A DNA stretch of 64,000 nucleotides from Egicoccus sp. AB-alg2 (GTDB lineage Bacteria; Actinomycetota; Nitriliruptoria; Nitriliruptorales; Nitriliruptoraceae), in contig NZ_JBGUAX010000005.1 in the NCBI RefSeq assembly GCF_041821065.1, positions 434,001 through 498,000 of the forward strand, written 5' to 3'. The stretch's first letter is position 1. Each line of letters starts with the position of its first letter. Positions 1-64,000 of the stretch are shown here, one piece after another. The notes under the pieces are model-generated. The model was not told the DNA's origin. It made no database searches and saw only the letters and a program-made list of their open reading frames with translations. The translations under genes were made by a program, and so were the position numbers.

Positions 1-1854
1 CCGGAACGAACCGTCCGAGAAGCCCTGGACGAGTCCGGCGGCGACCGCCGCATCGATCGTCGCGGCGTGCGGCGAGTCCAACGGCACGTCCGGGAAGCGT
101 TGGACCGGCCGGTCGGGAAGCTCGATCTGGAGCCCGCGTACGAGCAGGCTGGCGAGCTGGGCTCGGGTGACGGGGCGCGCCGGCCGGTAGGTGCCGTCCG
201 GGTGGCCGCCGATCACGCCTCGCCGCGCCAGTCGCTCGATGGCCTCGCCGTGCACGGCGCCCGGGTCGACGTCCGCGAACCTGACCGCGGGCCCGTCGAC
301 CGGTGCTCGGCGCGACACCGGTCGCGGCGCGTCCGAGCGATAGCGGATCTCACCGCGGGCGGCCGGCTGCACGAATACCTCGAAGCGGGAGTAGCACCGC
401 TGTTCGAACCGCAGCGCCAGCGACTCGATCGGCGTCTCGAGGTCATGGGGGCCGTCGCCGTCCGGCCCTGGCCGCGGCGCCCCGAGCTCGATGTCGTCGA
501 TGATGAACCAGCCGGACGCGACGCTGCCGCAGCCCCGCCCGTTGCCGCGCCATTGAAGGCCGCCGTCGACGGCGTTGCGGCCGTGGGTCAGCCGGCCGTA
601 GTAGCCCGGCCGGACCTCATCGAGGCCGCGCGGGAGCATGAACGAGCCGGACCAGGTGTCGCCGGCCTCGCCGAACGGCGGCTGCACCATGACGTTCAGC
701 ACCAGACGCGTCGAGGGTTGCCGTGGCTGCTCGGCCAGCCAGACCCGCAGGTCGCCGTCCGTTTCGGTCCACGCACCGTCGGTGTCCTCACCGACCCAGG
801 AACCGGGCTGCCCCTGCACCAGCACGTAGGTGTCCGAGTCGGGGACCGCGGCGGCCGGCGGTGCCCAGCGTGGGCCGGGTGACGGGCGCGGGTTGTTCGC
901 CGCCGGCAGCACGTCGCGGTGGTCGTAGCGCACGGCTCCGCGCAGCGGCGGTGCGCCGAGGTCGTTGCAGCGCTGCTCGAAGCGCAGCGCCAGTTGTCGG
1001 ATCCGGCCGTCGGAGCCGCGTTCGAGCTCGTCGATGGCGAACCAGCCCGTGCCGGCGCTGCAACCGCGCGCCTCACCGTCCCATCTGAATGGCGAGGTCG
1101 CCGCCGTGAACGGCCCGTAGAAGCCCACCCGCAGCGGGCCGAGCCCCGGTTGGATGAACTGGCTCGACCAGCGCTGGTCCCCGTGCACCGCGATCTGGAC
1201 GTTCGAGCCCAGGTCGCCTTCCTCCAGCCGGATGCCGGCCGTGGTCTGGTCGTACGCGCGACGACGACCCTGACCGACGAAGTCGCCGGGCTCGCTGGCC
1301 AGCTCGACCCACGTCCCCCCGCTGGTCCGTGACGGCCGCCACAGGTCCCTCGATGGCGGCGGAGCGGGCAGGCCGGCCGCTTCCGCGGCGTAGTCGACCT
1401 GGCCTCGCAGCGCACCTTCGTCGCAGGCCACGTCGAACGAGGCGCGGAAGCGCTCGACCCGGCCGTCGGTCATGACCAGCTCGTGGACCTCGACCCCGCT
1501 GGTGGTGGCGCAGAAGAAGAAGCCACTCACCCCGACGTGCGCGGCGGGGGGGCGGCCGGAGAAGGTCGTCGAGGCATCGTCGGCCAGCGCCACGCCGGCC
1601 TCGAGCGTCGCGTCGATGGTCAGGCGGTGGTCGCCTTGCACGTTCAGCACGAACACGCCGTCTCGGGGCCCGGCCTCGAAGGCGGCCGTCGACGCGTCGT
1701 AGGTGCGGGCGATGCCGCCCTCGATCCGGAAACTCGCCGTCGCCGGTGAGCCGGCGGACACGGCAGCCTTCCCGGCGTCGACGCCCGACGCCGCCGCGGC
1801 CGGCAGGACGAGCGCGAGCGCCACGCCGGCCGTGAACCACTTTCGCCACCCCAC
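1..1854 (-). CDS. Secreted SLH-domain surface protein (partial, C-terminus outside window)
   Basis: Reading frame open from a GTG at 1854 (GGGGGC just upstream) to the window edge. The N-terminus is a short basic stretch followed by a hydrophobic Ala/Leu/Val segment ending in an Ala-rich region, a typical Sec signal peptide. Two copies of a ~150-residue module follow, each with a glycine/cysteine motif (GCSAGTGWFAIDELE and GCGSVASGWFIIDDIE) and ending in LALRFEQRC and a G-x-(V/I)-R-Y strand. A diverged third copy precedes them (DVACDEGALRGQVDY). The last ~90 residues form an S-layer homology domain (FADVDPGAVHGEAIERLARR, then GGHPDGTYRPARPVTRAQLA) and the start of a second one. SLH domains bind secondary cell-wall polymer, so this is probably a wall-anchored surface protein. 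Its function is not recognisable. It lies 100 nt downstream of the flagellar operon on the same strand. Confidence 0.8.
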   Translation of the reverse strand, partial: MGWRKWFTAGVALALVLPAAAASGVDAGKAAVSAGSPATASFRIEGGIARTYDASTAAFEAGPRDGVFVLNVQGDHRLTIDATLEAGVALADDASTTFSGRPPAAHVGVSGFFFCATTSGVEVHELVMTDGRVERFRASFDVACDEGALRGQVDYAAEAAGLPAPPPSRDLWRPSRTSGGTWVELASEPGDFVGQGRRRAYDQTTAGIRLEEGDLGSNVQIAVHGDQRWSSQFIQPGLGPLRVGFYGPFTAATSPFRWDGEARGCSAGTGWFAIDELERGSDGRIRQLALRFEQRCNDLGAPPLRGAVRYDHRDVLPAANNPRPSPGPRWAPPAAAVPDSDTYVLVQGQPGSWVGEDTDGAWTETDGDLRVWLAEQPRQPSTRLVLNVMVQPPFGEAGDTWSGSFMLPRGLDEVRPGYYGRLTHGRNAVDGGLQWRGNGRGCGSVASGWFIIDDIELGAPRPGPDGDGPHDLETPIESLALRFEQRCYSRFEVFVQPAARGEIRYRSDAPRPVSRRAPVDGPAVRFADVDPGAVHGEAIERLARRGVIGGHPDGTYRPARPVTRAQLASLLVRGLQIELPDRPVQRFPDVPLDSPHAATIDAAVAAGLVQGFSDGSFR

Positions 1855-1954
1855 GTGGGCCCCCGTCGTCCTCGATGCGCGGAACTCTGCCGAGGCCCCG
1901 GCCGGCCGGACCCCGTCCGTGCGTCTATCGACCTTCCGACGGCCGTCCGGACAT

Positions 1955-2200
1955 TCAGCCGACGGCGACCTGCTCCTCCTGCTCGGCGCGGGCCGCGGTG
2001 CGCCGCTCGACCCGCCGCAGCGCGCCGGTGAGCACCAGGCGGGCGACGTTGCCCAGGGCGACCACGGCCACGGCGACGCTGAGGGCACGCACGGCAGCGT
2101 CCACCGGCGTGATCGCCCCACTGGCCATCAAGGCCAGGATCGGGATCAGCGCCAGCATCCCCAGACCCGCGAACAGTCGCCGCAGCGGACCCGCGCTCAT
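1955..2200 (-). CDS. Small two-helix membrane protein at the end of the flagellar operon
   Basis: An 81-residue protein whose ATG overlaps the stop of the flhF-like gene (ATGA), so it is translationally coupled and the last gene of the flbD-to-flhF operon. It has two hydrophobic segments (about residues 9-28, LFAGLGMLALIPILALMASG, and 36-58) separated by a short loop, then a basic/acidic tail (RRVERRTAARAEQEEQ). No known family is evident. Position suggests a flagellar or export-related accessory role, but that is only context. Confidence 0.65.
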   Translation of the reverse strand: MSAGPLRRLFAGLGMLALIPILALMASGAITPVDAAVRALSVAVAVVALGNVARLVLTGALRRVERRTAARAEQEEQVAVG

Positions 2201-3342
2201 CGGACCGGCACCAGGTCGCGCACGGCCAGGGCGACGTCCAGCGGTCGCGCCCGCCCGGCACTGGCACCGAGCGATCCGTAGCCGAGCACCAGCCCGAGTT
2301 CGACGGCGACGCGAAGCGCCTCGGGCAGGTACTCCTCGTCGGCCCACGACACCGCCAGCGGGTCGCGGTGCAGCAGGTCGCGCCACCCCTTGCCGCCGAC
2401 GACGAGGTGCAGCCAGCGGCCCTCCCGCGCCCGGTCGAGCCACTGGAGGCTGGTCTGCGAGCCCGTGACGGCGGCCGCCACGTCTCCCAGCGCGTGCAGC
2501 GGCTGGCCGACCGAGGTGACCGGCATCCCGATCGCCGTCGCCAGGCCACGCGCCCGCGGTCCGACGAGCAGCGCCCGTCCGGTCGGCAGCGGCCGGCACA
2601 GCGGCCGCAGCGCCTCGGCGAGCGCGAAGGTCCACGCGACGTCGTCGGCCGGATCCGCGACGTCCAGCGACTGCACGAACGCGACCGGCAGGCCCAACCG
2701 CACCAGCGTCGTCCGCGACCACGCCCGTGCGTCGCCGGCCGGAGTGTCCACGTCCGCGTCGACCACGGGTGTGACGGTGCCGAGACCGGCGGTGGTCGGC
2801 TCACCGACGCCGGCGTCCGCCCAGGCCGGCCGGCGCAGGTCGGCGGCCTCCGGCCACGTCACCGGGGCGGTCGGCGGTGGCGGGGTCGGTGGCTGCTCGG
2901 TCGCGGCGGCCGCACCCGGCGCATCCGTCGGTTCGGCCGTCGGCCCGTCAACGGCCTCCGTCGCCACGGTGTCAGGAGCCAGTTGCCGCCGCAGGAAGGT
3001 CGCGAAGTCGATCTCCTCGGGCGCCGTGTCCGCGTCGGCCAGCAGCCGGTCGATCGGGGAACTCACGCCGATGGAGGGCTCGACCGGCGGCGGGACGGCC
3101 GTCGGCTCGTCGGCTGCCGCGGCGTGGATCTGCACGACCTCCTTGGCGAAGAACCCGCCGATCCCGCCGCGCAGGACACGCTTGGCCGCGACGATCCGGG
3201 CGTCGGCACCGTAGGTCGCGTGGACCTCGGCGAGTGCGGCCTCGGCCGTGGGCGCCTCGGCGACCAGGGTCGCGCCGGCGACGGGCGTGTCCTCGGCGAG
3301 GGTCGCCGCGGGCGGGTACTCAGACGTCTGCGTGCGCGGCAC
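2197..3342 (-). CDS. FlhF-like protein with degenerate GTPase domain
   Basis: GTG start inside the end of flhA (23-nt overlap), 381 residues. The N-terminus matches the FlhF N-domain pattern: an EAL-type helix (AEAALAEVHATYGADARIV), then KRVLRGGIGGFFAKEVVQIH, which corresponds to the conserved K-x-G-x-x-G-x-F-x-K-E segment. A Pro/Ala/Thr-rich linker follows (about 75-190). The C-terminal half has the hydrophobic rhythm of an SRP-type NG domain, but where the P-loop G-x-x-G-x-G-K-T should be it reads LLVGPRARGLATAIG; no Walker A lysine is present. FlhF normally governs flagellar placement through GTP-dependent dimerisation, so nucleotide binding is doubtful. The position directly after flhA is canonical for flhF. 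No FlhG/MinD-like partner follows. Confidence 0.7.
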   Translation of the reverse strand: MPRTQTSEYPPAATLAEDTPVAGATLVAEAPTAEAALAEVHATYGADARIVAAKRVLRGGIGGFFAKEVVQIHAAAADEPTAVPPPVEPSIGVSSPIDRLLADADTAPEEIDFATFLRRQLAPDTVATEAVDGPTAEPTDAPGAAAATEQPPTPPPPTAPVTWPEAADLRRPAWADAGVGEPTTAGLGTVTPVVDADVDTPAGDARAWSRTTLVRLGLPVAFVQSLDVADPADDVAWTFALAEALRPLCRPLPTGRALLVGPRARGLATAIGMPVTSVGQPLHALGDVAAAVTGSQTSLQWLDRAREGRWLHLVVGGKGWRDLLHRDPLAVSWADEEYLPEALRVAVELGLVLGYGSLGASAGRARPLDVALAVRDLVPVR

Positions 3343-5410
3343 CGATGGCTCCGATCACATTGAGCTGCAGGTGGGTGGGCAGTTCGGGGTAGGCGACGAC
3401 GGCGACGTCGACACCGGAGGCGGCCAGGGCGTTGCGCAGCGGGCGGCGCAGCAGCTGGCCGCAGACGACGGCGACCGGCGCGCCGGGCGAGCGGTTGACC
3501 AGCTCGGCGGCCTCGGCGATCAGGGGGGCGAGTCGGGCGGGTTCGACGATCAACTGCAGGGTCCCGTCGATGTCGCGGACCCGTTCGTGCAGCTCGCCCT
3601 CGACGGCCGGCGCGAGGGTGATGGCGCCGAGGTGGCCCTCGGGCGCGATGCGGGCGAGGATGCCGGCGCCGACGGCGACGCGCGCGGCGGCGACGAGCTG
3701 GTCGAGCGAGCGTGTCTCGCGGGCACGGCCGGCGACCGCCTCGACGATGCGGGCGAGGTCGCGGATGCTGACCCGCTCGCGCAGCAGCTCGCGCAGCACG
3801 TCGTGCAGGACGGCGATCGGCAGCGACTCGGTGCCGACCTCGTCGGCCAGGAGCGGCTCGTCGTAGCGCAGCGATTCGACCAGCTGCTGGACCTGCTGGC
3901 GCGACAGCAGCTCGCCGGCGTGCCGGCGGGCGATCTCCGCGAGGTGGGTGACGACGACGGCGGACCGGTCGACCACGGTGGCGCCGGTCGCGGTGACACG
4001 GCTGCGCGCCTCGACCGGGATCCAGTAGGCCTTCAGCCCGAACACCGGCTCGACGGTCTCCTCCCCCGGCACGCCACCGAGCTCGTCACCGACCGCCGGC
4101 AGCGCCAGCGCCCGGTCACGCGGCGCCGTGCCACGGGCCACCTCGACGCCGTGGAGCAGGATCCGGTAGGTGCCCGAGGGCAGGGTGACGTCGTCGGCGG
4201 TGCGCACGAGCGGCATCACGACGCCGAGCTCCTCACCGATCTGTCGGCGCAGGGCGCGGACCCGCTGCAGCAGGTCGCCGCCGGCCTCCTGGTCGGTGAG
4301 GTCGAGCACGTCGTAGGCCAGGTGCAGCTCGAGCGGCTCGACGCGCAGCTGCTCGATGAGTGCCCGCGGGTCGTCGGGGTCGAGGCGGACGACCGAACCG
4401 TCCCCTTCGCCGGCGTCGCCGCCGGTCGCGGCCTCGGCCGCCTTCGCGGCGTTGGCGCCGCGGGCGCCGAGCACGAGCAGGGTGACCACGATGGCGACGA
4501 AGGGCAGCTTGGGCAGGCCGGGCAGCAGGCCGATGCCGGCCATGACCAGCGCCGCGATCCGCAGCACGCGCGGGTCGCGCAGCAGTTGGCGGCCGACCGT
4601 CGGACCGAGGTCCTCCTCGCCGTCGACCCGGGACACCAGCAGACCGGTCGCAGCGGAGATGAGCAGCGCGGGGATCTGGCTGATGAGGCCGTCACCGACC
4701 GTCAGCAGCGAATAGGTCGAGGCCGCCTCCCCCGCCGACATCCCGGCCATCGTGATGCCGATGACCAGGCCGCCGATCAGGTTGATCACGACGATGACGA
4801 TGCCGGCGATCGCGTCGCCCTTGACGAACTTCGACGCCCCGTCCATCGCGCCGTAGAAGTCGGACTCCTGTGCGATGCGGGTACGGCGCTCGCGGGCTTC
4901 GCGCTCGTCGATCAGGCCGGCGGCGAGGTCGGCGTCGATCGCCATCTGCTTGCCGGGCATGGCGTCGAGCGCGAACCGGGCACCCACCTCGGCGACGCGG
5001 CCCGCGCCGTTGGTGATCACGACGAACTGGATGACGACGAGGATCAGGAAGACGACCAGACCGACGACGATCGACCCGCCCACGACGAAGTTGCCGAACG
5101 TGGCGATCACCTTGCCGGCGTAGCCGTCGAGCAGGATCAGCCGGGTCGACGACACGTTCAGCGCCAGCCGCATCAGCGTGGTGAGCAGGATCAGCGACGG
5201 GAAGCTCGACAGGTCGAGCGTGTCGCGCAGCGTCAGCACGGCCAGCAGGATCAGCAGCGCGAACGCGAGGTTCAGCGCCAACAGCAGGTCCAGGAGCACC
5301 GGCGGGATCGGCACGACCATGGTGATGACCGCGCCGACCAGCAGCAGCGGCACGATCGAGCGGGCGAGGTTGCGGCCCCCGCGGGCCGTGGTGCGTGCGC
5401 CGTCGCTCAT
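3320..5410 (-). CDS. flhA: Flagellar export gate protein FlhA
   Basis: A 696-residue FlhA, normal family length. Start ATG at 5410 overlaps the flhB stop (ATGA). The first ~330 residues carry about eight membrane segments beginning SIVPLLLVGAVITMVVPIPP, with the conserved cytoplasmic FHIPEP-type loop (DAMPGKQMAIDADLAAGLID). The soluble C-terminal domain forms the chaperone/substrate docking ring and ends GAIGAAHADV. With FlhB, FliP, FliQ and FliR it builds the proton-driven type III export apparatus at the flagellar base. A longer open frame continues upstream of this start, but that part is out of frame with flhB, and the coupling ATG with the SIVPLLL membrane start fixes the beginning. Confidence 0.97.
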   Translation of the reverse strand: MSDGARTTARGGRNLARSIVPLLLVGAVITMVVPIPPVLLDLLLALNLAFALLILLAVLTLRDTLDLSSFPSLILLTTLMRLALNVSSTRLILLDGYAGKVIATFGNFVVGGSIVVGLVVFLILVVIQFVVITNGAGRVAEVGARFALDAMPGKQMAIDADLAAGLIDEREARERRTRIAQESDFYGAMDGASKFVKGDAIAGIVIVVINLIGGLVIGITMAGMSAGEAASTYSLLTVGDGLISQIPALLISAATGLLVSRVDGEEDLGPTVGRQLLRDPRVLRIAALVMAGIGLLPGLPKLPFVAIVVTLLVLGARGANAAKAAEAATGGDAGEGDGSVVRLDPDDPRALIEQLRVEPLELHLAYDVLDLTDQEAGGDLLQRVRALRRQIGEELGVVMPLVRTADDVTLPSGTYRILLHGVEVARGTAPRDRALALPAVGDELGGVPGEETVEPVFGLKAYWIPVEARSRVTATGATVVDRSAVVVTHLAEIARRHAGELLSRQQVQQLVESLRYDEPLLADEVGTESLPIAVLHDVLRELLRERVSIRDLARIVEAVAGRARETRSLDQLVAAARVAVGAGILARIAPEGHLGAITLAPAVEGELHERVRDIDGTLQLIVEPARLAPLIAEAAELVNRSPGAPVAVVCGQLLRRPLRNALAASGVDVAVVAYPELPTHLQLNVIGAIGAAHADV

Positions 5411-6477
5411 GCCGCGCCCGCCCGCTGCAGCAGCCGGCTGCCCGGGCCGCGCCCGGAGCGGCGGTAGGCGAGCGCGAGCACGACCGCGACCGCCTCGTAG
5501 AGGGCGGCCGGGACGTGCTGGCCGACCTTGCAGCGCTTGTACAGCGCGCGCGCGAGCGGGATGTCGGGCGTGATGGGCACGCCGTGCCGGCGTGCGATCG
5601 TCTTGAGCTTGTCGGCCACGAGGTCGGCACCCTTCGCGACGACACGCGGCGCCCCCTCGGTGGGGTCGTAGCGCAGCGCGACGCACAGGTGGGTCGGGTT
5701 GGTGATGAGCACGTCGGCGGTGGCGACGTCGCGCAGCATGCGGTTGCGTGACAGGTCGCTGGCGCGGCGGCGGCGTTGGGCCCGCAGCAGCGGATCGCCC
5801 TCGGTGTCCTTGTGCTCGCGCTTGATGTCGTGGTGGCTCATCTTGATCTGGCTGGCGGTGCGCCACCGCTGGTAGGCGTAGTCGGCACCGGCGATCACCA
5901 GGGCGAGCAGCGCGGCCCGGATCAGGATCGTCCCGTACACGCCGGTGAGCCGGTCGATCCCGCCGGCCAGCGTGCGGTCGGTCTGCAGGTGGTCTTGCCA
6001 GACCGCCAGGGTCGGCCACACGACGATGGCGACGGCACCGAGCTTGAGCATGGACCGGATCAGCTCCCAGCCGGCCACGATGGGCTTGAGCTTCTCCAGG
6101 CCCTTCTTCGGGGACAGGTTCTTGAGCTTCGGCTTGGCCAGCTTCGGGTTGACCTTGAACCCGACCTGCACCACGCCGCTCACCAGGGCCGCGAGCACGG
6201 AGGCGATCAGGAAGGGGCCGGCGAGCACCATCGCCATCTGCAGGGCGCGGGGACCGGCGTCGGCCAGCGCGTGGGCGCTGCCGGCGGTGCGGAAGACCTC
6301 GGACAGGTCCCCCATCGTGCGGCGGACCATCATCGGGCCGGCGGCCGCCAGGGTGGCGAGGAGCGCGGCGAACGAGGCCGCGACGGCGACCTCCTGTGAG
6401 CGAGCGACCGTCCCCTCGTCGCGGGCCTTCTTGCGACGCTGGGGCGTGGCCTTCTCGGTCCGCCCATCCTTTGCCAC
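5407..6477 (-). CDS. flhB: Flagellar export switch protein FlhB
   Basis: 356 residues, GTG start. The N-terminus shows the typical EKATPQRRKKARDEGTVARSQE motif region, followed by four membrane segments and a cytoplasmic domain with the autocleavage site NPTH (in LITNPTHLCVALRYD). Cleavage between N and P switches export from rod/hook to filament substrates. The C-terminal cytoplasmic part (about residues 215-356) is complete, ending in an Arg/Gly-rich tail. It is preceded by a 113-nt gap from fliR and coupled to flhA by an ATGA overlap. Confidence 0.96.
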   Translation of the reverse strand: MAKDGRTEKATPQRRKKARDEGTVARSQEVAVAASFAALLATLAAAGPMMVRRTMGDLSEVFRTAGSAHALADAGPRALQMAMVLAGPFLIASVLAALVSGVVQVGFKVNPKLAKPKLKNLSPKKGLEKLKPIVAGWELIRSMLKLGAVAIVVWPTLAVWQDHLQTDRTLAGGIDRLTGVYGTILIRAALLALVIAGADYAYQRWRTASQIKMSHHDIKREHKDTEGDPLLRAQRRRRASDLSRNRMLRDVATADVLITNPTHLCVALRYDPTEGAPRVVAKGADLVADKLKTIARRHGVPITPDIPLARALYKRCKVGQHVPAALYEAVAVVLALAYRRSGRGPGSRLLQRAGAA

Positions 6478-6590
6478 GGTTCCGGCTACCTCGGTCCAGT
6501 TCCGACCGGCCCGTCCGTGGCCCTGCTGGCGCGGATCCTTCCGCTGCGCCGCCCTGTCGGCCGCACGCGCGAACGCTCAAGCACCCGTCG

Positions 6591-7376
6591 CTACGCGGGC
6601 GGGACGGTGCCGCCCAGGCCACGCAGGACGGCCTCGAGGGAGCGCACCACGGTCGTCTCCACGCCGTCGACGGCGTCGGGGAACAGCACCCAGGCGGAGC
6701 CCACCACGGTGATCGCGGCCAGGATCTTCGCCGGCATGCCGAGCATGAAGATGTTGGCCTGCGGGGCGAAGCGGGCGGCCAGCCCCATCGCGAGCTCCAG
6801 CATCAACAGCACGCCGATGACGGGCAGGGCGAGCTCCACGGCCGAGCGCATCAGCTGCGAGACCAGGTCGACGACGACGCCCGTGAGGCCCGGGGCGGGG
6901 GTGAGCGCCCCACCCAGCGGGATGATGCGGGCGCTGGCGACCAACCCGCCGACGAGCAGCGCCAGGCCCCCGCCGACCACGAACAGCGCCAGCCCGGTGA
7001 GGTGGAACAGCCGGGCGAACACGCCACCCTGGTCGCCCTGCATGGGGTCGAACACGGTCGCGATCGACAGCCCGGACACCAGGTCGATGATCCCGCCGGC
7101 GGACGTGAACAGATGCAGGATCAGCCCGCTGACGTAGCCCAGGGCGACCCCGACGACCGCGTTGACGAGCCCGGCGGCGAACAGGTCACCCAGCTCGACC
7201 ACGCCCGGCACCGGCCGGACCATGGCCAGCGCCACCGCGAACGTCGCCGCGAGGCGGGCCGTGGCCGGCAGCGCCCGGCCGAGCAACGGCGAGGCGATCG
7301 CGAACGCGGCGACGCGCGTCACGGCCAGCACGAGCCCGACGGCCCACGCCGCGTCGACCGGGACGACCACGTCCAC
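6591..7376 (-). CDS. fliR: Flagellar biosynthetic protein FliR
   Basis: 261 residues, GTG start, with about six hydrophobic segments and the FliR signature near the N-terminus (VTRVAAFAIASPLLGRALPA) and the conserved FDPMQG-like segment in the middle. FliR joins FliP and FliQ in the helical export pore in the MS-ring. It starts 13 nt after the fliQ stop and is in the canonical P-Q-R-B-A order. Confidence 0.95.
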   Translation of the reverse strand: MDVVVPVDAAWAVGLVLAVTRVAAFAIASPLLGRALPATARLAATFAVALAMVRPVPGVVELGDLFAAGLVNAVVGVALGYVSGLILHLFTSAGGIIDLVSGLSIATVFDPMQGDQGGVFARLFHLTGLALFVVGGGLALLVGGLVASARIIPLGGALTPAPGLTGVVVDLVSQLMRSAVELALPVIGVLLMLELAMGLAARFAPQANIFMLGMPAKILAAITVVGSAWVLFPDAVDGVETTVVRSLEAVLRGLGGTVPPA

Positions 7377-7389
7377 CCGTGCCCCCCGC

Positions 7390-7659
7390 TCAGCCGACGA
7401 GGGTGGGGATGGAGCCCCACAGCTGCTGGGAGAAGCTGACCAGCTCGCGCAGCATCCAGTTGCCGCTGACCAGCAGCACCGCTGCCAGCCCGATGACCTT
7501 GGGCACGAAGCTGAGGGTCATCTCCTGGATCTGGGTGACGGTCTGGAACAGCGACACGCCGACGCCGACCACCAGGGCGACGCCCAGCAGCGGGCCGGCC
7601 AGCTTGGACGCCACCAGCATCCCGTTGGCGAAGATCTCGAGGACCTGCACGTCACTCAT
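7390..7659 (-). CDS. fliQ: Flagellar biosynthetic protein FliQ
   Basis: 89 residues with two membrane helices, the standard size of FliQ. The central TQIQEMTLSFVPKV is the family's most conserved stretch. The ATG at 7659 lies 8 nt after the fliP stop; an upstream extension of the frame would run into fliP and is not used. It is part of the export gate pore. Confidence 0.95.
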   Translation of the reverse strand: MSDVQVLEIFANGMLVASKLAGPLLGVALVVGVGVSLFQTVTQIQEMTLSFVPKVIGLAAVLLVSGNWMLRELVSFSQQLWGSIPTLVG

Positions 7660-7667
7660 GCGGTCAC

Positions 7668-8531
7668 CTATCCCATGACGGAGGAGACGAGGGAGCGGGC
7701 GATCAGGGCCCACCCGTCCACCAGGACGAACAGCAGCAGCTTCAGCGGCAGGGACACGAACACCGGCGGCAACATCACCATGCCGAGCGACATCAGCACC
7801 GCGGCCACGACCAGGTCGATGATCAGGAACGGCACGAAGATCACGAACCCGATCGTGAACGCGGTCCGCAGCTCGGAGATCACGAACGCGGGGATCAGGG
7901 TGGTCGGGCCGACCTCGGAGGCGTTGGCGGGTGCCTGCTGGCCGGCCATCTCGGTGAACATCCGCAGGTCGCTCTCGCGGGTCTGGGCCAGCATGAAGTC
8001 GCGGAACGGCTCGTAGCCGGCCTCGGCGGCCGCCATCGCGTCGACCTCGCCGGCCAGCAGCGGCTGCAGGGCGACCTCGTTGACCTGGGACAGCGTGGGC
8101 CCCATCGCGAACAGCGTGAGGAACACCGCCAGCCCCAACAGGACCTGGGCGGGCGGGACCGTCTGCAGACCGAGGCCGTTGCGCACCAGGCTCAGCACGA
8201 CCACGAAGCGGGTGAACGTGGTCATCAGCAGCAGCAGGATCGGCGCGATGGCCGCCACCGTCAGCAGCAGCACCAGCGTGACCGTGCGCGACAGCCCGCT
8301 CTCCGCGTCTTCGAGCGTGACGGTCAGGCTGCTGGCGTCCTCGACGCCGGGGGTCCGACCGACCTCCTCGGGGGCGGTCGGCGCCGTCGGCGGAGCCGGT
8401 TCGGGCACCTGGGCCGACGCCGGCGCTGGCGCGCCGAGCAGCGTGAGGAGCAGTCCGACGAGCAGCACGGCGGGCAGGAGCCGAAGCCTGATCCCCGGAC
8501 GACTCCGGCGATCAGCGGCGGAGCGGGACAC
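7668..8531 (-). CDS. fliP: Flagellar biosynthetic protein FliP
   Basis: 287 residues, GTG start overlapping the end of fliO by 20 nt. It has an N-terminal signal peptide (LLPAVLLVGLLLTLLGAPA then ASAQ), as FliP proteins usually do, then a short Pro-rich linker and four membrane segments. The signatures TTFTRFVVVLSLVRNGLG and FVPFLIIDLVVAAVLMSLGM are characteristic. It assembles first in the export gate with FliO's help. Confidence 0.96.
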   Translation of the reverse strand: MSRSAADRRSRPGIRLRLLPAVLLVGLLLTLLGAPAPASAQVPEPAPPTAPTAPEEVGRTPGVEDASSLTVTLEDAESGLSRTVTLVLLLTVAAIAPILLLLMTTFTRFVVVLSLVRNGLGLQTVPPAQVLLGLAVFLTLFAMGPTLSQVNEVALQPLLAGEVDAMAAAEAGYEPFRDFMLAQTRESDLRMFTEMAGQQAPANASEVGPTTLIPAFVISELRTAFTIGFVIFVPFLIIDLVVAAVLMSLGMVMLPPVFVSLPLKLLLFVLVDGWALIARSLVSSVMG

Positions 8532-9009
8532 GGAGCGGCCTTCCCGCGCCGCGTGGCGGCGGCGAGACGCGGACCGTCATCGCGCGGAGACGGTCGACGA
8601 GGCCGATCCCTGGCCCTGCTTCGTTCGCGGCCGACCCGACCGGTCCGAGCAGCGCGTCCAGCGCCTCCTCGGTGGCCGGCGTCGACCGGACGTCGTGCGG
8701 AGCGGCGTCCGTGCGCTCCGTGGTGGTGAGGTCGAGCACGTCCGGCTCGACGGCCGAGGGCACGGCCGCAGCGGCCGCCTCGGGGTCCTGCTCGAGTTCG
8801 GTGAGCAGTTCGATGCCCTTCTCGCCGGCGCCGACGAGCAGCCGGCGGTCGCCGACCTCGACGACGGCGACCACGGCGTTGCGGTGCAACGCGGTGCGGC
8901 CCAGCACGCGCACGCCGCCGGGCTGGCTGCTCTTCAGGCGTCGCAGCAGCAGCGGGGTCGCCGCGAGGGCGCCCAGCAGCAGCAGGCCGAGCAGGGGCGA
9001 GTCGATCAC
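8512..9009 (-). CDS. fliO: Flagellar assembly protein FliO
   Basis: 165 residues, GTG start overlapping the fliN stop (GTGA). A single N-terminal membrane helix (LLGLLLLGALAATPLLL) is followed by the small soluble beta domain of FliO: RVLGRTALHRNAVVAVVEV and RRLLVGAGEKGIELL. The C-terminal ~80 residues are low-complexity Ala/Asp-rich and end in a basic Pro/Arg tail. FliO is a scaffold for FliP pore assembly. Assignment rests on fold features plus position between fliN and fliP. Confidence 0.88.
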   Translation of the reverse strand: MIDSPLLGLLLLGALAATPLLLRRLKSSQPGGVRVLGRTALHRNAVVAVVEVGDRRLLVGAGEKGIELLTELEQDPEAAAAAVPSAVEPDVLDLTTTERTDAAPHDVRSTPATEEALDALLGPVGSAANEAGPGIGLVDRLRAMTVRVSPPPRGAGRPLRVPLRR

Positions 9010-9317
9010 GCGCCGACCCGGCCGAGCAGCTCGGAGATGCGCACGCCCAGTTCGTCACCGACGACGACCACGTCGCCGCGGGCCACGGGGGTGCCGTTGG
9101 CGAGCACGTCGACGGGCGCGCCGGCGAGCCGGTCGAGCTCCACGACGCTGCCCTCCTGGAGGCGCAGCAGCTCACGCAGCGGCAGCCGCACGCGACCGAG
9201 CTCGACGGTGACCGTCAGCTCGACGTCGGCGAGCAGGTGCAGGTCCCCGGCGGGGCCCAGGCCGGCGCCGGCGGTGAGGTCGGGCAACTCGGCACGGGTG
9301 GCGGTCTCGGGCATCAC
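9006..9317 (-). CDS. fliN: Flagellar switch protein FliN
   Basis: 103 residues; the C-terminal ~75 form the SpoA/FliN surface-presentation domain (LTVTVELGRVRLPLRELLRL, then GDVVVVGDELGVRISELLG). It forms the C-ring base with FliM. The start is either GTG 9317 (GTGA overlap with fliM) or the adjacent ATG 9314. It is the short FliN form rather than a FliY fusion with a CheC-like phosphatase domain. Confidence 0.95.
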   Translation of the reverse strand: MMPETATRAELPDLTAGAGLGPAGDLHLLADVELTVTVELGRVRLPLRELLRLQEGSVVELDRLAGAPVDVLANGTPVARGDVVVVGDELGVRISELLGRVGA

Positions 9318-10285
9318 GACACGAGCTCCTGGGTCAGGGCGGCCAGCGGGTCGGCGGCGCGTGCGCTGGCGGGCGGGGTGACGATCTGGACGGCGAGGCG
9401 GCGCCCGCGCCGGCCGGGGTGGGCACGGCCGAGGTCGTGGCCGTCGCAGGCCAGCCGCGCCGGCGCGCCGACGGGGTGGTCGAGCGACAGCACGTCGCCG
9501 GGCTGCAGCCCGGCGAGGACGGAGGCGGGCAGCGTGGAGCCCCCGAGCACGACCCGCAGCTCGAGCGGGGCGTCCAGGAGCGCGCCGCGGGCGACGGACG
9601 CGGCGGCCGGGTCGACGTCCTCGGGCGTGCCGCCGGCCAGCGCGTCGAGGTGGCCGAGCAGGGGTGCCACCGGGTAGCCGATGCTGAGCAGGCCCTGGGC
9701 CGGCAGGTCGCCGCGGACCTCGATGCGGTAGGTGAGCAGCAGCAGCAGCTCGCCCGGTGCGGACAGCTGCATCGGCTGCGGGCTGGTCTCGATGCCGAGC
9801 AGCTCGGACGGCTCGCCGCCGAGGTCGCGCAGGGCTTCGTCGATGGCCCGGACGGCCGGCGTCAGCAGCCCGCTGGCGATCAGTCCCGTCTCGAGGTCGG
9901 TCGGGCGGCGCGGCACGGCCGTCTCGGCCGGGTCGCCGGGGCCGCCCAGGAGCCGCTCGACGAGCAGCAGTGCCAGCGGGAGGTCGAGGTCCAGCAGCGC
10001 CGTCGCACCCAGCGGTCCGACGCGCACGCTGGCCAGCGCCGTCGGCGTGGGCAGCGTCTTCACGTAGTCGTCAACCGACAGCTGCTCGGTGGCGAGGTGC
10101 TCGATCTCCAGCACGGCGTGGGTGGAGCCGGTCCACGCGCTCGACAGCCGCCGCACGAACGCGTCGTGGGCAGTCTCGAAGACCACGACCGCGTCCCGGT
10201 TGATCCGGCTGGGTCGGCGGAAGTCCACCGGGGTCACGGTCGTGGTGGACACGTCGGCCAGGGCTCGGCTCACGGGTACCTCCAC
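9314..10285 (-). CDS. fliM: Flagellar motor switch protein FliM
   Basis: 323 residues. It starts almost directly with VTPVDFRRPSRINRDAV, matching the family's V-x-P-Y-D-F-K-R-P segment, then the middle CheC-like domain and the C-terminal SpoA domain (VVLGGSTLPASVLAGLQPGD). The usual N-terminal peptide (LSQ-x-EIDALL) that binds phospho-CheY is not visible. This fits the absence of che genes in this window, though those could lie elsewhere. Ring partner of FliG and FliN. A 50-nt gap separates it from fliL. Confidence 0.94.
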   Translation of the reverse strand: MEVPVSRALADVSTTTVTPVDFRRPSRINRDAVVVFETAHDAFVRRLSSAWTGSTHAVLEIEHLATEQLSVDDYVKTLPTPTALASVRVGPLGATALLDLDLPLALLLVERLLGGPGDPAETAVPRRPTDLETGLIASGLLTPAVRAIDEALRDLGGEPSELLGIETSPQPMQLSAPGELLLLLTYRIEVRGDLPAQGLLSIGYPVAPLLGHLDALAGGTPEDVDPAAASVARGALLDAPLELRVVLGGSTLPASVLAGLQPGDVLSLDHPVGAPARLACDGHDLGRAHPGRRGRRLAVQIVTPPASARAADPLAALTQELVS

Positions 10286-10335
10286 GTCGAGGTGCCCGTC
10301 GGCCGGCCCCGGAACCGGTCAAGCGGTGGCCGGCG

Positions 10336-10788
10336 TCACTGCACGAGCAGCTCCGTGAGCACGACCCGGCGGATGACGTCGTCGCCCCAGATCTTCTTCG
10401 CGTCCTTCGTGAGCGCCGCCCGCAGCTGGTCCGAGCCCTCCGAGCTGCGCAGCTGGTCGGCGCGCATGCCCGAGACCTCGCGCAGCAGCGCGTCCTGCAG
10501 CAGCGGCGTGCGCGGCTGGATCGCCGCCGGGTCCGCCCCTTCGACCAGCACGATCGCCAGCGACACGCGCGCGTGGCTGGGCGAGTCGACCCCCAGCGTG
10601 GTGGTGAGCGGGTCCAGCGCGACGATCTCGCCGTCGGCCGCGGCCGGCGGTTCCTCGGCGGCGGCCGGTTTGAGGAACAGCCACCACCCGGCGACCGCGG
10701 CGACCACCAGCACCAGGACGGCGCCCAGCAGGACGAACTTCCTCGACGTCTTCTCGGGTTCGGTCGTGACGACCACGGCCTCGCTCAT
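10336..10788 (-). CDS. fliL: Flagellar basal-body-associated protein FliL
   Basis: 150 residues with one N-terminal membrane helix (FVLLGAVLVLVVAAVAGWWLF), a short Ala/Pro/Glu linker and a periplasm-side-type FliL domain (RVSLAIVLVEG ... LLQDALLREVSGMRADQLRS ... VVLTELLVQ). FliL surrounds the stator and modulates motor torque. ATG overlaps the motB stop. Confidence 0.93.
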   Translation of the reverse strand: MSEAVVVTTEPEKTSRKFVLLGAVLVLVVAAVAGWWLFLKPAAAEEPPAAADGEIVALDPLTTTLGVDSPSHARVSLAIVLVEGADPAAIQPRTPLLQDALLREVSGMRADQLRSSEGSDQLRAALTKDAKKIWGDDVIRRVVLTELLVQ

Positions 10789-11579
10789 GCGGCGGCCTCC
10801 TCTTCCAACAGCACGACGATGTCCACGCGCCGGTTCTTGGACCGGTTCGCGGGTGACGAGTTGGGCACGAGCGGACGGTGCTCGCCGTAGCCGACCGCCC
10901 CCACCTTGGTCGGCGGCAGCCCGTGCTCCTCCACCATCAGCCGCAGCACGGCCACGGCACGGTCGGTGGACAGGTTCCAGTTGTCGTAGCCAGCCCGGCG
11001 CAGCGGCAGGTCGTCGGTGTAGCCCTCGATCATGAGCTGGTTGGGGAAGTCACCCAGGATCGTCGCGACGGCCCCCAGGATCTCCCGGCCGCGATCGTCG
11101 ATCTCCGTCGACCCGAGCGCGAACAGCACGTCGTCGGTGGCGATCGACACGACCAGGCCGCGCTCCTCGCGGCGCTGCTCCACCAGCGCCTCCAGGCCGG
11201 CGTCCTGCAGCGCCTCCTCGAGCCTGCCGGCGATGCGGTCCAGCTGTGCCTCCCGGGCGGCGTCCACGGCCGCGGCGGCCGCTTCCATCGCCTCGGGCAG
11301 CACCGCCGTGTCGGCCGGCTGGATGCCCGGCTGGTCGACGTCCAGGCCGTTGCCGTCGGGCAGCAGCCCGGTCGCCTCCGGCAGCATGCCCTGGGCGGCG
11401 TTGTTGCCGAACGGCACCGTCAGGCCCTGCACGAACGAGGCCCACTTCAGCTGGTCGATCGTCGACATCGAGTACAGCATCACGAAGAAGGCCATCAGCA
11501 GCGTGACCATGTCGCCGTAGGTGGCGAGCCAGCGTTCGTTGCCGCCGCCCTTGGCGGCGCGCCGACGACGGGCGGGCAT
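10785..11579 (-). CDS. motB: Flagellar stator protein MotB
   Basis: 264 residues. A basic N-tail is followed by one membrane helix containing the proton-binding aspartate in TYGDMVTLLMAFFVMLYS, then a plug/linker region and an OmpA-like peptidoglycan-binding domain at the C-terminus (VMIEGYTDDLPLR-like segment, NWNLSTDRAVAVLR, RSKNRRVDIVV). The sequence around the channel resembles proton-type MotB. ATG overlaps the motA stop by 1 nt (TGATG). Confidence 0.97.
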   Translation of the reverse strand: MPARRRRAAKGGGNERWLATYGDMVTLLMAFFVMLYSMSTIDQLKWASFVQGLTVPFGNNAAQGMLPEATGLLPDGNGLDVDQPGIQPADTAVLPEAMEAAAAAVDAAREAQLDRIAGRLEEALQDAGLEALVEQRREERGLVVSIATDDVLFALGSTEIDDRGREILGAVATILGDFPNQLMIEGYTDDLPLRRAGYDNWNLSTDRAVAVLRLMVEEHGLPPTKVGAVGYGEHRPLVPNSSPANRSKNRRVDIVVLLEEEAAA

Positions 11580-12376
11580 CAGGCAGCCTTCCCGGCGGAC
11601 CGGTTGAGCCGGTCGGCCACACCCAGACGCTGCGAGGGCGGCAGGTAGGACTCGAGCCGCTCGATGACCCCGCGCGGGCTGGCACCGCGGCGGATCGTCA
11701 GGATGCCGTCGAGCGCGACGTCCATCGCGGCCAACTCGACGTCGTTGAGGCGCGTGAGGCGTTCGGCGATCGGGTTGAACACCAGGTTGGCGAACATCAC
11801 GCCGTAGAGCGTGGTGAGCAGCGCCAGCGCCATGCCCTTGCCGAGCTGGGAGGGGTCGGTGAGGTTGCCGAGCATGTTGATCAGCCCGATGACGGTGCCG
11901 ACCATCCCGAACGTGGGCGCATAGCCGGCCAGCGACCGGAAGAAACCGATGGCGGTGTTGTGCCGCTCGTCGAGGGCACTGATCTCGATCTCCAGCGTGT
12001 CCTTCAGGACCTCTTCGTCGACGCCGTCGACCAGCAGTTGGACGCCGGTGCGCACGAAGCGGTCGTCGATCTCGTCGAGCTTCGCCTCCAGCGCCAGCAT
12101 CCCGTCGCGGCGGGCGACCTCGGCCAGCAGCCCGAGCTGGGTGATGGTGTCCTGGACGTCCAGGGACTGGCCCTTGATCGCCTTGATGGCGCTCTTGGGC
12201 ACGGCCGTGATCTCGGACTTGCGGTAGGCCATGACGCCCGCGCCCAGGGCACCGAGCAGCACCAGGACCGCCGAGGACGGGCCGATGAGCGGGCCGAACG
12301 AGTTCCCGTCGATCAGCGTCGCGACGATGATGCCGAGCAGGGCGAGGACGAACCCGCCGAGGAAGAGCGGATCCAC
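11579..12376 (-). CDS. motA: Flagellar stator protein MotA
   Basis: 265 residues, GTG start 2 nt after the flbD stop. Four membrane helices are visible: two at the N-terminus (FLGGFVLALLGIIVATLIDG; SAVLVLLGALGAGVMAY) and two near 150-210 (APTFGMVGTVIGLINMLGNL; MALALLTTLYGVMFANLVF). The large cytoplasmic loop between helices 2 and 3 contacts FliG. Together with MotB it forms the ion channel that drives rotation. Confidence 0.97.
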   Translation of the reverse strand: MDPLFLGGFVLALLGIIVATLIDGNSFGPLIGPSSAVLVLLGALGAGVMAYRKSEITAVPKSAIKAIKGQSLDVQDTITQLGLLAEVARRDGMLALEAKLDEIDDRFVRTGVQLLVDGVDEEVLKDTLEIEISALDERHNTAIGFFRSLAGYAPTFGMVGTVIGLINMLGNLTDPSQLGKGMALALLTTLYGVMFANLVFNPIAERLTRLNDVELAAMDVALDGILTIRRGASPRGVIERLESYLPPSQRLGVADRLNRSAGKAA

Positions 12377-12378
12377 GG

Positions 12379-12621
12379 TCAGTGCTCCTCGTCGCGCACG
12401 ACGGACAGCGTGGGCCCGGCGGCGCGCAGGTCGTCAGCGGCGACCAGCAGGGAGGCGCGGAAGGCGACGATGCGTTCCACGACCGAACGCGGTTGCTCCT
12501 CGACGATGACGCGACGGCCGTCGACGAGCGTCAGCACCGTGTCCGGGGTCGCTTCGATCGACTCGATGAGGTCCGCGTTGACGAACATCGGTTCGCCGCG
12601 GAGTCGGTGCACGAGGATCAC
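12379..12621 (-). CDS. flbD: FlbD-family flagellar protein (SwrD-type)
   Basis: 80 residues with the hallmark start VILVHRLRGEPMFVNADLIE, then ESIEATPDTVLTLVDGRRV; this is the FlbD/SwrD family found beside motAB in Gram-positive and spirochaete flagellar operons. In Bacillus the homologue raises motor torque. GTG start chosen because GGAGGTG lies 7 nt upstream. First gene of the operon, with a sigma-28-like promoter 54 nt upstream. Confidence 0.92.
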   Translation of the reverse strand: MILVHRLRGEPMFVNADLIESIEATPDTVLTLVDGRRVIVEEQPRSVVERIVAFRASLLVAADDLRAAGPTLSVVRDEEH

Positions 12622-12674
12622 TGCCGCACCTCCATGTGCTGGCACTGCGGGCACGTCCGTATGCCCTCCCTCTC

Positions 12675-12692
12675 TGATCGGCGCGCCGATCA
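12675..12692. promoter_or_regulatory. 18-bp perfect palindrome over the flbD promoter
   Basis: TGATCGGCGCGCCGATCA is a perfect inverted repeat whose right half is the -10 element of the flbD promoter. A dimeric regulator bound here would occlude the promoter. It contains two overlapping GCCGATCA -10-like boxes, one per strand. Confidence 0.5.
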
Positions 12693-12701
12693 CCGGCTGA
12701 A
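12675..12701 (-). promoter_or_regulatory. Candidate FliA (sigma-28) promoter for flbD-motAB operon
   Basis: On the minus strand GCTTCAG (-35 part TTCAG at 12701-12697) is followed by 14 nt and GCCGATCA (12682-12675). The -10 matches the sigma-28 consensus GCCGATAA in its first six bases. The same GCTTCAG upstream element occurs at the flgB and fliC promoters. The -10 is also one half of an 18-bp palindrome. Confidence 0.6.
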
Positions 12702-12805
12702 GCGGCGCGTGCGCCATTCGACCGTGGCCGGCGCGGTGCGGTCCCCGTACCGATGGAGCCGAACCGCGCAAGCCGGCGCCCGGACGGCCGACCAGGTGAC
12801 GACGA

Positions 12806-14041
12806 ATGCCGCGACGGGGACCGGATCCGTTGTCGAACCTCCTTGGCCAGGTGCTGGTGGCGCGCCAGCAGATCGTCGACGCCCGCTTCCGCGCGGTCGG
12901 CTACGAACTGCTCCACCGTCCCGTCCCGGACGTGGCCAGCGGCGCACCGCCGCTGGACGGGCGGGCCGCCACCGCGCGCGTGATCGTCAACGGCCTGCTC
13001 GCGCTGGGCCGCGGGGCGCTGACCGGCGGTCTGGAGGCGTGGATCAACATCCCGCCGTCGATGTTCCTCGCCGGCGACCTGCACGCGCTGCCCAGCGACG
13101 GTGTCACGCTGGAGGTCCTCGAGGAGAGCGCCGACGACCCCGCCTTCCGCCAGGCGCTCACCCAGCACCGCGAGGCGGGGTTCCGGCTGGCGTTGGACGA
13201 CCTCGTCCCCGACGACCCGCGCCTGGGACTGGTCGACCTCGTCGACGTGGCGAAGGTCGACCTGCTGGCCGCACCGCTGGACGACGCCCTGGCGTTGGTG
13301 GCGCAGCTGTCCCCGCGCTGCACCGTGCTGGCCGAGAAGGTCGAGGACGCCGAGGTGGCCCGCCGCGCCCTGGCCGCCGGCGCCACGCTGCTGCAGGGCT
13401 TCCACGTCACGCGCCCCGAGGTGCTCGGCGCCGTGCGGCCGCTCGGGCTGCCCGCTGCGCACCTGCGGCTGCTGCGGGCGCTCGCCGACGAGGAGGTCGA
13501 CCTCGGACGGGTCGCCGACCTGGTGCGCAGCGACGTGATGCTGGCGGACCGGTTCCTCCGGCTGGTCCGGCGTGAGGTCGGCTGGCGTCCGCTCAGCGGT
13601 GTCCAGGACGGGCTGCTGTTCCTCGGGCAGCGGGCCGTGCGGCGGTGGGTTTCGTTGCTGGTGTTGGCCGCGACCGTGCAGGACGACACCGCCGACCTCG
13701 TCGCGCGTGCGGCCGGGCGCGCCCGCTTCTGCGAGTGCCTCGCCGAGACGGCCGGCACGCCGGCCGCCTTCGACGCCTTCGTGCTCGGCCTGTTCTCCGT
13801 CCTGGGGCCCGACGGGCGGGTCGCACCGACGGTCATCGCGGAGCTGCCGCTGGAGCCCGCGGTGCAGACGGCGCTGGTCACCGGCGAGGGGCCGCTGCGA
13901 CCGCTGCTGGACCTGGCCATGACCGCCGAGCAGGCGGCATGGGACCCCCTGCTGCTTGCAGGCGCCGCGCACGGTTTCAGCGGCGAACAACTGGCCCGCG
14001 CCAGCCTCGAGGGCCTGCGTTTCGACGCCGCCGCCGGCTGA
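12806..14041 (+). CDS. EAL-HDOD (YuxH-type) signalling protein
   Basis: 411 residues. N-terminal ~200 residues are an EAL-like domain of the YuxH type (FRAVGYELLHR, WINIPPSMFL, LALDDLVPDD, VAKVDLL, AEKVED, LLQGFHVTRPE). Canonical EAL residues are replaced (YELL for EAL), so it probably binds or has lost c-di-GMP rather than hydrolysing it. The C-terminal half is an HDOD domain (LLRALADEEVDLGRVADLVR, then LGQRAVRRWVSLLVL). It sits between the two large flagellar operons and is divergent from flbD, suggesting a link between second-messenger signalling and motility. AGGTGA lies 6 nt before the ATG; a TTG at 12830 is an alternative start. Confidence 0.85.
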   Translation: MPRRGPDPLSNLLGQVLVARQQIVDARFRAVGYELLHRPVPDVASGAPPLDGRAATARVIVNGLLALGRGALTGGLEAWINIPPSMFLAGDLHALPSDGVTLEVLEESADDPAFRQALTQHREAGFRLALDDLVPDDPRLGLVDLVDVAKVDLLAAPLDDALALVAQLSPRCTVLAEKVEDAEVARRALAAGATLLQGFHVTRPEVLGAVRPLGLPAAHLRLLRALADEEVDLGRVADLVRSDVMLADRFLRLVRREVGWRPLSGVQDGLLFLGQRAVRRWVSLLVLAATVQDDTADLVARAAGRARFCECLAETAGTPAAFDAFVLGLFSVLGPDGRVAPTVIAELPLEPAVQTALVTGEGPLRPLLDLAMTAEQAAWDPLLLAGAAHGFSGEQLARASLEGLRFDAAAG

Positions 14042-14151
14042 CGCTCGCGCTGCGGGCTCGCGGTCCGCGGTCTGTCCGATGGGAGGCCCTCAGCACCGCG
14101 CGGTCCCTCGTCGCGACCTTGACTCGACCCCCGACGCCGAGGAGGGCCGAC

Positions 14152-15418
14152 GTGCGGCAACTGCTGTTCTGGGTTCGCAGCGACCAGGCCGAGGAGGTCT
14201 GCACCCGTGCCGCCGGCGCCGGAGCGACCCACACCTTGCGGGTGGCCGCCACACCGGGGCAGGGACCACCGCAGGAACTGCTGTACGTCCACCTGCCGAA
14301 CGACCGGTTCGATGCCGTGCTGGCCGCCCTCGAACCCGTGGAGGAACTGCGCGGAGCATTCGACCGTGACAGCATCGTGCTGATCGAGCCACCACCGCAG
14401 GCACTGCCGGACCAGGTCACCGACGTCACCTCGCGAGGACCCTTGGAGATCCTCGTCGAGGGATTGCAGAGCCTGGGTGCGTGGCCTCCGTTCCTGCTCT
14501 ACTCCGCGGTCGCCGGGGCGGTCGTCTGGGCCGGTCTCGTGTCGGACACGACCTTCCTGCTGACGGCCGCGATGCTGATCGCCCCCTATGCCGCGCCGGC
14601 GATGACGACGGCCCTGGCCACGGCTCGGGGTGACGCGCGTCTGCTGCGGCGCAGCGTGGGGCGGTACGTGTCCGGCATCGCCACCACGGCGGTGGTGGCG
14701 GCGCTGCTGACGCTGACCGTCGGTGGGCGTGACCCGACCCCATTGATGGTGCGCGTGGCAGATGTCGGCACGACGGCGATCCTGCTGCCGATGGCCGCCG
14801 GCGTCGCCGGAGCGCTGAGCTTCGGCCGAGCCGACCGCACCGGCATCGTCTCCGGCGCCGGGGTCGGCATGCTCGTGGCGCTGGCGCTGGCACCCCAGGC
14901 GGGGCTGCTCGGCATCGGTCTCGTCCTGGGCGAAGCGCACCTCGTGACGTCGGCTGCGTTCGTCGGTGCGATGCAGCTGGTCGGCATCAACGTCGCCGCC
15001 GGCCATCGTGTTCCACGTGATGGGGGTGCGCCGGACGATCCCGCGGGCGCGCGACGGGAGTCGGCTCGTGGGACTGGCCACCATCGCCGTCACCGTCGTG
15101 GCCCTCGCCGGGCTGCTGGGCCTGCAGTGGGCGACCGCCCCGGCGCTCACGCGTGAGACGGTGACGACGCGGGCGCAGGCGATCGCCACCGCGGTGCTCG
15201 ACGAGACGCCAGGCGTGATCCCGGTCGCGGCCGAGGCCCGCTTCCCACTGAGCTCGCACGTCCCCGACGAGCTCTTCGTCCTGCAGGTCGAGGTGCTGCG
15301 TACGGAGGAATCCGGCGACATGGAGGACGAGCTTGCCGCGCTGGTCCTCGAGCGGCTGCGCAGCGAGTTCCCCAACGCCGACCCGCGCGTCGCCGTCGAC
15401 GTCGTCGGCGCCCATTGA
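14152..15418 (+). pseudogene. DUF389 membrane protein, interrupted by a +1 frameshift
   Basis: GTG at 14152 with GGAGGG 5 nt upstream. The N-terminal soluble domain (about residues 1-95) and several membrane segments (FLLYSAVAGAVVWAGLV; FLLTAAMLIAPYAAPAMTTA, the most conserved DUF389 motif) are read in this frame up to LVGINVAA at about 15000. From there the frame gives a low-complexity Arg/Gly tail ending at 15156. The frame one base later continues naturally: AIVFHVMGVRRT, another membrane segment (LVGLATIAVTVVALAGLLGL) and a soluble tail to a stop at 15418. Removing one G near 15001 restores one ~420-residue DUF389 protein. It is a real pseudogene, a sequencing error or, less likely, programmed. 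Function of DUF389 is unknown. Confidence 0.75.
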
Positions 15419-15918
15419 CGCGGTTCGCTGCCGCCGGCCCGCCTGCGGACCACCGTCTGCGAGGCGCCTTCGCGGCATCGCGGACCGAAACGGGTGCGAG
15501 TATGCACGTTGCTCAGCATCCGATCTCGGTGCGCTTCGTGCCATACCGGCTACCTCGCCTCTCAGCGTCGAGGCTGGTCCGCGATGGCATGACCGGGGGT
15601 GCGCGCAATGGCGGCCGCCCCCGCCATCGGTGGCGCCGCTCCCGACCCACCGCGGTCCGGCCACCACGCTGGGCCACCCGCGGCGGGTTGCGCCCGGCGA
15701 ATCCCGGTCTCTCGGAGGCCGGCGGTCACCGGGCGGGCGGCCGCCTCGCACCGCCTTCCTGACAGGGACGTCTGCAATGGACGTTCGGGGTCCCCGGCCG
15801 AAGGGCCCAACCCCACCAAGACAGGGTTGGTCGCCTCAGCAGACGCTCGGCCAGCCGCATCGGCAGACAGGGAAGCGTCATGTACGGCGAGACCACTACT
15901 CCACAGGGAGGGATGCGC
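15419..15918. other. Intergenic stretch without a convincing gene
   Basis: 500 bases between the DUF389 gene and the small membrane protein. Several frames are open on both strands but they lack SD motifs, family similarity or protein-like composition. I see no clear promoter or hairpin. Confidence 0.5.
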
Positions 15919-16140
15919 ATGGCGGAGGACATGGAAGACCGGGTTCGAACTCTGGAGACCGCGCAGGCCACACAGGCGGCGACACTGGCGGGCGCGCAGG
16001 CGACGCAGACGGCCGGCATGGCCGGAATGAGCTCGACCATGACGGCCATGCAGGCCGGCACGATGGGAACGATGGTGGCGGGCGCCGCCGGTCTGATCAT
16101 CGGCATCTTCCTCGGGATGGCGATCGCGAAGAGCCGGTAG
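15919..16140 (+). CDS. Small protein with AQATQ repeats and C-terminal membrane helix
   Basis: 73 residues from ATG 15919, chosen because GGGAGG ends 6 nt before it; an ATG at 15913 is directly abutting the SD. It starts MAEDMEDRVRTLETAQATQ, then near-repeats (AQATQAATLAG / AQATQTAGMAGM) rich in Ala/Thr/Met. A C-terminal membrane segment (AGAAGLIIGIFLGMAIA) follows. Layout suggests a tail-anchored coiled-coil or amphipathic protein; function unknown. It is followed by a strong terminator shared with flgE. Confidence 0.65.
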   Translation: MAEDMEDRVRTLETAQATQAATLAGAQATQTAGMAGMSSTMTAMQAGTMGTMVAGAAGLIIGIFLGMAIAKSR

Positions 16141-16263
16141 CGCGCGTCGCCGGGCCGGTGGCAGGCGGTGAGCCGTTGACGCGACCTCGCCGCGACGGCG
16201 TCGACGGCGCCGCGTACGCCGGGCGGTGCGCGACGAGATGACAGACGCGCGTCCAGTACGACG

Positions 16264-16290
16264 GGAGGCCGGCCCATCGGGCCGGCCTCC
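16264..16290. terminator. Bidirectional terminator hairpin
   Basis: 12-bp perfect stem GGAGGCCGGCCC / GGGCCGGCCTCC with a 3-nt loop, between the convergent ends of the small plus-strand gene and flgE. No long T-tract is present on either side. Confidence 0.7.
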
Positions 16291-16308
16291 TCGCAGGTCG
16301 TGGCGTGG

Positions 16309-17097
16309 TCAGCGCTTGAGGTTGACCAGTTCCTGCAGCAGTTCGTCGCTGGCGGTGATGGTGCGGGCGTTGGCCTGGAACCCGCGCTGGGCGAGGATCA
16401 GGTTGGTGAACTCCGCGGCCATGTCGACGTTCGACATCTCCAGCGTGCCGGCCTGAAGACCCCCCAGCCCGTTGCCGTCGCCGGGGACGCCGACGATCGG
16501 CGCGCCGGCCGCGTCGCCGGCGTCGAACAGGCCGTTCCCGACGCGGGTCAGCCCGCCCGGGTTCGGGAAGCGGGCCAGCTGGATCTGACCGAGCTGCTGC
16601 TGCTGGCCGTCGACCCGGCCGGTGACGGTCCCGTCCGAACCGATGGCCAGGTCGGTGGCCTGGCCGACGTTGATCGGACCGTTGGTGCCGGTGACGCGCA
16701 GGCCCTCCGGGGTGACGAGGTTGCCGTTGTTGTCGACGCCGAACGCGCCGGCACGCGTGTAGAAGTTGGTGCCGGCGGCGTCCTGCACGACGAAGAACCC
16801 GTCGCCCTGGATCGCCACGTCGGTCGCCCGGCCGGTCACCTGCGAGGCGCCCTGGGTGAAGACCAGGTCGGTGGCCGCGACCGACGAGCCCAGTCCGAGC
16901 TGCATCGGGTTGACACCGCCGTTGTTCGCGCCGCCGGCGGTGCCGCCGCGCACGACCTGGGTGAGTGTCTCCTGGAAGGTGGTACGTACCGACTTGTAGC
17001 CGGCGGTGTTGACGTTGGCGACGTTGTTGCCGGTCACGTCCATCATGGTCTGGTGGGACCGCAGCCCGGAGACCGCGGAGAACATCGAACGAAGCAT
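16309..17097 (-). CDS. flgE: Flagellar hook protein (FlgE/FlgG type)
   Basis: 262 residues. N-terminal rod/hook motif MLRSMFSAVSGLRSHQ, then MDVTGNNVANVNTAGYKSVR; C-terminal FlgE/FlgG helix with SNVDMAAEFTNLILAQRGFQ and ASDELLQELVNLKR. The central TDVAIQGDGFFVVQ is the conserved FlgE/G/F core. Being directly after flgD identifies it as the hook protein, although it is short (FlgG-sized) for FlgE. Last gene of the flgB operon; the terminator at 16264-16290 follows. Confidence 0.92.
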   Translation of the reverse strand: MLRSMFSAVSGLRSHQTMMDVTGNNVANVNTAGYKSVRTTFQETLTQVVRGGTAGGANNGGVNPMQLGLGSSVAATDLVFTQGASQVTGRATDVAIQGDGFFVVQDAAGTNFYTRAGAFGVDNNGNLVTPEGLRVTGTNGPINVGQATDLAIGSDGTVTGRVDGQQQQLGQIQLARFPNPGGLTRVGNGLFDAGDAAGAPIVGVPGDGNGLGGLQAGTLEMSNVDMAAEFTNLILAQRGFQANARTITASDELLQELVNLKR

Positions 17098-17123
17098 CGG
17101 ATGGCTCTCTTCTCGCCTGGCGA

Positions 17124-17558
17124 TCAGGCGTCGTCGGTGGTGCGGCGGACCTCGGTGACCTGGTCGAAGGGGACTTCCTGTCCCCCGATGTCCAGGACCG
17201 GGCCCAGCGTCGTGTAGCGAACGGCGTCGACGACGCCTTCGACGGTGCCGCCATCCGTGGCGAGCGCACTGACGTTGGATCCGACCAGCCCCGCGGCGGC
17301 CACGGCGTTCTGCAGGCCGAGGTCGCGACGCTGGAGGGTTGCGAGCTGTTGGACGGCGTCGAGCTGCGCGAGCTGCGCCGTCTGCATCATCATCGCGGTG
17401 GGATCGGACGGGTTCATCGGGTTCTGGTAGCGCAGCTGGGCCACCATGAGCTGGAGGAAGCCGTCGCTGCCGAGACCGCCGAGCGCGGTCAGGGCACCGT
17501 CACCGGTGGGCAGGCCGGCGGTCGCGCCGATCCCGGTGCCCGTGGCGATGGTCGTCAT
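17124..17558 (-). CDS. flgD: Flagellar hook-capping protein FlgD
   Basis: 144 residues with the N-terminal FlgD signature (FLQLMVAQLRYQNPMNPSDP). The protein ends soon after the Ig-like start (VEGVVDAVRYTTLGPVLDIG), so it is the short form common in Gram-positives. It caps the growing hook. It begins 9 nt after the fliK stop and is followed 26 nt later by the hook gene. Confidence 0.95.
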   Translation of the reverse strand: MTTIATGTGIGATAGLPTGDGALTALGGLGSDGFLQLMVAQLRYQNPMNPSDPTAMMMQTAQLAQLDAVQQLATLQRRDLGLQNAVAAAGLVGSNVSALATDGGTVEGVVDAVRYTTLGPVLDIGGQEVPFDQVTEVRRTTDDA

Positions 17559-17567
17559 CGTGGACTC

Positions 17568-18698
17568 CTAGAGGTGCACGCCGGGGCGGGTGCCGGCGGT
17601 CGTCGCGGTCGTGGTGGCCGTCCCACGCCCGGCCCGGTTCGCGGCCGGCACGTCGGGCCGTGACGGTGGGTGGCCGTCGCGGGCACGCTCGCCCTGGTCG
17701 CGGCCGAGGTCGAAGCCGCGCTCGCGCAGGGCGTCGGTGGCCGCCCGCACGAACTCGCGGGCGGCGTCGCGCTGGTCGCCCAGGACCTGCAGCCGGACGT
17801 TGCCGTCCTCCAGGGCCACCCGGACCCGCAGGTCACCCAGCTCGAGCGTGACCTGCCGCGGCGGCGGCGCCGCCTCCAGCTGCTCGAGCGCGTCGAGCAC
17901 CCGCGAGATCGCCGCGCCCATCGATGTCGAGGTGGTACGGCCCCGGACCTCGCCGTGACCGCGGGGCCCGGCGACGGCGGCCGTCTCGGCCGTCTGCCCG
18001 TCGAGCCCGTCGAGGCGTGGGCGGGCAGGGTCGGCTGCCGCCCGCTCCGCGCGCCGGTCGCTGCCCGCCGTCGCCCCCGTCACGCCCGCAGCGGACGCCG
18101 GCTCCGACGACGCGTCCTGCTTCGTGGCGAGGTCGGAGTTGCCGTCGACCTCGCCGACGGCCCCCCCGGTCTCCAGCGGCAGCACGACACCGGTGGTCGC
18201 GCCGGTCGCACGCCCGGTGGTGGCGTCGACACCGATGACGTCGGCATCCGGGGCAGCGGAAGTGGGAACGCCAGCCTCGTCCGGTTCGGCGGCGACCGAC
18301 ACGCCGTCCTCGGCGTCGAGGGACGTGGCCCCCGTGGTCGCCGGTGTCATGCCAGCCACCTCCGGCGCGGGCAGGGCGAGCAGCGCGGCCAGCACCGGTC
18401 CCGAGGGCCACCCGCCCGCAGCGGGTGACGCCCCGTCGCGATCCTCGGCCGTCTCCGGCTCGTCGGGCGGCGCCGCCGGTTGCGCCGTGCGGCCGGCGGC
18501 CTCGCCGTCCCGTGCGACCGGGTCGGCCAGCAGCGGCGTGCCCGGGAACAGCGCGCCGGCGCCGTCCTCGGTCGCCTCGCTGGTGATGCCACCGACCAGG
18601 GCGGCGAGCAGGGCGAGGAAGTCACCGGTGGTGGGCGTGTCCCTGCCTCCGGCCGGCGTGGTGGCGGTCGGTGCCGCCGTCGTGTGGAGGTGGATCAC
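17568..18698 (-). CDS. fliK: Flagellar hook-length control protein FliK
   Basis: 376 residues from GTG 18698, which overlaps the upstream stop (GTGA). Most of the protein is a low-complexity Ala/Thr/Pro/Asp-rich ruler region. The C-terminal domain shows the conserved FliK substrate-specificity core (PPRQVTLELGDLRVRVALED, then NVRLQVLGDQRDAAREFVR, ALRERGFDLG). It measures hook length and triggers the FlhB switch. Frame continuing further upstream belongs to the transglycosylase gene in another frame. Confidence 0.85.
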   Translation of the reverse strand: MIHLHTTAAPTATTPAGGRDTPTTGDFLALLAALVGGITSEATEDGAGALFPGTPLLADPVARDGEAAGRTAQPAAPPDEPETAEDRDGASPAAGGWPSGPVLAALLALPAPEVAGMTPATTGATSLDAEDGVSVAAEPDEAGVPTSAAPDADVIGVDATTGRATGATTGVVLPLETGGAVGEVDGNSDLATKQDASSEPASAAGVTGATAGSDRRAERAAADPARPRLDGLDGQTAETAAVAGPRGHGEVRGRTTSTSMGAAISRVLDALEQLEAAPPPRQVTLELGDLRVRVALEDGNVRLQVLGDQRDAAREFVRAATDALRERGFDLGRDQGERARDGHPPSRPDVPAANRAGRGTATTTATTAGTRPGVHL

Positions 18699-19396
18699 CG
18701 CAGCTGCTCCCAGGTGTTCATGACGCGCTGGACGTAGGTCTGGGTCTCGCGGATGCGTGGGACCCCGCCGGCCTGCGCCACGCGGTTGGGGCCGGCGTTG
18801 TAGGCCGCCAGCGCGAGGTCCACGGACCCGAACCGGTCGAGCTGCTGCTTGAGGTAGCGGGCACCACCACGCAGGTTGTCCAGCGGGTCGGTCGGGTCGA
18901 CCCGCAGGCCCGCGGCGGTGCCGGGCATCAGTTGGGCGAGGCCGATGGCGCCGGCGTGCGAGCGGACGTTCGGGTCGAAGTTCGACTCGTGCTTCACGAG
19001 GGCCGCCAGCAGGGCGGGGTCGACACCGGCTTCGGTGGCGGCCTGCTCGATCGCCCCGGCCCAGCGACGGCCGGCCGGCGGCAGCCGGTCCGCCCACGCG
19101 CCGCTCGTGCCCGTCGTCGCCTCGGCCGGCGTGCCCGCGGTCGCACCGACCGGGGTGCCACTGCCGGGGGTGGCGCCGACGGGGGTGGTCGTCGCCGCAC
19201 CGGCCGTGGCGGACATGACCGGGTACGAGGCGCTGGCCGCCAGCGCCTGTGCGAACGAGGCGGATCGGGCTGTCGCGTCGGACGTCGCGGTGGCCACCGC
19301 CGGGGCTGCGGGCACGAAGGCCTGGATGCGGCCCTGGATGGCGGCGATGCGGGCCTGGACGTCGACCATCCCGCTGGCGCCGGTGGTCGCGATCAT
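18695..19396 (-). CDS. Flagellar-operon lytic transglycosylase (SLT family)
   Basis: 233 residues. The N-terminal ~110 residues are Ala/Thr/Gly-rich. The C-terminal 120 form an SLT lysozyme-like domain: catalytic Glu in LLAALVKHESNFDP, then SHAGAIGLAQLMPGTA, and LALAAYNAGP. No cleavable signal peptide is obvious, which fits export through the flagellar type III path, where it would stand in for FlgJ by opening peptidoglycan for the rod. Overlaps fliJ and fliK by 4 nt each. Confidence 0.88.
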   Translation of the reverse strand: MIATTGASGMVDVQARIAAIQGRIQAFVPAAPAVATATSDATARSASFAQALAASASYPVMSATAGAATTTPVGATPGSGTPVGATAGTPAEATTGTSGAWADRLPPAGRRWAGAIEQAATEAGVDPALLAALVKHESNFDPNVRSHAGAIGLAQLMPGTAAGLRVDPTDPLDNLRGGARYLKQQLDRFGSVDLALAAYNAGPNRVAQAGGVPRIRETQTYVQRVMNTWEQLR

Positions 19397-19815
19397 GCGC
19401 GCCGCCGCCAGGTCTCCAGCGCGACGGCGTCCAGCTGGATCTCCGCGGCCCGGCTGGCGCGGGCCGCCGCCTCGGCCTGCCGGCGTTCGGCCAGCCGCTC
19501 GGCGCTGCGCCGCGCGATGGCGGCGTCGATCCGCTGCCGTTCGGCGACCTCGGCGTCCTGCCGGGCCAGGCGCTGCTGCTCGCGGGCCCGCTCGACCGCG
19601 TCGTTGAGCGCGAGGCTGCCCAGGCGGTGCTGGCGCAGACCGTCGACGCCGGCGACGTCGACCGGTACGCCGCGGCCCTCCAGGGCGATGACGGCCTGCT
19701 CGTGGCGCTCCCGCGCCAGCTCGAGCCGCAGCTGCGCGGCGGCCTGCTCGGCGAGGCGCCGGCGTTCGATGCCCTCGCGCACCTGCAGGACGACCTTCAT
19801 ACGATCACGCTTCAC
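19393..19815 (-). CDS. fliJ: Flagellar export protein FliJ
   Basis: 140 residues, GTG start overlapping the fliI stop (GTGA). Almost entirely alpha-helical/coiled coil, rich in Arg, Ala, Glu and Gln (LVRE-type start KVVLQVREGIERRR; long REQQRLARQDAEVAERQR helix). It is a weakly conserved family identified mainly by its coiled-coil nature and its place after fliI. It escorts chaperones and stimulates the FliI ATPase. Confidence 0.85.
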   Translation of the reverse strand: MKRDRMKVVLQVREGIERRRLAEQAAAQLRLELARERHEQAVIALEGRGVPVDVAGVDGLRQHRLGSLALNDAVERAREQQRLARQDAEVAERQRIDAAIARRSAERLAERRQAEAAARASRAAEIQLDAVALETWRRRA

Positions 19816-21110
19816 GCCGCCATCTCCTCGGCTGCCCGCAGCCGTGCCGCGAGCTCGGCGATCCGCATCCATGCGTGTTCGGCAGCCACCACCTCGTGTG
19901 CTGGCTGGGTGAGGAAGTCGACGAGGTCGCCCATCATGGCCAGGGCGGCGTCGGCGGCCCGGTCGCTCCCCGCGACGTAGGCGCCGACCTCGACGAGGTC
20001 GCGGACCCGGTCGGCCGCGGCCAGCGCCCGTCGCAACGTGACGGCGGCGGCCTGCTGCTCGGACGACGTCACGGTCGTGGCGAGCCGGCTGAGGCTGGCG
20101 AGCGGGTCGATGGCCGGGAACCGCCCGGCCGTGGTGAGGGCCCGGTCCAGGACGAGGTGGCCGTCGAGGATGGAACGGGCGGCGTCGGCGACCGGCTCGT
20201 CGTTGTCGCCGCCTTCCACCAGCACCGTGTAGAAGGCGGTGATGGTGCCGTGCTCGCGCGGCCCGGAGCGCTCCAGGAGCCGGGGCAGCAGCGCGAAGAC
20301 CGAGGGCGGATAGCCCTTGGAGGTCGGCGGTTCGCCGGCCGCCAGCCCGATCTCGCGTTGGGCCGTGGCCAGCCGCGTCAGGGAGTCGACGGTCAGCAGC
20401 ACGTCGTGGCCGCCGTCGGCGAACTCCTCGGCGACGCGAGTGGCGAGGAACGCCGCCCGCAGCCGCAGCAGCGCCGGCTCGTCGGAGGTCGCGACCACGA
20501 CCACGCTGCGGGCCAGGCCCTCGGGTCCGAGCACGTCCTCGACGAACTCGCGGACCTCACGGCCGCGCTCGCCGACCAGGGCGATGACCGACCGCGACGC
20601 GGCGGTCCCGCGGACCATCATCGCCAGCAGCGTCGACTTGCCCACGCCCGAGCCGGCGAACAGGCCCATCCGCTGCCCACGACCGACCGTGCACAGCGTG
20701 TCGATCAGCTTCACGCCGGTGTCCAGCGGCTCGGTCACCCGCTGGCGGGCGAGGGCGTGTGGCGTGGCCGCGTCGACCGACCGCTGCGGGGCGGCGATCG
20801 GGCCCTTGCCGTCCAGCGGCCGCCCGAGCGCGTCGACGATGCGTCCGAGCAGGGCCTCCCCCACCGGTGAGGTCAGCGGCCCGGGCCGGGGACGGACACG
20901 GTCACCACGGGCGATACCGGTGGTGTCGCCCAGCAGCAGCGCCCGCGCCGCGTGGTCGTCCACGGCGACGACCTCGCCGACCCGGACGCCGCCGCGCGCC
21001 TCGACGTCGACGGCGTCGCCGACCGCAAGGCGCAGGCCACGCACTTCCACTTCGGTGCCCACGACGCGGGACACCGAGCCGTGGCTGACGGCCCGCAGCA
21101 GCGCCGTCAT
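19812..21110 (-). CDS. fliI: Flagellum-specific ATPase FliI
   Basis: 432 residues from ATG 21110 (ATGA overlap with fliH). Walker A MGLFAGSGVGKSTLLAMM, Walker B VLLTVDSLTRLATAQREIGL, and TSKGYPPSVFALLPRLLERS typical of FliI/YscN ATPases. The N-terminal beta-barrel is present (VVGTEVEVRGLRLAVGD). It forms the hexamer that energises substrate unfolding at the export gate, with FliH as regulator and FliJ as stalk. Confidence 0.97.
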   Translation of the reverse strand: MTALLRAVSHGSVSRVVGTEVEVRGLRLAVGDAVDVEARGGVRVGEVVAVDDHAARALLLGDTTGIARGDRVRPRPGPLTSPVGEALLGRIVDALGRPLDGKGPIAAPQRSVDAATPHALARQRVTEPLDTGVKLIDTLCTVGRGQRMGLFAGSGVGKSTLLAMMVRGTAASRSVIALVGERGREVREFVEDVLGPEGLARSVVVVATSDEPALLRLRAAFLATRVAEEFADGGHDVLLTVDSLTRLATAQREIGLAAGEPPTSKGYPPSVFALLPRLLERSGPREHGTITAFYTVLVEGGDNDEPVADAARSILDGHLVLDRALTTAGRFPAIDPLASLSRLATTVTSSEQQAAAVTLRRALAAADRVRDLVEVGAYVAGSDRAADAALAMMGDLVDFLTQPAHEVVAAEHAWMRIAELAARLRAAEEMAA

Positions 21111-21664
21111 AGGCCCGACTCCACGCGCAGGGCCGTGACGGCCTGCAGCAGGGCGGCCCGCGTCACCTCGGCGCCGCCCCACGTCCCGACGAGTCGGGCG
21201 TCTCCGCGTGCGACGGCCGGGTCGGCGCTCAACCGCAGCCGCGCGTCGAGCGGCGCGCCGGCGAGCGCGGCGTGGTCGTCGGGGTGCAGGCGCACCTCCA
21301 GCGGGTCGTCGTCGAGGAGCGCGGCGGCCTCGCGGGCACGGTCGAGCAGGTCCAGCGCCGGCGTCGGCGGCGTGGCGGCCAGCACCTCGGACGCCAGCTC
21401 GGCGGCCAGCGCCAGGTCGGCGGTCCGGGCCGCGTCGCGCTGCGCCAGGGTCTCCTGCAGCAGGGCTTCGAGCCGGCCGGCGACCTGGGTGGCGGCGGCG
21501 GCCGCGGCGCGACGGCCGGCGGCCTCGCCCTCGGCGTAGGCCTGGGCGCGGGCGTCGGCCACGGCACGGTCCAGGACCGCGGCCGTGGCCGGGTCCAGCA
21601 CCGGGGCGGGTGGCGCCAGCGTCCGCACGTCGTCGCTGACGGTCAGGCGGAGCAGCTCAGCCAA
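21107..21664 (-). CDS. fliH: Flagellar assembly protein FliH
   Basis: 185 residues with probable TTG start overlapping fliG by 8 nt. N-terminal half is an Ala/Arg/Glu-rich coiled coil containing the AYAEGEAAGRRAAAAAAT-type helix common in FliH. The C-terminal part (LEVRLHPDDHAALAG ... VARGDARLVGTWGGAEV) matches the FliH/HrpE ATPase-binding domain. It regulates FliI. The start could also be an internal GTG near residue 12. Confidence 0.9.
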   Translation of the reverse strand: MAELLRLTVSDDVRTLAPPAPVLDPATAAVLDRAVADARAQAYAEGEAAGRRAAAAAATQVAGRLEALLQETLAQRDAARTADLALAAELASEVLAATPPTPALDLLDRAREAAALLDDDPLEVRLHPDDHAALAGAPLDARLRLSADPAVARGDARLVGTWGGAEVTRAALLQAVTALRVESGL

Positions 21665-22664
21665 CGAACTCCTCCTGGCCGCGTGAGATGGTGATCAGCC
21701 CTTCCTTCTCGAGCTCGTAGACCATCCGCACGATGGAGGTCTGGGCCGCCTCGACGTCGCGAACGCGCACCTGGCCCATGAGGTCCATCTCCTCGGCCAC
21801 GGTGGTGCGGGCCCGCTCGGAGAGGTTGCGCATCAGCGCGTCGTGCAGCTCGGTGGACACGCCCTTGAGCGCGGTGGCGAGCAGCGACGGCTCGACCTGG
21901 CGCAGCAGCTCCTGCAGGGCCCGGTCCTCCAGGGTGATGAGGTCCTCGAAGACGAACATCAGGGCCCGGACCCGCTCGGCCAGCGCCGGGTCGGTGGTCT
22001 CCAGTTCCTGCAGGATGGCCCGCTCGGTGGCCCGGTCGCTCTGGTTGAGCAGGTCGGCCAGCTCCTTCACGCCGTCGCGCCGGCCGCTGCGGCGGCGCAC
22101 CTCACCGAGGCGCGACTGCAGCGACTCCTCGATGCGCCGGACCACGTCCGGGTCGGCACGCTCGAGGGTGGCGAGGCGGGTCGCGACCGACACCTGCACC
22201 TCGGGGTCGAGGCCGCCCATGAGGCTGGCGCCGAGCCGGGCCGGCAGGTGGGCGAGCACGACCGCGATGGTCTGGGGGCTCTCGTCGCGCAGGTGCTGCA
22301 GGATCTCCGAGGGCTCGTGCATCCGCAGGAAGTGGAATGGCGTCGACTGCGTGGAGGCCAGCAGCCGGTCCACGATCTCGTCGGCCTCGTCGCCGTAGCG
22401 CGACCGCAGCAGTTCGCGGGCGTGGTGCTCGCCGCCGCTGAGCAGGGCGGCGTGCGCGACCGCGTCGTCGCGGAACTCGGTCAGGATCGACTCGAGCTGC
22501 GCCGGCGAGACGTCGCCGAGCTGGGCCACCTCGACGGCGACCTGCTCGACCTCCTCCTCGGTGAGGTGCTCGAGGACCCGGGCCGACCGCTGCGTTCCGA
22601 CCGCGACGAGGACGGCGGCGGCCTTCTGTGCCCGTCCGAGCACCAGCGCGGTCCCGGCGCTCAT
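21657..22664 (-). CDS. fliG: Flagellar motor switch protein FliG
   Basis: 335 residues, ATG overlapping the fliF stop. All three FliG domains are present: N (KAAAVLVAVGTQRSARVLEH), middle with EHPQ-like motif region (HEPSEILQHLRDESPQTIAV), and C-terminal torque helix with charged residues (ILQELETTDPALAERVRALM, VFEDLITLEDRALQELLRQV). It contacts FliF, FliM and the MotA loop. Confidence 0.97.
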   Translation of the reverse strand: MSAGTALVLGRAQKAAAVLVAVGTQRSARVLEHLTEEEVEQVAVEVAQLGDVSPAQLESILTEFRDDAVAHAALLSGGEHHARELLRSRYGDEADEIVDRLLASTQSTPFHFLRMHEPSEILQHLRDESPQTIAVVLAHLPARLGASLMGGLDPEVQVSVATRLATLERADPDVVRRIEESLQSRLGEVRRRSGRRDGVKELADLLNQSDRATERAILQELETTDPALAERVRALMFVFEDLITLEDRALQELLRQVEPSLLATALKGVSTELHDALMRNLSERARTTVAEEMDLMGQVRVRDVEAAQTSIVRMVYELEKEGLITISRGQEEFVG

Positions 22665-24154
22665 ACGCCCGCCCTTCGGTCCGCGAGCCAGCCGCGCAGG
22701 AGGGCCGCGATCTCCTCGGGCTGGCGCTCGACCATCGCGGCGACCTCGTCCTGGATGTTCGGGCCGACCGGCAGCTGCTCGGTCTCGTCGACGGGGTCGA
22801 TCGGCACGGGCGCGGCACGCACCTGGGCGGGCACCACCTTCTCCGCCACGGCCGCGGTCCTGTCCTTCTTGCGCCGCGTCATCAGGAACAGCATGACGGC
22901 GATCAGCACGATCAGCCCCATGGCGAGGTAGCTCTCGAGCTGGGCGAACCCGCCCGCCTCGGCCTCCTCGGGCGGTGCCGTCGCGTCGGCGGGGCTGGTC
23001 ACGCGGGTGATCGCGATCGCTTCCTCGCGCAGGTCGACGTCCACGCCGGCGGCGGCGCCGACGAGTTCGCGCAGCTGCGCGTCGGTGACGGCCGAGCCGT
23101 CCTCGACGACCAGCGCGACCGACAGCCGCTCGACCGTGCCGGGCGCCTGCACCGTGCGGGTGGTGGTGCGCCCGACGCCGTACTCCGTGCTGTTCTCGTC
23201 ACGGGTGTAGTTGCTGGGCCCGTTGCCGGTGGGCAGCGGCCCCCCGTCGACGCCGGTGACGCCGCCGGCGGGGGCGCCCTCGCCCTCGAACTGCTCGGCG
23301 CTGGTCGACTCGCGCAGCGGCGTACCCTCGGCGTCGAAGGTCTCGGTCTGGATCTCGGACTCGTCGAAGTTCAGCGAGGCGCGGACCGACACCGACGCGG
23401 GGAAGCCGGTAGCCCGCTGCACCAGTGCCTGCAGGTCGGCGTTCATCGCCGACTCGTACTCGCGGGTGAGTCGCTGCTGACGGTCGCTGACCCCGCCGAC
23501 GACGCCGTCGCCGGGCGCGTGCAGGACGTTGCCGGCCGTGTCGGCGACGGTGACCTTGTCGGGCGACAGGCCCTCCACGGCCGACGACACGAGCAGGGTG
23601 ATCGCCTCGACCTGGTTGCTGTCGAGCGGCCGGGCGGAACGCAGCAGCACGCTGGCGGAGGCCGGCTCGCGCTGCTCGGTGAACAGCGACTCCTCGGGCA
23701 GCACCAGGCGGACGGTGGCGTTGTCGATGCCGTCCATCGCGCCCAGGGTCCGCGACAGCTCCCCCTCGACGGCGCGCTGCAGGTCCACGCGCTGACGGAA
23801 GTCGGACACGCCGAGCGCCTGGTTGTCCAGCAGTTCGTAGCCGGGGACGCTGGGGGTGCCGCTGACGCCCGCCGAGGCCAGGTCGGCGCGCACGCGGTAC
23901 AGCTGCTGCTGCGGGACGAGGATGCGCGAGCCGTCGAGCTGGTAGGCGATGCCGCGGCTCTCCAGCTCGCCGACGACCTCGGACAGCTCCTTGTCCTCGA
24001 GCCCGGCGTACAGCAGCGCATAACTCGGCGTGGTGACCCAGCGCATGAACGGGATGGCGGCCATCACCAGCACGACGACGGCCACCACGATGCCGACCCG
24101 CTGCGCGGGCGGCAGCGAGCGCACCAGGCCGGTCAGGCGGTCCTTGAGCTCCAC
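22661..24154 (-). CDS. fliF: Flagellar MS-ring protein FliF
   Basis: 497 residues, GTG start. Two membrane helices flank the ring-building region: N-terminal (VGIVVAVVVLVMAAIPFM) and C-terminal (YLAMGLIVLIAVMLFLMTRR). YALLYAGLEDKELSEVVGEL and VPGYELLDNQALGVSDFRQR are family signatures. The cytoplasmic C-tail (IQDEVAAMVERQPEEIAALL) binds FliG. It is the platform on which the export gate and switch assemble. Confidence 0.97.
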   Translation of the reverse strand: MELKDRLTGLVRSLPPAQRVGIVVAVVVLVMAAIPFMRWVTTPSYALLYAGLEDKELSEVVGELESRGIAYQLDGSRILVPQQQLYRVRADLASAGVSGTPSVPGYELLDNQALGVSDFRQRVDLQRAVEGELSRTLGAMDGIDNATVRLVLPEESLFTEQREPASASVLLRSARPLDSNQVEAITLLVSSAVEGLSPDKVTVADTAGNVLHAPGDGVVGGVSDRQQRLTREYESAMNADLQALVQRATGFPASVSVRASLNFDESEIQTETFDAEGTPLRESTSAEQFEGEGAPAGGVTGVDGGPLPTGNGPSNYTRDENSTEYGVGRTTTRTVQAPGTVERLSVALVVEDGSAVTDAQLRELVGAAAGVDVDLREEAIAITRVTSPADATAPPEEAEAGGFAQLESYLAMGLIVLIAVMLFLMTRRKKDRTAAVAEKVVPAQVRAAPVPIDPVDETEQLPVGPNIQDEVAAMVERQPEEIAALLRGWLADRRAGV

Positions 24155-24207
24155 GTGGCGTTCAGTCCTGTGTGAGTGTCAGCGCGACGATCAGGTCGTT
24201 GCGCGGG

Positions 24208-24516
24208 TCAGACCTGGAGGCGCATGACCTCGTGGTAGGCCTCGAGGGCCCGGTCGCGGACCTGCACGAGCATGTCCACGGCCAGTCCGGCCTGGGAGGT
24301 GGCGGCCATGACCTCGTGGATGCGGGTCGAGCCGCCGGAGGCGACGTCCTCCACCAGCGCGTCGGCGCGGTGCTCCATCGCGGAGACCTGCTGCAGGCCG
24401 TTGCCGAGGGCTTCGGCGAAGCCGGGCGCGGCCGTGGCGCCGGTGGCACCGGCGGCGGGGGTCGGCGGCAGCGGCTGGATCGGCAGCGGACTGCCGATGG
24501 GCGGGATCGACATCAC
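24208..24516 (-). CDS. fliE: Flagellar hook-basal body protein FliE
   Basis: 102 residues, GTG 24516 or ATG 24513 start at the flgC stop. The conserved C-terminal half reads TRIHEVMAATSQAGLAVDM then LVQVRDRALEAYHEVMRLQV, the FliE signature. It connects the MS-ring to the rod and is among the first export substrates. A 53-nt gap precedes fliF. Confidence 0.95.
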   Translation of the reverse strand: MMSIPPIGSPLPIQPLPPTPAAGATGATAAPGFAEALGNGLQQVSAMEHRADALVEDVASGGSTRIHEVMAATSQAGLAVDMLVQVRDRALEAYHEVMRLQV

Positions 24517-24923
24517 TGGCCTCCGAGGCGCAGGGCGGCCTGGTAGGCCTCCTTCGCCGACTCGACGGTGCGCAGGTTCGCCTGGTAGGCCCGCTGCGCG
24601 ACCATCATGTCCACCATCTGCGAGCCCAGGTCGACGTGTGCGCGGGTGACGTTGCCCTGCTCGTCGGCCAGCGGATGGTCCGGGTCGTGGGTGCGCGGCG
24701 GCTCACCGCCGGCACGCACCTTCTGGGCGAGGTAGACCCCGGAACCGGTGCTCGCGAACGGACCGCCGCCGAGTGGCCGGGCCACCACCTGCAGGGCGCG
24801 GAAGGACTCCTCGCCGGGTGCGGTGTCGGTGTTCGCGTTGGCGATGTTGTGGGCGATGGTGTCGAGCCAGTGGTGCGCGAAGCCGACACCGGTCCGCCCG
24901 ATGTTCATGCTGGAGAAGCTCAT
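24513..24923 (-). CDS. flgC: Flagellar proximal rod protein FlgC
   Basis: 136 residues from ATG 24923, coupled to flgB by ATGA. Rod motif AHHWLDTIAHNIANANT (family: L-x-x-I-A-x-N-I-A-N-x-x-T) near the N-terminus, and C-terminal VDMMVAQRAYQANLRTVES, the common rod/hook helix. Normal size for FlgC. Confidence 0.96.
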   Translation of the reverse strand: MSFSSMNIGRTGVGFAHHWLDTIAHNIANANTDTAPGEESFRALQVVARPLGGGPFASTGSGVYLAQKVRAGGEPPRTHDPDHPLADEQGNVTRAHVDLGSQMVDMMVAQRAYQANLRTVESAKEAYQAALRLGGQ

Positions 24924-25267
24924 CGGCGGCCACCCATCGCGACGCGGAGCTGGCCGACCTTGTAGTTGAAGGCGGACACCATCGCGTCGCGGTGCAGGCC
25001 GTCCTTCATGGAGCCGATCAGTTCGGTCTCCATGTCGACGCTGTTGCCCTGCGCGTCGACGATGGTCGGCGAGGCGACGACCTCGGGGCTCGGGGCCTGG
25101 GCAGGGTCGCGGCGGCGCAGCGCGTCGCGCAGCGTGGTCTCGAAGTCGACGGTGCTGGCGCGGAAGTTCGGGGTCTCGCTGTTGGCGATGTTGTTGGCGC
25201 GGACCGTGCCACGCAGCGCCAGGCCGTCGAGCGCGCGCAGCGCCGCGGTGGTCGTCACGTCCCACAT
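24920..25267 (-). CDS. flgB: Flagellar proximal rod protein FlgB
   Basis: 115 residues from ATG 25267 with GGAAGG 9-10 nt upstream. Motifs ALRGTVRANNIANSETPNFR at the N-terminus and KDGLHRDAMVSAFNYKVGQL at the C-terminus are typical of FlgB. First gene of the long rod/hook/export operon that runs to flgE. A hairpin and a sigma-28-like promoter lie in its leader. Confidence 0.96.
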   Translation of the reverse strand: MWDVTTTAALRALDGLALRGTVRANNIANSETPNFRASTVDFETTLRDALRRRDPAQAPSPEVVASPTIVDAQGNSVDMETELIGSMKDGLHRDAMVSAFNYKVGQLRVAMGGRR

Positions 25268-25293
25268 GGTGCAGCCTTCCGACAACGCGAAAA

Positions 25294-25315
25294 GGAGGAG
25301 GCGAACGCCTCCTCC
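25294..25315 (-). terminator. Terminator-like hairpin in the flgB leader
   Basis: GGAGGAGGC / GCCTCCTCC, 9-10 bp stem with 2-4 nt loop, followed on the minus strand by TTTT. It sits between the candidate flgB promoter (25356-25383) and the flgB start. It may terminate read-through from fliD-fliS, act as an attenuator, or hide the GGAGGAGG in its 5' arm. Confidence 0.5.
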
Positions 25316-25355
25316 ATGAGCCGAGTCTGGTTTCCGTACCGAGTTGTCACGAGGG

Positions 25356-25383
25356 TTGTCGGCCGTGCCCCGTGACGACTGAA
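25356..25383 (-). promoter_or_regulatory. Candidate FliA (sigma-28) promoter for flgB operon
   Basis: Minus strand GCTTCAG (TTCAG at 25383-25379), exactly 15 nt, then GCCGACAA (25363-25356). Seven of eight -10 bases match GCCGATAA. Same GCTTCAG element as at fliC and flbD. Confidence 0.6.
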
Positions 25384-25422
25384 GCGATGTCGTGCGATGT
25401 CGGTGTCCGGTCCACCGACGTG

Positions 25423-25728
25423 TCAGCTGGCGTAGGCCGATCCGGCCCGCCGGCGCTGGTCCACGTCCTGCAGTTCCGCGCTCAGCTCGCCCAGCCGCTC
25501 GCGCATGTGCTGCTGCACCTGCGCGATGCGGGCGGCGATGCGCTGGGCACGCGGCTGGAGCGCTTCGGGTAACGGACCGAGGTCGCGCGGCGGCACCCAC
25601 GTGTGCAGCGGCACGACGTCGCCGCTGGCCAGCGCCGCATCCAGTTCGACCACGTCGACCTCCAGCTGGTCGAGCACCTCGACCCAGGCGCCTTCTGGCT
25701 GGCCGTCCATCGTCGTCGGCGCGCTCAT
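25423..25728 (-). CDS. Small coiled-coil protein in the FliT position
   Basis: 101 residues; ATG 25728 overlaps the fliS stop (ATGA). Mostly helical, acidic first half (WVEVLDQLEVDVVELDAALA) then a basic/Gln-rich helix (RIAARIAQVQQHMRERLGEL). The fliD-fliS-fliT order is standard, so a FliT-like chaperone (binding FliD or the export ATPase) is the natural guess. Sequence alone does not prove it. Confidence 0.6.
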   Translation of the reverse strand: MSAPTTMDGQPEGAWVEVLDQLEVDVVELDAALASGDVVPLHTWVPPRDLGPLPEALQPRAQRIAARIAQVQQHMRERLGELSAELQDVDQRRRAGSAYAS

Positions 25729-26135
25729 CCGGCCACCGCCGCGGCCGCCTGCCCGTTCACGCAGCCCTGTTCCCATGCGTCCCGCAGGTCCGTCAGCACG
25801 GACGTGACGGCCTCCAGCCCGTCGGCCGACTTGGCGACGTTGGCGGCGACCAGCCGGTCGCGGCAGAAGTCGTAGAGCGAGGCGAGGTTGGCGGCCACCG
25901 CTCCCCCGCGCTCCATGTCGAGCGTGACGGCGAGGTGGGTCACGATCGCCTGCGCCCGGCCGAGGCAGTCGTTGACGTCCTCGATGTCGACCGGGGACGC
26001 CTCCAGCCCGCGCGTGGCACGGCTCACCTCGGCGAGCGCGCCGTTGTAGAGCATCACCACGAGCTGGGCGGGCGAGGCGGTCTGGGCCGCCTGGGTCTGG
26101 TACGCCGCGTAGGGGTTCACCGTCGCTCCGGTCAC
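25725..26135 (-). CDS. fliS: Flagellin chaperone FliS
   Basis: 136 residues from GTG 26135, which overlaps the fliD stop (GTGA). The N-terminus NPYAAYQTQAAQTASPAQLV with VVMLYNGALAEVSRA is the classic FliS start (Y-x-x-x-x-V-x-T-A-S-P-x-x-L-V-x-M-L-Y-x-G). A four-helix bundle that holds unfolded flagellin for export. In Bacillus it also competes indirectly in the FliW/CsrA loop, both of which are encoded further on. Confidence 0.96.
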   Translation of the reverse strand: MTGATVNPYAAYQTQAAQTASPAQLVVMLYNGALAEVSRATRGLEASPVDIEDVNDCLGRAQAIVTHLAVTLDMERGGAVAANLASLYDFCRDRLVAANVAKSADGLEAVTSVLTDLRDAWEQGCVNGQAAAAVAG

Positions 26136-28027
26136 TGCGTCATCCCGGTCAGTTGCTGCGCCATCCACATGGCCTGGCTGTTCATCCGTGCCATGGCGGA
26201 CTCCAGCGCCGTGAACTGCCGGCGGATCGTCGTCTCGCGCAGCTCGAGCCGGCGCTCGAACGCCTCCAAGCTGTCGGTCGTCGCCTTGATGCGCGACTGA
26301 AGTGCTTCGCGCGCGCCGGCGATGGATCCGCCCGAGCCCTCCGCCGCACGCAGGATCCCGTCCAGGACGCCGGCGAGGCCGTTGTCGATCCGCACGCTGC
26401 CCAGGTCGCCGGTGGCGTCGAGGGGTGCGCGCAGCACCAGGCCAGCGATCGCCGAGCCCGTCGGTCCGGTGAGCGTCTGTCCGGTGCCCGACAGCTGCCA
26501 CGACTCGCCGGTCGCGGGGTTGGTCAGCGTGCCGGCGACATTGGCACCGGCGGCCGTGCCGTCGAGGTCGAGCTCCTCGGAGCCGTCGACGGTGAAATTG
26601 CGGCTGGTCCCGGCCCGGTCCGCTTTGAGCGACACGGCGACGGTGCCGTCCTCGTGTTCGACCGTCTCCGCCCTCAGCCAGGAGAGCTTCGTGCCGGCGA
26701 GGGCCGCGTTGATCTTCAGCACGGACGCCTGGACGTCGACGGTCTCGTCGATGACGACGCTCACCGACGTCCCGTCCGCGGCCGTGATCGTGAAGGTCTT
26801 CGGCTGGATCGAACCGGGCGGCGAGAACGCGGCGCCGGTGGCGACCGCGATCCTCGGGGCCGTGTCGATCTGCAGCTGGTAGTCGCCGGCGGGGGCACGT
26901 CCCGAGGTGGTCAGCGAGAGACGTGCGTCGCTGGTGGAGCCGGCGCGGCCGAGCAGCTTGCCGACGGCCTGCGGGTCGGACGTGAGCGCGGCGGTCAGCT
27001 TCGACTCGTCCAGCGTGATGCTGCCCTGACGGGTCAGTGAGATGCCGAGGTCGTTCAACGTCCGGAACGGGCCGTCCTCGGTGACGATCTGGCTCAGCGA
27101 ACCGCGGATCTGGGTGGTGAGGCTACGCACGAGCGGGTCACCGCTGAGGGGGCCCCGGGCGCCGGCCTCCGACGACGTCGCGCCCTGCCGGTTGAGTTCG
27201 TTCAGCAGCCCGTTCATCGCGTCGACGAGCGCCTTGACCTTCTTGGTGGCGCCCTCGAGGTCCTGCTCGATGCGGACGGTGGTGGTGCCGACGTCGGACA
27301 GGCTGAGGGTGATGCCCTCGAGCAGGTCGTCGACGGTGTTGCTCGACCGGGTGACGGTCAGCCCGTCCATGGACAGGACGGCGTCGCGACCGGCCTGGAG
27401 CACCTCGAGGTTGGTGGTGCCGCCGCCGTTGAACGCGGCCACGTCGCTGGTGACGGTGAACGCCGAGCCGGCGCCGGTGGTGCGGCTGCTGACGACCAGG
27501 CGGTGCTCTCCCTCGCCGACCCGCACGACGCGAGCTTGCAGCCCCTCGACGCCGTTCAGCGCGCGGGCCGCGTCGGCCAGCGTGGCGCCCTCGCCGAGGG
27601 TCACCGTGTGCTGCGTGTCACCACGGGACACGGTGATGCTGCCGGCGCCGAGCACCTGGTCGTTGCCGGTGAAGGTGCCGCCGAGTGCGACCTGGTGTGC
27701 GGCCGCGAGCTGGGTCACGTTCAGCACGGCCGTGCCGGGCAGCGCGCCCGCGCCCTTCACGCTCGCCGAGGCCACGGCCTGGTTGGACGAGGACACCTTG
27801 ACGGTGCCGGCCAGGACCTGCGGATCGCGCAGCGCGTCCGTGGCCGAGCGCAGCGAGGAGAGTCGGGTGACGATGCTGCCCCAGGCAGCGTCCGCGGCCC
27901 GGTAGGTCTGCTGCCGGGTCTGCAGCGGGACCATCGACTGCCGCTCGAGCTGCATGAGCTGCTGGACGATCGTCGCCGTGTCCAGCCCGGAGGCGATCCC
28001 GCCGATCGAGGCGAACGGTGTCGACAC
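26132..28027 (-). CDS. fliD: Flagellar filament cap protein FliD
   Basis: 631 residues from GTG 28027 with GGGAGG upstream. Conserved N-terminus (FASIGGIASGLDTATIVQQL, then MQLERQSMVPLQTRQQ) and C-terminal coiled coil (RIKATTDSLEAFERRLELRE, FTALESAMARMNSQAMWMAQ). Normal to slightly long for the family, with an enlarged variable middle. It caps the filament tip and assists flagellin folding. It lies between the fliC terminator and fliS. Confidence 0.96.
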   Translation of the reverse strand: MSTPFASIGGIASGLDTATIVQQLMQLERQSMVPLQTRQQTYRAADAAWGSIVTRLSSLRSATDALRDPQVLAGTVKVSSSNQAVASASVKGAGALPGTAVLNVTQLAAAHQVALGGTFTGNDQVLGAGSITVSRGDTQHTVTLGEGATLADAARALNGVEGLQARVVRVGEGEHRLVVSSRTTGAGSAFTVTSDVAAFNGGGTTNLEVLQAGRDAVLSMDGLTVTRSSNTVDDLLEGITLSLSDVGTTTVRIEQDLEGATKKVKALVDAMNGLLNELNRQGATSSEAGARGPLSGDPLVRSLTTQIRGSLSQIVTEDGPFRTLNDLGISLTRQGSITLDESKLTAALTSDPQAVGKLLGRAGSTSDARLSLTTSGRAPAGDYQLQIDTAPRIAVATGAAFSPPGSIQPKTFTITAADGTSVSVVIDETVDVQASVLKINAALAGTKLSWLRAETVEHEDGTVAVSLKADRAGTSRNFTVDGSEELDLDGTAAGANVAGTLTNPATGESWQLSGTGQTLTGPTGSAIAGLVLRAPLDATGDLGSVRIDNGLAGVLDGILRAAEGSGGSIAGAREALQSRIKATTDSLEAFERRLELRETTIRRQFTALESAMARMNSQAMWMAQQLTGMTQ

Positions 28028-28060
28028 GGATCTCTCCCTCCCGATCCGGCTGGAACGGCT

Positions 28061-28091
28061 GGTGGGGTGCCCCGGAACGGGGCGCCCCACC
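28061..28091 (-). terminator. Terminator after flagellin gene
   Basis: 13-bp inverted repeat with one non-Watson-Crick pair (GGTGGGG-CGCCCC arm on the minus strand) and a 5-nt loop, between the fliC stop and fliD. No T-tract follows, so partial read-through into fliD is possible. Confidence 0.6.
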
Positions 28092-28114
28092 GGGTCCTAC
28101 GGTGTTGCGTTGGA

Positions 28115-28942
28115 TCAGCGGAGCAGGGACAGGACCGACTGCGGGACCTGGTTGGCCTGCGCCAGCATGGCGGTACCGGCCTGCTGCAGGATCTGGTTGC
28201 GGGTGAAGGTCACCATCTCCTGCGCCATGTCGGCGTCGCGGATCCGGGACTCGGAGGCCGACAGGTTCTCCGAGGCGACCTGCAGGTTGGCGATGGTGTG
28301 CTCGAGGCGGTTCTGCGACGCACCGAGCTGCGAGCGCTGAGCCGACACGGCCGCGATCGCCTCGTCGAGGGTATTGATGGCATCGGAAGCACCGCCGCCG
28401 GTCACGTCGACGTCGGCCACGCTCACCGCATCCACGTCCTCGCCGCTGCCACCGACGGTGGTCGACGAGAGGGCGTTGAACTGGATCGACAGGGTGTCAG
28501 CGCTGTTCGCGCCGACCTGGAAGGTCCGGCTCTCCCCGTCGAAGACCGCCTTCCCCGAGAACTGGGTGCGCGTGCCGATGGCGTCGAGCTCGGCGATCAG
28601 CTCGGTGATCTCCGCCTGCTCGGCCGCACCGTCGGACGTGGCGGTGTTGGCCGCGCCCACGGCGAGCTCGCGCATCCGCTGCAGGATCGAGTGGACCTCG
28701 TTGAGGGCGCCCTCAGCGGTCTGGACGAGGCTGATCCCGTCCTGCGCGTTCTTGATGGCCTGGTTGGTGCCGCGGATCTCGGCGCGCAGGCCTTCGGACT
28801 TGGTCAGGCCGGCCGCGTCGTCGGCCGCACGGTTGATGCGGAAGCCGCTGGACAGCTTCTCGAGCGACTTGCCCATCTGACCGCTGGTGGTCGACAGGTT
28901 GCGGTAGGCGTTGAACGCCGCGATGTTGTTGTTGATACGCAT
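28115..28942 (-). CDS. fliC: Flagellin
   Basis: 275 residues from ATG 28942 with GGAGGT 8 nt upstream. D0/D1 regions are clear: MRINNNIAAFNAYRNLSTTS and LEKLSSGFRINRAADDAAGL at the N-terminus, NLQVASENLSASESRIRDAD and ILQQAGTAMLAQANQVPQSV at the C-terminus. The central D2/D3 part is minimal, as in short Gram-positive flagellins. Filament subunit exported by the FlhA/B gate with FliS. The leader carries GGA motifs suited to CsrA control. Confidence 0.97.
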   Translation of the reverse strand: MRINNNIAAFNAYRNLSTTSGQMGKSLEKLSSGFRINRAADDAAGLTKSEGLRAEIRGTNQAIKNAQDGISLVQTAEGALNEVHSILQRMRELAVGAANTATSDGAAEQAEITELIAELDAIGTRTQFSGKAVFDGESRTFQVGANSADTLSIQFNALSSTTVGGSGEDVDAVSVADVDVTGGGASDAINTLDEAIAAVSAQRSQLGASQNRLEHTIANLQVASENLSASESRIRDADMAQEMVTFTRNQILQQAGTAMLAQANQVPQSVLSLLR

Positions 28943-29001
28943 GTGGGGTGACCTCCATGTCTGTCCCCGGTGGCGCCGGCGTCGATGCCGGCTCGCGTGG
29001 A

Positions 29002-29029
29002 CCATCGGCACCGCCCTCCGAGCGCTGAA
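29002..29029 (-). promoter_or_regulatory. Candidate FliA (sigma-28) promoter for flagellin
   Basis: Minus strand GCTTCAG (TTCAG at 29029-29025), 15 nt, GCCGATGG (29009-29002). About 60 nt upstream of the flagellin ATG. Spacing and boxes match the flgB site. Confidence 0.65.
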
Positions 29030-29144
29030 GCAGTCGCCCCGAACTTTTTCTCCGACCGCCGACGCACCCGACGAGCGCATGCAGGTGAACGGCACGATCC
29101 CAGCCGACGAACGACATCGAACGTGAGTCCGCGACGCAGCACGA

Positions 29145-29174
29145 CCGCCTGCCCGAGGTTGCTCGGGCAGGCGG
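29145..29174 (-). terminator. Terminator after the HNH endonuclease gene
   Basis: 13-bp perfect stem CCGCCTGCCCGAG / CTCGGGCAGGCGG with a 4-nt loop, 98 nt after the HNH gene's stop and upstream of the flagellin promoter, insulating the two minus-strand units. Confidence 0.7.
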
Positions 29175-29271
29175 ATGCGGCTGGAGCGGCGCTGTTGCGA
29201 CGAATCCGGTCGCACCGATGGGAGCTTCGGACGGCTGGAAGGTGCAGCGGGTTCCGCCCGCAGCGGCGAGG

Positions 29272-30969
29272 TCAGGCGGTGACCGGTTGTCGCCGCAGCG
29301 GCGGGTCCGAGGTCGCCCGCCGACGTCCGCGTCTGACGGTGACGGTCCCGTCGGCGGTCATGTCGAGTTGCCAGCGGCCTTCGGTGACGGCGGTGTGGTG
29401 GCGGCGGCAGAGCGCGACCAGGTTGTGCACCACCGTGTGGCCGCCGTGTTCGCGTGGGATGACGTGGTGCAGGTCGGTCCAGGCGGCCGGCATCCGGCAG
29501 CCCGGGAACCGGCAGCCCTGGTCGCGGGCCAGCACCGCCTGACGTAGCCGGGCTGGGATCGATGTGGTCGGGGCGCTGATGCCCAGCACCTCGTGCCCGT
29601 CGGTCAGCACGAACTGCAGCCGGCAGTCATCCGCCAGCCGCCGCAACGCCAACGGGGTCAGCGCCGGCGGCGCCCCGGGCAGCCGCCACAACAGCCGCGC
29701 CCGCCGCGCAGCCTCGGAGTCACCGACCAGCGACTGGATGTCGGTGACCACCATCATCGACGGGCGGGCCCGCACCATCGTGCCGTCGGCCCGGCGGCCG
29801 GACAGGAACACCTCGGCCAGCTTGACGAACGCATCCGCCAACTGCCGGCCCCGCGGCCGATCGAACCCCTCACCCAGCGGATCCGACACGTCGCCGTCAC
29901 CGTTGGTCGCGTCGGCGCGGCCGCTGGCAGAGGCGTGGTGATCGGCTTCCGTCTCTGCAGTGCCACCGGCAGGCCGGGCTTCGCCCGGCCTGCCGGCGCA
30001 GCTGCCGTCGGTGCCCCCGCTTCGGCTCGCGGCGTCGGTCGCGTCGTCCGTCACGGGGTCGAGGGCATCGCGGGTCACGTCCCGATCACCGGTGGGCGGT
30101 CCGGCGGCGGCTTCGAGCGCCTCCCGGATCAGCGCCCCGTCGGTGGCCGGGAACGCGAAGCTGCCGCGCACCCCGCCTTCGAAGTCGGGTTGGACGTGCA
30201 GATAGCGCCGCTCGACCCGCCGGACGCTGCGGGCCTGTTCGAGGTCTTCGCGCAGCCGGCTGGCCGCGACCCGCATGTGGTCGACCAGGTCGTCGGCCTG
30301 CAGCCGCTCGAGCTCGTCGAGATCCGCGAACCGCTGGTCCAACTCGGCCCGCAGCGCCACCGTCAACGGACCGGCTTCGCACACGACCGCGCGGACCTGC
30401 CCCCACCCCAGCGCACCCGCGTGGAACGCGGCCTTGACGTTGGGCATACAGGCGAGCACGTCCCGGACGGTGTGCAAGAACCGCCGGTCCCCGAACGTGG
30501 CCTTGGACTGCAACGCCAACAGCCCCTCCAACGGCAGACCGGCCCGGCGTTCGGACAGCGACCCGGCCTCGATGCGGTCGACCAGCTCCACCACCGCGGC
30601 CTGACAGGTGTCAGCGGTGGCGAGCAGTTCCAGCAGCCCGGCCAGCTCCCCGTTACCAGTCACGGCCCGGTCGGCCGCCAACACCCGGACCCGCTCCACC
30701 GCGGCCGCCGCATGCCGGATCGCCACCCGCAGGTCCCCACCATCACCATCGGTGTGGCCGGAGTCGGTCGTAGGAACGGCGGCCCGCGCTGGACCGTGAG
30801 TGGCCGTAGGACCGTGATCGGCGGTGTCGTCGAGCGCGGCGTGGTAACCGCTGCCGTGTTCGCGGGCGATGGCGTGGTGCCGTCGGACCGATGCTCTATA
30901 CCCCGCGCGAGTGACGGTCGCGGGCACCGCGTTGCGGGTGCTGGGCGGGGTGGGAGTGGGGCTGAACAT
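29272..30969 (-). CDS. DUF222 / HNH endonuclease (13E12-type)
   Basis: 565 residues. Central DUF222 domain (about residues 90-420: GLLELLATADTCQAAVVELV, VEDVLACMP-like helices, VRRVERRYLHVQPDFEGGVR). The C-terminal HNH nuclease core has CRFPGCRMPAAWTDLHHVIP then HGGHTVVHNLVALCRRHH, with both CxxC-type and His residues intact. A Gly/Thr/Asp-rich variable segment lies near 290-350. This family occurs in many near-identical copies in actinobacterial genomes and is often linked to mobile DNA. It interrupts the flagellar locus between flagellin and the kinase, and a tandem repeat array lies just upstream. Confidence 0.9.
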   Translation of the reverse strand: MFSPTPTPPSTRNAVPATVTRAGYRASVRRHHAIAREHGSGYHAALDDTADHGPTATHGPARAAVPTTDSGHTDGDGGDLRVAIRHAAAAVERVRVLAADRAVTGNGELAGLLELLATADTCQAAVVELVDRIEAGSLSERRAGLPLEGLLALQSKATFGDRRFLHTVRDVLACMPNVKAAFHAGALGWGQVRAVVCEAGPLTVALRAELDQRFADLDELERLQADDLVDHMRVAASRLREDLEQARSVRRVERRYLHVQPDFEGGVRGSFAFPATDGALIREALEAAAGPPTGDRDVTRDALDPVTDDATDAASRSGGTDGSCAGRPGEARPAGGTAETEADHHASASGRADATNGDGDVSDPLGEGFDRPRGRQLADAFVKLAEVFLSGRRADGTMVRARPSMMVVTDIQSLVGDSEAARRARLLWRLPGAPPALTPLALRRLADDCRLQFVLTDGHEVLGISAPTTSIPARLRQAVLARDQGCRFPGCRMPAAWTDLHHVIPREHGGHTVVHNLVALCRRHHTAVTEGRWQLDMTADGTVTVRRGRRRATSDPPLRRQPVTA

Positions 30970-31150
30970 GGGTCGGATTCTACCCGCTGAGTTCGCGATT
31001 CAGCCGCTGGATCTGCGGTTCCTTGTGGATTCGACGGTCAGCGTTCCACAGCCTGCAGCACCGCACGACCAATACGACGCATGCCCCGCGAAGCGGTCCG
31101 AAGCCGACCGGCGACCCGACTCGAGGGCGCCGGAGCCGGCGACCTGCGAC

Positions 31151-31736
31151 ACCTCGATGTCGAAGCAGTGACGCACGGTCGAGCTGATGACGCATCGACG
31201 CGACGCTGGACCGACCGAGCGCCGCTCGACCGACAGTGCGCCGCCAAGCCGACGCCACTCCCAGACACCACGGCCGCCGGCGACCGCGGCACCTCGATGT
31301 CGAGGCAGTGACGCACGGTCGAAACGATGACGCACCGATGCGACGCTGGGCCGACCGAGCGCCGCCGGGCCGACCGTGCGCCGCTGAGCCGACCGCGCGC
31401 GCCGGGCCGACGAAACCCGGTGGAACCGCCAGCGAACTGCGGCAACTCGATGTCGAGGCAGTGATGCACGGTCGAGCCCATGACGCACCGATGCGACCGA
31501 GGGCCGACCGAGCGACGCTGGGCCGACAGTGCGCCGCTGGGCCGACCGCGCGCGCCGGGCCGACGAGACCCGATGGCACCGCCAGCGAACTGCGGCACCT
31601 CGATGTCGAGGTAGTGACGCACGGTCGAACCGATGACGCACCGATGCGGCGCTGGACCGACCGTGCGGCGCTGGGCCGACCTTCGGCGCTGGGCCGACCT
31701 TGCGGCCACGAGCCGACCTTGCGCCCCGACTCCGAC
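31151..31736. repeat. Four tandem imperfect repeats (140-153 bp units) with nested short repeats
   Basis: Copies of a unit opening with a near-palindrome (CCTCGATGTCGAGG in the best copies) begin at about 31151, 31291, 31444 and 31597, so the period is 140, 153, 153. Each contains GCAGTGACGCACGGTCGA-like and GATGACGCACCGATGCG-like blocks (each with small changes), then a degenerate ~18-bp subrepeat built on CGCTGGGCCGACC. Units 2-4 also share a CCGCCAGCGAACTGCGG-like end. The array fills the 805-bp gap (30970-31774) between the HNH gene and the kinase gene. Frames across it give Arg/Ser/Ala-rich peptides without a start site, so I treat it as non-coding. Confidence 0.8.
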
Positions 31737-31774
31737 GTCGGTCGCCGCGCGCCGCGACCGACCCGTCGACAGCG

Positions 31775-33790
31775 TCACTCCGGCAGGAGTTCGGAGATCG
31801 TCCGGAGGAGTCGGTCGTTGCTGAACGGCTTGACCAGCGTGCGGACGTCGTCGGTGACACGGTCGGGCGCCTGGGCGGAGGCGAACACGAGCACGGGCAG
31901 CTCCGGCCGCTCGTCGCGCGCCCGCTGGACGACCCGCCAGCCGGGCAGACCTGGCAGCGCGAGTTCGGTGACCAGCACGTCGGCGCCCTGCTCGCGCAGC
32001 AGGCGCAGGCCCTCCTCGCCGTCAGCCGCGGCCAGGACCCGGTAGCCGGCCGACTGCAGCATCTCCGTGATGACGCGCCGGGCCCGTTCGTTGGGATCGA
32101 CCAGCACCACCCGCGCACCACCGATCGGGCGGTGCCGGTCCGGCATCGCCGACTCGCCGGCCTCGGCGGGCAGCAGCAGCGAGATGGTGGTGCCCTCGCC
32201 CTTGACGGAGTGCAGGTCCACCATGCCGTCGACCTGCTGGGCGAACGCCAGCACGGTCGGCAGCCCGAGACCGGTGCCGCGGGCGGCGCCCTTGGTGGAG
32301 AACAAGGGCTCGAAGGCGCGCGCGAGCGTCTCCTGGTCCATGCCGGTGCCGTCGTCGATGACGGAGATGCGCACGAAGCGACGTCCCTCGTCCAATGGCG
32401 TGCGCGGGCCGGCGGTGACCCCGCTGGCGGCCGCGTTGTCCGTGAGCCGGGCACGCACGATGATGGTCCCGCCGTCCGGCAACGCGTCGCTGCTGTTCAT
32501 GACCAGGTTGACCAGCGCCTGCTCCAGCGCGACGGCATCGGCACGCACCGGCGGCAGGTCGTCGGGCAGGTCGATCTGCAGGCGGACGCCAGGCGCCAGG
32601 GCCGACTCGATGAGCGTGCGCACGCTCTCGACGGCCTTGGCCAGGTCCACCTCGTCGGTGGAGCCCTCCGTACGCGCGAACTGCATCAGTTTGGTGGTCA
32701 GCGACCCCGCGCGCTCGACCGCTCGGCGCAGCTGCTCGAAGTCGTCGAGGATCGGCTCGATCGGCTCGGTCCCGACGCTGGGGACGAGGTCCTCGACGGA
32801 CCCTTCGGCGAGGTCGAGGTAGGAACTCATCACGGTGATGAGGTTCTTGAGGTCGTGCGCGAGGCCGCTGGCGAGCTTGCCGGCGAGGTCGAGCCGTTGG
32901 GCCTGGGCGAGCTGCTCGGACAGCCGCGCGCGCTGTTCCTCGCCGCGGATGCGTTCGTCGAGGTCACGGACGACGAGCTGCAGGCTGCGTCGGCTCGCCC
33001 GCAGGTGCCCGGCACTGACGTCGCACGCCACCGTGCTGCCGTCGGGACGCAGCAGGCGCATGTCCAGCTGCGCGGCCGGGGTGCGGGCGAACAGGACGCG
33101 GGCGAGCTCCTTCGCCACGCGGGCACGGTCGGGGGCCGCCACCAGCTCGAGGAAGTTGCGACCGAGCACCTCGCCGGGCGCCTCCAGGCGCAGCAGTTCG
33201 GCGAGCATCGGGTTGGCCAGCTCGATGGCGCCGTCGAGGTCGAGCACCAGGACCGCGTCCGGGCTGAGCTCGATGAAGCGGCGGTACTCGGACGCCTCGG
33301 CGCGCAGTTCCAGCAGGCGGGTCGCGTGCGCGGCGACGCGCCGCAGCGTGGCACGCACGGCGCCGTCGTCGGCGAGCGGGTCGGACCAGCCCACCTCGAC
33401 CGCACCGACCCGCTGGCCGTCGGGGGCGCTGATGGCGGCCGCGGCCAGCGTGCGCAGGTCGTGCCCTCGGACGGCCGGATGCTCGGCCAGGGCGGGGAGC
33501 TCGTCGACGGTGGTGTGGCAGAGCCCGTCCGACGAGCAGATGGCGTGCCAGCTGATCGACCAATCGCGTGGGACGTCCCGGCGGTCGCCGACGCCGCGGA
33601 CGGCCTTGGCCCAGGCCCGGGTGTCGTCCACGAACGTGACCGCGGCGTAGGGGGCGCCGAGGAGGGCGCCGCCCAGCGCGGCCACGTCGTCGAGCTCCGA
33701 CTCGCGGGGGGTGTCGAGGATGTTCAGCCGCCGCAGCGCCTCGAGCCGGCGGGCCTCGGCCAACGACATGGGTTCCGGGATGGCGGTCAT
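31775..33790 (-). CDS. GAF-PAS histidine kinase with degenerate C-terminal receiver
   Basis: 671 residues from ATG 33790. Domains in order: GAF (about 15-160; RLNILDTPRESELDDVAALG), PAS (about 165-285; RRFIELSPDAVLVLDLDGAI), HisKA with phospho-His near 312 (LASGLAHDLKNLITVMSSYL), HATPase (NLVMNSSDALPDGG, DDGTGMDQETLARAFEPLFS, GTGLGLPTVLAF) and a receiver (about 555-671). In that receiver the phospho-acceptor Asp is Glu (DVLVTELALPG) and the acidic pocket reads LVDPNE, so it is probably not phosphorylated normally. It lies 43 nt after an OmpR-type regulator on the same strand, most likely its partner. Sensor signal unknown. Confidence 0.88.
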   Translation of the reverse strand: MTAIPEPMSLAEARRLEALRRLNILDTPRESELDDVAALGGALLGAPYAAVTFVDDTRAWAKAVRGVGDRRDVPRDWSISWHAICSSDGLCHTTVDELPALAEHPAVRGHDLRTLAAAAISAPDGQRVGAVEVGWSDPLADDGAVRATLRRVAAHATRLLELRAEASEYRRFIELSPDAVLVLDLDGAIELANPMLAELLRLEAPGEVLGRNFLELVAAPDRARVAKELARVLFARTPAAQLDMRLLRPDGSTVACDVSAGHLRASRRSLQLVVRDLDERIRGEEQRARLSEQLAQAQRLDLAGKLASGLAHDLKNLITVMSSYLDLAEGSVEDLVPSVGTEPIEPILDDFEQLRRAVERAGSLTTKLMQFARTEGSTDEVDLAKAVESVRTLIESALAPGVRLQIDLPDDLPPVRADAVALEQALVNLVMNSSDALPDGGTIIVRARLTDNAAASGVTAGPRTPLDEGRRFVRISVIDDGTGMDQETLARAFEPLFSTKGAARGTGLGLPTVLAFAQQVDGMVDLHSVKGEGTTISLLLPAEAGESAMPDRHRPIGGARVVLVDPNERARRVITEMLQSAGYRVLAAADGEEGLRLLREQGADVLVTELALPGLPGWRVVQRARDERPELPVLVFASAQAPDRVTDDVRTLVKPFSNDRLLRTISELLPE

Positions 33791-33833
33791 GCCGCGGACC
33801 GAGACTCGACGAAGCCCGCGCCAGAGCAAGGCA

Positions 33834-34532
33834 TCACGCGTCGTCCCCCACCCAGCGGTAGCCCACGCCGGCCTCGGTGACGATGTAGCGCGGTGCGGTG
33901 GCGTCGTCGCCGAGCTTCTTGCGCAGGGCACGGAGGTGGACGCGCAGACTGTCGCGGGCCTCGTCGCCGTGCTTCTCCGACCACACCGCCGAGATGATGT
34001 CCCGGTAGGTCAGCAGCTTGCCGGAGTTGGCGACCAGGACCTCGAGGAGCTTCCACTGCAGCGGCGTGAGCCGGACGTCGTCGCCACGGACGCGCACCCG
34101 CCGTGCCACGAGGTCGACCTGCAGATCGCCGACGTTCACGGCCGGCTGCTCCGGAAGAGCGGGGCCACCGTTGCCGGCTCGCCGCAGGATGGCGCCGACC
34201 CGTGCCCGCAACTCCTCCATGGAGAACGGCTTGTCGACGAAGTCGTCCGCGCCGGCATCCAGGGCCATGACCCGGGCGCGTTCGGAGCCGACCCCGGACA
34301 GCAGCACGATCGGCACGCTCGTCCATGCGCGCAGCCGCCGGACCACCTCGATGCCGTCGACGTCGGGCAGGCGCAGGTCGAGCAGGATCAGGTCCGGCGC
34401 CGACGCGGCCGCGGCGGTGAGGGCCTCCTCGCCACCGCGGGCGACGATCACCTCGTGACCGACGCGCGACAGACCTCGCCACAGGGCGGTGAGGATCTGC
34501 GGTTCGTCGTCGACCGCGAGGACCTTGGCCAC
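33834..34532 (-). CDS. OmpR/KdpE-family response regulator
   Basis: 232 residues, GTG start. Receiver with VLAVDDEPQ acidic pair, phospho-Asp in LILLDLRLPDVDG and Lys in VDKPFS, then a winged-helix DNA-binding domain (VRLTPLQWKLLEVLVANSGK, ARDSLRVHLRALRKKLGDDA, YIVTEAGVGYRW). Overall closest in feel to KdpE. Cotranscribed with the histidine kinase downstream. OmpR-type dimers typically bind direct repeats about 11 bp apart, which is the spacing of the GTGAAG repeats before fliA; that link is a hypothesis. Confidence 0.92.
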   Translation of the reverse strand: MAKVLAVDDEPQILTALWRGLSRVGHEVIVARGGEEALTAAAASAPDLILLDLRLPDVDGIEVVRRLRAWTSVPIVLLSGVGSERARVMALDAGADDFVDKPFSMEELRARVGAILRRAGNGGPALPEQPAVNVGDLQVDLVARRVRVRGDDVRLTPLQWKLLEVLVANSGKLLTYRDIISAVWSEKHGDEARDSLRVHLRALRKKLGDDATAPRYIVTEAGVGYRWVGDDA

Positions 34533-34665
34533 GTCTCTGTCCGCCCCTCTCGCGATGCACCCGGCGCCGCAGACTAATTCGCGGTTCGGCGCACGGCATC
34601 CTGCTGCTACGTCCGGCTCGCTCCGGGACGTCCCGCATCCGGCCGGGTCACGGCATCCGGCCCGG

Positions 34666-35331
34666 TCACGCCACGCGGCGGATGACGTCCGGCGTGCGGT
34701 TCATCTCCTGGTAGCGCACGACGTCGCCGGTGCGCGGTGCCACGAGCATCTTGTTGTCGCCGGCGTAGATGCCGATGTGGTTGGGCCGGCGCCCGTTGCC
34801 GTACCAGAACACGAGGTCGCCCGGTCGCGCCTCGGACAGGCCCGCGACGGCCTTGCCCGCCTTGGCCTGGTCGACGCTCACCCGGGGCAGACGCACACCG
34901 AGGTCGGCGAAGACCCGCTGCACGAACCCCGAGCAGTCGAGCCCGACGTCCGGGTTGGTGCCGCCCCACTTGTAGGGCACGCCGAGGTAGCGCTCCCCCG
35001 CGGCGAGGATGCGTGACGCGGCCATGCCGCCGGCGCCCCTCGCCGCAGGCGAACCGTCGACGGCCCCGGCATTCCCGGCGGCACCGACCCCGGCCGGCGC
35101 GGCGACCGTCGCCGACGCGTAGGCATCGGCGACACCGGCGGGATCGGCACCGGCGAGGGCGGAGACCATCGTCCCGAGCGACACGGTCGGCAACCGGGCC
35201 GGGTCGAAGCGCGCCGTCGCCGTCGTGAGCGCCGCGGCGAAGCCCGACGACGCCGGCGGCAGCGCCGCGGCCGGCGGTGTCGTCGCGCTGGCCGGCGGCG
35301 CGCTCGGCGCGGTGACGGACGTGACGGGCAC
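34666..35331 (-). CDS. NlpC/P60-family peptidoglycan hydrolase
   Basis: 221 residues from GTG 35331 with GAGGAGG 7 nt upstream. N-terminal ~100 residues are Ala/Pro/Thr-rich and lack a clear Sec signal peptide. The C-terminal NlpC/P60 domain has the catalytic Cys in VGLDCSGFVQRVFADLG and His in RRPNHIGIYAG. It cleaves peptide bonds in the wall, typically D-Glu/diaminopimelate. Divergent from flgN with its own sigma-28-like promoter, so it is probably coexpressed with the flagellum and perhaps exported by it. Confidence 0.88.
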   Translation of the reverse strand: MPVTSVTAPSAPPASATTPPAAALPPASSGFAAALTTATARFDPARLPTVSLGTMVSALAGADPAGVADAYASATVAAPAGVGAAGNAGAVDGSPAARGAGGMAASRILAAGERYLGVPYKWGGTNPDVGLDCSGFVQRVFADLGVRLPRVSVDQAKAGKAVAGLSEARPGDLVFWYGNGRRPNHIGIYAGDNKMLVAPRTGDVVRYQEMNRTPDVIRRVA

Positions 35332-35352
35332 GGACAGACCTCCTCGCCACCG

Positions 35353-35380
35353 GTGTCGGCGGCACGGAGGCGGGCTGTAC
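35353..35380 (-). promoter_or_regulatory. Candidate FliA promoter for the NlpC/P60 gene
   Basis: Minus strand GTACA (35380-35376), 15 nt, GCCGACAC (35360-35353), ending 22 nt before the GTG. Weaker than the others but with the same spacing. Confidence 0.45.
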
Positions 35381-35467
35381 CCGTGAGCCGCGCACGTGCG
35401 CAAGACGCTCGGCGTGCCCGCCCCGGGCGGCAGGCCGACGAAGCGGGCATCACCCACGACCCAAGTC

Positions 35468-35495
35468 CTAGAGCCAGGGCACCGGCTGCCGACCC
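35468..35495 (+). promoter_or_regulatory. Candidate FliA promoter for flgN-flgK-flgL-fliW-csrA
   Basis: CTAGA (35468-35472), 15 nt, GCCGACCC (35488-35495); the -35 differs from CTAAA by one base. Transcription would start about at the flgN ATG (35504), implying a leaderless or nearly leaderless message. Confidence 0.5.
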
Positions 35496-35503
35496 GTTTC
35501 GGC

Positions 35504-36016
35504 ATGAGACGAGACCGTCGTGCACTCGAAGCGCTCAGCCGCCGCCTGTGGGAGGAGCGGCAGGTGGTCAGCCACCTGCTGTTCAAGCTCACGGTGACGC
35601 GGCTGCTGCTCGCTGCCGACGAACGCCGGTTCGTGCCCCAGGCGCTGCAGGAGGTCGAGACGGCGGTCGAGGCCCTGCGCCAGGGTGAGCACGAGCGCGA
35701 CGAGGCGTTGCGCACGCTCGCTGCGCTGTGGACCACCGACCCGGAGGCGCTCAGCCTCGTCGAGCTGGCCCGACGCTCCCCGCCGCCCTACGACCATGTC
35801 TTCGGCGACCACGCCACCGCGTTCCGCGAGCTGGCCGGCGAGATCGAGCAGGTCGCGCGCGAGAACCGGGTCCTGGCGGCGGGCGACCTGCAGGTCGTCG
35901 CCGGACAACTCGACCAGATCAGCGGCCCACGGGTGCCGCTGGCAACGACCTACGACGCATCGGGACAGCTCGACGCCAGCAGCGGCGTCGGCGCCCGGCT
36001 GCGGGAGGTGTTCTGA
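35504..36016 (+). CDS. flgN: FlgN-family flagellar chaperone
   Basis: 170 residues, largely helical: LSRRLWEERQVVSHLLFKL then LLLAADERRFVPQALQEVET, the FlgN pattern of an N-terminal leucine/glutamate helix followed by an L-x-x-D-E-x-x-x-x-x-A-L-x-E-x-E. It precedes flgK by 4 nt, the standard order; FlgN chaperones FlgK and FlgL. The ATG directly follows a candidate sigma-28 -10 box. Confidence 0.85.
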   Translation: MRRDRRALEALSRRLWEERQVVSHLLFKLTVTRLLLAADERRFVPQALQEVETAVEALRQGEHERDEALRTLAALWTTDPEALSLVELARRSPPPYDHVFGDHATAFRELAGEIEQVARENRVLAAGDLQVVAGQLDQISGPRVPLATTYDASGQLDASSGVGARLREVF

Positions 36017-36020
36017 CGCC

Positions 36021-37487
36021 GTGTCCTTCGTCGGGCTCTACACCGGACTGACCGGCGTCCGTGCCGCCCAGGTCGGCATCGACATCACCGGCAACAACGT
36101 CGCCAACGCCGCGACGCCCGGCTACACGCGCCAGCGCGTCGAGCTGGCGGCGCGACCCTCTTACCAGGCGCCGGGGGCGATGATCGGCACCGGCGTCGAC
36201 ATCTCCACGATCGGCCGGCTGCGCGACGGCTTCCTCGACGCGCGCTTCCGCTCGTCGAGCGCCGACCATGCCGCCGCCTCGGTCCGCTCCGACCTGCTCG
36301 CGCGGCTCGAGCACCTCACCGGCGAACCCGAGCAGGGCATCTCCGTCCGCCTCGGACGCCTGTGGGAGGCCGCCGAGTCCTGGGCCAACAACCCGGCGGA
36401 CGCCGCCACCCGCCGGCAGGTCCTGAGCGAGCTGTCGTCGGTCAGCGACACGATCCGCTCCACGGCCGCGGCCTGGGACGCCCTGGCCGCGGACACCGGC
36501 GCGCGACGCGACACGCAGGTCACGATGGCCAACGACACGCTCGCGTCGCTGGCGGACCTGGACCGGCGCATCGCCGACATGAACCCCACGCGGATCGGGC
36601 CCGAGCTGCTCGACCAGCGCGACCTGCTGCTGGACGAGGTGGCACGGCTCACCGGCGCCGACGTCAAGATCGACGAGAACAACCGTGCGCTGGTCACCCT
36701 GCCGGGCGCCGACGGGCAGCCGGTCGACCTGCTGCGCGCCGGTGAACGGCAGCGGCTGGCGGTCGACCCGGCCGGTGGCGGCATCCATGTCGCCGCGCTG
36801 GACGCGACCGCGGTCGATCCCGCCACCGGCCCGTCCGTGGCCGTCGGCGGCGAGGTCGGCGGGCTCCACCAGGTGCTGGTCACCGACCTGCCGAGGTGGC
36901 GCGCGGAACTCGACGCCTTCGCCAGGACCCTGGCCGACGCGGTCAACACCGTGAACGCGCAAGGCGCGATCGGGAACGGCGCCGGCGGCTCGCAACCGGG
37001 CGGGGCGCTGCTCACCTTCGACGCCGCCGACCCGGCCGGCAGCCTCCGCCTCGCCGATGGCGTCGACGTGGCCTCCCTGGCGGCCTCGGCCCTGCCGACC
37101 GGTGCCGGCGGAAGCCACGACCCGAGCCTGCCGCCGGCGCCGCACGACGGGCGCAACGCGCGTGCCTTCGCGGACCTGCGCACCACCAAGATCGGTGACG
37201 GCGGCGCGGCCGACCCGGCCGGCGCCAGCCTGGAAAATCGTTTCGCCGACCTCGTCGTCGGGCTGGCCGGCGACGTGCGCTCGGCCCGGGCGACCGCCGA
37301 CAGCGCCCGCGCCGTGTCGGTCGGCGCCGAACTGGCGCGAATGCAGGAACACGGGGTCAGCCTGGACGAGGAGATGGTCGGTCTCGTGCGCTACCAGCGG
37401 TCGCTCGAGGCGGCCAGCCGCGTGATGACCACCGTGGACGAAGCCCTGAACGTGCTGGTGAACCGCACCGGCATCGTCGGTCGCTGA
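36021..37487 (+). CDS. flgK: Hook-filament junction protein FlgK (HAP1)
   Basis: 488 residues from GTG 36021. N-terminal rod/hook motif GLYTGLTGVRAAQVGIDITG then NNVANAATPGYTRQRVEL; C-terminal SLDEEMVGLVRYQRSLEAAS and VMTTVDEALNVLVNRTG. Joins hook to filament together with FlgL. 4 nt after flgN. Confidence 0.96.
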   Translation: MSFVGLYTGLTGVRAAQVGIDITGNNVANAATPGYTRQRVELAARPSYQAPGAMIGTGVDISTIGRLRDGFLDARFRSSSADHAAASVRSDLLARLEHLTGEPEQGISVRLGRLWEAAESWANNPADAATRRQVLSELSSVSDTIRSTAAAWDALAADTGARRDTQVTMANDTLASLADLDRRIADMNPTRIGPELLDQRDLLLDEVARLTGADVKIDENNRALVTLPGADGQPVDLLRAGERQRLAVDPAGGGIHVAALDATAVDPATGPSVAVGGEVGGLHQVLVTDLPRWRAELDAFARTLADAVNTVNAQGAIGNGAGGSQPGGALLTFDAADPAGSLRLADGVDVASLAASALPTGAGGSHDPSLPPAPHDGRNARAFADLRTTKIGDGGAADPAGASLENRFADLVVGLAGDVRSARATADSARAVSVGAELARMQEHGVSLDEEMVGLVRYQRSLEAASRVMTTVDEALNVLVNRTGIVGR

Positions 37488-37492
37488 GGGGG

Positions 37493-38434
37493 ATGACGAT
37501 GCGAATCACCAGCGAAGCCATGGTCCTGCGGTCGCTCGACCGCCTCCACACCCGCCTGTCGCGCTACGAACGGGCGCAGAGCGAGCTGTCGACCGGCCGC
37601 CGCATCCTGCAGCCGTCCGACGACCCGGCGGGCACCCGTCGGGCGCTGTCGCTGCGTTCCTCGCTGCAGGCCCGCGAGCAGGAACTGCACAACATCGACG
37701 ACGCCCGCGGCTGGCTGGACACGGCGGACTCGCAACTGCAGACGGTGACCGCGCGGCTGGCACGCGTGCAGGAACTGGCCACGCAGGGCGCCTCGCACCA
37801 GAACGACGACGTGCGACGCGCCTTGGCGAGCGAGATCCGCCAGATCACCGAGGAGCTCGCCGGCATCGCCAACGCCAAGCACCTCGACCGGCCGCTCTTC
37901 GGCGGCTTCGGTGCGGGCGACCCGGTCGTCCGTGTGAACGGCACGTGGCAGTACCCCGAGGCCGGCACGACCGGCGCCCCCGACCAGATCATGCGCCGCG
38001 TCAGCGACAGCGAGCAGGTGCGCATCAACGTCACGGCCGCGGAATGGCTCGGCGCCGAGGTGGTGGGCACGGACGCGGACGGCGCCCCCGTCTACGGCCC
38101 GCAACTGCTGAACTTCCTCGAGCGGCTGGCCACCGACCTGGAGAACGGCGCGCCGCAGGCCGTGCTGAGCGGCCACCTCGAGACCGTCCGTACGTCGAGC
38201 GTGCGCGTCACCGACGGCCTGGCCACGATCGGCACGGCGACGAACCGGGTCGAGTCGGCCCGCGCCCGGGCGCTCGACCTGCAGCTGACCCTTCGCACGG
38301 AGTTGTCCCAGGTGGAGAACGTCGACATGGCCCAGGGCATCATGGAGCTGCAGGTGCAGCAGGTGGCCTACGAGGCGACGTTGCAGGCACTCGGCCGGGC
38401 CCTGCCGCCGTCGCTGGTGGCGTTCCTCCGATGA
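37493..38434 (+). CDS. flgL: Hook-filament junction protein FlgL (HAP3)
   Basis: 313 residues with the flagellin-like N-terminus ([40 protein letters not shown]) and C-terminus ([40 protein letters not shown]). Five nt after flgK; its stop overlaps the fliW ATG. Confidence 0.96.
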
Positions 38435-38877
38435 CGTCCCCCGCTACGCTCCCCGCCGGTGTGGAAGGGATCCCGATGAACCAGCCGGACGGGTACACCG
38501 TCCTGCGCTTCACCGACGGCATCCCCGGCTTCCCCGACGCGCACGGGTTCGTGCTGTCCGACCTCACGGACGACGGCACCTTCCAGCTGCTCAGCAGCGT
38601 CGAGGATCCCGACCTCTCCCTGGTCGTCGCCTCGCCGTGGCTGTTCTTCCCCGACTACGCCCCGGTGCTGCCCGGCAGCGACCAGGACGTGTTGGGCATC
38701 GAACGCCCCGAGGACGCCGTGCTGTTCTGCACGGTCACCGCCGACGAGGAGACCGAGGCCCTGCACCTGAACCTGCGGGCCCCGTTCGTCGCGAACGCCC
38801 GCACCCTGGCCGCACGGCAGGTGGTGCTGGACGACACCGAGCTGCCGCTGCGCGCCACCGTCACCGCAGGAGGCTGA
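38431..38877 (+). CDS. fliW: Flagellar assembly factor FliW
   Basis: 148 residues from ATG 38431 (ATGA overlap with flgL). Core motifs [39 protein letters not shown] and [20 protein letters not shown] are typical. FliW binds flagellin and, when free, antagonises CsrA, so flagellin synthesis follows export capacity. Paired with csrA 5 nt downstream. Confidence 0.95.
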
Positions 38878-38882
38878 CCGGC

Positions 38883-39143
38883 GTGCTCGTTCTCTCTCGC
38901 CGGGTCGGCGAGTCCATCGTGATCGGCAACCAGGTCACCATCACCGTCCTCGAGGTGCGTGGTGACCAGGTCCGCATCGGCGTCGACGCGCCGCGCGACG
39001 TCCAGGTGCACCGCCAGGAGGTGTGGCAGACCCTGCAGGCGGAGAACGCCCGCGCCGCCGACACCGCCGAACGGGCCCGCCGGCTCGTCGCCCGCATGCC
39101 CCAGGCAGCGCGACGTCCCGAGGGCAGCCCGCGCCACGACTGA
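38883..39143 (+). CDS. csrA: Translational regulator CsrA
   Basis: 86 residues from GTG 38883. Starts [20 protein letters not shown] then [20 protein letters not shown] and VHRQEV, a near-consensus CsrA; the last ~25 residues are an Arg/Ala-rich extension. It binds GGA motifs in leaders, most likely the flagellin one, and is sequestered by FliW. Confidence 0.96.
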
Positions 39144-39203
39144 CCCGTCACCGCGCGAGCCGCGGCCAGGCGGCGTCACACACCGCCGCGGGACCGCACG
39201 CCG

Positions 39204-39608
39204 TCAGGCGCCGGCGTAGGCCTCCGTGGCGACGAGGCGCTGGCGCAGTTCCTCCGCGCCCGGCTTCAGGACCGCGTAGGTGCGTTCGCGTGCCTCGGTG
39301 ACCCGCGCGGCCGCGCTGCGCAGACGCTCCACCACGTCCCGGAAGACGGCGACCGTCTCCTCGTCCGCTGCGGTAACCAGGTCCGTGGCGGCGGCGTCGA
39401 CCGGCAGACCGGCGGAGCTGAGCACCAGCGCACGCCCGAGCTCCAGTGCCGCCAGCCGTTCGGCGGCCTGCTCGAGTTCGTCCATCGCCCGGGCGACGAA
39501 CCGTTGCTCGTCGGCCACGACCAGCAGCTCCAGGGCCCGCAATCGGGACTCGACGGCCTCGAGAGCGGCCACCTGGCGTTGCAGGAGACTGACGAGCTGG
39601 TCGAACAC
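39204..39608 (-). CDS. Second FlgN-like helical protein
   Basis: 134 residues from GTG 39608 (GAGGAA 8 nt upstream). Helical with FDQLVSLLQRQVAALEAVES and LELLVVADEQRFVARAMDEL, resembling the FlgN pattern and the flgN above (both have a V-A-D-E-x-R-F-V segment). An ATG at 39659 lies inside the candidate promoter's -10 box, which argues for the GTG start. Convergent with csrA and divergent from fliA. Probably a chaperone for another flagellar substrate or a FlgM-like role; the latter is speculative. Confidence 0.7.
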   Translation of the reverse strand: MFDQLVSLLQRQVAALEAVESRLRALELLVVADEQRFVARAMDELEQAAERLAALELGRALVLSSAGLPVDAAATDLVTAADEETVAVFRDVVERLRSAAARVTEARERTYAVLKPGAEELRQRLVATEAYAGA

Positions 39609-39649
39609 GACGGGTTCCTCGCTTCGGCGATACGGGACGCCGTCCTCTC

Positions 39650-39677
39650 CTATCGGCATCCGCCCGTCGATCTGTAG
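39650..39677 (-). promoter_or_regulatory. Candidate FliA promoter for the second flgN-like gene
   Basis: Minus strand CTACA (39677-39673), 15 nt, GCCGATAG (39657-39650); the best -10 match in the window and one mismatch in CTAAA. The gene's GTG is 42 nt downstream. Confidence 0.6.
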
Positions 39678-39787
39678 TCCTATTCCGCCGCGGCGAGCGG
39701 CCGATGGACCTCCTACGACGGCAGGCCACGACGCCTGGCCCGGGAGTCTCCTCACCTCCCCGCCCGGCCGGTCACGGTGCCTCGTTC

Positions 39788-39827
39788 GTGAAGGGCCTGT
39801 GAAGCCCGTTGTGAAGGACCCGTGAAG
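39788..39827. promoter_or_regulatory. Four phased GTGAAG direct repeats upstream of fliA
   Basis: GTGAAG (CTTCAC on the other strand) at 39788, 39799, 39811 and 39822, spaced 11, 12 and 11 bp, on one DNA face. This is the layout of PhoB/PhoP/OmpR-type response regulator sites. The last copy ends 75 nt before the fliA ATG. Confidence 0.6.
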
Positions 39828-39901
39828 GTCCCTCAGGGTCCCCGACCCGCCGCCCGAAGCCACTGGTCACACCCAGACGGGCCGGGAACGAGGAACCCAT
39901 C

Positions 39902-40780
39902 ATGACCGCGACGACGGCGACCCCCACCAGCGCCACGACCGACGTGAACGCCCTGGTCGAGGAGCACCTGCACCTGGTGAACCATGTCGTGAACCAGCTC
40001 TCCGCCCGCTTCCCGCGCCACGTCGACCGCGACGAGCTGCGCGGCGCCGGTGCCGCCGGCCTGGTCGACGCGGCCCACCGCTACGACCCGTCGACCGGTG
40101 TGCCCTTCGCCCGCTACGCCAGCATCCGCATCCGTGGGGCGATCCTCGACGCCACGCGCTCCCGCGACTGGGCGACCCGCCGTCTGCGCCGGGACCTGCG
40201 CACGATCGAGTCGACCCAGGCGTCGCTGGAGGAGAAGCTGCAGCGGCGTCCCGACGACGCGGAGATCGCGGAGGCGATGGGGACCGACGAGGCGGCGGTG
40301 CGCGCCCGCCGGGCCGCCGCGGTCACCTCGACGCTGCTGACCCTGGACCGTCCCGTTCGCGACGACGAGACCGGCGGCGGCGTGCTGGGCGACCGGCTCC
40401 TCGAGGAGGACCGGGCGTGGCTGCCGGAGGCGTCGCTCGAGCAGAACGAGCTCGTCGGCACGCTGCGGACCGCGATCGCGCACCTGCCCGAGCTGCCGCG
40501 CCGCGTCCTGGTCGAGCACCACTTCGAGGGCCGGCTGCTGCGTGACATCGCCGACGACCTCGGCGTCACCGAGGCCCGCGCCTCGCAGCTGCGCCACGAG
40601 GCCCTGCACGCCCTGCAGGCCTACTTCGGCACCGCCTACGACGGCGTGCCCGAGGTGCCGACCGACGCGCCGGGCAAGCGTCGCCGCGCCGCCTACGTCG
40701 CGCAGTTGTCGGCCGACACGACGTGGCGGACCCGCCTGCAGGGCAAGGTGCCGGCCGACGTCGCTCCCGCCTTCGCCTGA
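39902..40780 (+). CDS. fliA: Flagellar sigma factor FliA (sigma-28)
   Basis: 292 residues. Region 2 (ALVEEHLHLVNHVVNQLSAR, DELRGAGAAGLVDAAHRYDP, FARYASIRIRGAILDATRSR), region 3 (LEEKLQRRPDDAEIAEAMGT) and region 4 (LPELPRRVLVEHHFEGRLLR, DIADDLGVTEARASQLRHEA) are all present; regions 1 and most of 3.0 linker are short, as in sigma-28 proteins. A C-terminal extension of ~35 residues is less common. AGGAA lies upstream of the ATG. It is the natural reader of the six GCCGA-type promoters listed here. No anti-sigma factor FlgM is recognisable in the window. Confidence 0.94.
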   Translation: MTATTATPTSATTDVNALVEEHLHLVNHVVNQLSARFPRHVDRDELRGAGAAGLVDAAHRYDPSTGVPFARYASIRIRGAILDATRSRDWATRRLRRDLRTIESTQASLEEKLQRRPDDAEIAEAMGTDEAAVRARRAAAVTSTLLTLDRPVRDDETGGGVLGDRLLEEDRAWLPEASLEQNELVGTLRTAIAHLPELPRRVLVEHHFEGRLLRDIADDLGVTEARASQLRHEALHALQAYFGTAYDGVPEVPTDAPGKRRRAAYVAQLSADTTWRTRLQGKVPADVAPAFA

Positions 40781-42255
40781 TGGCCGCCGTGGAGGCCGAG
40801 GTCCCACCCGCCCGCCTCGAGCAGCTGGGCCGTCCCGCCCCTGCCGGCACCACTCTCAAGCTGCGCTGCCAGGGGGTGCCCGACAGCGCGCGCACCCGGC
40901 TGATGGCGATCGGCGCCGACCTGGTCGACGACCCGTCCGCGCCGGTCGACGCGCTGGTCGTCTCGACCCGCCTGGCGCCTGCCGCGCTGGCCGCACTGGA
41001 GGCCGAGCTCGCCGTCCACGCCCAGCACACGGTCGTCCTGGCCCACACCGGCGCCGAGCGGCTGGCCGTCCAGCTGGTCGCCGCAGGCGCGGACGCCATC
41101 GTCGGCGAAGGCAACGAGGAGGCCCTGCTGGGCCTGATCGACGAGGCCCGTGCCCCCAGCACCCTGCTGAGCTCCTACGAGCGCCGCTTCGGCTCGGCCG
41201 GTGGCAGCACCCGCGGCGTCGACCCTGCCACCGGCTTGCTCGACCGTGGCACGTTCGAGCGCCGCATCGCGGCCATCGGCGACACCGACGAGGTCCCGCG
41301 CATCGCGTTCGTGAGGGTCCTCTCCGAGCGCTGGACCCTCCCCGACGCCGACCCGGTCGTGTCGGTGCAGCGGCGCCGCCTGGCGACGGCGCTCGCGCAC
41401 CTGGCATCGACCACCGCCAGCGAGTTGTACGCCACGGGCCACGGCGAGTTCGGCCTGGTCGGCACCACGCTGGGCCCGCCCGACATGGAGCGACTGGGCC
41501 GTCGACTCGTCGCGATCGTGGCCACGTTCCGCGACCGCGGCCTGCCGCTGCGCTCCGTCGTGGGCCACGCGGGCGTCGAGTCCTCGAGCGACGCCGAGGA
41601 GCTGCTGGAACTCGCCCGACGTGCCGTCGAGGTGGCGGCCGCGGACGGGGCCAGCCAGGTGCTCGGGGCCGAGGAACTGTCGCTCGGGGTGTCGACCACC
41701 ACGGAGCTCGAGGTGGTCGTGCGGATGCTCGACCAGGTCGAACCGTTCCTGCCCGAGGGGCGGGGCCACGGCGAGCGGGTCGGGCGCCTTGCGGCCGAGC
41801 TCGCCCGGCTGCGTGGCTGGTCGCCGGGAGCGGTCGCCCGGACCCAGCTCGCCGGCCACCTCCACGACGTCGGCCGGGCCGGGCTGCCCTCCGAGGCCAT
41901 GGCCGGACCAGCCCGGCTCACCGGCGAGCTCCTGGAGGCGTGGCGGACGTTCCCGGCCCGCTCGGCGTCGCTGCTGCAGCTGACCGCGGGAAGCGACGTT
42001 GCCGCCGCGGTCCGCGCCCAGTGCGAACGCTGGGACGGCGACGGCTTTCCCGACGGGGTGCGCAGCACCGACATCCCGGAGCCGGCGCGCTTGTTGGCCG
42101 TCGCGCACGCGATCGACGAACTCGCCTCCGCCGGTGTGGGCTCCGGCACGGTGGGCAGCCGGTTGCGCGAACGCGGCGGCAGTGAGCTGGATCCGGAACT
42201 GGTCGACCTGGCCGTCGACAACCTCACGGCCCTGCTGCACGCCCGCCACGGCTGA
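40780..42255 (+). CDS. Degenerate receiver-GGDEF-HD-GYP protein
   Basis: 491 residues; ATG overlaps the fliA stop by 1 nt (TGATG). N-terminal ~115 residues look like a receiver that lacks the phospho-Asp (DALVVSTRLAP). The middle (about 140-310) is a GGDEF-like domain with GHGEF in place of GGDEF, so probably inactive as a cyclase. The C-terminal part is an HD-GYP-type domain: GHGERVGRLAAELARLRGW, AGHLHDVGRAGLP (HD intact), then ERWDGDGFPDGV with Cys in place of the usual second His and GFP for GYP. Coupling to fliA suggests a link between c-di-GMP sensing and motility. Enzyme activity uncertain. Confidence 0.8.
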   Translation: MAAVEAEVPPARLEQLGRPAPAGTTLKLRCQGVPDSARTRLMAIGADLVDDPSAPVDALVVSTRLAPAALAALEAELAVHAQHTVVLAHTGAERLAVQLVAAGADAIVGEGNEEALLGLIDEARAPSTLLSSYERRFGSAGGSTRGVDPATGLLDRGTFERRIAAIGDTDEVPRIAFVRVLSERWTLPDADPVVSVQRRRLATALAHLASTTASELYATGHGEFGLVGTTLGPPDMERLGRRLVAIVATFRDRGLPLRSVVGHAGVESSSDAEELLELARRAVEVAAADGASQVLGAEELSLGVSTTTELEVVVRMLDQVEPFLPEGRGHGERVGRLAAELARLRGWSPGAVARTQLAGHLHDVGRAGLPSEAMAGPARLTGELLEAWRTFPARSASLLQLTAGSDVAAAVRAQCERWDGDGFPDGVRSTDIPEPARLLAVAHAIDELASAGVGSGTVGSRLRERGGSELDPELVDLAVDNLTALLHARHG

Positions 42256-42279
42256 CCGAGCGAACGCTGCCGAGCCGCG

Positions 42280-43077
42280 TCACACCCGGTCGACGGCCGA
42301 CGCACCTCGACGCTCGGACACGGGCACGTCACGTTCCGTCGGGACGAACAGGTAGTCGTCCTCGCCGGGCACCGGCCCGTCCACCGGCTCGATCGCGCCG
42401 CGCCGGTAGCGGTAGGCCCGGTAGCCGTGGGCGACGACGGCGGCCAGGACGTCGGCGCTGGTGGCGTTCGCACGGACCTGGTGCAGGTCGTCGGCCTCCA
42501 GCACGACGACGGGCCTGTGTTCGTCGAGCACGCGGCTCGCGCCGGCCAGCACCCGCAGCTCGGCACCCTCGACGTCGCACTTGACCAGGTCGACGCGTGA
42601 CAGGCCCGCGCGCGCGACGACGTCGTCCAGGCGTGCCGTCGGGACCTCGATCTCGCGGTGCGGGAGCCTGCCGAACGCCGCCGTCGCGCGCCGGTCGTCG
42701 GTCGCCCCGTGGAAGTGCGCACGGGTCGGCACCACCGGGATCCGCAGCGGCAGCGTCCCTTCCGCGTCCGACAGCGCGAGCTGGTGCAGCGTGACCCGGT
42801 CACCGAGGCGGCTCAGGCCCACCAGCCGGCGCAACATCGCCAGCGAGCCCGGACGCGGCTCGAACCCGAGCACCCGTCCGTGCGGGCCGACGCCGGCCGC
42901 CATCACCAGCAGGTGGGCGCCGCCGGCCGCGCCGACGTCGACGCAGACGTCGCCCGGGCGCACCAACCGGCGCAGCAGGAACAGCTCCTTCTCCAGGAAC
43001 GGCACGCGGTCGACGGCGCGCTCGAGCAGGCTCGGGCGGCCGTCGTCACGGCGTGCGGGGCGGTCAGGGCCGGCCAC
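42280..43077 (-). CDS. FkbM-family methyltransferase
   Basis: 265 residues from GTG 43077 (GAGGA 7 nt upstream). SAM motif I VRPGDVCVDVGAAGGAHLLV, GFEPRPGSLAMLRRLV, and LVKCDVEGAELRVLAGA then LDEHRPVVVLEADD are typical of FkbM methyltransferases, which methylate hydroxyls on natural products or glycans. Target unknown; position next to the flagellar locus permits a flagellin-glycan role but nothing proves it. Confidence 0.88.
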   Translation of the reverse strand: MAGPDRPARRDDGRPSLLERAVDRVPFLEKELFLLRRLVRPGDVCVDVGAAGGAHLLVMAAGVGPHGRVLGFEPRPGSLAMLRRLVGLSRLGDRVTLHQLALSDAEGTLPLRIPVVPTRAHFHGATDDRRATAAFGRLPHREIEVPTARLDDVVARAGLSRVDLVKCDVEGAELRVLAGASRVLDEHRPVVVLEADDLHQVRANATSADVLAAVVAHGYRAYRYRRGAIEPVDGPVPGEDDYLFVPTERDVPVSERRGASAVDRV

Positions 43078-43222
43078 GGCGCTTCCTCGGTCAGGAGTGG
43101 CGTGGAATCTATGCCGGCTCCCGGGTCGAAGGACCCGGCGGGTCGGGCCGGTCGACGGGCGTCCGCCGTCGGCGCACGGACTACCGTCACGACCGCTCGA
43201 AGACGAAGGACACGGGAAGTCG

Positions 43223-43639
43223 ATGGTGCGTCGAGGTACCGGGATGGTCGGCGCGGCCCTGTTCGCGGCGGCGCTGGCGGGCTGCGGCGGGGGTGACACC
43301 GCAGACGGTGCCGGGGCGGACGGCGCCGGGGCGGACGGTGCCGGGGCGGCCAGCGCGGCGGCCGACCCCGAGCGGGGCGAGCAGCTGTTCGCGGCCCACT
43401 GCGCCGTCTGTCACGGCAGCGCCGGGCAGGGCACCGCGTCGGGTCCCCCGCTCGTGCACGAGATCTACGAGCCGGGCCACCATTCCGACGCGTCGTTCCA
43501 CCTGGCGGTGAACCAGGGGGTGCGGGCACACCACTGGAACTTCGGGGACATGCCGCCGATCCCGGGTCTCAGCAGCGGCGAGGTGGACGACATCGTCGCG
43601 TGGGTGCGCCAGCAGCAACGCGCCGCCGGCATCGAGTGA
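43223..43639 (+). CDS. c-type cytochrome lipoprotein
   Basis: 138 residues. Signal sequence with lipobox LAGC (Cys at 21), a repeated Gly-Ala-Asp linker (22-47), then a single cytochrome c domain: haem site CAVCH (60-64) and likely axial Met in FGDMPPIPGLSSGE. Membrane-tethered electron carrier on the outer face. SD GGAAG precedes the ATG. Divergent from the FkbM gene. Confidence 0.9.
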   Translation: MVRRGTGMVGAALFAAALAGCGGGDTADGAGADGAGADGAGAASAAADPERGEQLFAAHCAVCHGSAGQGTASGPPLVHEIYEPGHHSDASFHLAVNQGVRAHHWNFGDMPPIPGLSSGEVDDIVAWVRQQQRAAGIE

Positions 43640-43709
43640 CCGAAGTGCCCGACCGGACGGTCGGGCACGCGCAGTGGGCGTCGCGTCGCGATGCGTCATC
43701 CTCGGATCC

Positions 43710-45701
43710 ATGTCGTTCCGATCGCTCAGCCGTGGCCTACGCACCCTCACCGGCGTGCTGGTGGTCGTGTTCGTACTGGGGGTGCTGGCGATCGCACCCG
43801 TGATCCCGATCATGGTGGCGGCCGCCGACACGGTCGACACCACGCGTGAGCAGTTGATCGACCGTCCGCCACTGCCCGAGGACCTGCCGGTCGCAGCGGA
43901 GATCTCCACGGTCCACGAGGCGTCGGGCGAGCCGATCGCCGAGCTGTCGGGCGTCGAGCGGCGCGAACCCGTCGACCTCGCCCAGGTCCCGCAGGTGCTC
44001 ATCGACGCGGTGCTGGCCATCGAGGACGACGAATTCTTCGAGCACAACGGCGTGAACCACCAGTCGGTGCTCCGGGCGGCCGCCCGCAACCTCGCGGCCG
44101 GCGGCATCGAGGAGGGCGCCTCCACGATCACCCAGCAGTACGTGAAGATGACGCTGCTCGGGCCCGAGCAGACCATGGACCGCAAGCTGCACGAGGTCGT
44201 GTGGGCGGTCGAACTCGAACAGCGGCTGGACAAGCACGACATCCTCGAGCGCTACCTCAACGCCGTCTACCTGGGCGACGGGGTGTACGGGGTCGGCACG
44301 GCCGCCCAGCACTACTTCAACAAGCCCGTCGGTGAGCTGACCCTGGCCGAGGCCGCCGCGCTCGCCGGTGCGATCCAGGCGCCGTCGACCACCAACCCGG
44401 TCGCCAACCCGGAGGCTGCCACCAGCCGGCGCGACCTCGTGCTGCGCCAGATGCGTGCCCAGGGCCGTATCGAGCCCGAGGAGGCCGAGGAGGCGATGGA
44501 CGAGGAACTCGTCCTCGACGTGCAGGAGGAGGAGGTCGCCGAACCGTTCTGGATCGACTACGTGAAGCGGCTGATCTACGACGAGGCGATGACGCTGCAA
44601 CCCGGCCTGCAGGAAGCGATCGGCGAGACCCGCCAGGAACGCGTGGACGCACTTTTCGAGGGGGGCCTGCGCATCCACACGACTCTGGACCCGGCGCTGC
44701 ACTCCCAGGCCAACGAGACGCTGGCGGCCTACCTCGACGACCCGGAGAACGACCCGCTCGGCTCGATCATCACCGTCGAGCACGACACCGGGGCGCTGCG
44801 GGCGCTGGCGCTCGGCCCGCGCCAGTTCGGTCCCTGCCCCGAGGACCTCGACGACGACGAGCCGTGCCTGACGACCCAGGTGAACCCGGCCATGCCGGAC
44901 GCCGGTGGCTCCGGGCGCCAGTCGGGATCGGCGTTCAAGCCGTTCGTCGCCGCCGCGGCGCTGGCGGACGGCTTCGACCGCGACGAGGAGTACGACTCGC
45001 CCTCGGGTGAGCCGATCGAGGAGTGTGGCGAGGTCGGCCAGGACTACGAGCCGCGCAACTTCGACGACGCGGACGCCGGCGAGATCGACCTGGTCGAGGC
45101 GATGCAACGCTCCAACAACGTCTACTTCGTCAAGCTCGCCCGCGACGTCGGCGTCGAGCGGGTCGTCGAGGTGGCCCGCGAACACGGGCTGGTGGCGTCC
45201 CCGAGCCTGGACGGCTTCGGGTCGCGCTCGTGCTCGATCGCGCTGGGGACGGCGGAGATCTTCCCGCTGGAGATGGCGGCCGGCTACGGGGTGTGGGCCA
45301 ACGAGGGCGTGTACTGCGCGCCCTACCTGATCGAGCGGGTCGAGGACCGCTTCGGCGAGGTGCTCTACGAGCACGAGGACCGCTGCGAGCGGGTCGTGGA
45401 CGAGGACGTGGCACAGGAGATGCGTTCGCTGCTGCAGGAGCCCGTCAGCTCCGACGGCACCGCCCCCGTGGTCGGTTCGCAGGTCGAGAACGCGCGTGGC
45501 AAGACCGGGACGACCCAGAACTTCGTCGACGCGTGGTTCGTCGGCTATGCCGGCCCCTACTCGACGGCGGCCTGGATCGGCTTCGAGCAGCCCACACCAC
45601 TGACCGACATCACCATCGGCGGCACCTACCACGACCGCGTCACCGGTGGGGCCGTGCCGGCCCCGATGTGGGCCGACTACATGGCGGCGATCCTGGATTG
45701 A
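43710..45701 (+). CDS. Class A penicillin-binding protein (PBP1-type)
   Basis: 663 residues. N-terminal membrane anchor (GVLVVVFVLGVLAIAPVIPI). Glycosyltransferase-51 domain with catalytic motifs AIEDDEFFEHNG and EEGASTITQQYVKM, and ERYLNAVYLGDGVYGVGTAA. Transpeptidase domain with SXXK in GRQSGSAFKP, SNN in MQRSNNVYF and KTGTT in ARGKTGTTQNF. It polymerises and cross-links peptidoglycan. The acidic linker regions are larger than usual. Confidence 0.95.
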   Translation: MSFRSLSRGLRTLTGVLVVVFVLGVLAIAPVIPIMVAAADTVDTTREQLIDRPPLPEDLPVAAEISTVHEASGEPIAELSGVERREPVDLAQVPQVLIDAVLAIEDDEFFEHNGVNHQSVLRAAARNLAAGGIEEGASTITQQYVKMTLLGPEQTMDRKLHEVVWAVELEQRLDKHDILERYLNAVYLGDGVYGVGTAAQHYFNKPVGELTLAEAAALAGAIQAPSTTNPVANPEAATSRRDLVLRQMRAQGRIEPEEAEEAMDEELVLDVQEEEVAEPFWIDYVKRLIYDEAMTLQPGLQEAIGETRQERVDALFEGGLRIHTTLDPALHSQANETLAAYLDDPENDPLGSIITVEHDTGALRALALGPRQFGPCPEDLDDDEPCLTTQVNPAMPDAGGSGRQSGSAFKPFVAAAALADGFDRDEEYDSPSGEPIEECGEVGQDYEPRNFDDADAGEIDLVEAMQRSNNVYFVKLARDVGVERVVEVAREHGLVASPSLDGFGSRSCSIALGTAEIFPLEMAAGYGVWANEGVYCAPYLIERVEDRFGEVLYEHEDRCERVVDEDVAQEMRSLLQEPVSSDGTAPVVGSQVENARGKTGTTQNFVDAWFVGYAGPYSTAAWIGFEQPTPLTDITIGGTYHDRVTGGAVPAPMWADYMAAILD

Positions 45702-45759
45702 CCTCCCGGCCTCCACGGGCGGTCGGAACCCGCAGGGTTACCATCCCGCCGCGAGACGG

Positions 45760-45836
45760 GCGCCCGTAGCTCAGCTGGATAGAGCACCGGACTTCTAATC
45801 CGATGGTCGCAGGTTCGAGTCCTGCCGGGCGCGCCA
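45760..45836 (+). tRNA. tRNA-Arg (TCT anticodon)
   Basis: Cloverleaf folds: 7-bp acceptor GCGCCCG/CGGGCGC, D-stem GCTC/GAGC, anticodon loop CTTCTAA (TCT), T-loop TTCGAGT. The 3' CCA is encoded (45834-45836). The outermost anticodon-stem pair is C-A, not Watson-Crick. Confidence 0.95.
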
Positions 45837-45989
45837 GGGCAGCCGCGATCCGTGCACCCCACCCCGCAGTGCCTGCGCGGCAGGATGCACGTTTCGTGTG
45901 AGACGCCTGTCCGGGCGTCGGCATCGCGGACGCGACGACGCCCGGTCGCGCGACCACGCTGTGCGAGCCTCGTGTCGACGGGAGCCAGC

Positions 45990-47234
45990 GTGGCGCACGA
46001 CTTCTCGGACAACGGCGGCCGCATGCGCGCTTTCGCGGCCGAACTCGCCCTGCGCAGCGCCGTGGGCCTCGTGGTCGGCACGGCCGCCGGCACGGCCATC
46101 TGGTTCGGGGACCGTCTGCTCGGCCTGCTCGTGCCGCTGTCGCCGCAGACGGCCCAGGCCCTGCTGGGTGCCTTCGTCGGCGGCGTGCTCACGATCGCCG
46201 TGTTCGCGCTCTGGATGCGCACCGTCGTGGTCGGGCTCGCGTCCGGCCAGGTGTCGTCGCGGGTGCTGGCGGCCTACCTCGACGACCGCTTCCAGCGCCA
46301 GATCATCGGCGCGATGGTGGCGGCCTTCGCCTACCTCGTCACGGCGACCGTCCTACTGCCGGACGAGGGCGACGGCGTGCCGTTGGTGACGTCGGTGGTC
46401 AGCGTCGCGGTGGTGGTGGCGGCCCTGATCGGGGTGCTGCTGGCGATGCGCAACGCCGTCACGAGCCTGTCCATGCCCAGCGTGATCCGCACGCTCACCG
46501 ACCAGGTGCTGAACCTGCTCGAGCGGGACCCGCGGCCGAACGACGCGCCACCGTCGCAGATCCCGGCACCTGCCAGTGAGGATGCCGTCATCCGCAGCCG
46601 CAGCCTCGGCTGGGTGCAGGACATCGACCACGAGGCCGTCATGGAGGCGCTGCCCGACGGCGTGACGCTGGTCGTCGAGGCCGACGTCGGCGAGTTCATC
46701 GCCATCGGTGAGCGGGTCGCGTACGTCGACCGGGACGTGGAGCCGGTCGTACTCGACGACCTGCGGGCGGCGTTCACGCTGGCGCGAACACGCTCCACCG
46801 ACTGTGACCTCGCCTATGCCATCCAGCAGCTCGTGGACGTGGCGGCGCACGCGATGGCGCCACACTCCGCCGACACCTCCACGGCCCACGAGGCGCTGGT
46901 CCACCTCCGGGCCGTCCTGCACACGCTGATCCGGCGCGGGACCGCCTCCGGCTGCCGGCACGGGGAGCGCGACCAGCGCATCGTCTCCGTCGCGGCCTGG
47001 AGCGTCGCCGACCACCTCGACGCGGTGTTCGGGCGGCTGCGGCTGCGCTCGACGGCGGACCCGGCGGCCGGCAGCGCCCTGCTGCGCACCTTCGAGGGAC
47101 TGGAGGTGACGGCCCGCGAGGTCGGCGACGAGACCAGCGTCGAGGTCCTGCACCGCCACCGGAGCCAGGTCGAGCCGGCGGCCGGTGGCTCCCCGTCCCC
47201 GACGTTCCCGGCGGTGTCCCACGCCACCTCGTAG
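45990..47234 (+). CDS. DUF2254 membrane protein
   Basis: 414 residues from GTG 45990 with GGAG 5 nt upstream. Three to four membrane segments in the first ~190 residues (ALLGAFVGGVLTIAVFALWM, IIGAMVAAFAYLVTATVLLP, VSVAVVVAALIGVLLAM). The stretch SSRVLAAYLDDRFQRQIIGA and RSLGWVQDIDHEAVMEAL are typical of DUF2254. The soluble C-terminal part has FIAIGERVAYVD. Function of the family is unknown. Confidence 0.85.
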   Translation: MAHDFSDNGGRMRAFAAELALRSAVGLVVGTAAGTAIWFGDRLLGLLVPLSPQTAQALLGAFVGGVLTIAVFALWMRTVVVGLASGQVSSRVLAAYLDDRFQRQIIGAMVAAFAYLVTATVLLPDEGDGVPLVTSVVSVAVVVAALIGVLLAMRNAVTSLSMPSVIRTLTDQVLNLLERDPRPNDAPPSQIPAPASEDAVIRSRSLGWVQDIDHEAVMEALPDGVTLVVEADVGEFIAIGERVAYVDRDVEPVVLDDLRAAFTLARTRSTDCDLAYAIQQLVDVAAHAMAPHSADTSTAHEALVHLRAVLHTLIRRGTASGCRHGERDQRIVSVAAWSVADHLDAVFGRLRLRSTADPAAGSALLRTFEGLEVTAREVGDETSVEVLHRHRSQVEPAAGGSPSPTFPAVSHATS

Positions 47235-47266
47235 GGTGCTGGCTCGACCGACGCAGCGAGGACGAG

Positions 47267-47443
47267 ATGTCCGATCAACCGCTTGGCGACGACCCGCGCA
47301 GCAACGAACCCCACCACCCGGACGAGCAGGCCGTGCTCCGCGAGCGCGCCGAGGGTGCCAGCGAGGACAACGTCACCGGGTCGGACAACTTCCGCGAGGA
47401 CGAGACGGCTCCCGGTGTCGACCCCGACGAGGGCGAGGCCTGA
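47267..47443 (+). CDS. Small acidic protein, 58 residues
   Basis: ATG at 47267 preceded by GAGG; MSDQPLGDDPRSNEPHHPDE, then Glu/Asp/Asn/Thr-rich to the stop, no hydrophobic segment, likely disordered. Unrecognised. Supported by start context and biased codon positions rather than by homology. Confidence 0.55.
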   Translation: MSDQPLGDDPRSNEPHHPDEQAVLRERAEGASEDNVTGSDNFREDETAPGVDPDEGEA

Positions 47444-47519
47444 CCCGCCCCCTCCCCCTTCGATCCGGCCGGGCCGGATCGGGCGCGTCTAGCCTGAGCC
47501 TCGGGACCTGGGGAGGCGC

Positions 47520-48686
47520 GTGGCGGCAGTGAACGAGGGCGGACCCGACGCCGACGAGCGCTACCGGCGTGCGGTCGCGCACGCCGTGCTGCGCGGGCTC
47601 GTCCACGACCTGAGCCAGCCGCTGGCCACGGTCACGATGGCCGCGGCGGCCCTGCGGTCGGCCACCGACGACGAGGAACGCGCGTCGCTGGTCGACATCG
47701 TCGAGCGCGAGGCGATGCGTGCCGGTGCGCTGGCCGCGGACGCGTCCGCACGGTTCGCCGGTCCCTTCGGCGAGTCGCCGACGGTGTCTGTCGGCCACCT
47801 CGTGACGGCGCTCCGCGAGCGCGTGGTTGGCGTGGGCGGCGCGGGCGGCGTGGGCGGCATGGGCGGCGTGGGCGGCGCGGGCGGCGCGGGCGGCGCCGGC
47901 GACGCGGAGGTCGAGCTGGAGGTGCTCGCCGATCTCGAACGCCTGTTGCAGGTGGACGCGGCGTTGCTGACGGCCGCGCTCGCGGCCCTGTTCGCCGATG
48001 CCGCGACCGCACCCGGGCGGCGACGTCCCGTCCGCGTCCGCGTCGAGGTGGTGGACGGTGACCTGACCGTGACGATCGCCGACGACGGCGAGCCCCTGCC
48101 CGAGTCCGTCGCAGCGCGTCCCTTCCCGGCCTACCTCCCGGACGCACCCGTGGCCCGGGGCGTCGGTTTGGCGGTCGCCACCGCCCGGTCGATCGTCGCG
48201 GCCCACGGCGGACGCATCGGCGTCGGAGCGGCCGAGGGCGGTGGGACGCTCGTGATCGTCACGATCCCGGGGGTCGTCGGCCCGGTCGCCCAACCTCGAG
48301 CGGCGGCCGACACCCCGGCACTACCGATGACGTCGCGTCGCGCCCTGGTGGTCGACGACGAGGAACCGACGCGCACGTTGCTGACGATGGTGCTGGAGCG
48401 TTCGGGGTGGGAGGTCGTCTCCGCCGCCGACGCCGCCGACGCCGAAGCGGCGGTCGCCGAACGTTCCGTCGACCTCGTCCTGCTCGACCTGCACCTCGGG
48501 ACCGACTCGGGCACCGACGTCGCCGCGCGCCTCGAGCAGCGTCATCCGGGGGTCGCACGTCGGATCGTGTACCTCACCGGTGACCCGCCGCGCTCGGGCG
48601 AGCTCGACGGGTGCCCCGCGCTGGGCAAGCCGTTCTCCCTCGACGAGCTGCAGGGCGTGATCGACCGGCTGACCGACGGCGGCTGA
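47520..48686 (+). CDS. Hybrid histidine kinase with receiver domain
   Basis: 388 residues, GTG start after GGGAGG. A short HisKA with phospho-His in LRGLVHDLSQPLATVTMAAA, a Gly-rich linker (about 105-125), HATPase (VTIADDGEPLPE, VARGVGLAVATARSIVAAHG, GGGTLVIVTIPG) and a C-terminal receiver with VVDDEE, phospho-Asp in VLLDLHLGTDSG and Lys in GKPFS. The HATPase N-box is weak, so kinase activity is uncertain. No sensor domain is visible. It stands alone between DUF2254 and the tRNA genes. Confidence 0.82.
   Translation: MAAVNEGGPDADERYRRAVAHAVLRGLVHDLSQPLATVTMAAAALRSATDDEERASLVDIVEREAMRAGALAADASARFAGPFGESPTVSVGHLVTALRERVVGVGGAGGVGGMGGVGGAGGAGGAGDAEVELEVLADLERLLQVDAALLTAALAALFADAATAPGRRRPVRVRVEVVDGDLTVTIADDGEPLPESVAARPFPAYLPDAPVARGVGLAVATARSIVAAHGGRIGVGAAEGGGTLVIVTIPGVVGPVAQPRAAADTPALPMTSRRALVVDDEEPTRTLLTMVLERSGWEVVSAADAADAEAAVAERSVDLVLLDLHLGTDSGTDVAARLEQRHPGVARRIVYLTGDPPRSGELDGCPALGKPFSLDELQGVIDRLTDGG
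47827..47899 (+). repeat. 9-bp tandem repeat encoding a Gly-rich linker
   Basis: About seven to eight imperfect copies of a GCGGGCGGC/GTGGGCGGC nonamer inside the hybrid kinase gene, giving a run of Gly-Gly-x triplets where x is Ala, Val or Met. Copy-number change keeps frame and would only alter linker length. Confidence 0.7.
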
Positions 48687-48785
48687 CGGCGACGTGGCCG
48701 TGGCGCACGCGCCGGTGCGCGCTTTGACCGGCTCCCGCCCCTGGCATACCCTCCGCGATCGTGCCGGGCGACCGGTACGCCCTAT

Positions 48786-48861
48786 GGTGGGTGTAGCTCA
48801 GCTTGGTTAGAGCGCTTGGTTGTGATCCAAGAGGCCGGGGGTTCAAGTCCCCTCATCCACC
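48786..48861 (+). tRNA. tRNA-His (GTG anticodon)
   Basis: Acceptor GTGGGTG pairs with CATCCAC (G-T and C-G end pairs), anticodon loop TTGTGAT gives GTG, T-loop TTCAAGT, and the extra 5' G(-1)-C73 pair characteristic of tRNA-His is present. CCA is not encoded. Confidence 0.95.
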
Positions 48862-48909
48862 CTGGCATCGCGGTTTCCCGGATGGTGTACCGTTCCGGCC
48901 CGCGATCAC

Positions 48910-48982
48910 GCGCCGCTAGCTCAATTGGCAGAGCATCCGGCTCTTAACCGGCAGGTTCGGGGTTCGAGTCCCTGGCGGCGCA
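48910..48982 (+). tRNA. tRNA-Lys (CTT anticodon); likely island attachment site
   Basis: Acceptor GCGCCGC/GCGGCGC, anticodon loop CTCTTAA (CTT), T-loop TTCGAGT. CCA not encoded. A tyrosine recombinase starts 167 nt downstream in the same direction, so the tRNA 3' end is the probable att core. I did not find a second copy of its 3' end in this window, so the right boundary may be beyond 64,000. Confidence 0.95.
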
Positions 48983-48987
48983 CCCAC

Positions 48988-49022
48988 GAGAACCGGCCCC
49001 TACGGGTCGGTTCTCGGCTTTT
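48988..49022 (+). terminator. Rho-independent terminator after tRNA-Lys
   Basis: 12-bp stem GAGAACCGGCCC / GGGTCGGTTCTC (one G-T) with a 4-nt loop (48988-49015), followed by GGCTTTT. Confidence 0.8.
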
Positions 49023-49066
49023 CGCGGGTAGTCGCCGATCGGCACTCGCCCCGGTTTTCCCCAGGC

Positions 49067-49087
49067 TGCGCCCTAACTGCGCCCTAA
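49067..49087. repeat. Tandem direct repeat TGCGCCCTAA before the integrase
   Basis: TGCGCCCTAA occurs at 49067-49076 and 49078-49087, an 11-bp period, between the tRNA-Lys terminator and the integrase gene. Candidate arm-type or regulator binding site; inference from position. Confidence 0.45.
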
Positions 49088-49148
49088 GTCCCCGTGCTGC
49101 CTGCTTACCGTCTCGACGCACAAGCGAGCGGGTTGGGAGGAGGGCGCC

Positions 49149-50300
49149 GTGGCGACCAACAGACGACGACAGCGGGCTCGTCGGGGCAGCGGCAGCATCA
49201 CGCCGCGCGGGCAGCGCTTCTTCGCCCGCGTCGACCTCGGCCTCGATGCCGACGGCAAGCGGATCCGACGCAACCGGTCGTTCGATACCCGGCGCGAGGC
49301 GCAGGCATGGATCGACCAGCAGCGCTCCCACTCCGAGGAGCTGATCCTTCCAGTCGCCGACCAGCGACTCGATGAGTACCTGCGCTGGTGGCTCGAGCAT
49401 GAGGCACCGAAGGGCAAGCCGGGCCGCGCCCCCCTCGCCGCGACCACGTTGCAGGGCTACCGGATCAACATCGAGCGGCACCTGATCCCGGCGCTCGGCC
49501 AGAAGCGGGTCGGACAACTGACCGTCAGCGACCTCGACGCCTTCGCCAACCGCAAGCTCGCCGAGGGCTACACCCCCTCGACGGTCAACCGCATACGCGA
49601 GACGCTCCGTTCGGCGCTCTCGACAGCGGTGCGGCAGGACCGACTCATCCGGAACGTCGCGCGCTACGGCGGCGGCGTCGGCGCCGCCCCTCCCCCGGTC
49701 GACCGGTTCTCCGACGCGGAGCTCGGCGCGATCCTCGCCGCCGCGCGCGACGAGCACTACTACCCCATCATCCTGCTGCTCGCCCGGACAGGCCTGCGGA
49801 TAGGTGAGGCCTGCGGACTGCGGTGGCGCGACATGGCGCTCAGGACGGCCCCGCCGCGGCTGACGGTGGTGTGGCAGCTGGACAAGTGGGGCCAGATCGT
49901 CGACCCGAAGTCGCCGACTTCACGACGGACGATCCCGCTCCGTGAGGAGGTCGTGAGCGAGGTCGTGAGGTGGCGAGATCTCCAAGAAGTGTGGGCGGAC
50001 CGGCTGGGCGAGCACTTCGTGAACGAGCACGGGCTGGTGTTCACGACCAAGACTGGCAGGCCGATCTCGAAGCGCAACATCGCGCGATCGTTCGAGCGCG
50101 CCTGCAAGGCTGCCGGCGTCGAGCACGGCACCCTCAAGACCCTGCGGTCCACCGTTGCGACCCAGCTCGCCGAGGGCGGCCTGCACCCGCGCAAGGCGCA
50201 GACCTTCCTCGGCCACGCCCACATGAGCACCACGATGAAGTACTACACCGCCGTCAGCGACGTCGACGATGCCGCCGCCCTCCTTCCAGACCTGCCCTGA
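49149..50300 (+). CDS. Tyrosine recombinase / integrase
   Basis: 383 residues, GTG start with GGAGGAGGG just upstream. N-terminal AP2-like/arm-binding region (GSGSITPRGQRFFARVDLGL), SAM-like core-binding domain (RLDEYLRWWLEHEAPKG ... LTVSDLDAFANRKLAEG) and catalytic domain: Arg in LARTGLRIGEACGLRWRD, second Arg in LKTLRSTVATQLAEGG (Lys in place of the usual box-II His), LGHAHMSTTMKYYTAV with His and catalytic Tyr. Same orientation as tRNA-Lys 167 nt upstream. Integrates the island. Confidence 0.93.
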   Translation: MATNRRRQRARRGSGSITPRGQRFFARVDLGLDADGKRIRRNRSFDTRREAQAWIDQQRSHSEELILPVADQRLDEYLRWWLEHEAPKGKPGRAPLAATTLQGYRINIERHLIPALGQKRVGQLTVSDLDAFANRKLAEGYTPSTVNRIRETLRSALSTAVRQDRLIRNVARYGGGVGAAPPPVDRFSDAELGAILAAARDEHYYPIILLLARTGLRIGEACGLRWRDMALRTAPPRLTVVWQLDKWGQIVDPKSPTSRRTIPLREEVVSEVVRWRDLQEVWADRLGEHFVNEHGLVFTTKTGRPISKRNIARSFERACKAAGVEHGTLKTLRSTVATQLAEGGLHPRKAQTFLGHAHMSTTMKYYTAVSDVDDAAALLPDLP

Positions 50301-50708
50301 GCTGCTACCTCGAATCGAAACCGAGGTTCACCGACCTCCACTCAACTCCGAACCCGACGGCGACGACCACCGGTCACTGCCTCGACGTCCACATCAGACG
50401 AACTCCGTCGCAAGGGTTTGAGTAGGAACGGCGTGACCGTGCGCCGCCGGCGAGTAGTGACCGGAGGCCGCCGGCAGCACGTGGCCGGGGGCGCAGAACG
50501 TGCGTTTCGAGCCTCGACCTCCACCGGAGCGAGATCACTGCCACTCGTCATGCTTCAGAAATCGCTTGCTGCTTGCTCGAACGCCGAGGCGAAGGCACGT
50601 CTCCCTGCCAGTGGTTGCGACGGAACCGACGCGTCATCGCGGAAGCGAAGGTCGCCCCCTGCTTCCCGTGGGCGGTGACGCCGGCTCGTGCCCCGGCAGC
50701 TCAGCTCA
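50301..50708. other. Intergenic stretch within the island
   Basis: 408 bases after the integrase. Frames exist on both strands but none has a good SD, protein-like composition or recognisable family. Nothing else clear is seen. Confidence 0.5.
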
Positions 50709-51134
50709 CTAGCTCGTCCGGCGAGTACGGGCGACGCCGGCTTGCTTGAGGACGGCTGCGGGCACACCGGCCTCGCGTAGCGCGGTGTAGGAGATGCCCT
50801 TGCGTTCGGCGTAGGGCTTGACCGCTGCTACGAAGTCCTGCTCGAGCGCTTCGAGGTCGGCCGACTCGTTTTCGGACGCGAGCCGCTCCTCGATGTCGAG
50901 CCGCTTCTGGATCAGGTCGAGTCGCTTGGCAGGGTCGGGTTCCGCGTCGATCTGAGCCTGGATCTCGCTAGGCCCCTGGGCCGGCTTACGTCCACGGGGC
51001 CTACGGGCTTCAGCCTCAAGGGCGGCGAGATAGTCACGAACCGCCTTTCCCTGGCGACGCCCCTCAGCTAGTGCCTGCTTGTGCTCGTCCGACATCTTCC
51101 TTGTGGCCTTCTTGGCCGTCTTCTTCGCGGGCAC
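50709..51134 (-). CDS. Hypothetical charged helical protein with Lys/Ala N-terminus
   Basis: 141 residues from GTG 51134 (AGGAG 6 nt upstream). N-terminus PAKKTAKKATRKMSDEHKQA resembles the histone-like tails of actinobacterial DNA-binding proteins; the rest is helical and charged (LAEGRRQGKAVRDYLAALEA, RPRGRKPAQGPSEIQAQI, ERLASENESADLEALEQDFV) and ends with RKGISYTALREAGVPAAVLK, an HTH-like segment. DNA binding is plausible but unproven. First gene of the minus-strand cargo. Confidence 0.65.
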   Translation of the reverse strand: MPAKKTAKKATRKMSDEHKQALAEGRRQGKAVRDYLAALEAEARRPRGRKPAQGPSEIQAQIDAEPDPAKRLDLIQKRLDIEERLASENESADLEALEQDFVAAVKPYAERKGISYTALREAGVPAAVLKQAGVARTRRTS

Positions 51135-51281
51135 GGTCGCTCCTATGGGGGTCAAAGACCGGATTGTTCGTGGCGCACGATACCGCAGCCTCCCGTCGAC
51201 GACGGCAGGAGAACAGGCGATTTCCTCTGACGGCCGCTGCTCTTGCGGTCTCGATGGAGATTGCGGCAGAGCTATCGCCGC

Positions 51282-51608
51282 TCAACTCATTCTGCGTCGG
51301 ACCGCACCAGTCGCGAAAACCTCGGTGGGCAACTCCTGCTCCGGGCACGCCTGGCACAAAGCGGACAGCCTGAGCCGAGAGCAGCCCTCCCGGCGACTGG
51401 CGGCGCTCAGATACATCACCGTGACTTCGGGCGCGTCGATTTCGACGCCTACCCGCACATAGTTGAACTCGCACCCGTTGCAGCTGCCCGGCGAACGGCG
51501 CCATCGCCGTGATTGTGTGTCCGTGGCTCGGTGACGTTCAACGCGAATAACGGACTCGGGTCTTCGCCAAGCTCGATAGACACCGTGGAGTGAACGAAAG
51601 CAGCCCAC
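51282..51608 (-). CDS. Possible cysteine-rich small ORF
   Basis: About 108 residues, GTG start with AAGGTG close upstream. Contains CNGC and CQAC pairs (SPGSCNGCEFNYVRVGVEID and LSALCQACPEQ), which could hold a metal. Codon third positions are GC-biased, but no family is recognised and other frames are also open, so it may be chance. The rest of the 51135-51701 interval shows no clear gene. Confidence 0.25.
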   Translation of the reverse strand: MGCFRSLHGVYRAWRRPESVIRVERHRATDTQSRRWRRSPGSCNGCEFNYVRVGVEIDAPEVTVMYLSAASRREGCSRLRLSALCQACPEQELPTEVFATGAVRRRMS

Positions 51609-51701
51609 CGCACCTTGAATCGCGGTGGGCGTGCTAACGGTGAGGCGCGAGTCAGCGCGCGTCAGCCGAGGGCGCGACGGACGCGGTGGGCCTCTATGGG
51701 G

Positions 51702-52253
51702 TCAGTCCTTGGTCAAGACGTCTCGGAGCCGAGTGATGTTGCGCGCCAACGGATCGACGGCGTCGAGGTAGAGGTCGGCGTCGCGAGGTGTCTTCCACCG
51801 CTCACGGGCACCGGCGACCAGCGACCACTCGAGCTCGTGCCACCCAGGGATCTCTCGGCGGCGCCCTTCCACGCGAGCGCGATGCACGTCCACGTCGCTG
51901 CAGTCGGTGGCAACGACGAGCAACCTCGCATCCGTGTCAGCCGCCACCTGAGCGACCATGTCGATCTCCGCTGCCCCTGCTACGCCGTCGAGCACGACTG
52001 ATCGTCTGTGCCGCAGTTGAGCGACGGCGAAGTTGCAGACGATGGCCCATCCCAGTTCCACGTACTGCTCACGCGATCCGTTCCGCAGGGCACGCTGGAT
52101 CGGTTCGAACCGCGTCAGTGAGGCCATTGCCCAGTCCCAGCCGAGCACCGCCGCGCCTAGGAGGTCGGCGGCCGCCTCCCCGAGGGTGGACTTGCCCGTC
52201 CCGGCAACGCCGGTGATCAGTACGAGGCGATGACCTTGCTCTTGGCCACCCAT
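51702..52253 (-). CDS. P-loop NTPase / small-molecule kinase-like protein
   Basis: 183 residues from ATG 52253 with GGAGGT 8 nt upstream. Walker A in VLITGVAGTGKSTLGEAAAD (G-x-x-G-x-G-K-S-T). The size, the W-D-W-A segment after the first strand, and LLVVATDCSDVDVHRARVEG then RWKTPRDADLYLDAVD-like tail resemble the AAA_33/gluconate-kinase type of nucleotide or sugar kinases. Substrate unknown. Island cargo. Confidence 0.7.
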   Translation of the reverse strand: MGGQEQGHRLVLITGVAGTGKSTLGEAAADLLGAAVLGWDWAMASLTRFEPIQRALRNGSREQYVELGWAIVCNFAVAQLRHRRSVVLDGVAGAAEIDMVAQVAADTDARLLVVATDCSDVDVHRARVEGRRREIPGWHELEWSLVAGARERWKTPRDADLYLDAVDPLARNITRLRDVLTKD

Positions 52254-52521
52254 CGTTACACCTCCGCGCCAGAGGTCGCCTACGTGCCACACGTTCGGTA
52301 TCGCCGACTCGTGGCCACGCTACTCGGAGTTCCCACCTACTGATCTCGCGGGGGGCCTTCTGAAACAGCCACATCGCCGTGCTTTCGCGCGAGTGGGCCG
52401 CTGTGACCTGCCGCCCGAAGCCGTACTCGGGCGGGGGACGGCTTGACGAGGTAGAAGCACGCCACTTGAGCCGGCAGCATTCTTCGCCCTTGCCCTGAGA
52501 CGGGAGACTCCGGAGGGAGGT

Positions 52522-53163
52522 CTATGCGGCGTCGTCATCACCCGAGTCGCTGTGATTGCGCAACTCGTCCAGCACCATTCTCCCGAAGTAAGTGACGCCC
52601 CAGTGGGTGATGCCTCCGCCGAGGACAGCTGTGCTCTGGCTGTAGATGCATCCGTGACGTACCAGCGCCGCCTCGATGGGAGAGCTGAGACCTGATGTTT
52701 GGGACTCGATAGAGCGATGGTGGGCGATGGTCCGAGTAGGGTCTGCGGCGTCGACACGCCGTCGAAACTCCTCGAGGGCTCGCAAGTGCGGTACGTCGAG
52801 ATCGCTGAGGACGGCGACGATGAGTTGAGCCTCGTCTACGAGCGCCTCGTCGAGCACAGCTCGCGATACTGCCACCGCCATGGCGCGACGCTTCTCGCGC
52901 AGGGTCGTACGCATCCCCGCCTCTACCGCCGCCGCAAAAATGGACGACAACTGTTCGTGCTCCCGTAGGCGCTGCAGCAGCACGTCCCCGTCCGCGACAC
53001 CTTTGATGATGAACTCAGCAGTCTCACGACCCGACTGACGTCGACGGTCCAACTCATCACCGACGATGGTGGCCAGCGCGCCGCCAATGCCGGGCACAAG
53101 AGAAAGCGCGGCTTTGACGGCCGTTTCCAAGTGCGCTCGGTTGTCGCGGTCGTGTTTGGACAT
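52522..53163 (-). CDS. Helical protein of unknown function, possible defence-associated
   Basis: 213 residues from ATG 53163. An N-terminal amphipathic/hydrophobic helix (VKAALSLVPGIGGALATIVG) is followed by charged helices (FAAAVEAGMRTTLREKRRAM, ALVDEAQLIVAVLSDLDVPH) and a C-terminal segment with aromatic residues (GGITHWGVTYFGRMVLDELR) ending in Asp repeats. The layout recalls poorly characterised helical proteins often found next to phage-defence genes; that is recall of a pattern, not a match. Next on the same strand after the 1,180-aa nuclease-like gene (240-nt gap). Confidence 0.6.
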   Translation of the reverse strand: MSKHDRDNRAHLETAVKAALSLVPGIGGALATIVGDELDRRRQSGRETAEFIIKGVADGDVLLQRLREHEQLSSIFAAAVEAGMRTTLREKRRAMAVAVSRAVLDEALVDEAQLIVAVLSDLDVPHLRALEEFRRRVDAADPTRTIAHHRSIESQTSGLSSPIEAALVRHGCIYSQSTAVLGGGITHWGVTYFGRMVLDELRNHSDSGDDDAA

Positions 53164-53402
53164 GACGCGACCATAGTTGCATCCCATCGGCCGGCGCCGA
53201 GCCGGAGCGTCAGCGGACATCGCTCTTCACCGTGATTCTGCGCGGCCGCCCTACGGACGGCCCCCCGCGCATAGCGAACAGGGCTGCGGGGGATGGGACG
53301 CGCTACCCGTCCCGCCGCTGCACCAACGACCTCCGATACGGCGGTCCCTGGGAGATGGGAGGGATCCAAGACGGCAGTGGCGACACCGTCCGACGACGGC
53401 TG

Positions 53403-56400
53403 TCAGCCATGACCGGTACGGGCACGAACTGCGCCGTAGTCGGCGTCTGGCAGCACATCGGCGTCGAGGCTCTCGGCCGCGGTCCGATAGGTCATGAAGT
53501 GCAGCCCCGGTTCCTCGACGAATGCGGCCGCTTCGATACGGCGGCTAATGATTGCTCCACGGACGTCCCACTCGTTGCCGTGGTTCTCTCCCAGGAGTTC
53601 CGCGGCGACAGACGCGGCGTGGGGGCGCGCGCGTGCCACCGAGCCCAGCACCTTCGAGACGTGTCCGTCTTTGGCGTAGTACCTAGTCAGCGACCTGCCG
53701 ATCTGGTTCGGAGCGAACGGCATCGTGGGATCCTTGACGTCGACAATCCATAGTCGGCGGCGACGCCCGTCAACGACGATCAGGTCAACTTCTCGTTCTA
53801 GTGTCCAGGCTCCGAGCGAGTACCCTTGCTTCAGATTGCGTCGGACGGTCAGCGCGGTGGCGTCGGCGAGCGCTTCTTCCATCTCGCGTTCGAACCGCAC
53901 GTTGCGGGCCTCTCGAAGCCGTGCCAGCTCGCTTCGCATCTTCTCTGGTCCGGACGACCCCCACGGCGACCGGAAGTCGGTGAGGTGTCCGAAGATGACT
54001 GCTTCGGACTGCCCCGCGCCGCGGGGTGCGATGAGGAGATGGCCGGAGCCGAGGTCGATGAGCGGTCGGGTCGCGAGGCGGTGGTCGCGCTGATCGACGT
54101 TCCAGTGGTCTAGAGGGTCTGCGAGGTTGTCGGCGCGCAGCGTCAACCACTCGGCGGCGGCTTGTAGTTCCGACTCGCTCTGAGGAGCTTCGCTGCTGGC
54201 GCGCTGGACGAGCTCGTCGAGAGTGGTCGCCGCTACCAGCTCGTGGGTGCTGACTGGCCACCGGGTCATCGTCGCCAGGAGCGTCCGCATCACGGCGGTC
54301 GAGAAGCCCAGGTGGGTCTCGACGATCCGGCTGATCGCTTCTACATCCTCGGGACGGAAGTAGGCCACTGAGTCGGGTGCGTCGCGTTCGTCGGCCTCTG
54401 CGGCTGCTCGGGTTCGGACAAAGGCGCCGATGTCGATCTGGCCTGGCGACTGTGTCAGGGTGACCTCGTAGGAGTCGGAGATAAGTGTTTCGATGTCGGT
54501 GAGGCGGAAGTGCGCCGCGGCGCGTCGCTGGCCGGACTCGAGTACGAGACTGGCGACAGCTACAGCTTGATCTTCGATCCTGCCGGCGAAGCTGGCGCCA
54601 CCTTCAGCCTCTGTCGGTCGGGTCAGGGCAAGCTCGACGAGGTGTGCCAGCGAGCGAACCCAGATCGTCGATTCCTGGCGGGAGCGGGAGAGTTCGTCGA
54701 AGTCGGTCGGCTGGCCGGCAGCGTCGCGGAGCCTGCGCTGATTGACGTCGCTGGCGGCGTCGAACTCGCGTCTGGCGTGGAGCTGCTCCAAGGCCTTCGT
54801 CGCAGTTCGAATCACCGAACCGCTGCGTACCCCGTCGAGCAGCACCATGAGGCGCTGTCGCAGGTGTTCGTCGATGCGGCGTTCCAGCTCCACGGCGTCA
54901 CTGCCCGTGTAAGACCCTGTCGGCTGGCCGTCGGAGTACAGGGCACGCGCGAGTTCGCGACGCTCGGCCGCAACGATCGCCGGGTGCGGCGGGCTGAAGA
55001 AGGGCGGCTCCGTCACTACATAAGGCACGGAACGCGTTTCGACGACCAGCCCCAGCGGCGCGTTCTCCCAGGCCTCTAGGACGGTGTCCGCGTCGGCGCT
55101 GGATAGCGAGGCCAGCGCCCGGCCAACCTGTCCCTCGAACGCAGCCAAGCCTTCTTGGTCTTCGGCCGTGCTGTGGATGATCGTCACCACGCCGTCGGTT
55201 GACCGACGTGCCTCCACCGCCGTCTCGGGGCCGTCCACGCCGGGAGCCACCTGGAGGCGCAGGACACCACGCGGTTCGGCCAGTTCAGCGACAGCCGGCT
55301 CCGCGTGCACTAGACGCCACATGATTGAGCGTGCGATATCACTGCCGCTCAACCGTGCCCCGTCGAGCAAGCCCCAGGCCACGGCGACGACAACTCCCCC
55401 GACGACCGCTACGCGGATCGCGCGGTGACGGGCAGCATCCACCAACTCGGCCACGACAACGGAACCGTTGTCGTCCAGCGTGCATGAGGTCCATTCAGCG
55501 ACCGATCCCTGACCAACCTCGAACAGCGCCTCGGTGACCCACGCCGTATCTCGATGGTGCTCCCACTCGGCCTTCTCGGAATGAGGCGCCCAGCTAACGA
55601 AGGTCGGCGAAACCCCCATCTGGAAGGGGCCAGGGGTGCCGGTTCGCCAGACCTCCCATTGGTCAATCGTTCCGAACGCCATCCCGCGTGTGTCGTCCTC
55701 GGTGCGGTCGATAAGGAAGCGCGGCACGTCGCTAGGGCGGTCCGACGTGCTGACCATCCATCGGAGCTCCTGAACCGTCGCGGTCTGCACGTGAACCTCG
55801 CCCGCGAGAGTGCCGATGAACATGTTCTCCCCGTCGATTACGACGGCAAGCCTCGCCACCTCCGCAGACGGATCGATGTCGATACGGCCATCCTCACCTA
55901 CTCGGACGCTGGCACCGGGGACGACGCGACGGAGTCGACTTTTGGCGCGAGACAACTCACGGTTGTCGGGGGTCGCGACGACGCAAACGGCAAGCACCAG
56001 GTCGGCAGACACTCGGATGAGGAAGTCGACGGGGTCCTCGCCATCGATTTCGCAGTCTTTCGCGTATGGGCCCAGCGCGACCAGATGGGACAGCACTTGC
56101 AGCCGCGCAGCCTGTTGCCACCGCTCGGCGACCTCATCCTCTTCCAGTGCGAGCCTCCGCAGGATGGGGACGGCCTCAAAGACGACGTCCAGCAGCATCC
56201 CGGGCGGCACCGGATAGGTGGCGCCGTCCGTGCCGACGGCGAGCACCGGACCGAGGGTGTGGTGTTGATTTGCAAGGGTCTTTGCTGCGTCCTCGAGTGG
56301 GACCGTCGCCCATGCGAGCGCCGCTCGGGCAGCTTCGGGGTCGGCACAGTCCTCGACGAGATCTTCCAGCGACGGGACCTCTGCCACTGCCTCACACTCG

Positions 56401-56951
56401 TCCCTTGAAACCCGGACCTCAGCCTCGCGGTCGACCGGGTCCGGCGGCCACCCCGGCTCCAGCCGCGCCACAGCAGAGTCGCAGGCCCGGAGCACGAGCT
56501 CAACCAAGTCGCCGATCCCGAAGCCAAGCAGCTCGTACAGGCGTGAGTCGAGCACCCATGAATGGAATCGCGCCGACTCGACGATCGAGACCGGTGCCTC
56601 AAACCCACCCGGTACGAGCCTGTACAGGCCGTCCCGCCAGCGCGACCGAACCCCGGAGCGCACATCGAGAGGAACGAAGTCCTCCAGCATCGGCAACGAC
56701 GCCTTAACTTCGTTCGGGATCCCGTCAAGCAACTCTGTGAGATGTTCTGCACGGGCCTCAACGGCACCATCCCGCGGACGCCGCAGTATCGCGATGTACG
56801 CATTCAGGATTGAGACCAGCCGAGATGACGCCGTGGGGGACAACGATGCTGCAGCAAGCACCTCCAACGCCGAATCTTGCCGCAGTCGAGTGAACGGCTC
56901 GCTCCAGGCAGCTTCCCGGCGTTCGCGCTTCTTCCGGCTCTGGCGTCCCAC
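53403..56951 (-). CDS. Large island protein with C-terminal PD-(D/E)xK nuclease-like motif
   Basis: About 1,182 residues from GTG 56951 (GGGGAT upstream); a TTG at 56975 would add 8. It is unrecognised over its first ~900 residues: long helical regions and beta-rich parts, with one hydrophobic stretch (AVVGGVVVAVAWGLL). The C-terminal ~130 residues have EVDLIVVDGRRRRLWIVDVK, fitting the D-x14-D-x-K of the PD-(D/E)xK nuclease fold, after an acidic helix (FEREMEEALADATA). Third codon positions are less GC-biased than in neighbours, consistent with transfer. Very large single genes of this type in islands are often defence effectors, but no homology to a named system is seen. Confidence 0.7.
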   Translation of the reverse strand: MGRQSRKKRERREAAWSEPFTRLRQDSALEVLAAASLSPTASSRLVSILNAYIAILRRPRDGAVEARAEHLTELLDGIPNEVKASLPMLEDFVPLDVRSGVRSRWRDGLYRLVPGGFEAPVSIVESARFHSWVLDSRLYELLGFGIGDLVELVLRACDSAVARLEPGWPPDPVDREAEVRVSRDECEAVAEVPSLEDLVEDCADPEAARAALAWATVPLEDAAKTLANQHHTLGPVLAVGTDGATYPVPPGMLLDVVFEAVPILRRLALEEDEVAERWQQAARLQVLSHLVALGPYAKDCEIDGEDPVDFLIRVSADLVLAVCVVATPDNRELSRAKSRLRRVVPGASVRVGEDGRIDIDPSAEVARLAVVIDGENMFIGTLAGEVHVQTATVQELRWMVSTSDRPSDVPRFLIDRTEDDTRGMAFGTIDQWEVWRTGTPGPFQMGVSPTFVSWAPHSEKAEWEHHRDTAWVTEALFEVGQGSVAEWTSCTLDDNGSVVVAELVDAARHRAIRVAVVGGVVVAVAWGLLDGARLSGSDIARSIMWRLVHAEPAVAELAEPRGVLRLQVAPGVDGPETAVEARRSTDGVVTIIHSTAEDQEGLAAFEGQVGRALASLSSADADTVLEAWENAPLGLVVETRSVPYVVTEPPFFSPPHPAIVAAERRELARALYSDGQPTGSYTGSDAVELERRIDEHLRQRLMVLLDGVRSGSVIRTATKALEQLHARREFDAASDVNQRRLRDAAGQPTDFDELSRSRQESTIWVRSLAHLVELALTRPTEAEGGASFAGRIEDQAVAVASLVLESGQRRAAAHFRLTDIETLISDSYEVTLTQSPGQIDIGAFVRTRAAAEADERDAPDSVAYFRPEDVEAISRIVETHLGFSTAVMRTLLATMTRWPVSTHELVAATTLDELVQRASSEAPQSESELQAAAEWLTLRADNLADPLDHWNVDQRDHRLATRPLIDLGSGHLLIAPRGAGQSEAVIFGHLTDFRSPWGSSGPEKMRSELARLREARNVRFEREMEEALADATALTVRRNLKQGYSLGAWTLEREVDLIVVDGRRRRLWIVDVKDPTMPFAPNQIGRSLTRYYAKDGHVSKVLGSVARARPHAASVAAELLGENHGNEWDVRGAIISRRIEAAAFVEEPGLHFMTYRTAAESLDADVLPDADYGAVRARTGHG

Positions 56952-57572
56952 TAAATCCCCGAAGACAGGCGGCAACTAACACGCCATGATCGACGACACC
57001 TGCGACATTAGTTTGATTGCGCGCTGGCTATGGGCGGTCGGGCCGCGAGCGACAGCCTTCTGGCCACGCGCACAGCGGGAATTAGCGTGCAGGTATCCCC
57101 TCGTGTCGGACGGGCGGCCACCAACGACGCTCCGGAGTGCGCCGAGGACGAACGGACCGGCTCGAGATCATGCGGCCCACGCAGTCTGAACGATCGGGCT
57201 GCTCGGCAAGTCTGGTCCGCTGCTTCACGACACGAGGCCTGCACGAGGCCGATGGTGTAGCCGGCCGCACCCGTCATAGGGCGCGTCCCCCGCCGCTGCC
57301 GGCGCTGCATTCGAGTTGCGGCACGGAGACAGCCAGTGCGAGAACTGCCCTGCTGAATCTCTCGGTTGACGGCCTGGGGCCTGTGCCTCCCCGCTGCCGT
57401 CCCCTTTGCTCCCGCATCCTGCCCGAGCCCTACGAAGCTGCCGCACGAGGACCGACTCTCGGTCCGGACGGCAGCCCGTGTGAGCCATCCGTGAGTTCTA
57501 TCCGGACGCTGCACGACGTCCAACGCACGGCACCACCAGCCCTGGTGTCGAGCAGACGAGGAGGGACGCGTC
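56952..57572. other. Gene-poor stretch before the excisionase-like gene
   Basis: About 620 bases. Open frames on both strands (up to ~200 codons) are rich in Arg/Ser/Ala and lack SD motifs or family features, so I do not call genes. It probably holds promoters for the divergent genes. Confidence 0.5.
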
Positions 57573-57779
57573 ATGGCAACCGGCACGATGATCAAGCTGC
57601 TCACTGTGGTCGAGGCAGCTCGTGAGCTGGGCATTTCCCGATCGAAGGTCTACGAGCTACTCGCCGACGGCGAGCTCCCGTCGGTGCGCATCGGGCGGAC
57701 CCGGCGCATCGCTGTCACCGCGCTCGAGGAGTTCGTTGCCGCCCACACGGACCGGGCACCCACGAGGGCCTCGGCGTAG
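57573..57779 (+). CDS. Excisionase-type HTH protein
   Basis: 68 residues from ATG 57573, AGGAGGG ~8 nt upstream. The MerR/Xis-like helix-turn-helix TVVEAARELGISRSKVYELL, then ADGELPSVRIGRTRRI, is the standard excisionase (DNA-binding domain, excisionase family) pattern. Either the island's recombination directionality factor or a small regulator of the Tad genes downstream. Confidence 0.85.
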   Translation: MATGTMIKLLTVVEAARELGISRSKVYELLADGELPSVRIGRTRRIAVTALEEFVAAHTDRAPTRASA

Positions 57780-57792
57780 GACTACGTCAGCG

Positions 57793-57801
57793 TTATCCAC
57801 A
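57793..57801 (+). promoter_or_regulatory. Consensus DnaA box
   Basis: TTATCCACA, identical to the bacterial DnaA-box consensus, 13 nt after the HTH gene. Single copy seen; no AT-rich unwinding region or cluster nearby, so not evidence of an origin by itself. Confidence 0.4.
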
Positions 57802-57894
57802 GGTGGTTAAGAAGGACTGGTCAGCGGCCCTGGACATCCGTATCGTCGTCCGGGCGTGGTCGAGGGACCACGCGAGGTGCGAGTGGGGGCAGCC

Positions 57895-58896
57895 ATGGGC
57901 TGTCGACACGTTTCACTGAGAAGCTCCCGGTTGGCGAAGGTCATCTTGGCCGGAAGCCTTGCCCTCGCCGCCTGTACCTCGACCGGCAGTGCCAACCCCG
58001 CCGAGGATCCGCCCGAAGCCGCGCCCCCTGCGACCGACGAGGACGGCCCCGACGACCCGCTCGACGAGCCTGACCGGCCGACCGACGACGAAGCGGTCGG
58101 TGCGGCCTACGAGGCCTTCCTCGACGCACTCACGGCCGCGATGGAAGCTGGCGACCCCGACCTCACAGAACTCACGGAACACGTCGATGGCGCGGGGCTC
58201 GTGAGTGCCCAGGCGATGGTCGTGAGCCTCACCGAGGCGGGTCGCGTCGCTCGCGGTGAGTTCGTCCCGTCGTTCGAGTCGATCGAGGTGATCGGCGACT
58301 TGGCGACCGTCGAGGACTGCTACCGGGCCGACCTCGTCGAGTACGACGCCGCCACTGATGAGCAGGTCGCCGACCGCGGCGGCGCACGATTCGCCGCCAC
58401 CGCCAGACTGGAACGAGATGGCGGCTCTTGGCGGGTCACCGAGTTCGCGCAGGGAGACGTCTGCGCGCCCGCCGCGATCGCGGCCGAGGTCCGCGACCGG
58501 TACCTCGCCTTCTGGGACGCCGTCTGGAGCGCGGCCGATCCGCCCGACCCGGACCACCGAGGCCTGGCAGAGACCGCCGCCGGCACCCACCTCGAAGGCG
58601 TGCAGGCGCAGCTGACGCAACTGCGTGACGCCGGGCAGGTGCGTCGCGGCCGCGGGACGGAGCATCCGGTCGTCACGTACGTGACCGACCGTGACACCGC
58701 GGCCCTGGCCACCGACTGCGTCGAGGAGAACCCCGAGGGCGGGGTCTACGACGTCCAGAGCGGTGAGCGGATCGAGGGAGGAGCGGCGCCCGGGCAGCGG
58801 ACCTTGCTCGAGACACGCCTCGAGCTCATCGAGGACGCCTGGCGTGTCGTCAACGTGCGCGTGGTCGAGGAGGACAGCTCATGCGCTTACGACTGA
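57895..58896 (+). CDS. Secreted lipoprotein preceding the Tad cluster
   Basis: 333 residues from ATG 57895, chosen for a proper signal peptide; a GTG/ATG further upstream at 57856 would give a longer N-terminus. Lipobox ILAGSLALAACTS. An acidic Pro/Asp/Glu linker follows, then two similar globular parts (EAFLDALTAAMEAGDPDLTE; RDRYLAFWDAVWSAADPPDP), each ending in a beta strand region with Trp (GGSWRVTEF, EDAWRVVNVRV). Function unknown. Overlaps the next gene by 16 nt. Confidence 0.75.
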   Translation: MGCRHVSLRSSRLAKVILAGSLALAACTSTGSANPAEDPPEAAPPATDEDGPDDPLDEPDRPTDDEAVGAAYEAFLDALTAAMEAGDPDLTELTEHVDGAGLVSAQAMVVSLTEAGRVARGEFVPSFESIEVIGDLATVEDCYRADLVEYDAATDEQVADRGGARFAATARLERDGGSWRVTEFAQGDVCAPAAIAAEVRDRYLAFWDAVWSAADPPDPDHRGLAETAAGTHLEGVQAQLTQLRDAGQVRRGRGTEHPVVTYVTDRDTAALATDCVEENPEGGVYDVQSGERIEGGAAPGQRTLLETRLELIEDAWRVVNVRVVEEDSSCAYD

Positions 58897-59732
58897 CTCT
58901 GCGAGCAACCATCGTGTCGGGAGCAGTAGCCGCGGCTCTTGCCGCACCGGCTTTGGGTCAGTCGCCCGGAGACTCAGCCTACGGGTGGGTCGAGACCGAC
59001 GACAGCGGCGCGACCGTCGGCGCCGAGGAGACCGTCACTACCCCGGTTTCCGGTGGGGCTGGTGGAGGAGGGGGGAGCACGCCCTGCACGTGGACGCAGG
59101 TCGAAGCCGACCTCGTGGGCGAGCAGGCGGAGCTGCTCTTCACGCGCATGCCGAACGCACAGTACGTCTGGTACTTGCAGGAGTGCACCAATCCCGACGG
59201 TTCTGTCACCACCACGTACATCCCGGTCGAGCCCTCGGATCCAGACCCGGCACCGGATCCGGAAGCGTTGCGGGCGAGCGCGCAGGAGCAGCTGCGGCTG
59301 CCGACCCCGCGGATCGCGATGAGCCCGCCAGGCGAGCAGGTCGTGCACGTCGCATCGTGGCTGTGGGTCGACGGCGACCTGTGGCGGCCGCACTCGAGCT
59401 CGGCGAGCGCTGGTGGGGTGACGGCCACGGTCACGGCGACCCCGTCCCGCACCCTGTGGGACATGGGCGACGGCGAAACGGTGGCGTGCGACGGGCCGGG
59501 CACGCCCTACGACCCGTCTCGAGCCGACGCCGCCCAGTCGATGTCCTGTTCCTACACCTACCACAACAGCTCGGCCGGCCGGCCCGGCCGCGGCTACCCG
59601 GTGACGGTCACGGTCGAGTGGCAGCTCGGGTGGACCGTCACAGGCGCACCGGGCGGCGGGGCGCTGCCCGGCCTGACGACCTCGTCTTCGACCACAGTCC
59701 CGGTCGGCGAGGTCCAGGCGCTCAACCAGTAG
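58881..59732 (+). CDS. Secreted protein of the Tad-like cluster
   Basis: 283 residues with a Sec signal peptide (ATIVSGAVAAALAAPALGQS), a Gly-rich linker (GGAGGGGG) and a single-domain C-terminal half with Cys and Trp residues (TRTLWDMGDGETVACDG-like, SMSCSYTYHNSS) that looks PKD/immunoglobulin-like: TWDFGDG-type motif LWDMGDG. SD GAGGAGG upstream. Probably acts outside the membrane in the assembly. Role unknown. Confidence 0.7.
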   Translation: MRLRLTLRATIVSGAVAAALAAPALGQSPGDSAYGWVETDDSGATVGAEETVTTPVSGGAGGGGGSTPCTWTQVEADLVGEQAELLFTRMPNAQYVWYLQECTNPDGSVTTTYIPVEPSDPDPAPDPEALRASAQEQLRLPTPRIAMSPPGEQVVHVASWLWVDGDLWRPHSSSASAGGVTATVTATPSRTLWDMGDGETVACDGPGTPYDPSRADAAQSMSCSYTYHNSSAGRPGRGYPVTVTVEWQLGWTVTGAPGGGALPGLTTSSSTTVPVGEVQALNQ

Positions 59733-59742
59733 GAGGTGGACC

Positions 59743-60435
59743 GTGTCGACCACCACTCCCCCAGCCGCCAAGACCCGGCAACCTCGCGGGCGAGCACCGG
59801 ATCTCCGCCTCGACCCACCAGCCGGTCAGGCACGTCGCCCGAAGCTGTCGTGGGTCGCGCTCGGACTCGCGGTCGTGCTGGCGGGCGGGTTGTTCGGCGC
59901 GGTCACGCTCGCCCGGGTCGCCGACCGGGCCCCGGTGCTGGCGCTGGCGATGCCGATCGAGCGCGGCGAGACGCTCACCGACGACCACCTGCGTGTCGTC
60001 GACGTCGCGGCCGACGAGCAGCTCCCGCTCGTGACGGCCGACGACCGGTTGCAGCTGGTCGGGCTGACGGCGACCGGCCCGCTGCCGGCCGGCAGCCTCG
60101 TGACCCGCGAGCAGTTCTCGGATGGGCCGCAGGTCGCGGACGGGTTCAGCGTGGTCGGGCTGGCGTTGCAGCCCGGCGAGTACCCGATCGCCGCGCTCAC
60201 GCCCGGGGATCGGGTCGAGGTGGTCCGCACCCCGGATCCGACCGGTGTGCGCAGCGACGGTGGCAGCGGTGCGGCGGTGCTGACCGATGACGCGGAGGTG
60301 TACGCGGTCGGGCCGTTATCGGAGACCAGCGCCGGGCTGATGGTGTCGCTGACGGTGCCGCAGGACACCGGGCCGGCGATCGCCTCGGCGGCGGCCGAGG
60401 GCCGGGTGCGGCTCGTGCTGGTGCCGGCGTCATGA
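59743..60435 (+). CDS. SAF-domain protein (CpaB/RcpC-like)
   Basis: 230 residues, GTG with AGGAGG upstream. One N-terminal membrane helix (WVALGLAVVLAGGLFGAVTL), then an SAF domain (PIERGETLTDDHLRVVDVAA, LTATGPLPAGSLVTREQFSD, VGLALQPGEYPIAALTPGDR). CpaB-type proteins help assemble Tad pili at the cell surface. ATGA overlap with the next gene. Confidence 0.85.
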   Translation: MSTTTPPAAKTRQPRGRAPDLRLDPPAGQARRPKLSWVALGLAVVLAGGLFGAVTLARVADRAPVLALAMPIERGETLTDDHLRVVDVAADEQLPLVTADDRLQLVGLTATGPLPAGSLVTREQFSDGPQVADGFSVVGLALQPGEYPIAALTPGDRVEVVRTPDPTGVRSDGGSGAAVLTDDAEVYAVGPLSETSAGLMVSLTVPQDTGPAIASAAAEGRVRLVLVPAS

Positions 60436-61313
60436 CGGTGGTCGCGCTCGCGTCGGTCAAGGCGTCGCCGGGGGTGACGACCTCGCTGCTGGCGCTGGCG
60501 GCCACCTGGCCGGGCCAGCGGCCGGTGCTGCTGGTCGACGCCGACCCGGACGGCGGCAGCCTCGCGGCCCGTACCGGGCTGCTCACCGAGCCGGGGCTGA
60601 CGAGCCTCGCCGCGGCCGCCCGTCGGACGCTCCGAGCTGGCGAGCTGGAGCGGCACACCCAGCCGCTCCCGGGTGGCGGGGTGCCGGCGCTGGTCGGGCC
60701 AGCCGACCCCGAGCACGCCAGCCGGGCGCTGCAACTGCTCGGCGGGCCGCTCGCCACCGCCCTGCGTAGCGATCCGGACCGGGACGGGCTGGTCGACTGT
60801 GGCCGCCTGCGGGCCGGCTCGCCTGCCGCGCCGCTGGCCGCTGCCGCTGACGTGCTCGTGGTGGTGGCCCGTCCTCGCCTGGACGAGCTCCAGCACCTGC
60901 GGCCGGCGCTCCCCCGGCTCCTGGCGGTCGGCGCCCGGCCGGCGCTGCTGCTGGTGGGCGAGGGTCCCTACCCGCCCGGCGAGGTCGCGGCCGCACTCGA
61001 CGTCACGGTGCTCACGACGCTGCCACACGATCCTGCGGGGGCCGACCAGCTCTCGGGCCAGCGGCGCCGTGCGGGCCGGCTGGAACGGACGACGCTGCTG
61101 CGCGCCGCCCGGGCGGTCGCCGAGCAGCTCAGGGCCGCCGACGAGACCACGGGAGGCGGGGCTCATGAGTCGTCCGTGAGTGACGAGCCGGCTCCACCAG
61201 CGTCCACCACGGCCGTTCGTGAGCGATCCGTGAGTGGCAACGGGCACCGTGACCGGACCGGCTGGGTCGCGGCGCTCACGCGCGGCTCACCGACCGCGAG
61301 GGAGCCCGACTGA
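60432..61313 (+). CDS. TadZ/CpaE-like P-loop protein with degenerate Walker A
   Basis: 293 residues. Opens VVALASVKASPGVTTSLLAL, the MinD/ParA position of KGG-x-GKT, but with A-S-P-G-V-T-T and no Walker Lys at the usual place. VLLVDADPDGGSLAARTGL is the Walker A' region. Placed between SAF and TadA, as CpaE/TadZ are, so it probably localises the machinery at the pole, possibly without ATPase activity. The C-terminal ~60 residues are Ser/Thr/Pro-rich. Confidence 0.8.
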   Translation: MTVVALASVKASPGVTTSLLALAATWPGQRPVLLVDADPDGGSLAARTGLLTEPGLTSLAAAARRTLRAGELERHTQPLPGGGVPALVGPADPEHASRALQLLGGPLATALRSDPDRDGLVDCGRLRAGSPAAPLAAAADVLVVVARPRLDELQHLRPALPRLLAVGARPALLLVGEGPYPPGEVAAALDVTVLTTLPHDPAGADQLSGQRRRAGRLERTTLLRAARAVAEQLRAADETTGGGAHESSVSDEPAPPASTTAVRERSVSGNGHRDRTGWVAALTRGSPTAREPD

Positions 61314-62656
61314 TGGACGCCGAGGTGGCCGTGCTAGCGCAACGGTTCGCAGCCGAGGCCGCGGACCGTCTCGCCCGCGAGCGCGACACCCAGCCCGACG
61401 GGGCCGGCAGCAACGGTCACCTCACGGGCGCGGACGAGCGGGCCTACGCCCGCAGTCTGATCGCCGCCGCGCTCGACGCCGAGGCCCGCCGGCGGCTACG
61501 TGACGACCTCGACCCGCTGCCGGAACACGTCGAGGACGAGGTGGCCCGGCAGGCGTTCGACCGGCTGTTCGGGCTCGGCCGGCTGCAGCGCTACCTCGAC
61601 GACGAACGCATCACCGACATCCACGTCCAGGGCTACGACACGGTCTGGCTCAAGCACGCCGACGGCTCCCGCCACCGGGGCGAGCCGGTCGCGGACTCCG
61701 ACGCGGAGCTGATCGAGCTGTTGCGCACCGCTGCGGCGAGGGCCGGGCGGACCGAGCGGCGCTTCGACTCGTCCCAGCCGGAGCTGAACCTGCGGCTGCC
61801 CGACGGCTCGCGGCTGTTCGCGATCATGGACGTCTCGGCACGGCCGAGCTTGACGATCCGCAAGCACCAGTTCGACCTCGCTTACCTCGGCGACCTCGCG
61901 CGTCGCGGCACCCTCGACCAGCCGCTGGAAGCCTTCCTGCGCGCGGCGGTGCTGGCCCGCCGCTCGATCGTGATCGGTGGCGGGATCGGCTGCGGGAAGA
62001 CCACCCTGATGCGGGCGCTGATCAACGAGATCCCGCCCGACGAACGGCTGGTCACGATCGAGGACGCCCTCGAGCTCGACATCGACCGGTTCGACACGCT
62101 CCACCCCAATGTCGTCACGCTCGAAGCCCGCGAACCCAACATGGAAGGGCACGGGGGCATCACCCTCGAGCAGCTGGTCCGCATGGGGTTGCGGATGGAT
62201 CCCGACCGGGTGTTCGTTGGCGAGGTCCGGGGATCGGAGGTCCTGCCGATGCTGCTGGCGATGAGCCAGGGGCAGGACGGCTCGATGTGCACCATCCACG
62301 CCAACACCGCCCGCGGGGTGTTCCGCCGGCTGCAGATGTACGCGATGCTCCCGCCCCACCGGCTCACCCCGCCCGATACCGCGATGCTGATCGCGAACGC
62401 GGTCGACCTGGTGGTCCACCTCGACCAGCAACGCGATCCGGCGACCGGCACCACCCGCCGCGTCGCGACCAGCGTGCTCGAGGTCCGCGACGTCGACGGC
62501 ACCGAGGTGGTCGCCAACGAGGTGTTCCGCCCCGGCCCCGACGGCCGTGCGGTTCCGACCGGGACGATGCACGACGAGTCCCTCGCGGCGCTGGAAGCGG
62601 CCGGGTTCGACCGGACGCTGCTCACCGATCTGGGAGGGCAGCCGGCATGGTCCTGA
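61313..62656 (+). CDS. tadA: Secretion ATPase TadA/CpaF
   Basis: 447 residues; ATG overlaps the previous stop (TGATG). N-terminal CpaF domain (LDRLFGLGRLQRYLDDERIT), then Walker A IVIGGGIGCGKTTLMRALIN, Asp box and VTIEDALELDIDR, Walker B-like MGLRMDPDRVFVGEVRGSEV, LLAMSQGQDGSMCTIHANT: a VirB11/GspE-family hexameric ATPase. It drives pilus or secretion assembly through TadB/TadC. Confidence 0.94.
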   Translation: MDAEVAVLAQRFAAEAADRLARERDTQPDGAGSNGHLTGADERAYARSLIAAALDAEARRRLRDDLDPLPEHVEDEVARQAFDRLFGLGRLQRYLDDERITDIHVQGYDTVWLKHADGSRHRGEPVADSDAELIELLRTAAARAGRTERRFDSSQPELNLRLPDGSRLFAIMDVSARPSLTIRKHQFDLAYLGDLARRGTLDQPLEAFLRAAVLARRSIVIGGGIGCGKTTLMRALINEIPPDERLVTIEDALELDIDRFDTLHPNVVTLEAREPNMEGHGGITLEQLVRMGLRMDPDRVFVGEVRGSEVLPMLLAMSQGQDGSMCTIHANTARGVFRRLQMYAMLPPHRLTPPDTAMLIANAVDLVVHLDQQRDPATGTTRRVATSVLEVRDVDGTEVVANEVFRPGPDGRAVPTGTMHDESLAALEAAGFDRTLLTDLGGQPAWS

Positions 62657-63495
62657 TCGGTGCGGTGTGCGGCGCGGCCCTCGGCCTCGGGATCCTGCTG
62701 ATCGTGGTCGGGCTCCGCGGAACTCCACCGGGGCCGCCCCGTCAACCCCGGCGTGCCGACGGGGGCCAGCCTCAGTGGCTGCTGCAGGCGACGGCCGCCG
62801 TGGCGGCGGCGATCGTCGTCCTGCTGCTCACCGGCTGGCCGGTCGGGGCGCTGCTGGCCGGACTCGTCGCGGTGGTGGTCCCGGGGACACTCGGCCGCAT
62901 CCGACAGGAGGCCGACATGGTCGCCCGCACCGAGGCGGTAGCGGCCTGGACCGAGCTGCTGCGCGACACCCTCGCCGCTGCGGCCGGCCTCGAGGAAGCG
63001 ATCGCCGCCACCGCGACTGCGGCCCCCGAACCGATCCGTCCCGAGGTGCAGCGGCTGGGCCGCCGCCTAGACCACGGGACGCTGCCTGACGCGCTGGAAC
63101 GCTTCGCGGACGAGCTCGCCAACCCGGCCGCGGACCTCGTGGTCGCTGCGTTGCTGACCGCCGCCCGCCGCGAAGCCCGGGAGCTGGTGCCGCTGCTGAC
63201 CGAGCTCGCCCGCTCCGCACGAGCGGAAGCCGAGATGCGGCTACGGGTGCACGTCAGCCGCGCCCGGATCCGCACCGCGGTGCGGGTCGTGGTCGGCACG
63301 CTCGGGCTGTTCGCGGGCGGGCTGCTGCTGTTCAACCGCCCCTACCTCGCCCCGTACGGCACCGCGGTCGGGCAGCTGGTGCTGCTCGGGGTCGGGGTGG
63401 TGTTCGCGGCCGGCTGGTGGCTGCTGCAGAAGATGGCCGCGATCGAGGCACCCGAACGGTTCCTCGCCCGCCCGTCCGAGGGGCGGTGGAGCTGA
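62647..63495 (+). CDS. tadB: Tad membrane protein TadB
   Basis: 282 residues; overlaps tadA by 10 nt. N-terminal membrane segments (LIGAVCGAALGLGILLIVVG; AAAIVVLLLTGWPVGALLA), a central GspF/T2SSF-type domain (WTELLRDTLAAAAGLEEAIA; LVVAALLTAARREARELVPL) and C-terminal membrane segments (VVVGTLGLFAGGLLLF, LVLLGVGVVFAAGWWLL). Platform protein for TadA. Confidence 0.88.
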   Translation: MVLIGAVCGAALGLGILLIVVGLRGTPPGPPRQPRRADGGQPQWLLQATAAVAAAIVVLLLTGWPVGALLAGLVAVVVPGTLGRIRQEADMVARTEAVAAWTELLRDTLAAAAGLEEAIAATATAAPEPIRPEVQRLGRRLDHGTLPDALERFADELANPAADLVVAALLTAARREARELVPLLTELARSARAEAEMRLRVHVSRARIRTAVRVVVGTLGLFAGGLLLFNRPYLAPYGTAVGQLVLLGVGVVFAAGWWLLQKMAAIEAPERFLARPSEGRWS

Positions 63496-64000
63496 TGGTC
63501 ACCGCCGGACTGGTGGCAGGCGCCGCGATCGCAGGTGGGCTGCTGCTGGCCGCCGCGGGGCTGCTCGCCCGGCCCGAACCGCTCGCGAGCGCACTCGCCC
63601 GCCTCGACGGACACCCGGCCCCGGCACCCGACCGGCGTGACGCCCGTGCGAGGTCGGTCGGCCGGGCCGGTGACCTGCTCGCCCAAGCCGGGCTCGAGCG
63701 GCCCGAGCTCGACCGCGACCTGCAGGTCGCCGGACGGACCCGCGAGCAACACCTGGTCGACAAGCTTCTCGCGTTCGTGGCCGGGCTCGCGCTCCCGCCC
63801 GTCCTCGCGATCATCGTCGCGCTCGGCGGGGTGCCGGTACCGATCGGGTTCACGGTGCTGGCCGCCGCCGGCCTGGCCATGGCCGGGTTCGTGCTGCCCG
63901 ACCTGCTGCTGCGCCGGCTGGCCGCCGAACGCCGTCGCGGGTTCCGCTACGCCCTGTCGAGCTACCTCGACCTGGTCAACGTGATCCTCGCGGCCGGCGC
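63495..64000 (+). CDS. tadC: Tad membrane protein TadC (partial, right edge)
   Basis: At least 168 residues before the window ends; ATG overlaps the tadB stop (TGATG). Starts with a membrane helix (GLVAGAAIAGGLLLAAAGLL) then LLAQAGLERPELDRDLQVAG, membrane pair (FVAGLALPPVLAIIVALGGV; AAAGLAMAGFVLPDLLLRRL) and YALSSYLDLVNVILAAG, the typical start of the GspF-type domain. Second platform subunit. Pilin genes presumably follow outside the window. Confidence 0.88.
   Translation, partial: MVTAGLVAGAAIAGGLLLAAAGLLARPEPLASALARLDGHPAPAPDRRDARARSVGRAGDLLAQAGLERPELDRDLQVAGRTREQHLVDKLLAFVAGLALPPVLAIIVALGGVPVPIGFTVLAAAGLAMAGFVLPDLLLRRLAAERRRGFRYALSSYLDLVNVILAAG

Follow-up and report, generated by a model that had tools for sequence, protein, structure and literature searches.

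It is established for PhoB, KdpE and Mycobacterium tuberculosis PhoP that dimers of OmpR-family regulators bind repeats with an 11-bp period in tandem, head to tail. We know of no flagellar master regulator from deep-branching Actinobacteria. A study of actinobacterial flagella reported no such activator among the regulators that it searched for (PMC10746217). The KdpE operator of kdpFABC in Escherichia coli consists of two 6-bp direct repeats with a 5-bp spacer (PMC3264566). The Streptomyces PHO box is GTTCACC (PMC4415409), and PhoP binds arrays of three or four consecutive repeats more tightly than arrays of two (PMC4832192; PMC4415409). The TcrA box of Actinoplanes missouriensis is GCA(A/C)CCG-n4-GCA(A/C)CCG (PMC12691653).

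The DNA analysed here, referred to as the window, is a stretch of 64,000 nucleotides from Egicoccus sp. AB-alg2 (G000:C5:434001-498000), and it was compared with relatives that are Nitriliruptoraceae MAGs, many of them incomplete. It carries four GTGAAG copies upstream of fliA which, judged from sequence, probably constitute a tandem operator of the fliA promoter for the OmpR-type regulator encoded at 33834-34532; this regulator would probably be phosphorylated by the adjacent kinase and would gate the production of flagella.

The GTGAAG array and the fliA promoter

Most of the window from 2 to 42 kb is a flagellar cluster. The genes flhB, fliO, fliN, fliM, motB, hook-type genes, fliS, a fliT-like gene, the flagellin gene, fliW, csrA and fliA were assigned by family match, and flgK, flgL, fliD, flgB and others were placed by reading and by comparison with relatives. 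The original prediction of four GTGAAG copies before fliA, spaced 11, 12 and 11 bp, was confirmed by exact matches. The features of this region are as follows.

39788-39804, plus strand: distal GTGAAG-N5-GTGAAG pair (half-sites 39788-39793 and 39799-39804; exact match)
39811-39827, plus strand: proximal GTGAAG-N5-GTGAAG pair (half-sites 39811-39816 and 39822-39827; 4 bp from the promoter element)
39832-39835, plus strand: CTCA, putative upstream promoter element of fliA (consensus YTCA; from conservation)
39854-39859, plus strand: CCGAAG, putative -10 element (consensus CCGATG/CCGAAG, sigma28-like; from conservation)
39902-40780, plus strand: fliA, the target gene, encoding a FliA/WhiG-type sigma factor (best family TIGR02479; Sigma70 regions 2, 3 and 4)

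The fliA product, encoded within the flagellar cluster, matched TIGR02479 as its best family over 221 of 224 positions with 178.8 bits, the cut-off being 189.6. Its start codon at 39902 follows the end of the last GTGAAG by 74 bp. Single GTGAAG words were not enriched across the window (21 seen, 17 expected). Four copies, or even one pair with an N5-6 spacer, were obtained in none of 5000 dinucleotide shuffles of the 300-bp fliA leader. Some 6-mer reached four copies in 1407 of these shuffles (28%) and, since this is not rare, the weight of the observation rests on the spacing and above all on conservation.

YTCA was found exactly 4 bp past the last GTGAAG in nearly all fliA leaders, and CCGATG or CCGAAG 16-18 bp past YTCA in most of them; the leaders without a clear YTCA were those of the second fliA copy of G003 and of G007. 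The combination YTCA-N16/18-CCGA is similar to a sigma28 promoter whose -35 element is weak. The distance from the array to the start codon varies among genomes, whereas that from the array to the promoter-like element is constant, and since only the latter is fixed, the array would be a DNA element of the fliA promoter. Clearer sigma28-type promoters were present in the window for the divergent small gene (TACA-N15-GCCGATAG; 39650-39676, minus strand) and for flgB (TTCA-N16-GCCGACAA). Two other candidates were rejected. A reading of the array as an RNA element was discarded on the basis of its position upstream of the inferred promoter and of an Rfam search of the fliA leader, which gave no match. 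CsrA was discarded as the binder, being an RNA-binding protein whose motif, GGA, differs from GTGAAG.

Additional features were observed in the cluster. The divergent small gene (39204-39602, minus strand) is located beside fliA in many relatives and had no match in Pfam or NCBIfam. The gene directly 3' of fliA (40780-42255) encodes a C-terminal HD domain, is c-di-GMP phosphodiesterase-like and is kept in this position in many relatives. The flgB leader (25284-25330, minus strand) contains a near-invariant hairpin, GGAGGAGGCG-NNN-GCCTCCTCC, with a short run of T after it. This hairpin lies past the sigma28-type promoter and ahead of the flgB start, is kept in 12 of 12 relatives and had no match in Rfam; an attenuator is one possible role and a GGA-type CsrA site another, the cluster also containing csrA and fliW.

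Conservation and distribution of the array

A total of 27 fliA leaders from the family and the class was gathered. Conservation in relatives, posed as a check on the original prediction, was found in all 18 leaders of one fliA clade, from 16 Nitriliruptoraceae genomes, in which the array is kept down to 46-66% sigma identity, with GTGAAG on the fliA coding strand in every case. The branch dividing these from the other nine leaders had a support of 100/100 in the fliA tree, and none of those nine had GTGAAG within 400 bp. When all 6-mers were counted alike, GTGAAG alone occurred two or more times in each of the 18 leaders. The commonest exact spaced repeats were GTGAAG at 11 bp (17 leaders), 32 bp (12) and 21 bp (8), and hence the usual layout is 0/11/32/43, that is, two GTGAAG-N5-GTGAAG pairs on one helical face with two extra turns between them. 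The layout of the window, 0/11/23/34, has one turn fewer between the pairs, its distal pair corresponding to the one that most relatives have at 32 and 43 bp from the last copy. The distances from the last copy showed a helical period of about 10.7 bp (10.6-10.8) with a vector strength of 0.92. When the fourth copy is absent, a one-mismatch version is often found in its place, and occasional GTGAAC copies occur in the fliA arrays of G006, G010 and G023 and of the second sigma gene of G016.

A second fliA copy was detected in G003 (L051, G003:C1:853564), 88% identical to that of the window and retaining its own GTGAAG array; it stands away from the rest of the flagellar cluster. Assignment of the array to the divergent gene orfX was also considered and was rejected, because the array stays with fliA where orfX was not found alongside (G006, the second copy of G003 and G016).

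Genome-wide searches were performed as exact-pattern matches. GTGAAG-N5-GTGAAG gave 34 matches in 35 genomes, about half of them at fliA, and is thus rare at other loci. The pair was also located 5' of flgB-flgC-fliE-fliF in three relatives (G018, G048 and G049), about 15 bp from a CTCA/TTCA-N16/17-GCCGA promoter, with a third site 21 bp upstream in G048 that echoes the fliA layout, and a GTGAAC/GTGAAG pair was present in the flgB upstream region of G007. Neither an array nor a degenerate one was found at the flgB promoter of the window, so the target set is not constant. Elsewhere, most GTGAAG pairs with a 12-bp step are probably noise from coding sequence, 12 bp being the length of four codons.

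Other occurrences were recorded. In the same genome as the window, a GTGAAG-N5-GTGAAG pair (L067, G000:C1:82551-82567) lies about 100 bp 5' of a histidine-kinase-like gene, a possible further target. In class relatives, CTTCAC-N5-CTTCAC pairs (L157, L158 and L159, from G033, G029 and G031) were found near a different OmpR-type regulator, and in G033 such a pair lies beside a metal-ATPase-like gene; recognition of the same word may extend to a related regulator there. G022 (L161, L206-L209) contains four GTGAAG-N5-GTGAAG pairs near GGDEF-EAL, LuxR-type, subtilase and ABC-transporter genes. It retains the regulator and the hybrid kinase outside any flagellar cluster, and neither flagellin nor fliA was detected in this genome, a pattern that weighs against the proposed operator function and that may reflect a redirected regulon or missing contigs.

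The candidate regulator and alternative readings

The OmpR-type protein was the sole DNA-binding regulator among the flagellar-cluster genes scanned. Its gene and the adjacent kinase gene are the following.

33834-34532, minus strand: KdpE-like OmpR/PhoB-family response regulator, proposed to bind the array (Response_reg and Trans_reg_C)
31775-33826, minus strand: hybrid PAS histidine kinase with receiver, proposed partner (PAS, HisKA, HATPase_c and Response_reg)

The best family of the regulator was the KdpE equivalog NF007820, with 193.1 bits, under the cut-off of 325 bits. Its orthologues form one clade (support 99/96), have a nearly constant recognition helix (SLRVHLRALR in the window) and are linked to the fliA cluster in nearly all genomes. 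They were present in 14 of the 16 array genomes, the other two being 59% and 72% complete, and in none of the eight flagellated genomes without the array; the corresponding Fisher p = 6e-5 overstates the evidence, which amounts to about one event, because array and regulator follow a single tree split. Independent weight, beyond this co-occurrence, is given by the arrangements in two genomes. In G006 the array lies between fliA and the regulator gene, which are immediate neighbours in divergent orientation. In G016 (L156, G016:C229) a 0/11/31/42 array with GTGAAC as its proximal pair is flanked by a much diverged second FliA-type sigma gene (46%) and a second regulator gene (52%), the two facing each other.

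OmpR/PhoB tandem operators are characterized by direct repeats of 6-7 bp with a period of about 11 bp and by a genetic link to a winged-helix response regulator. Both were found here, the link being in-cluster and, in G006 and G016, divergent adjacency. Conservation, linkage and co-occurrence thus favour the part of the original prediction that proposed an operator of this type, with the product of 33834-34532 as a candidate binder; its other candidate, PhoP or a phosphate-responsive regulator, was not supported, as detailed below.

The hybrid kinase gene adjoins the regulator gene in relatives too; its start codon is uncertain and the open frame reaches 33931. A hydropathy scan of the kinase revealed no clear membrane segment, the best 19-residue value being 1.7, inside a GAF-like region, compared with 2.4 for FlhB. 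The protein looks soluble; since no clear membrane segment is present, the signal appears no less likely to be internal than external, and the earlier proposal that flagellar gene expression is coupled to an external signal was not supported.

Under the proposed mechanism, two dimers of the KdpE-like regulator would occupy the four GTGAAG sites head-to-tail, and the soluble-looking hybrid PAS kinase encoded next to it would probably phosphorylate this regulator. Placed just 5' of the weak sigma28-type promoter, the regulator would help RNA polymerase to start at fliA, and control of fliA would act as a gate on the flagellar programme. In some relatives the regulator would also act at the flgB-fliF operon.

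The array might instead be bound by another transcription factor from elsewhere in the genome, of the OmpR or another family, while the linked regulator serves other genes. In the genome of the window, strong matches identify at least 12 regulators of the OmpR type, and the different OmpR-type regulator of class relatives has CTTCAC-N5-CTTCAC pairs nearby; however, this explanation is unlikely given that the local regulator is linked in nearly all genomes and has a clade-restricted distribution, and given the arrangements in G006 and G016.

Repression of fliA by the local regulator bound to the array, or gating of a promoter other than YTCA/CCGA, is quite unlikely. The promoter elements were deduced from conservation and the -10-like CCGAAG of the window is weak, which leaves room for such readings, but none of the sites overlaps the promoter-like element, all of them being upstream of it at a fixed distance. 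A position upstream of the promoter is the usual one for activators.

A PHO box bound by PhoP or by another phosphate-responsive regulator, linking motility to phosphate, is highly improbable as an identity of the array. The TTCAC core and the 11-bp period are common to both elements, and the few GTGAAC copies of G006, G010, G023 and the second sigma gene of G016 read GTTCAC on the other strand. Nevertheless, the pstS promoters of the same lineage, which carry GTTCAC-N5-GTTCAC-type pairs with an 11-bp period, have G as the first base in 35 of 38 half-sites and, in 19 of 19 cases, show GTTCAC on the coding strand of pstS. The fliA array, read as CTTCAC on the non-coding strand, has C and not G before TTCAC in nearly all half-sites, and its orientation relative to the gene is the opposite. 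Phosphate control via the array is unlikely because of these two differences. Moreover, PstS-type genes occur in almost every genome, with or without flagella, whereas the array is restricted to one fliA clade.

Finally, chance or low-complexity repetition, conceivable for a six-base word when some 6-mer is repeated four times in 28% of the shuffles, has a negligible probability given a pair absent from all 5000 shuffles and conserved in 18 such divergent leaders.

Returning to the operator for the linked regulator, a broader proposal is advanced tentatively. Nitriliruptoraceae may possess a dedicated two-component flagellar master switch, built from the KdpE-like regulator and the soluble hybrid kinase. 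Its target would be the sigma28 gene, joined in some lineages by the flgB operon, and control would be exerted at a portable operator of two pairs that accompanies sigma genes when they are duplicated; in G022 the regulator would have been retained and might now serve c-di-GMP and other genes instead. The conserved operator yields a candidate regulator, a DNA word, a target promoter and a kinase. It also points to a single lineage where almost identical words, oppositely oriented, would be recognised by two OmpR-family regulators.

Comparison with described systems

The proposed switch is of a familiar kind, of which no description was found for this bacterial group. CtrA of Caulobacter is similar in being an OmpR-type regulator of flagellar genes that acts via spaced direct half-sites, and is set apart, by description only, by its TTAA half-sites, its cell-cycle circuit and its proteobacterial hosts. 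The TcrA box is likewise a direct-repeat operator with an 11-bp period, and its response regulator acts as an activator in a flagellated actinobacterium (PMC12691653), as is proposed for the array; identity with it was rejected, the GCA(A/C)CCG half-sites being unrelated to GTGAAG.

The Streptomyces PHO box and the M. tuberculosis PhoP repeats share with the fliA array 11-bp direct repeats and the TTCAC core, and are read by tandem OmpR-family dimers, as is proposed for the array (PMC4415409, PMC4832192). The array differs from the PHO box in having C for G before TTCAC and in its opposite orientation, while pstS of this lineage keeps the PHO form; identity with the PHO box was rejected on the same first base and orientation. 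The KdpE operator has the same 6-5-6 geometry, and KdpE is the best family of the regulator described here. The KdpE sites are AT-rich (TTTATA/TTTACA), form one pair and serve potassium genes (PMC3264566), whereas the array of the window is composed of GTGAAG in two pairs, precedes a flagellar sigma gene and is associated with a PAS hybrid kinase replacing KdpD.
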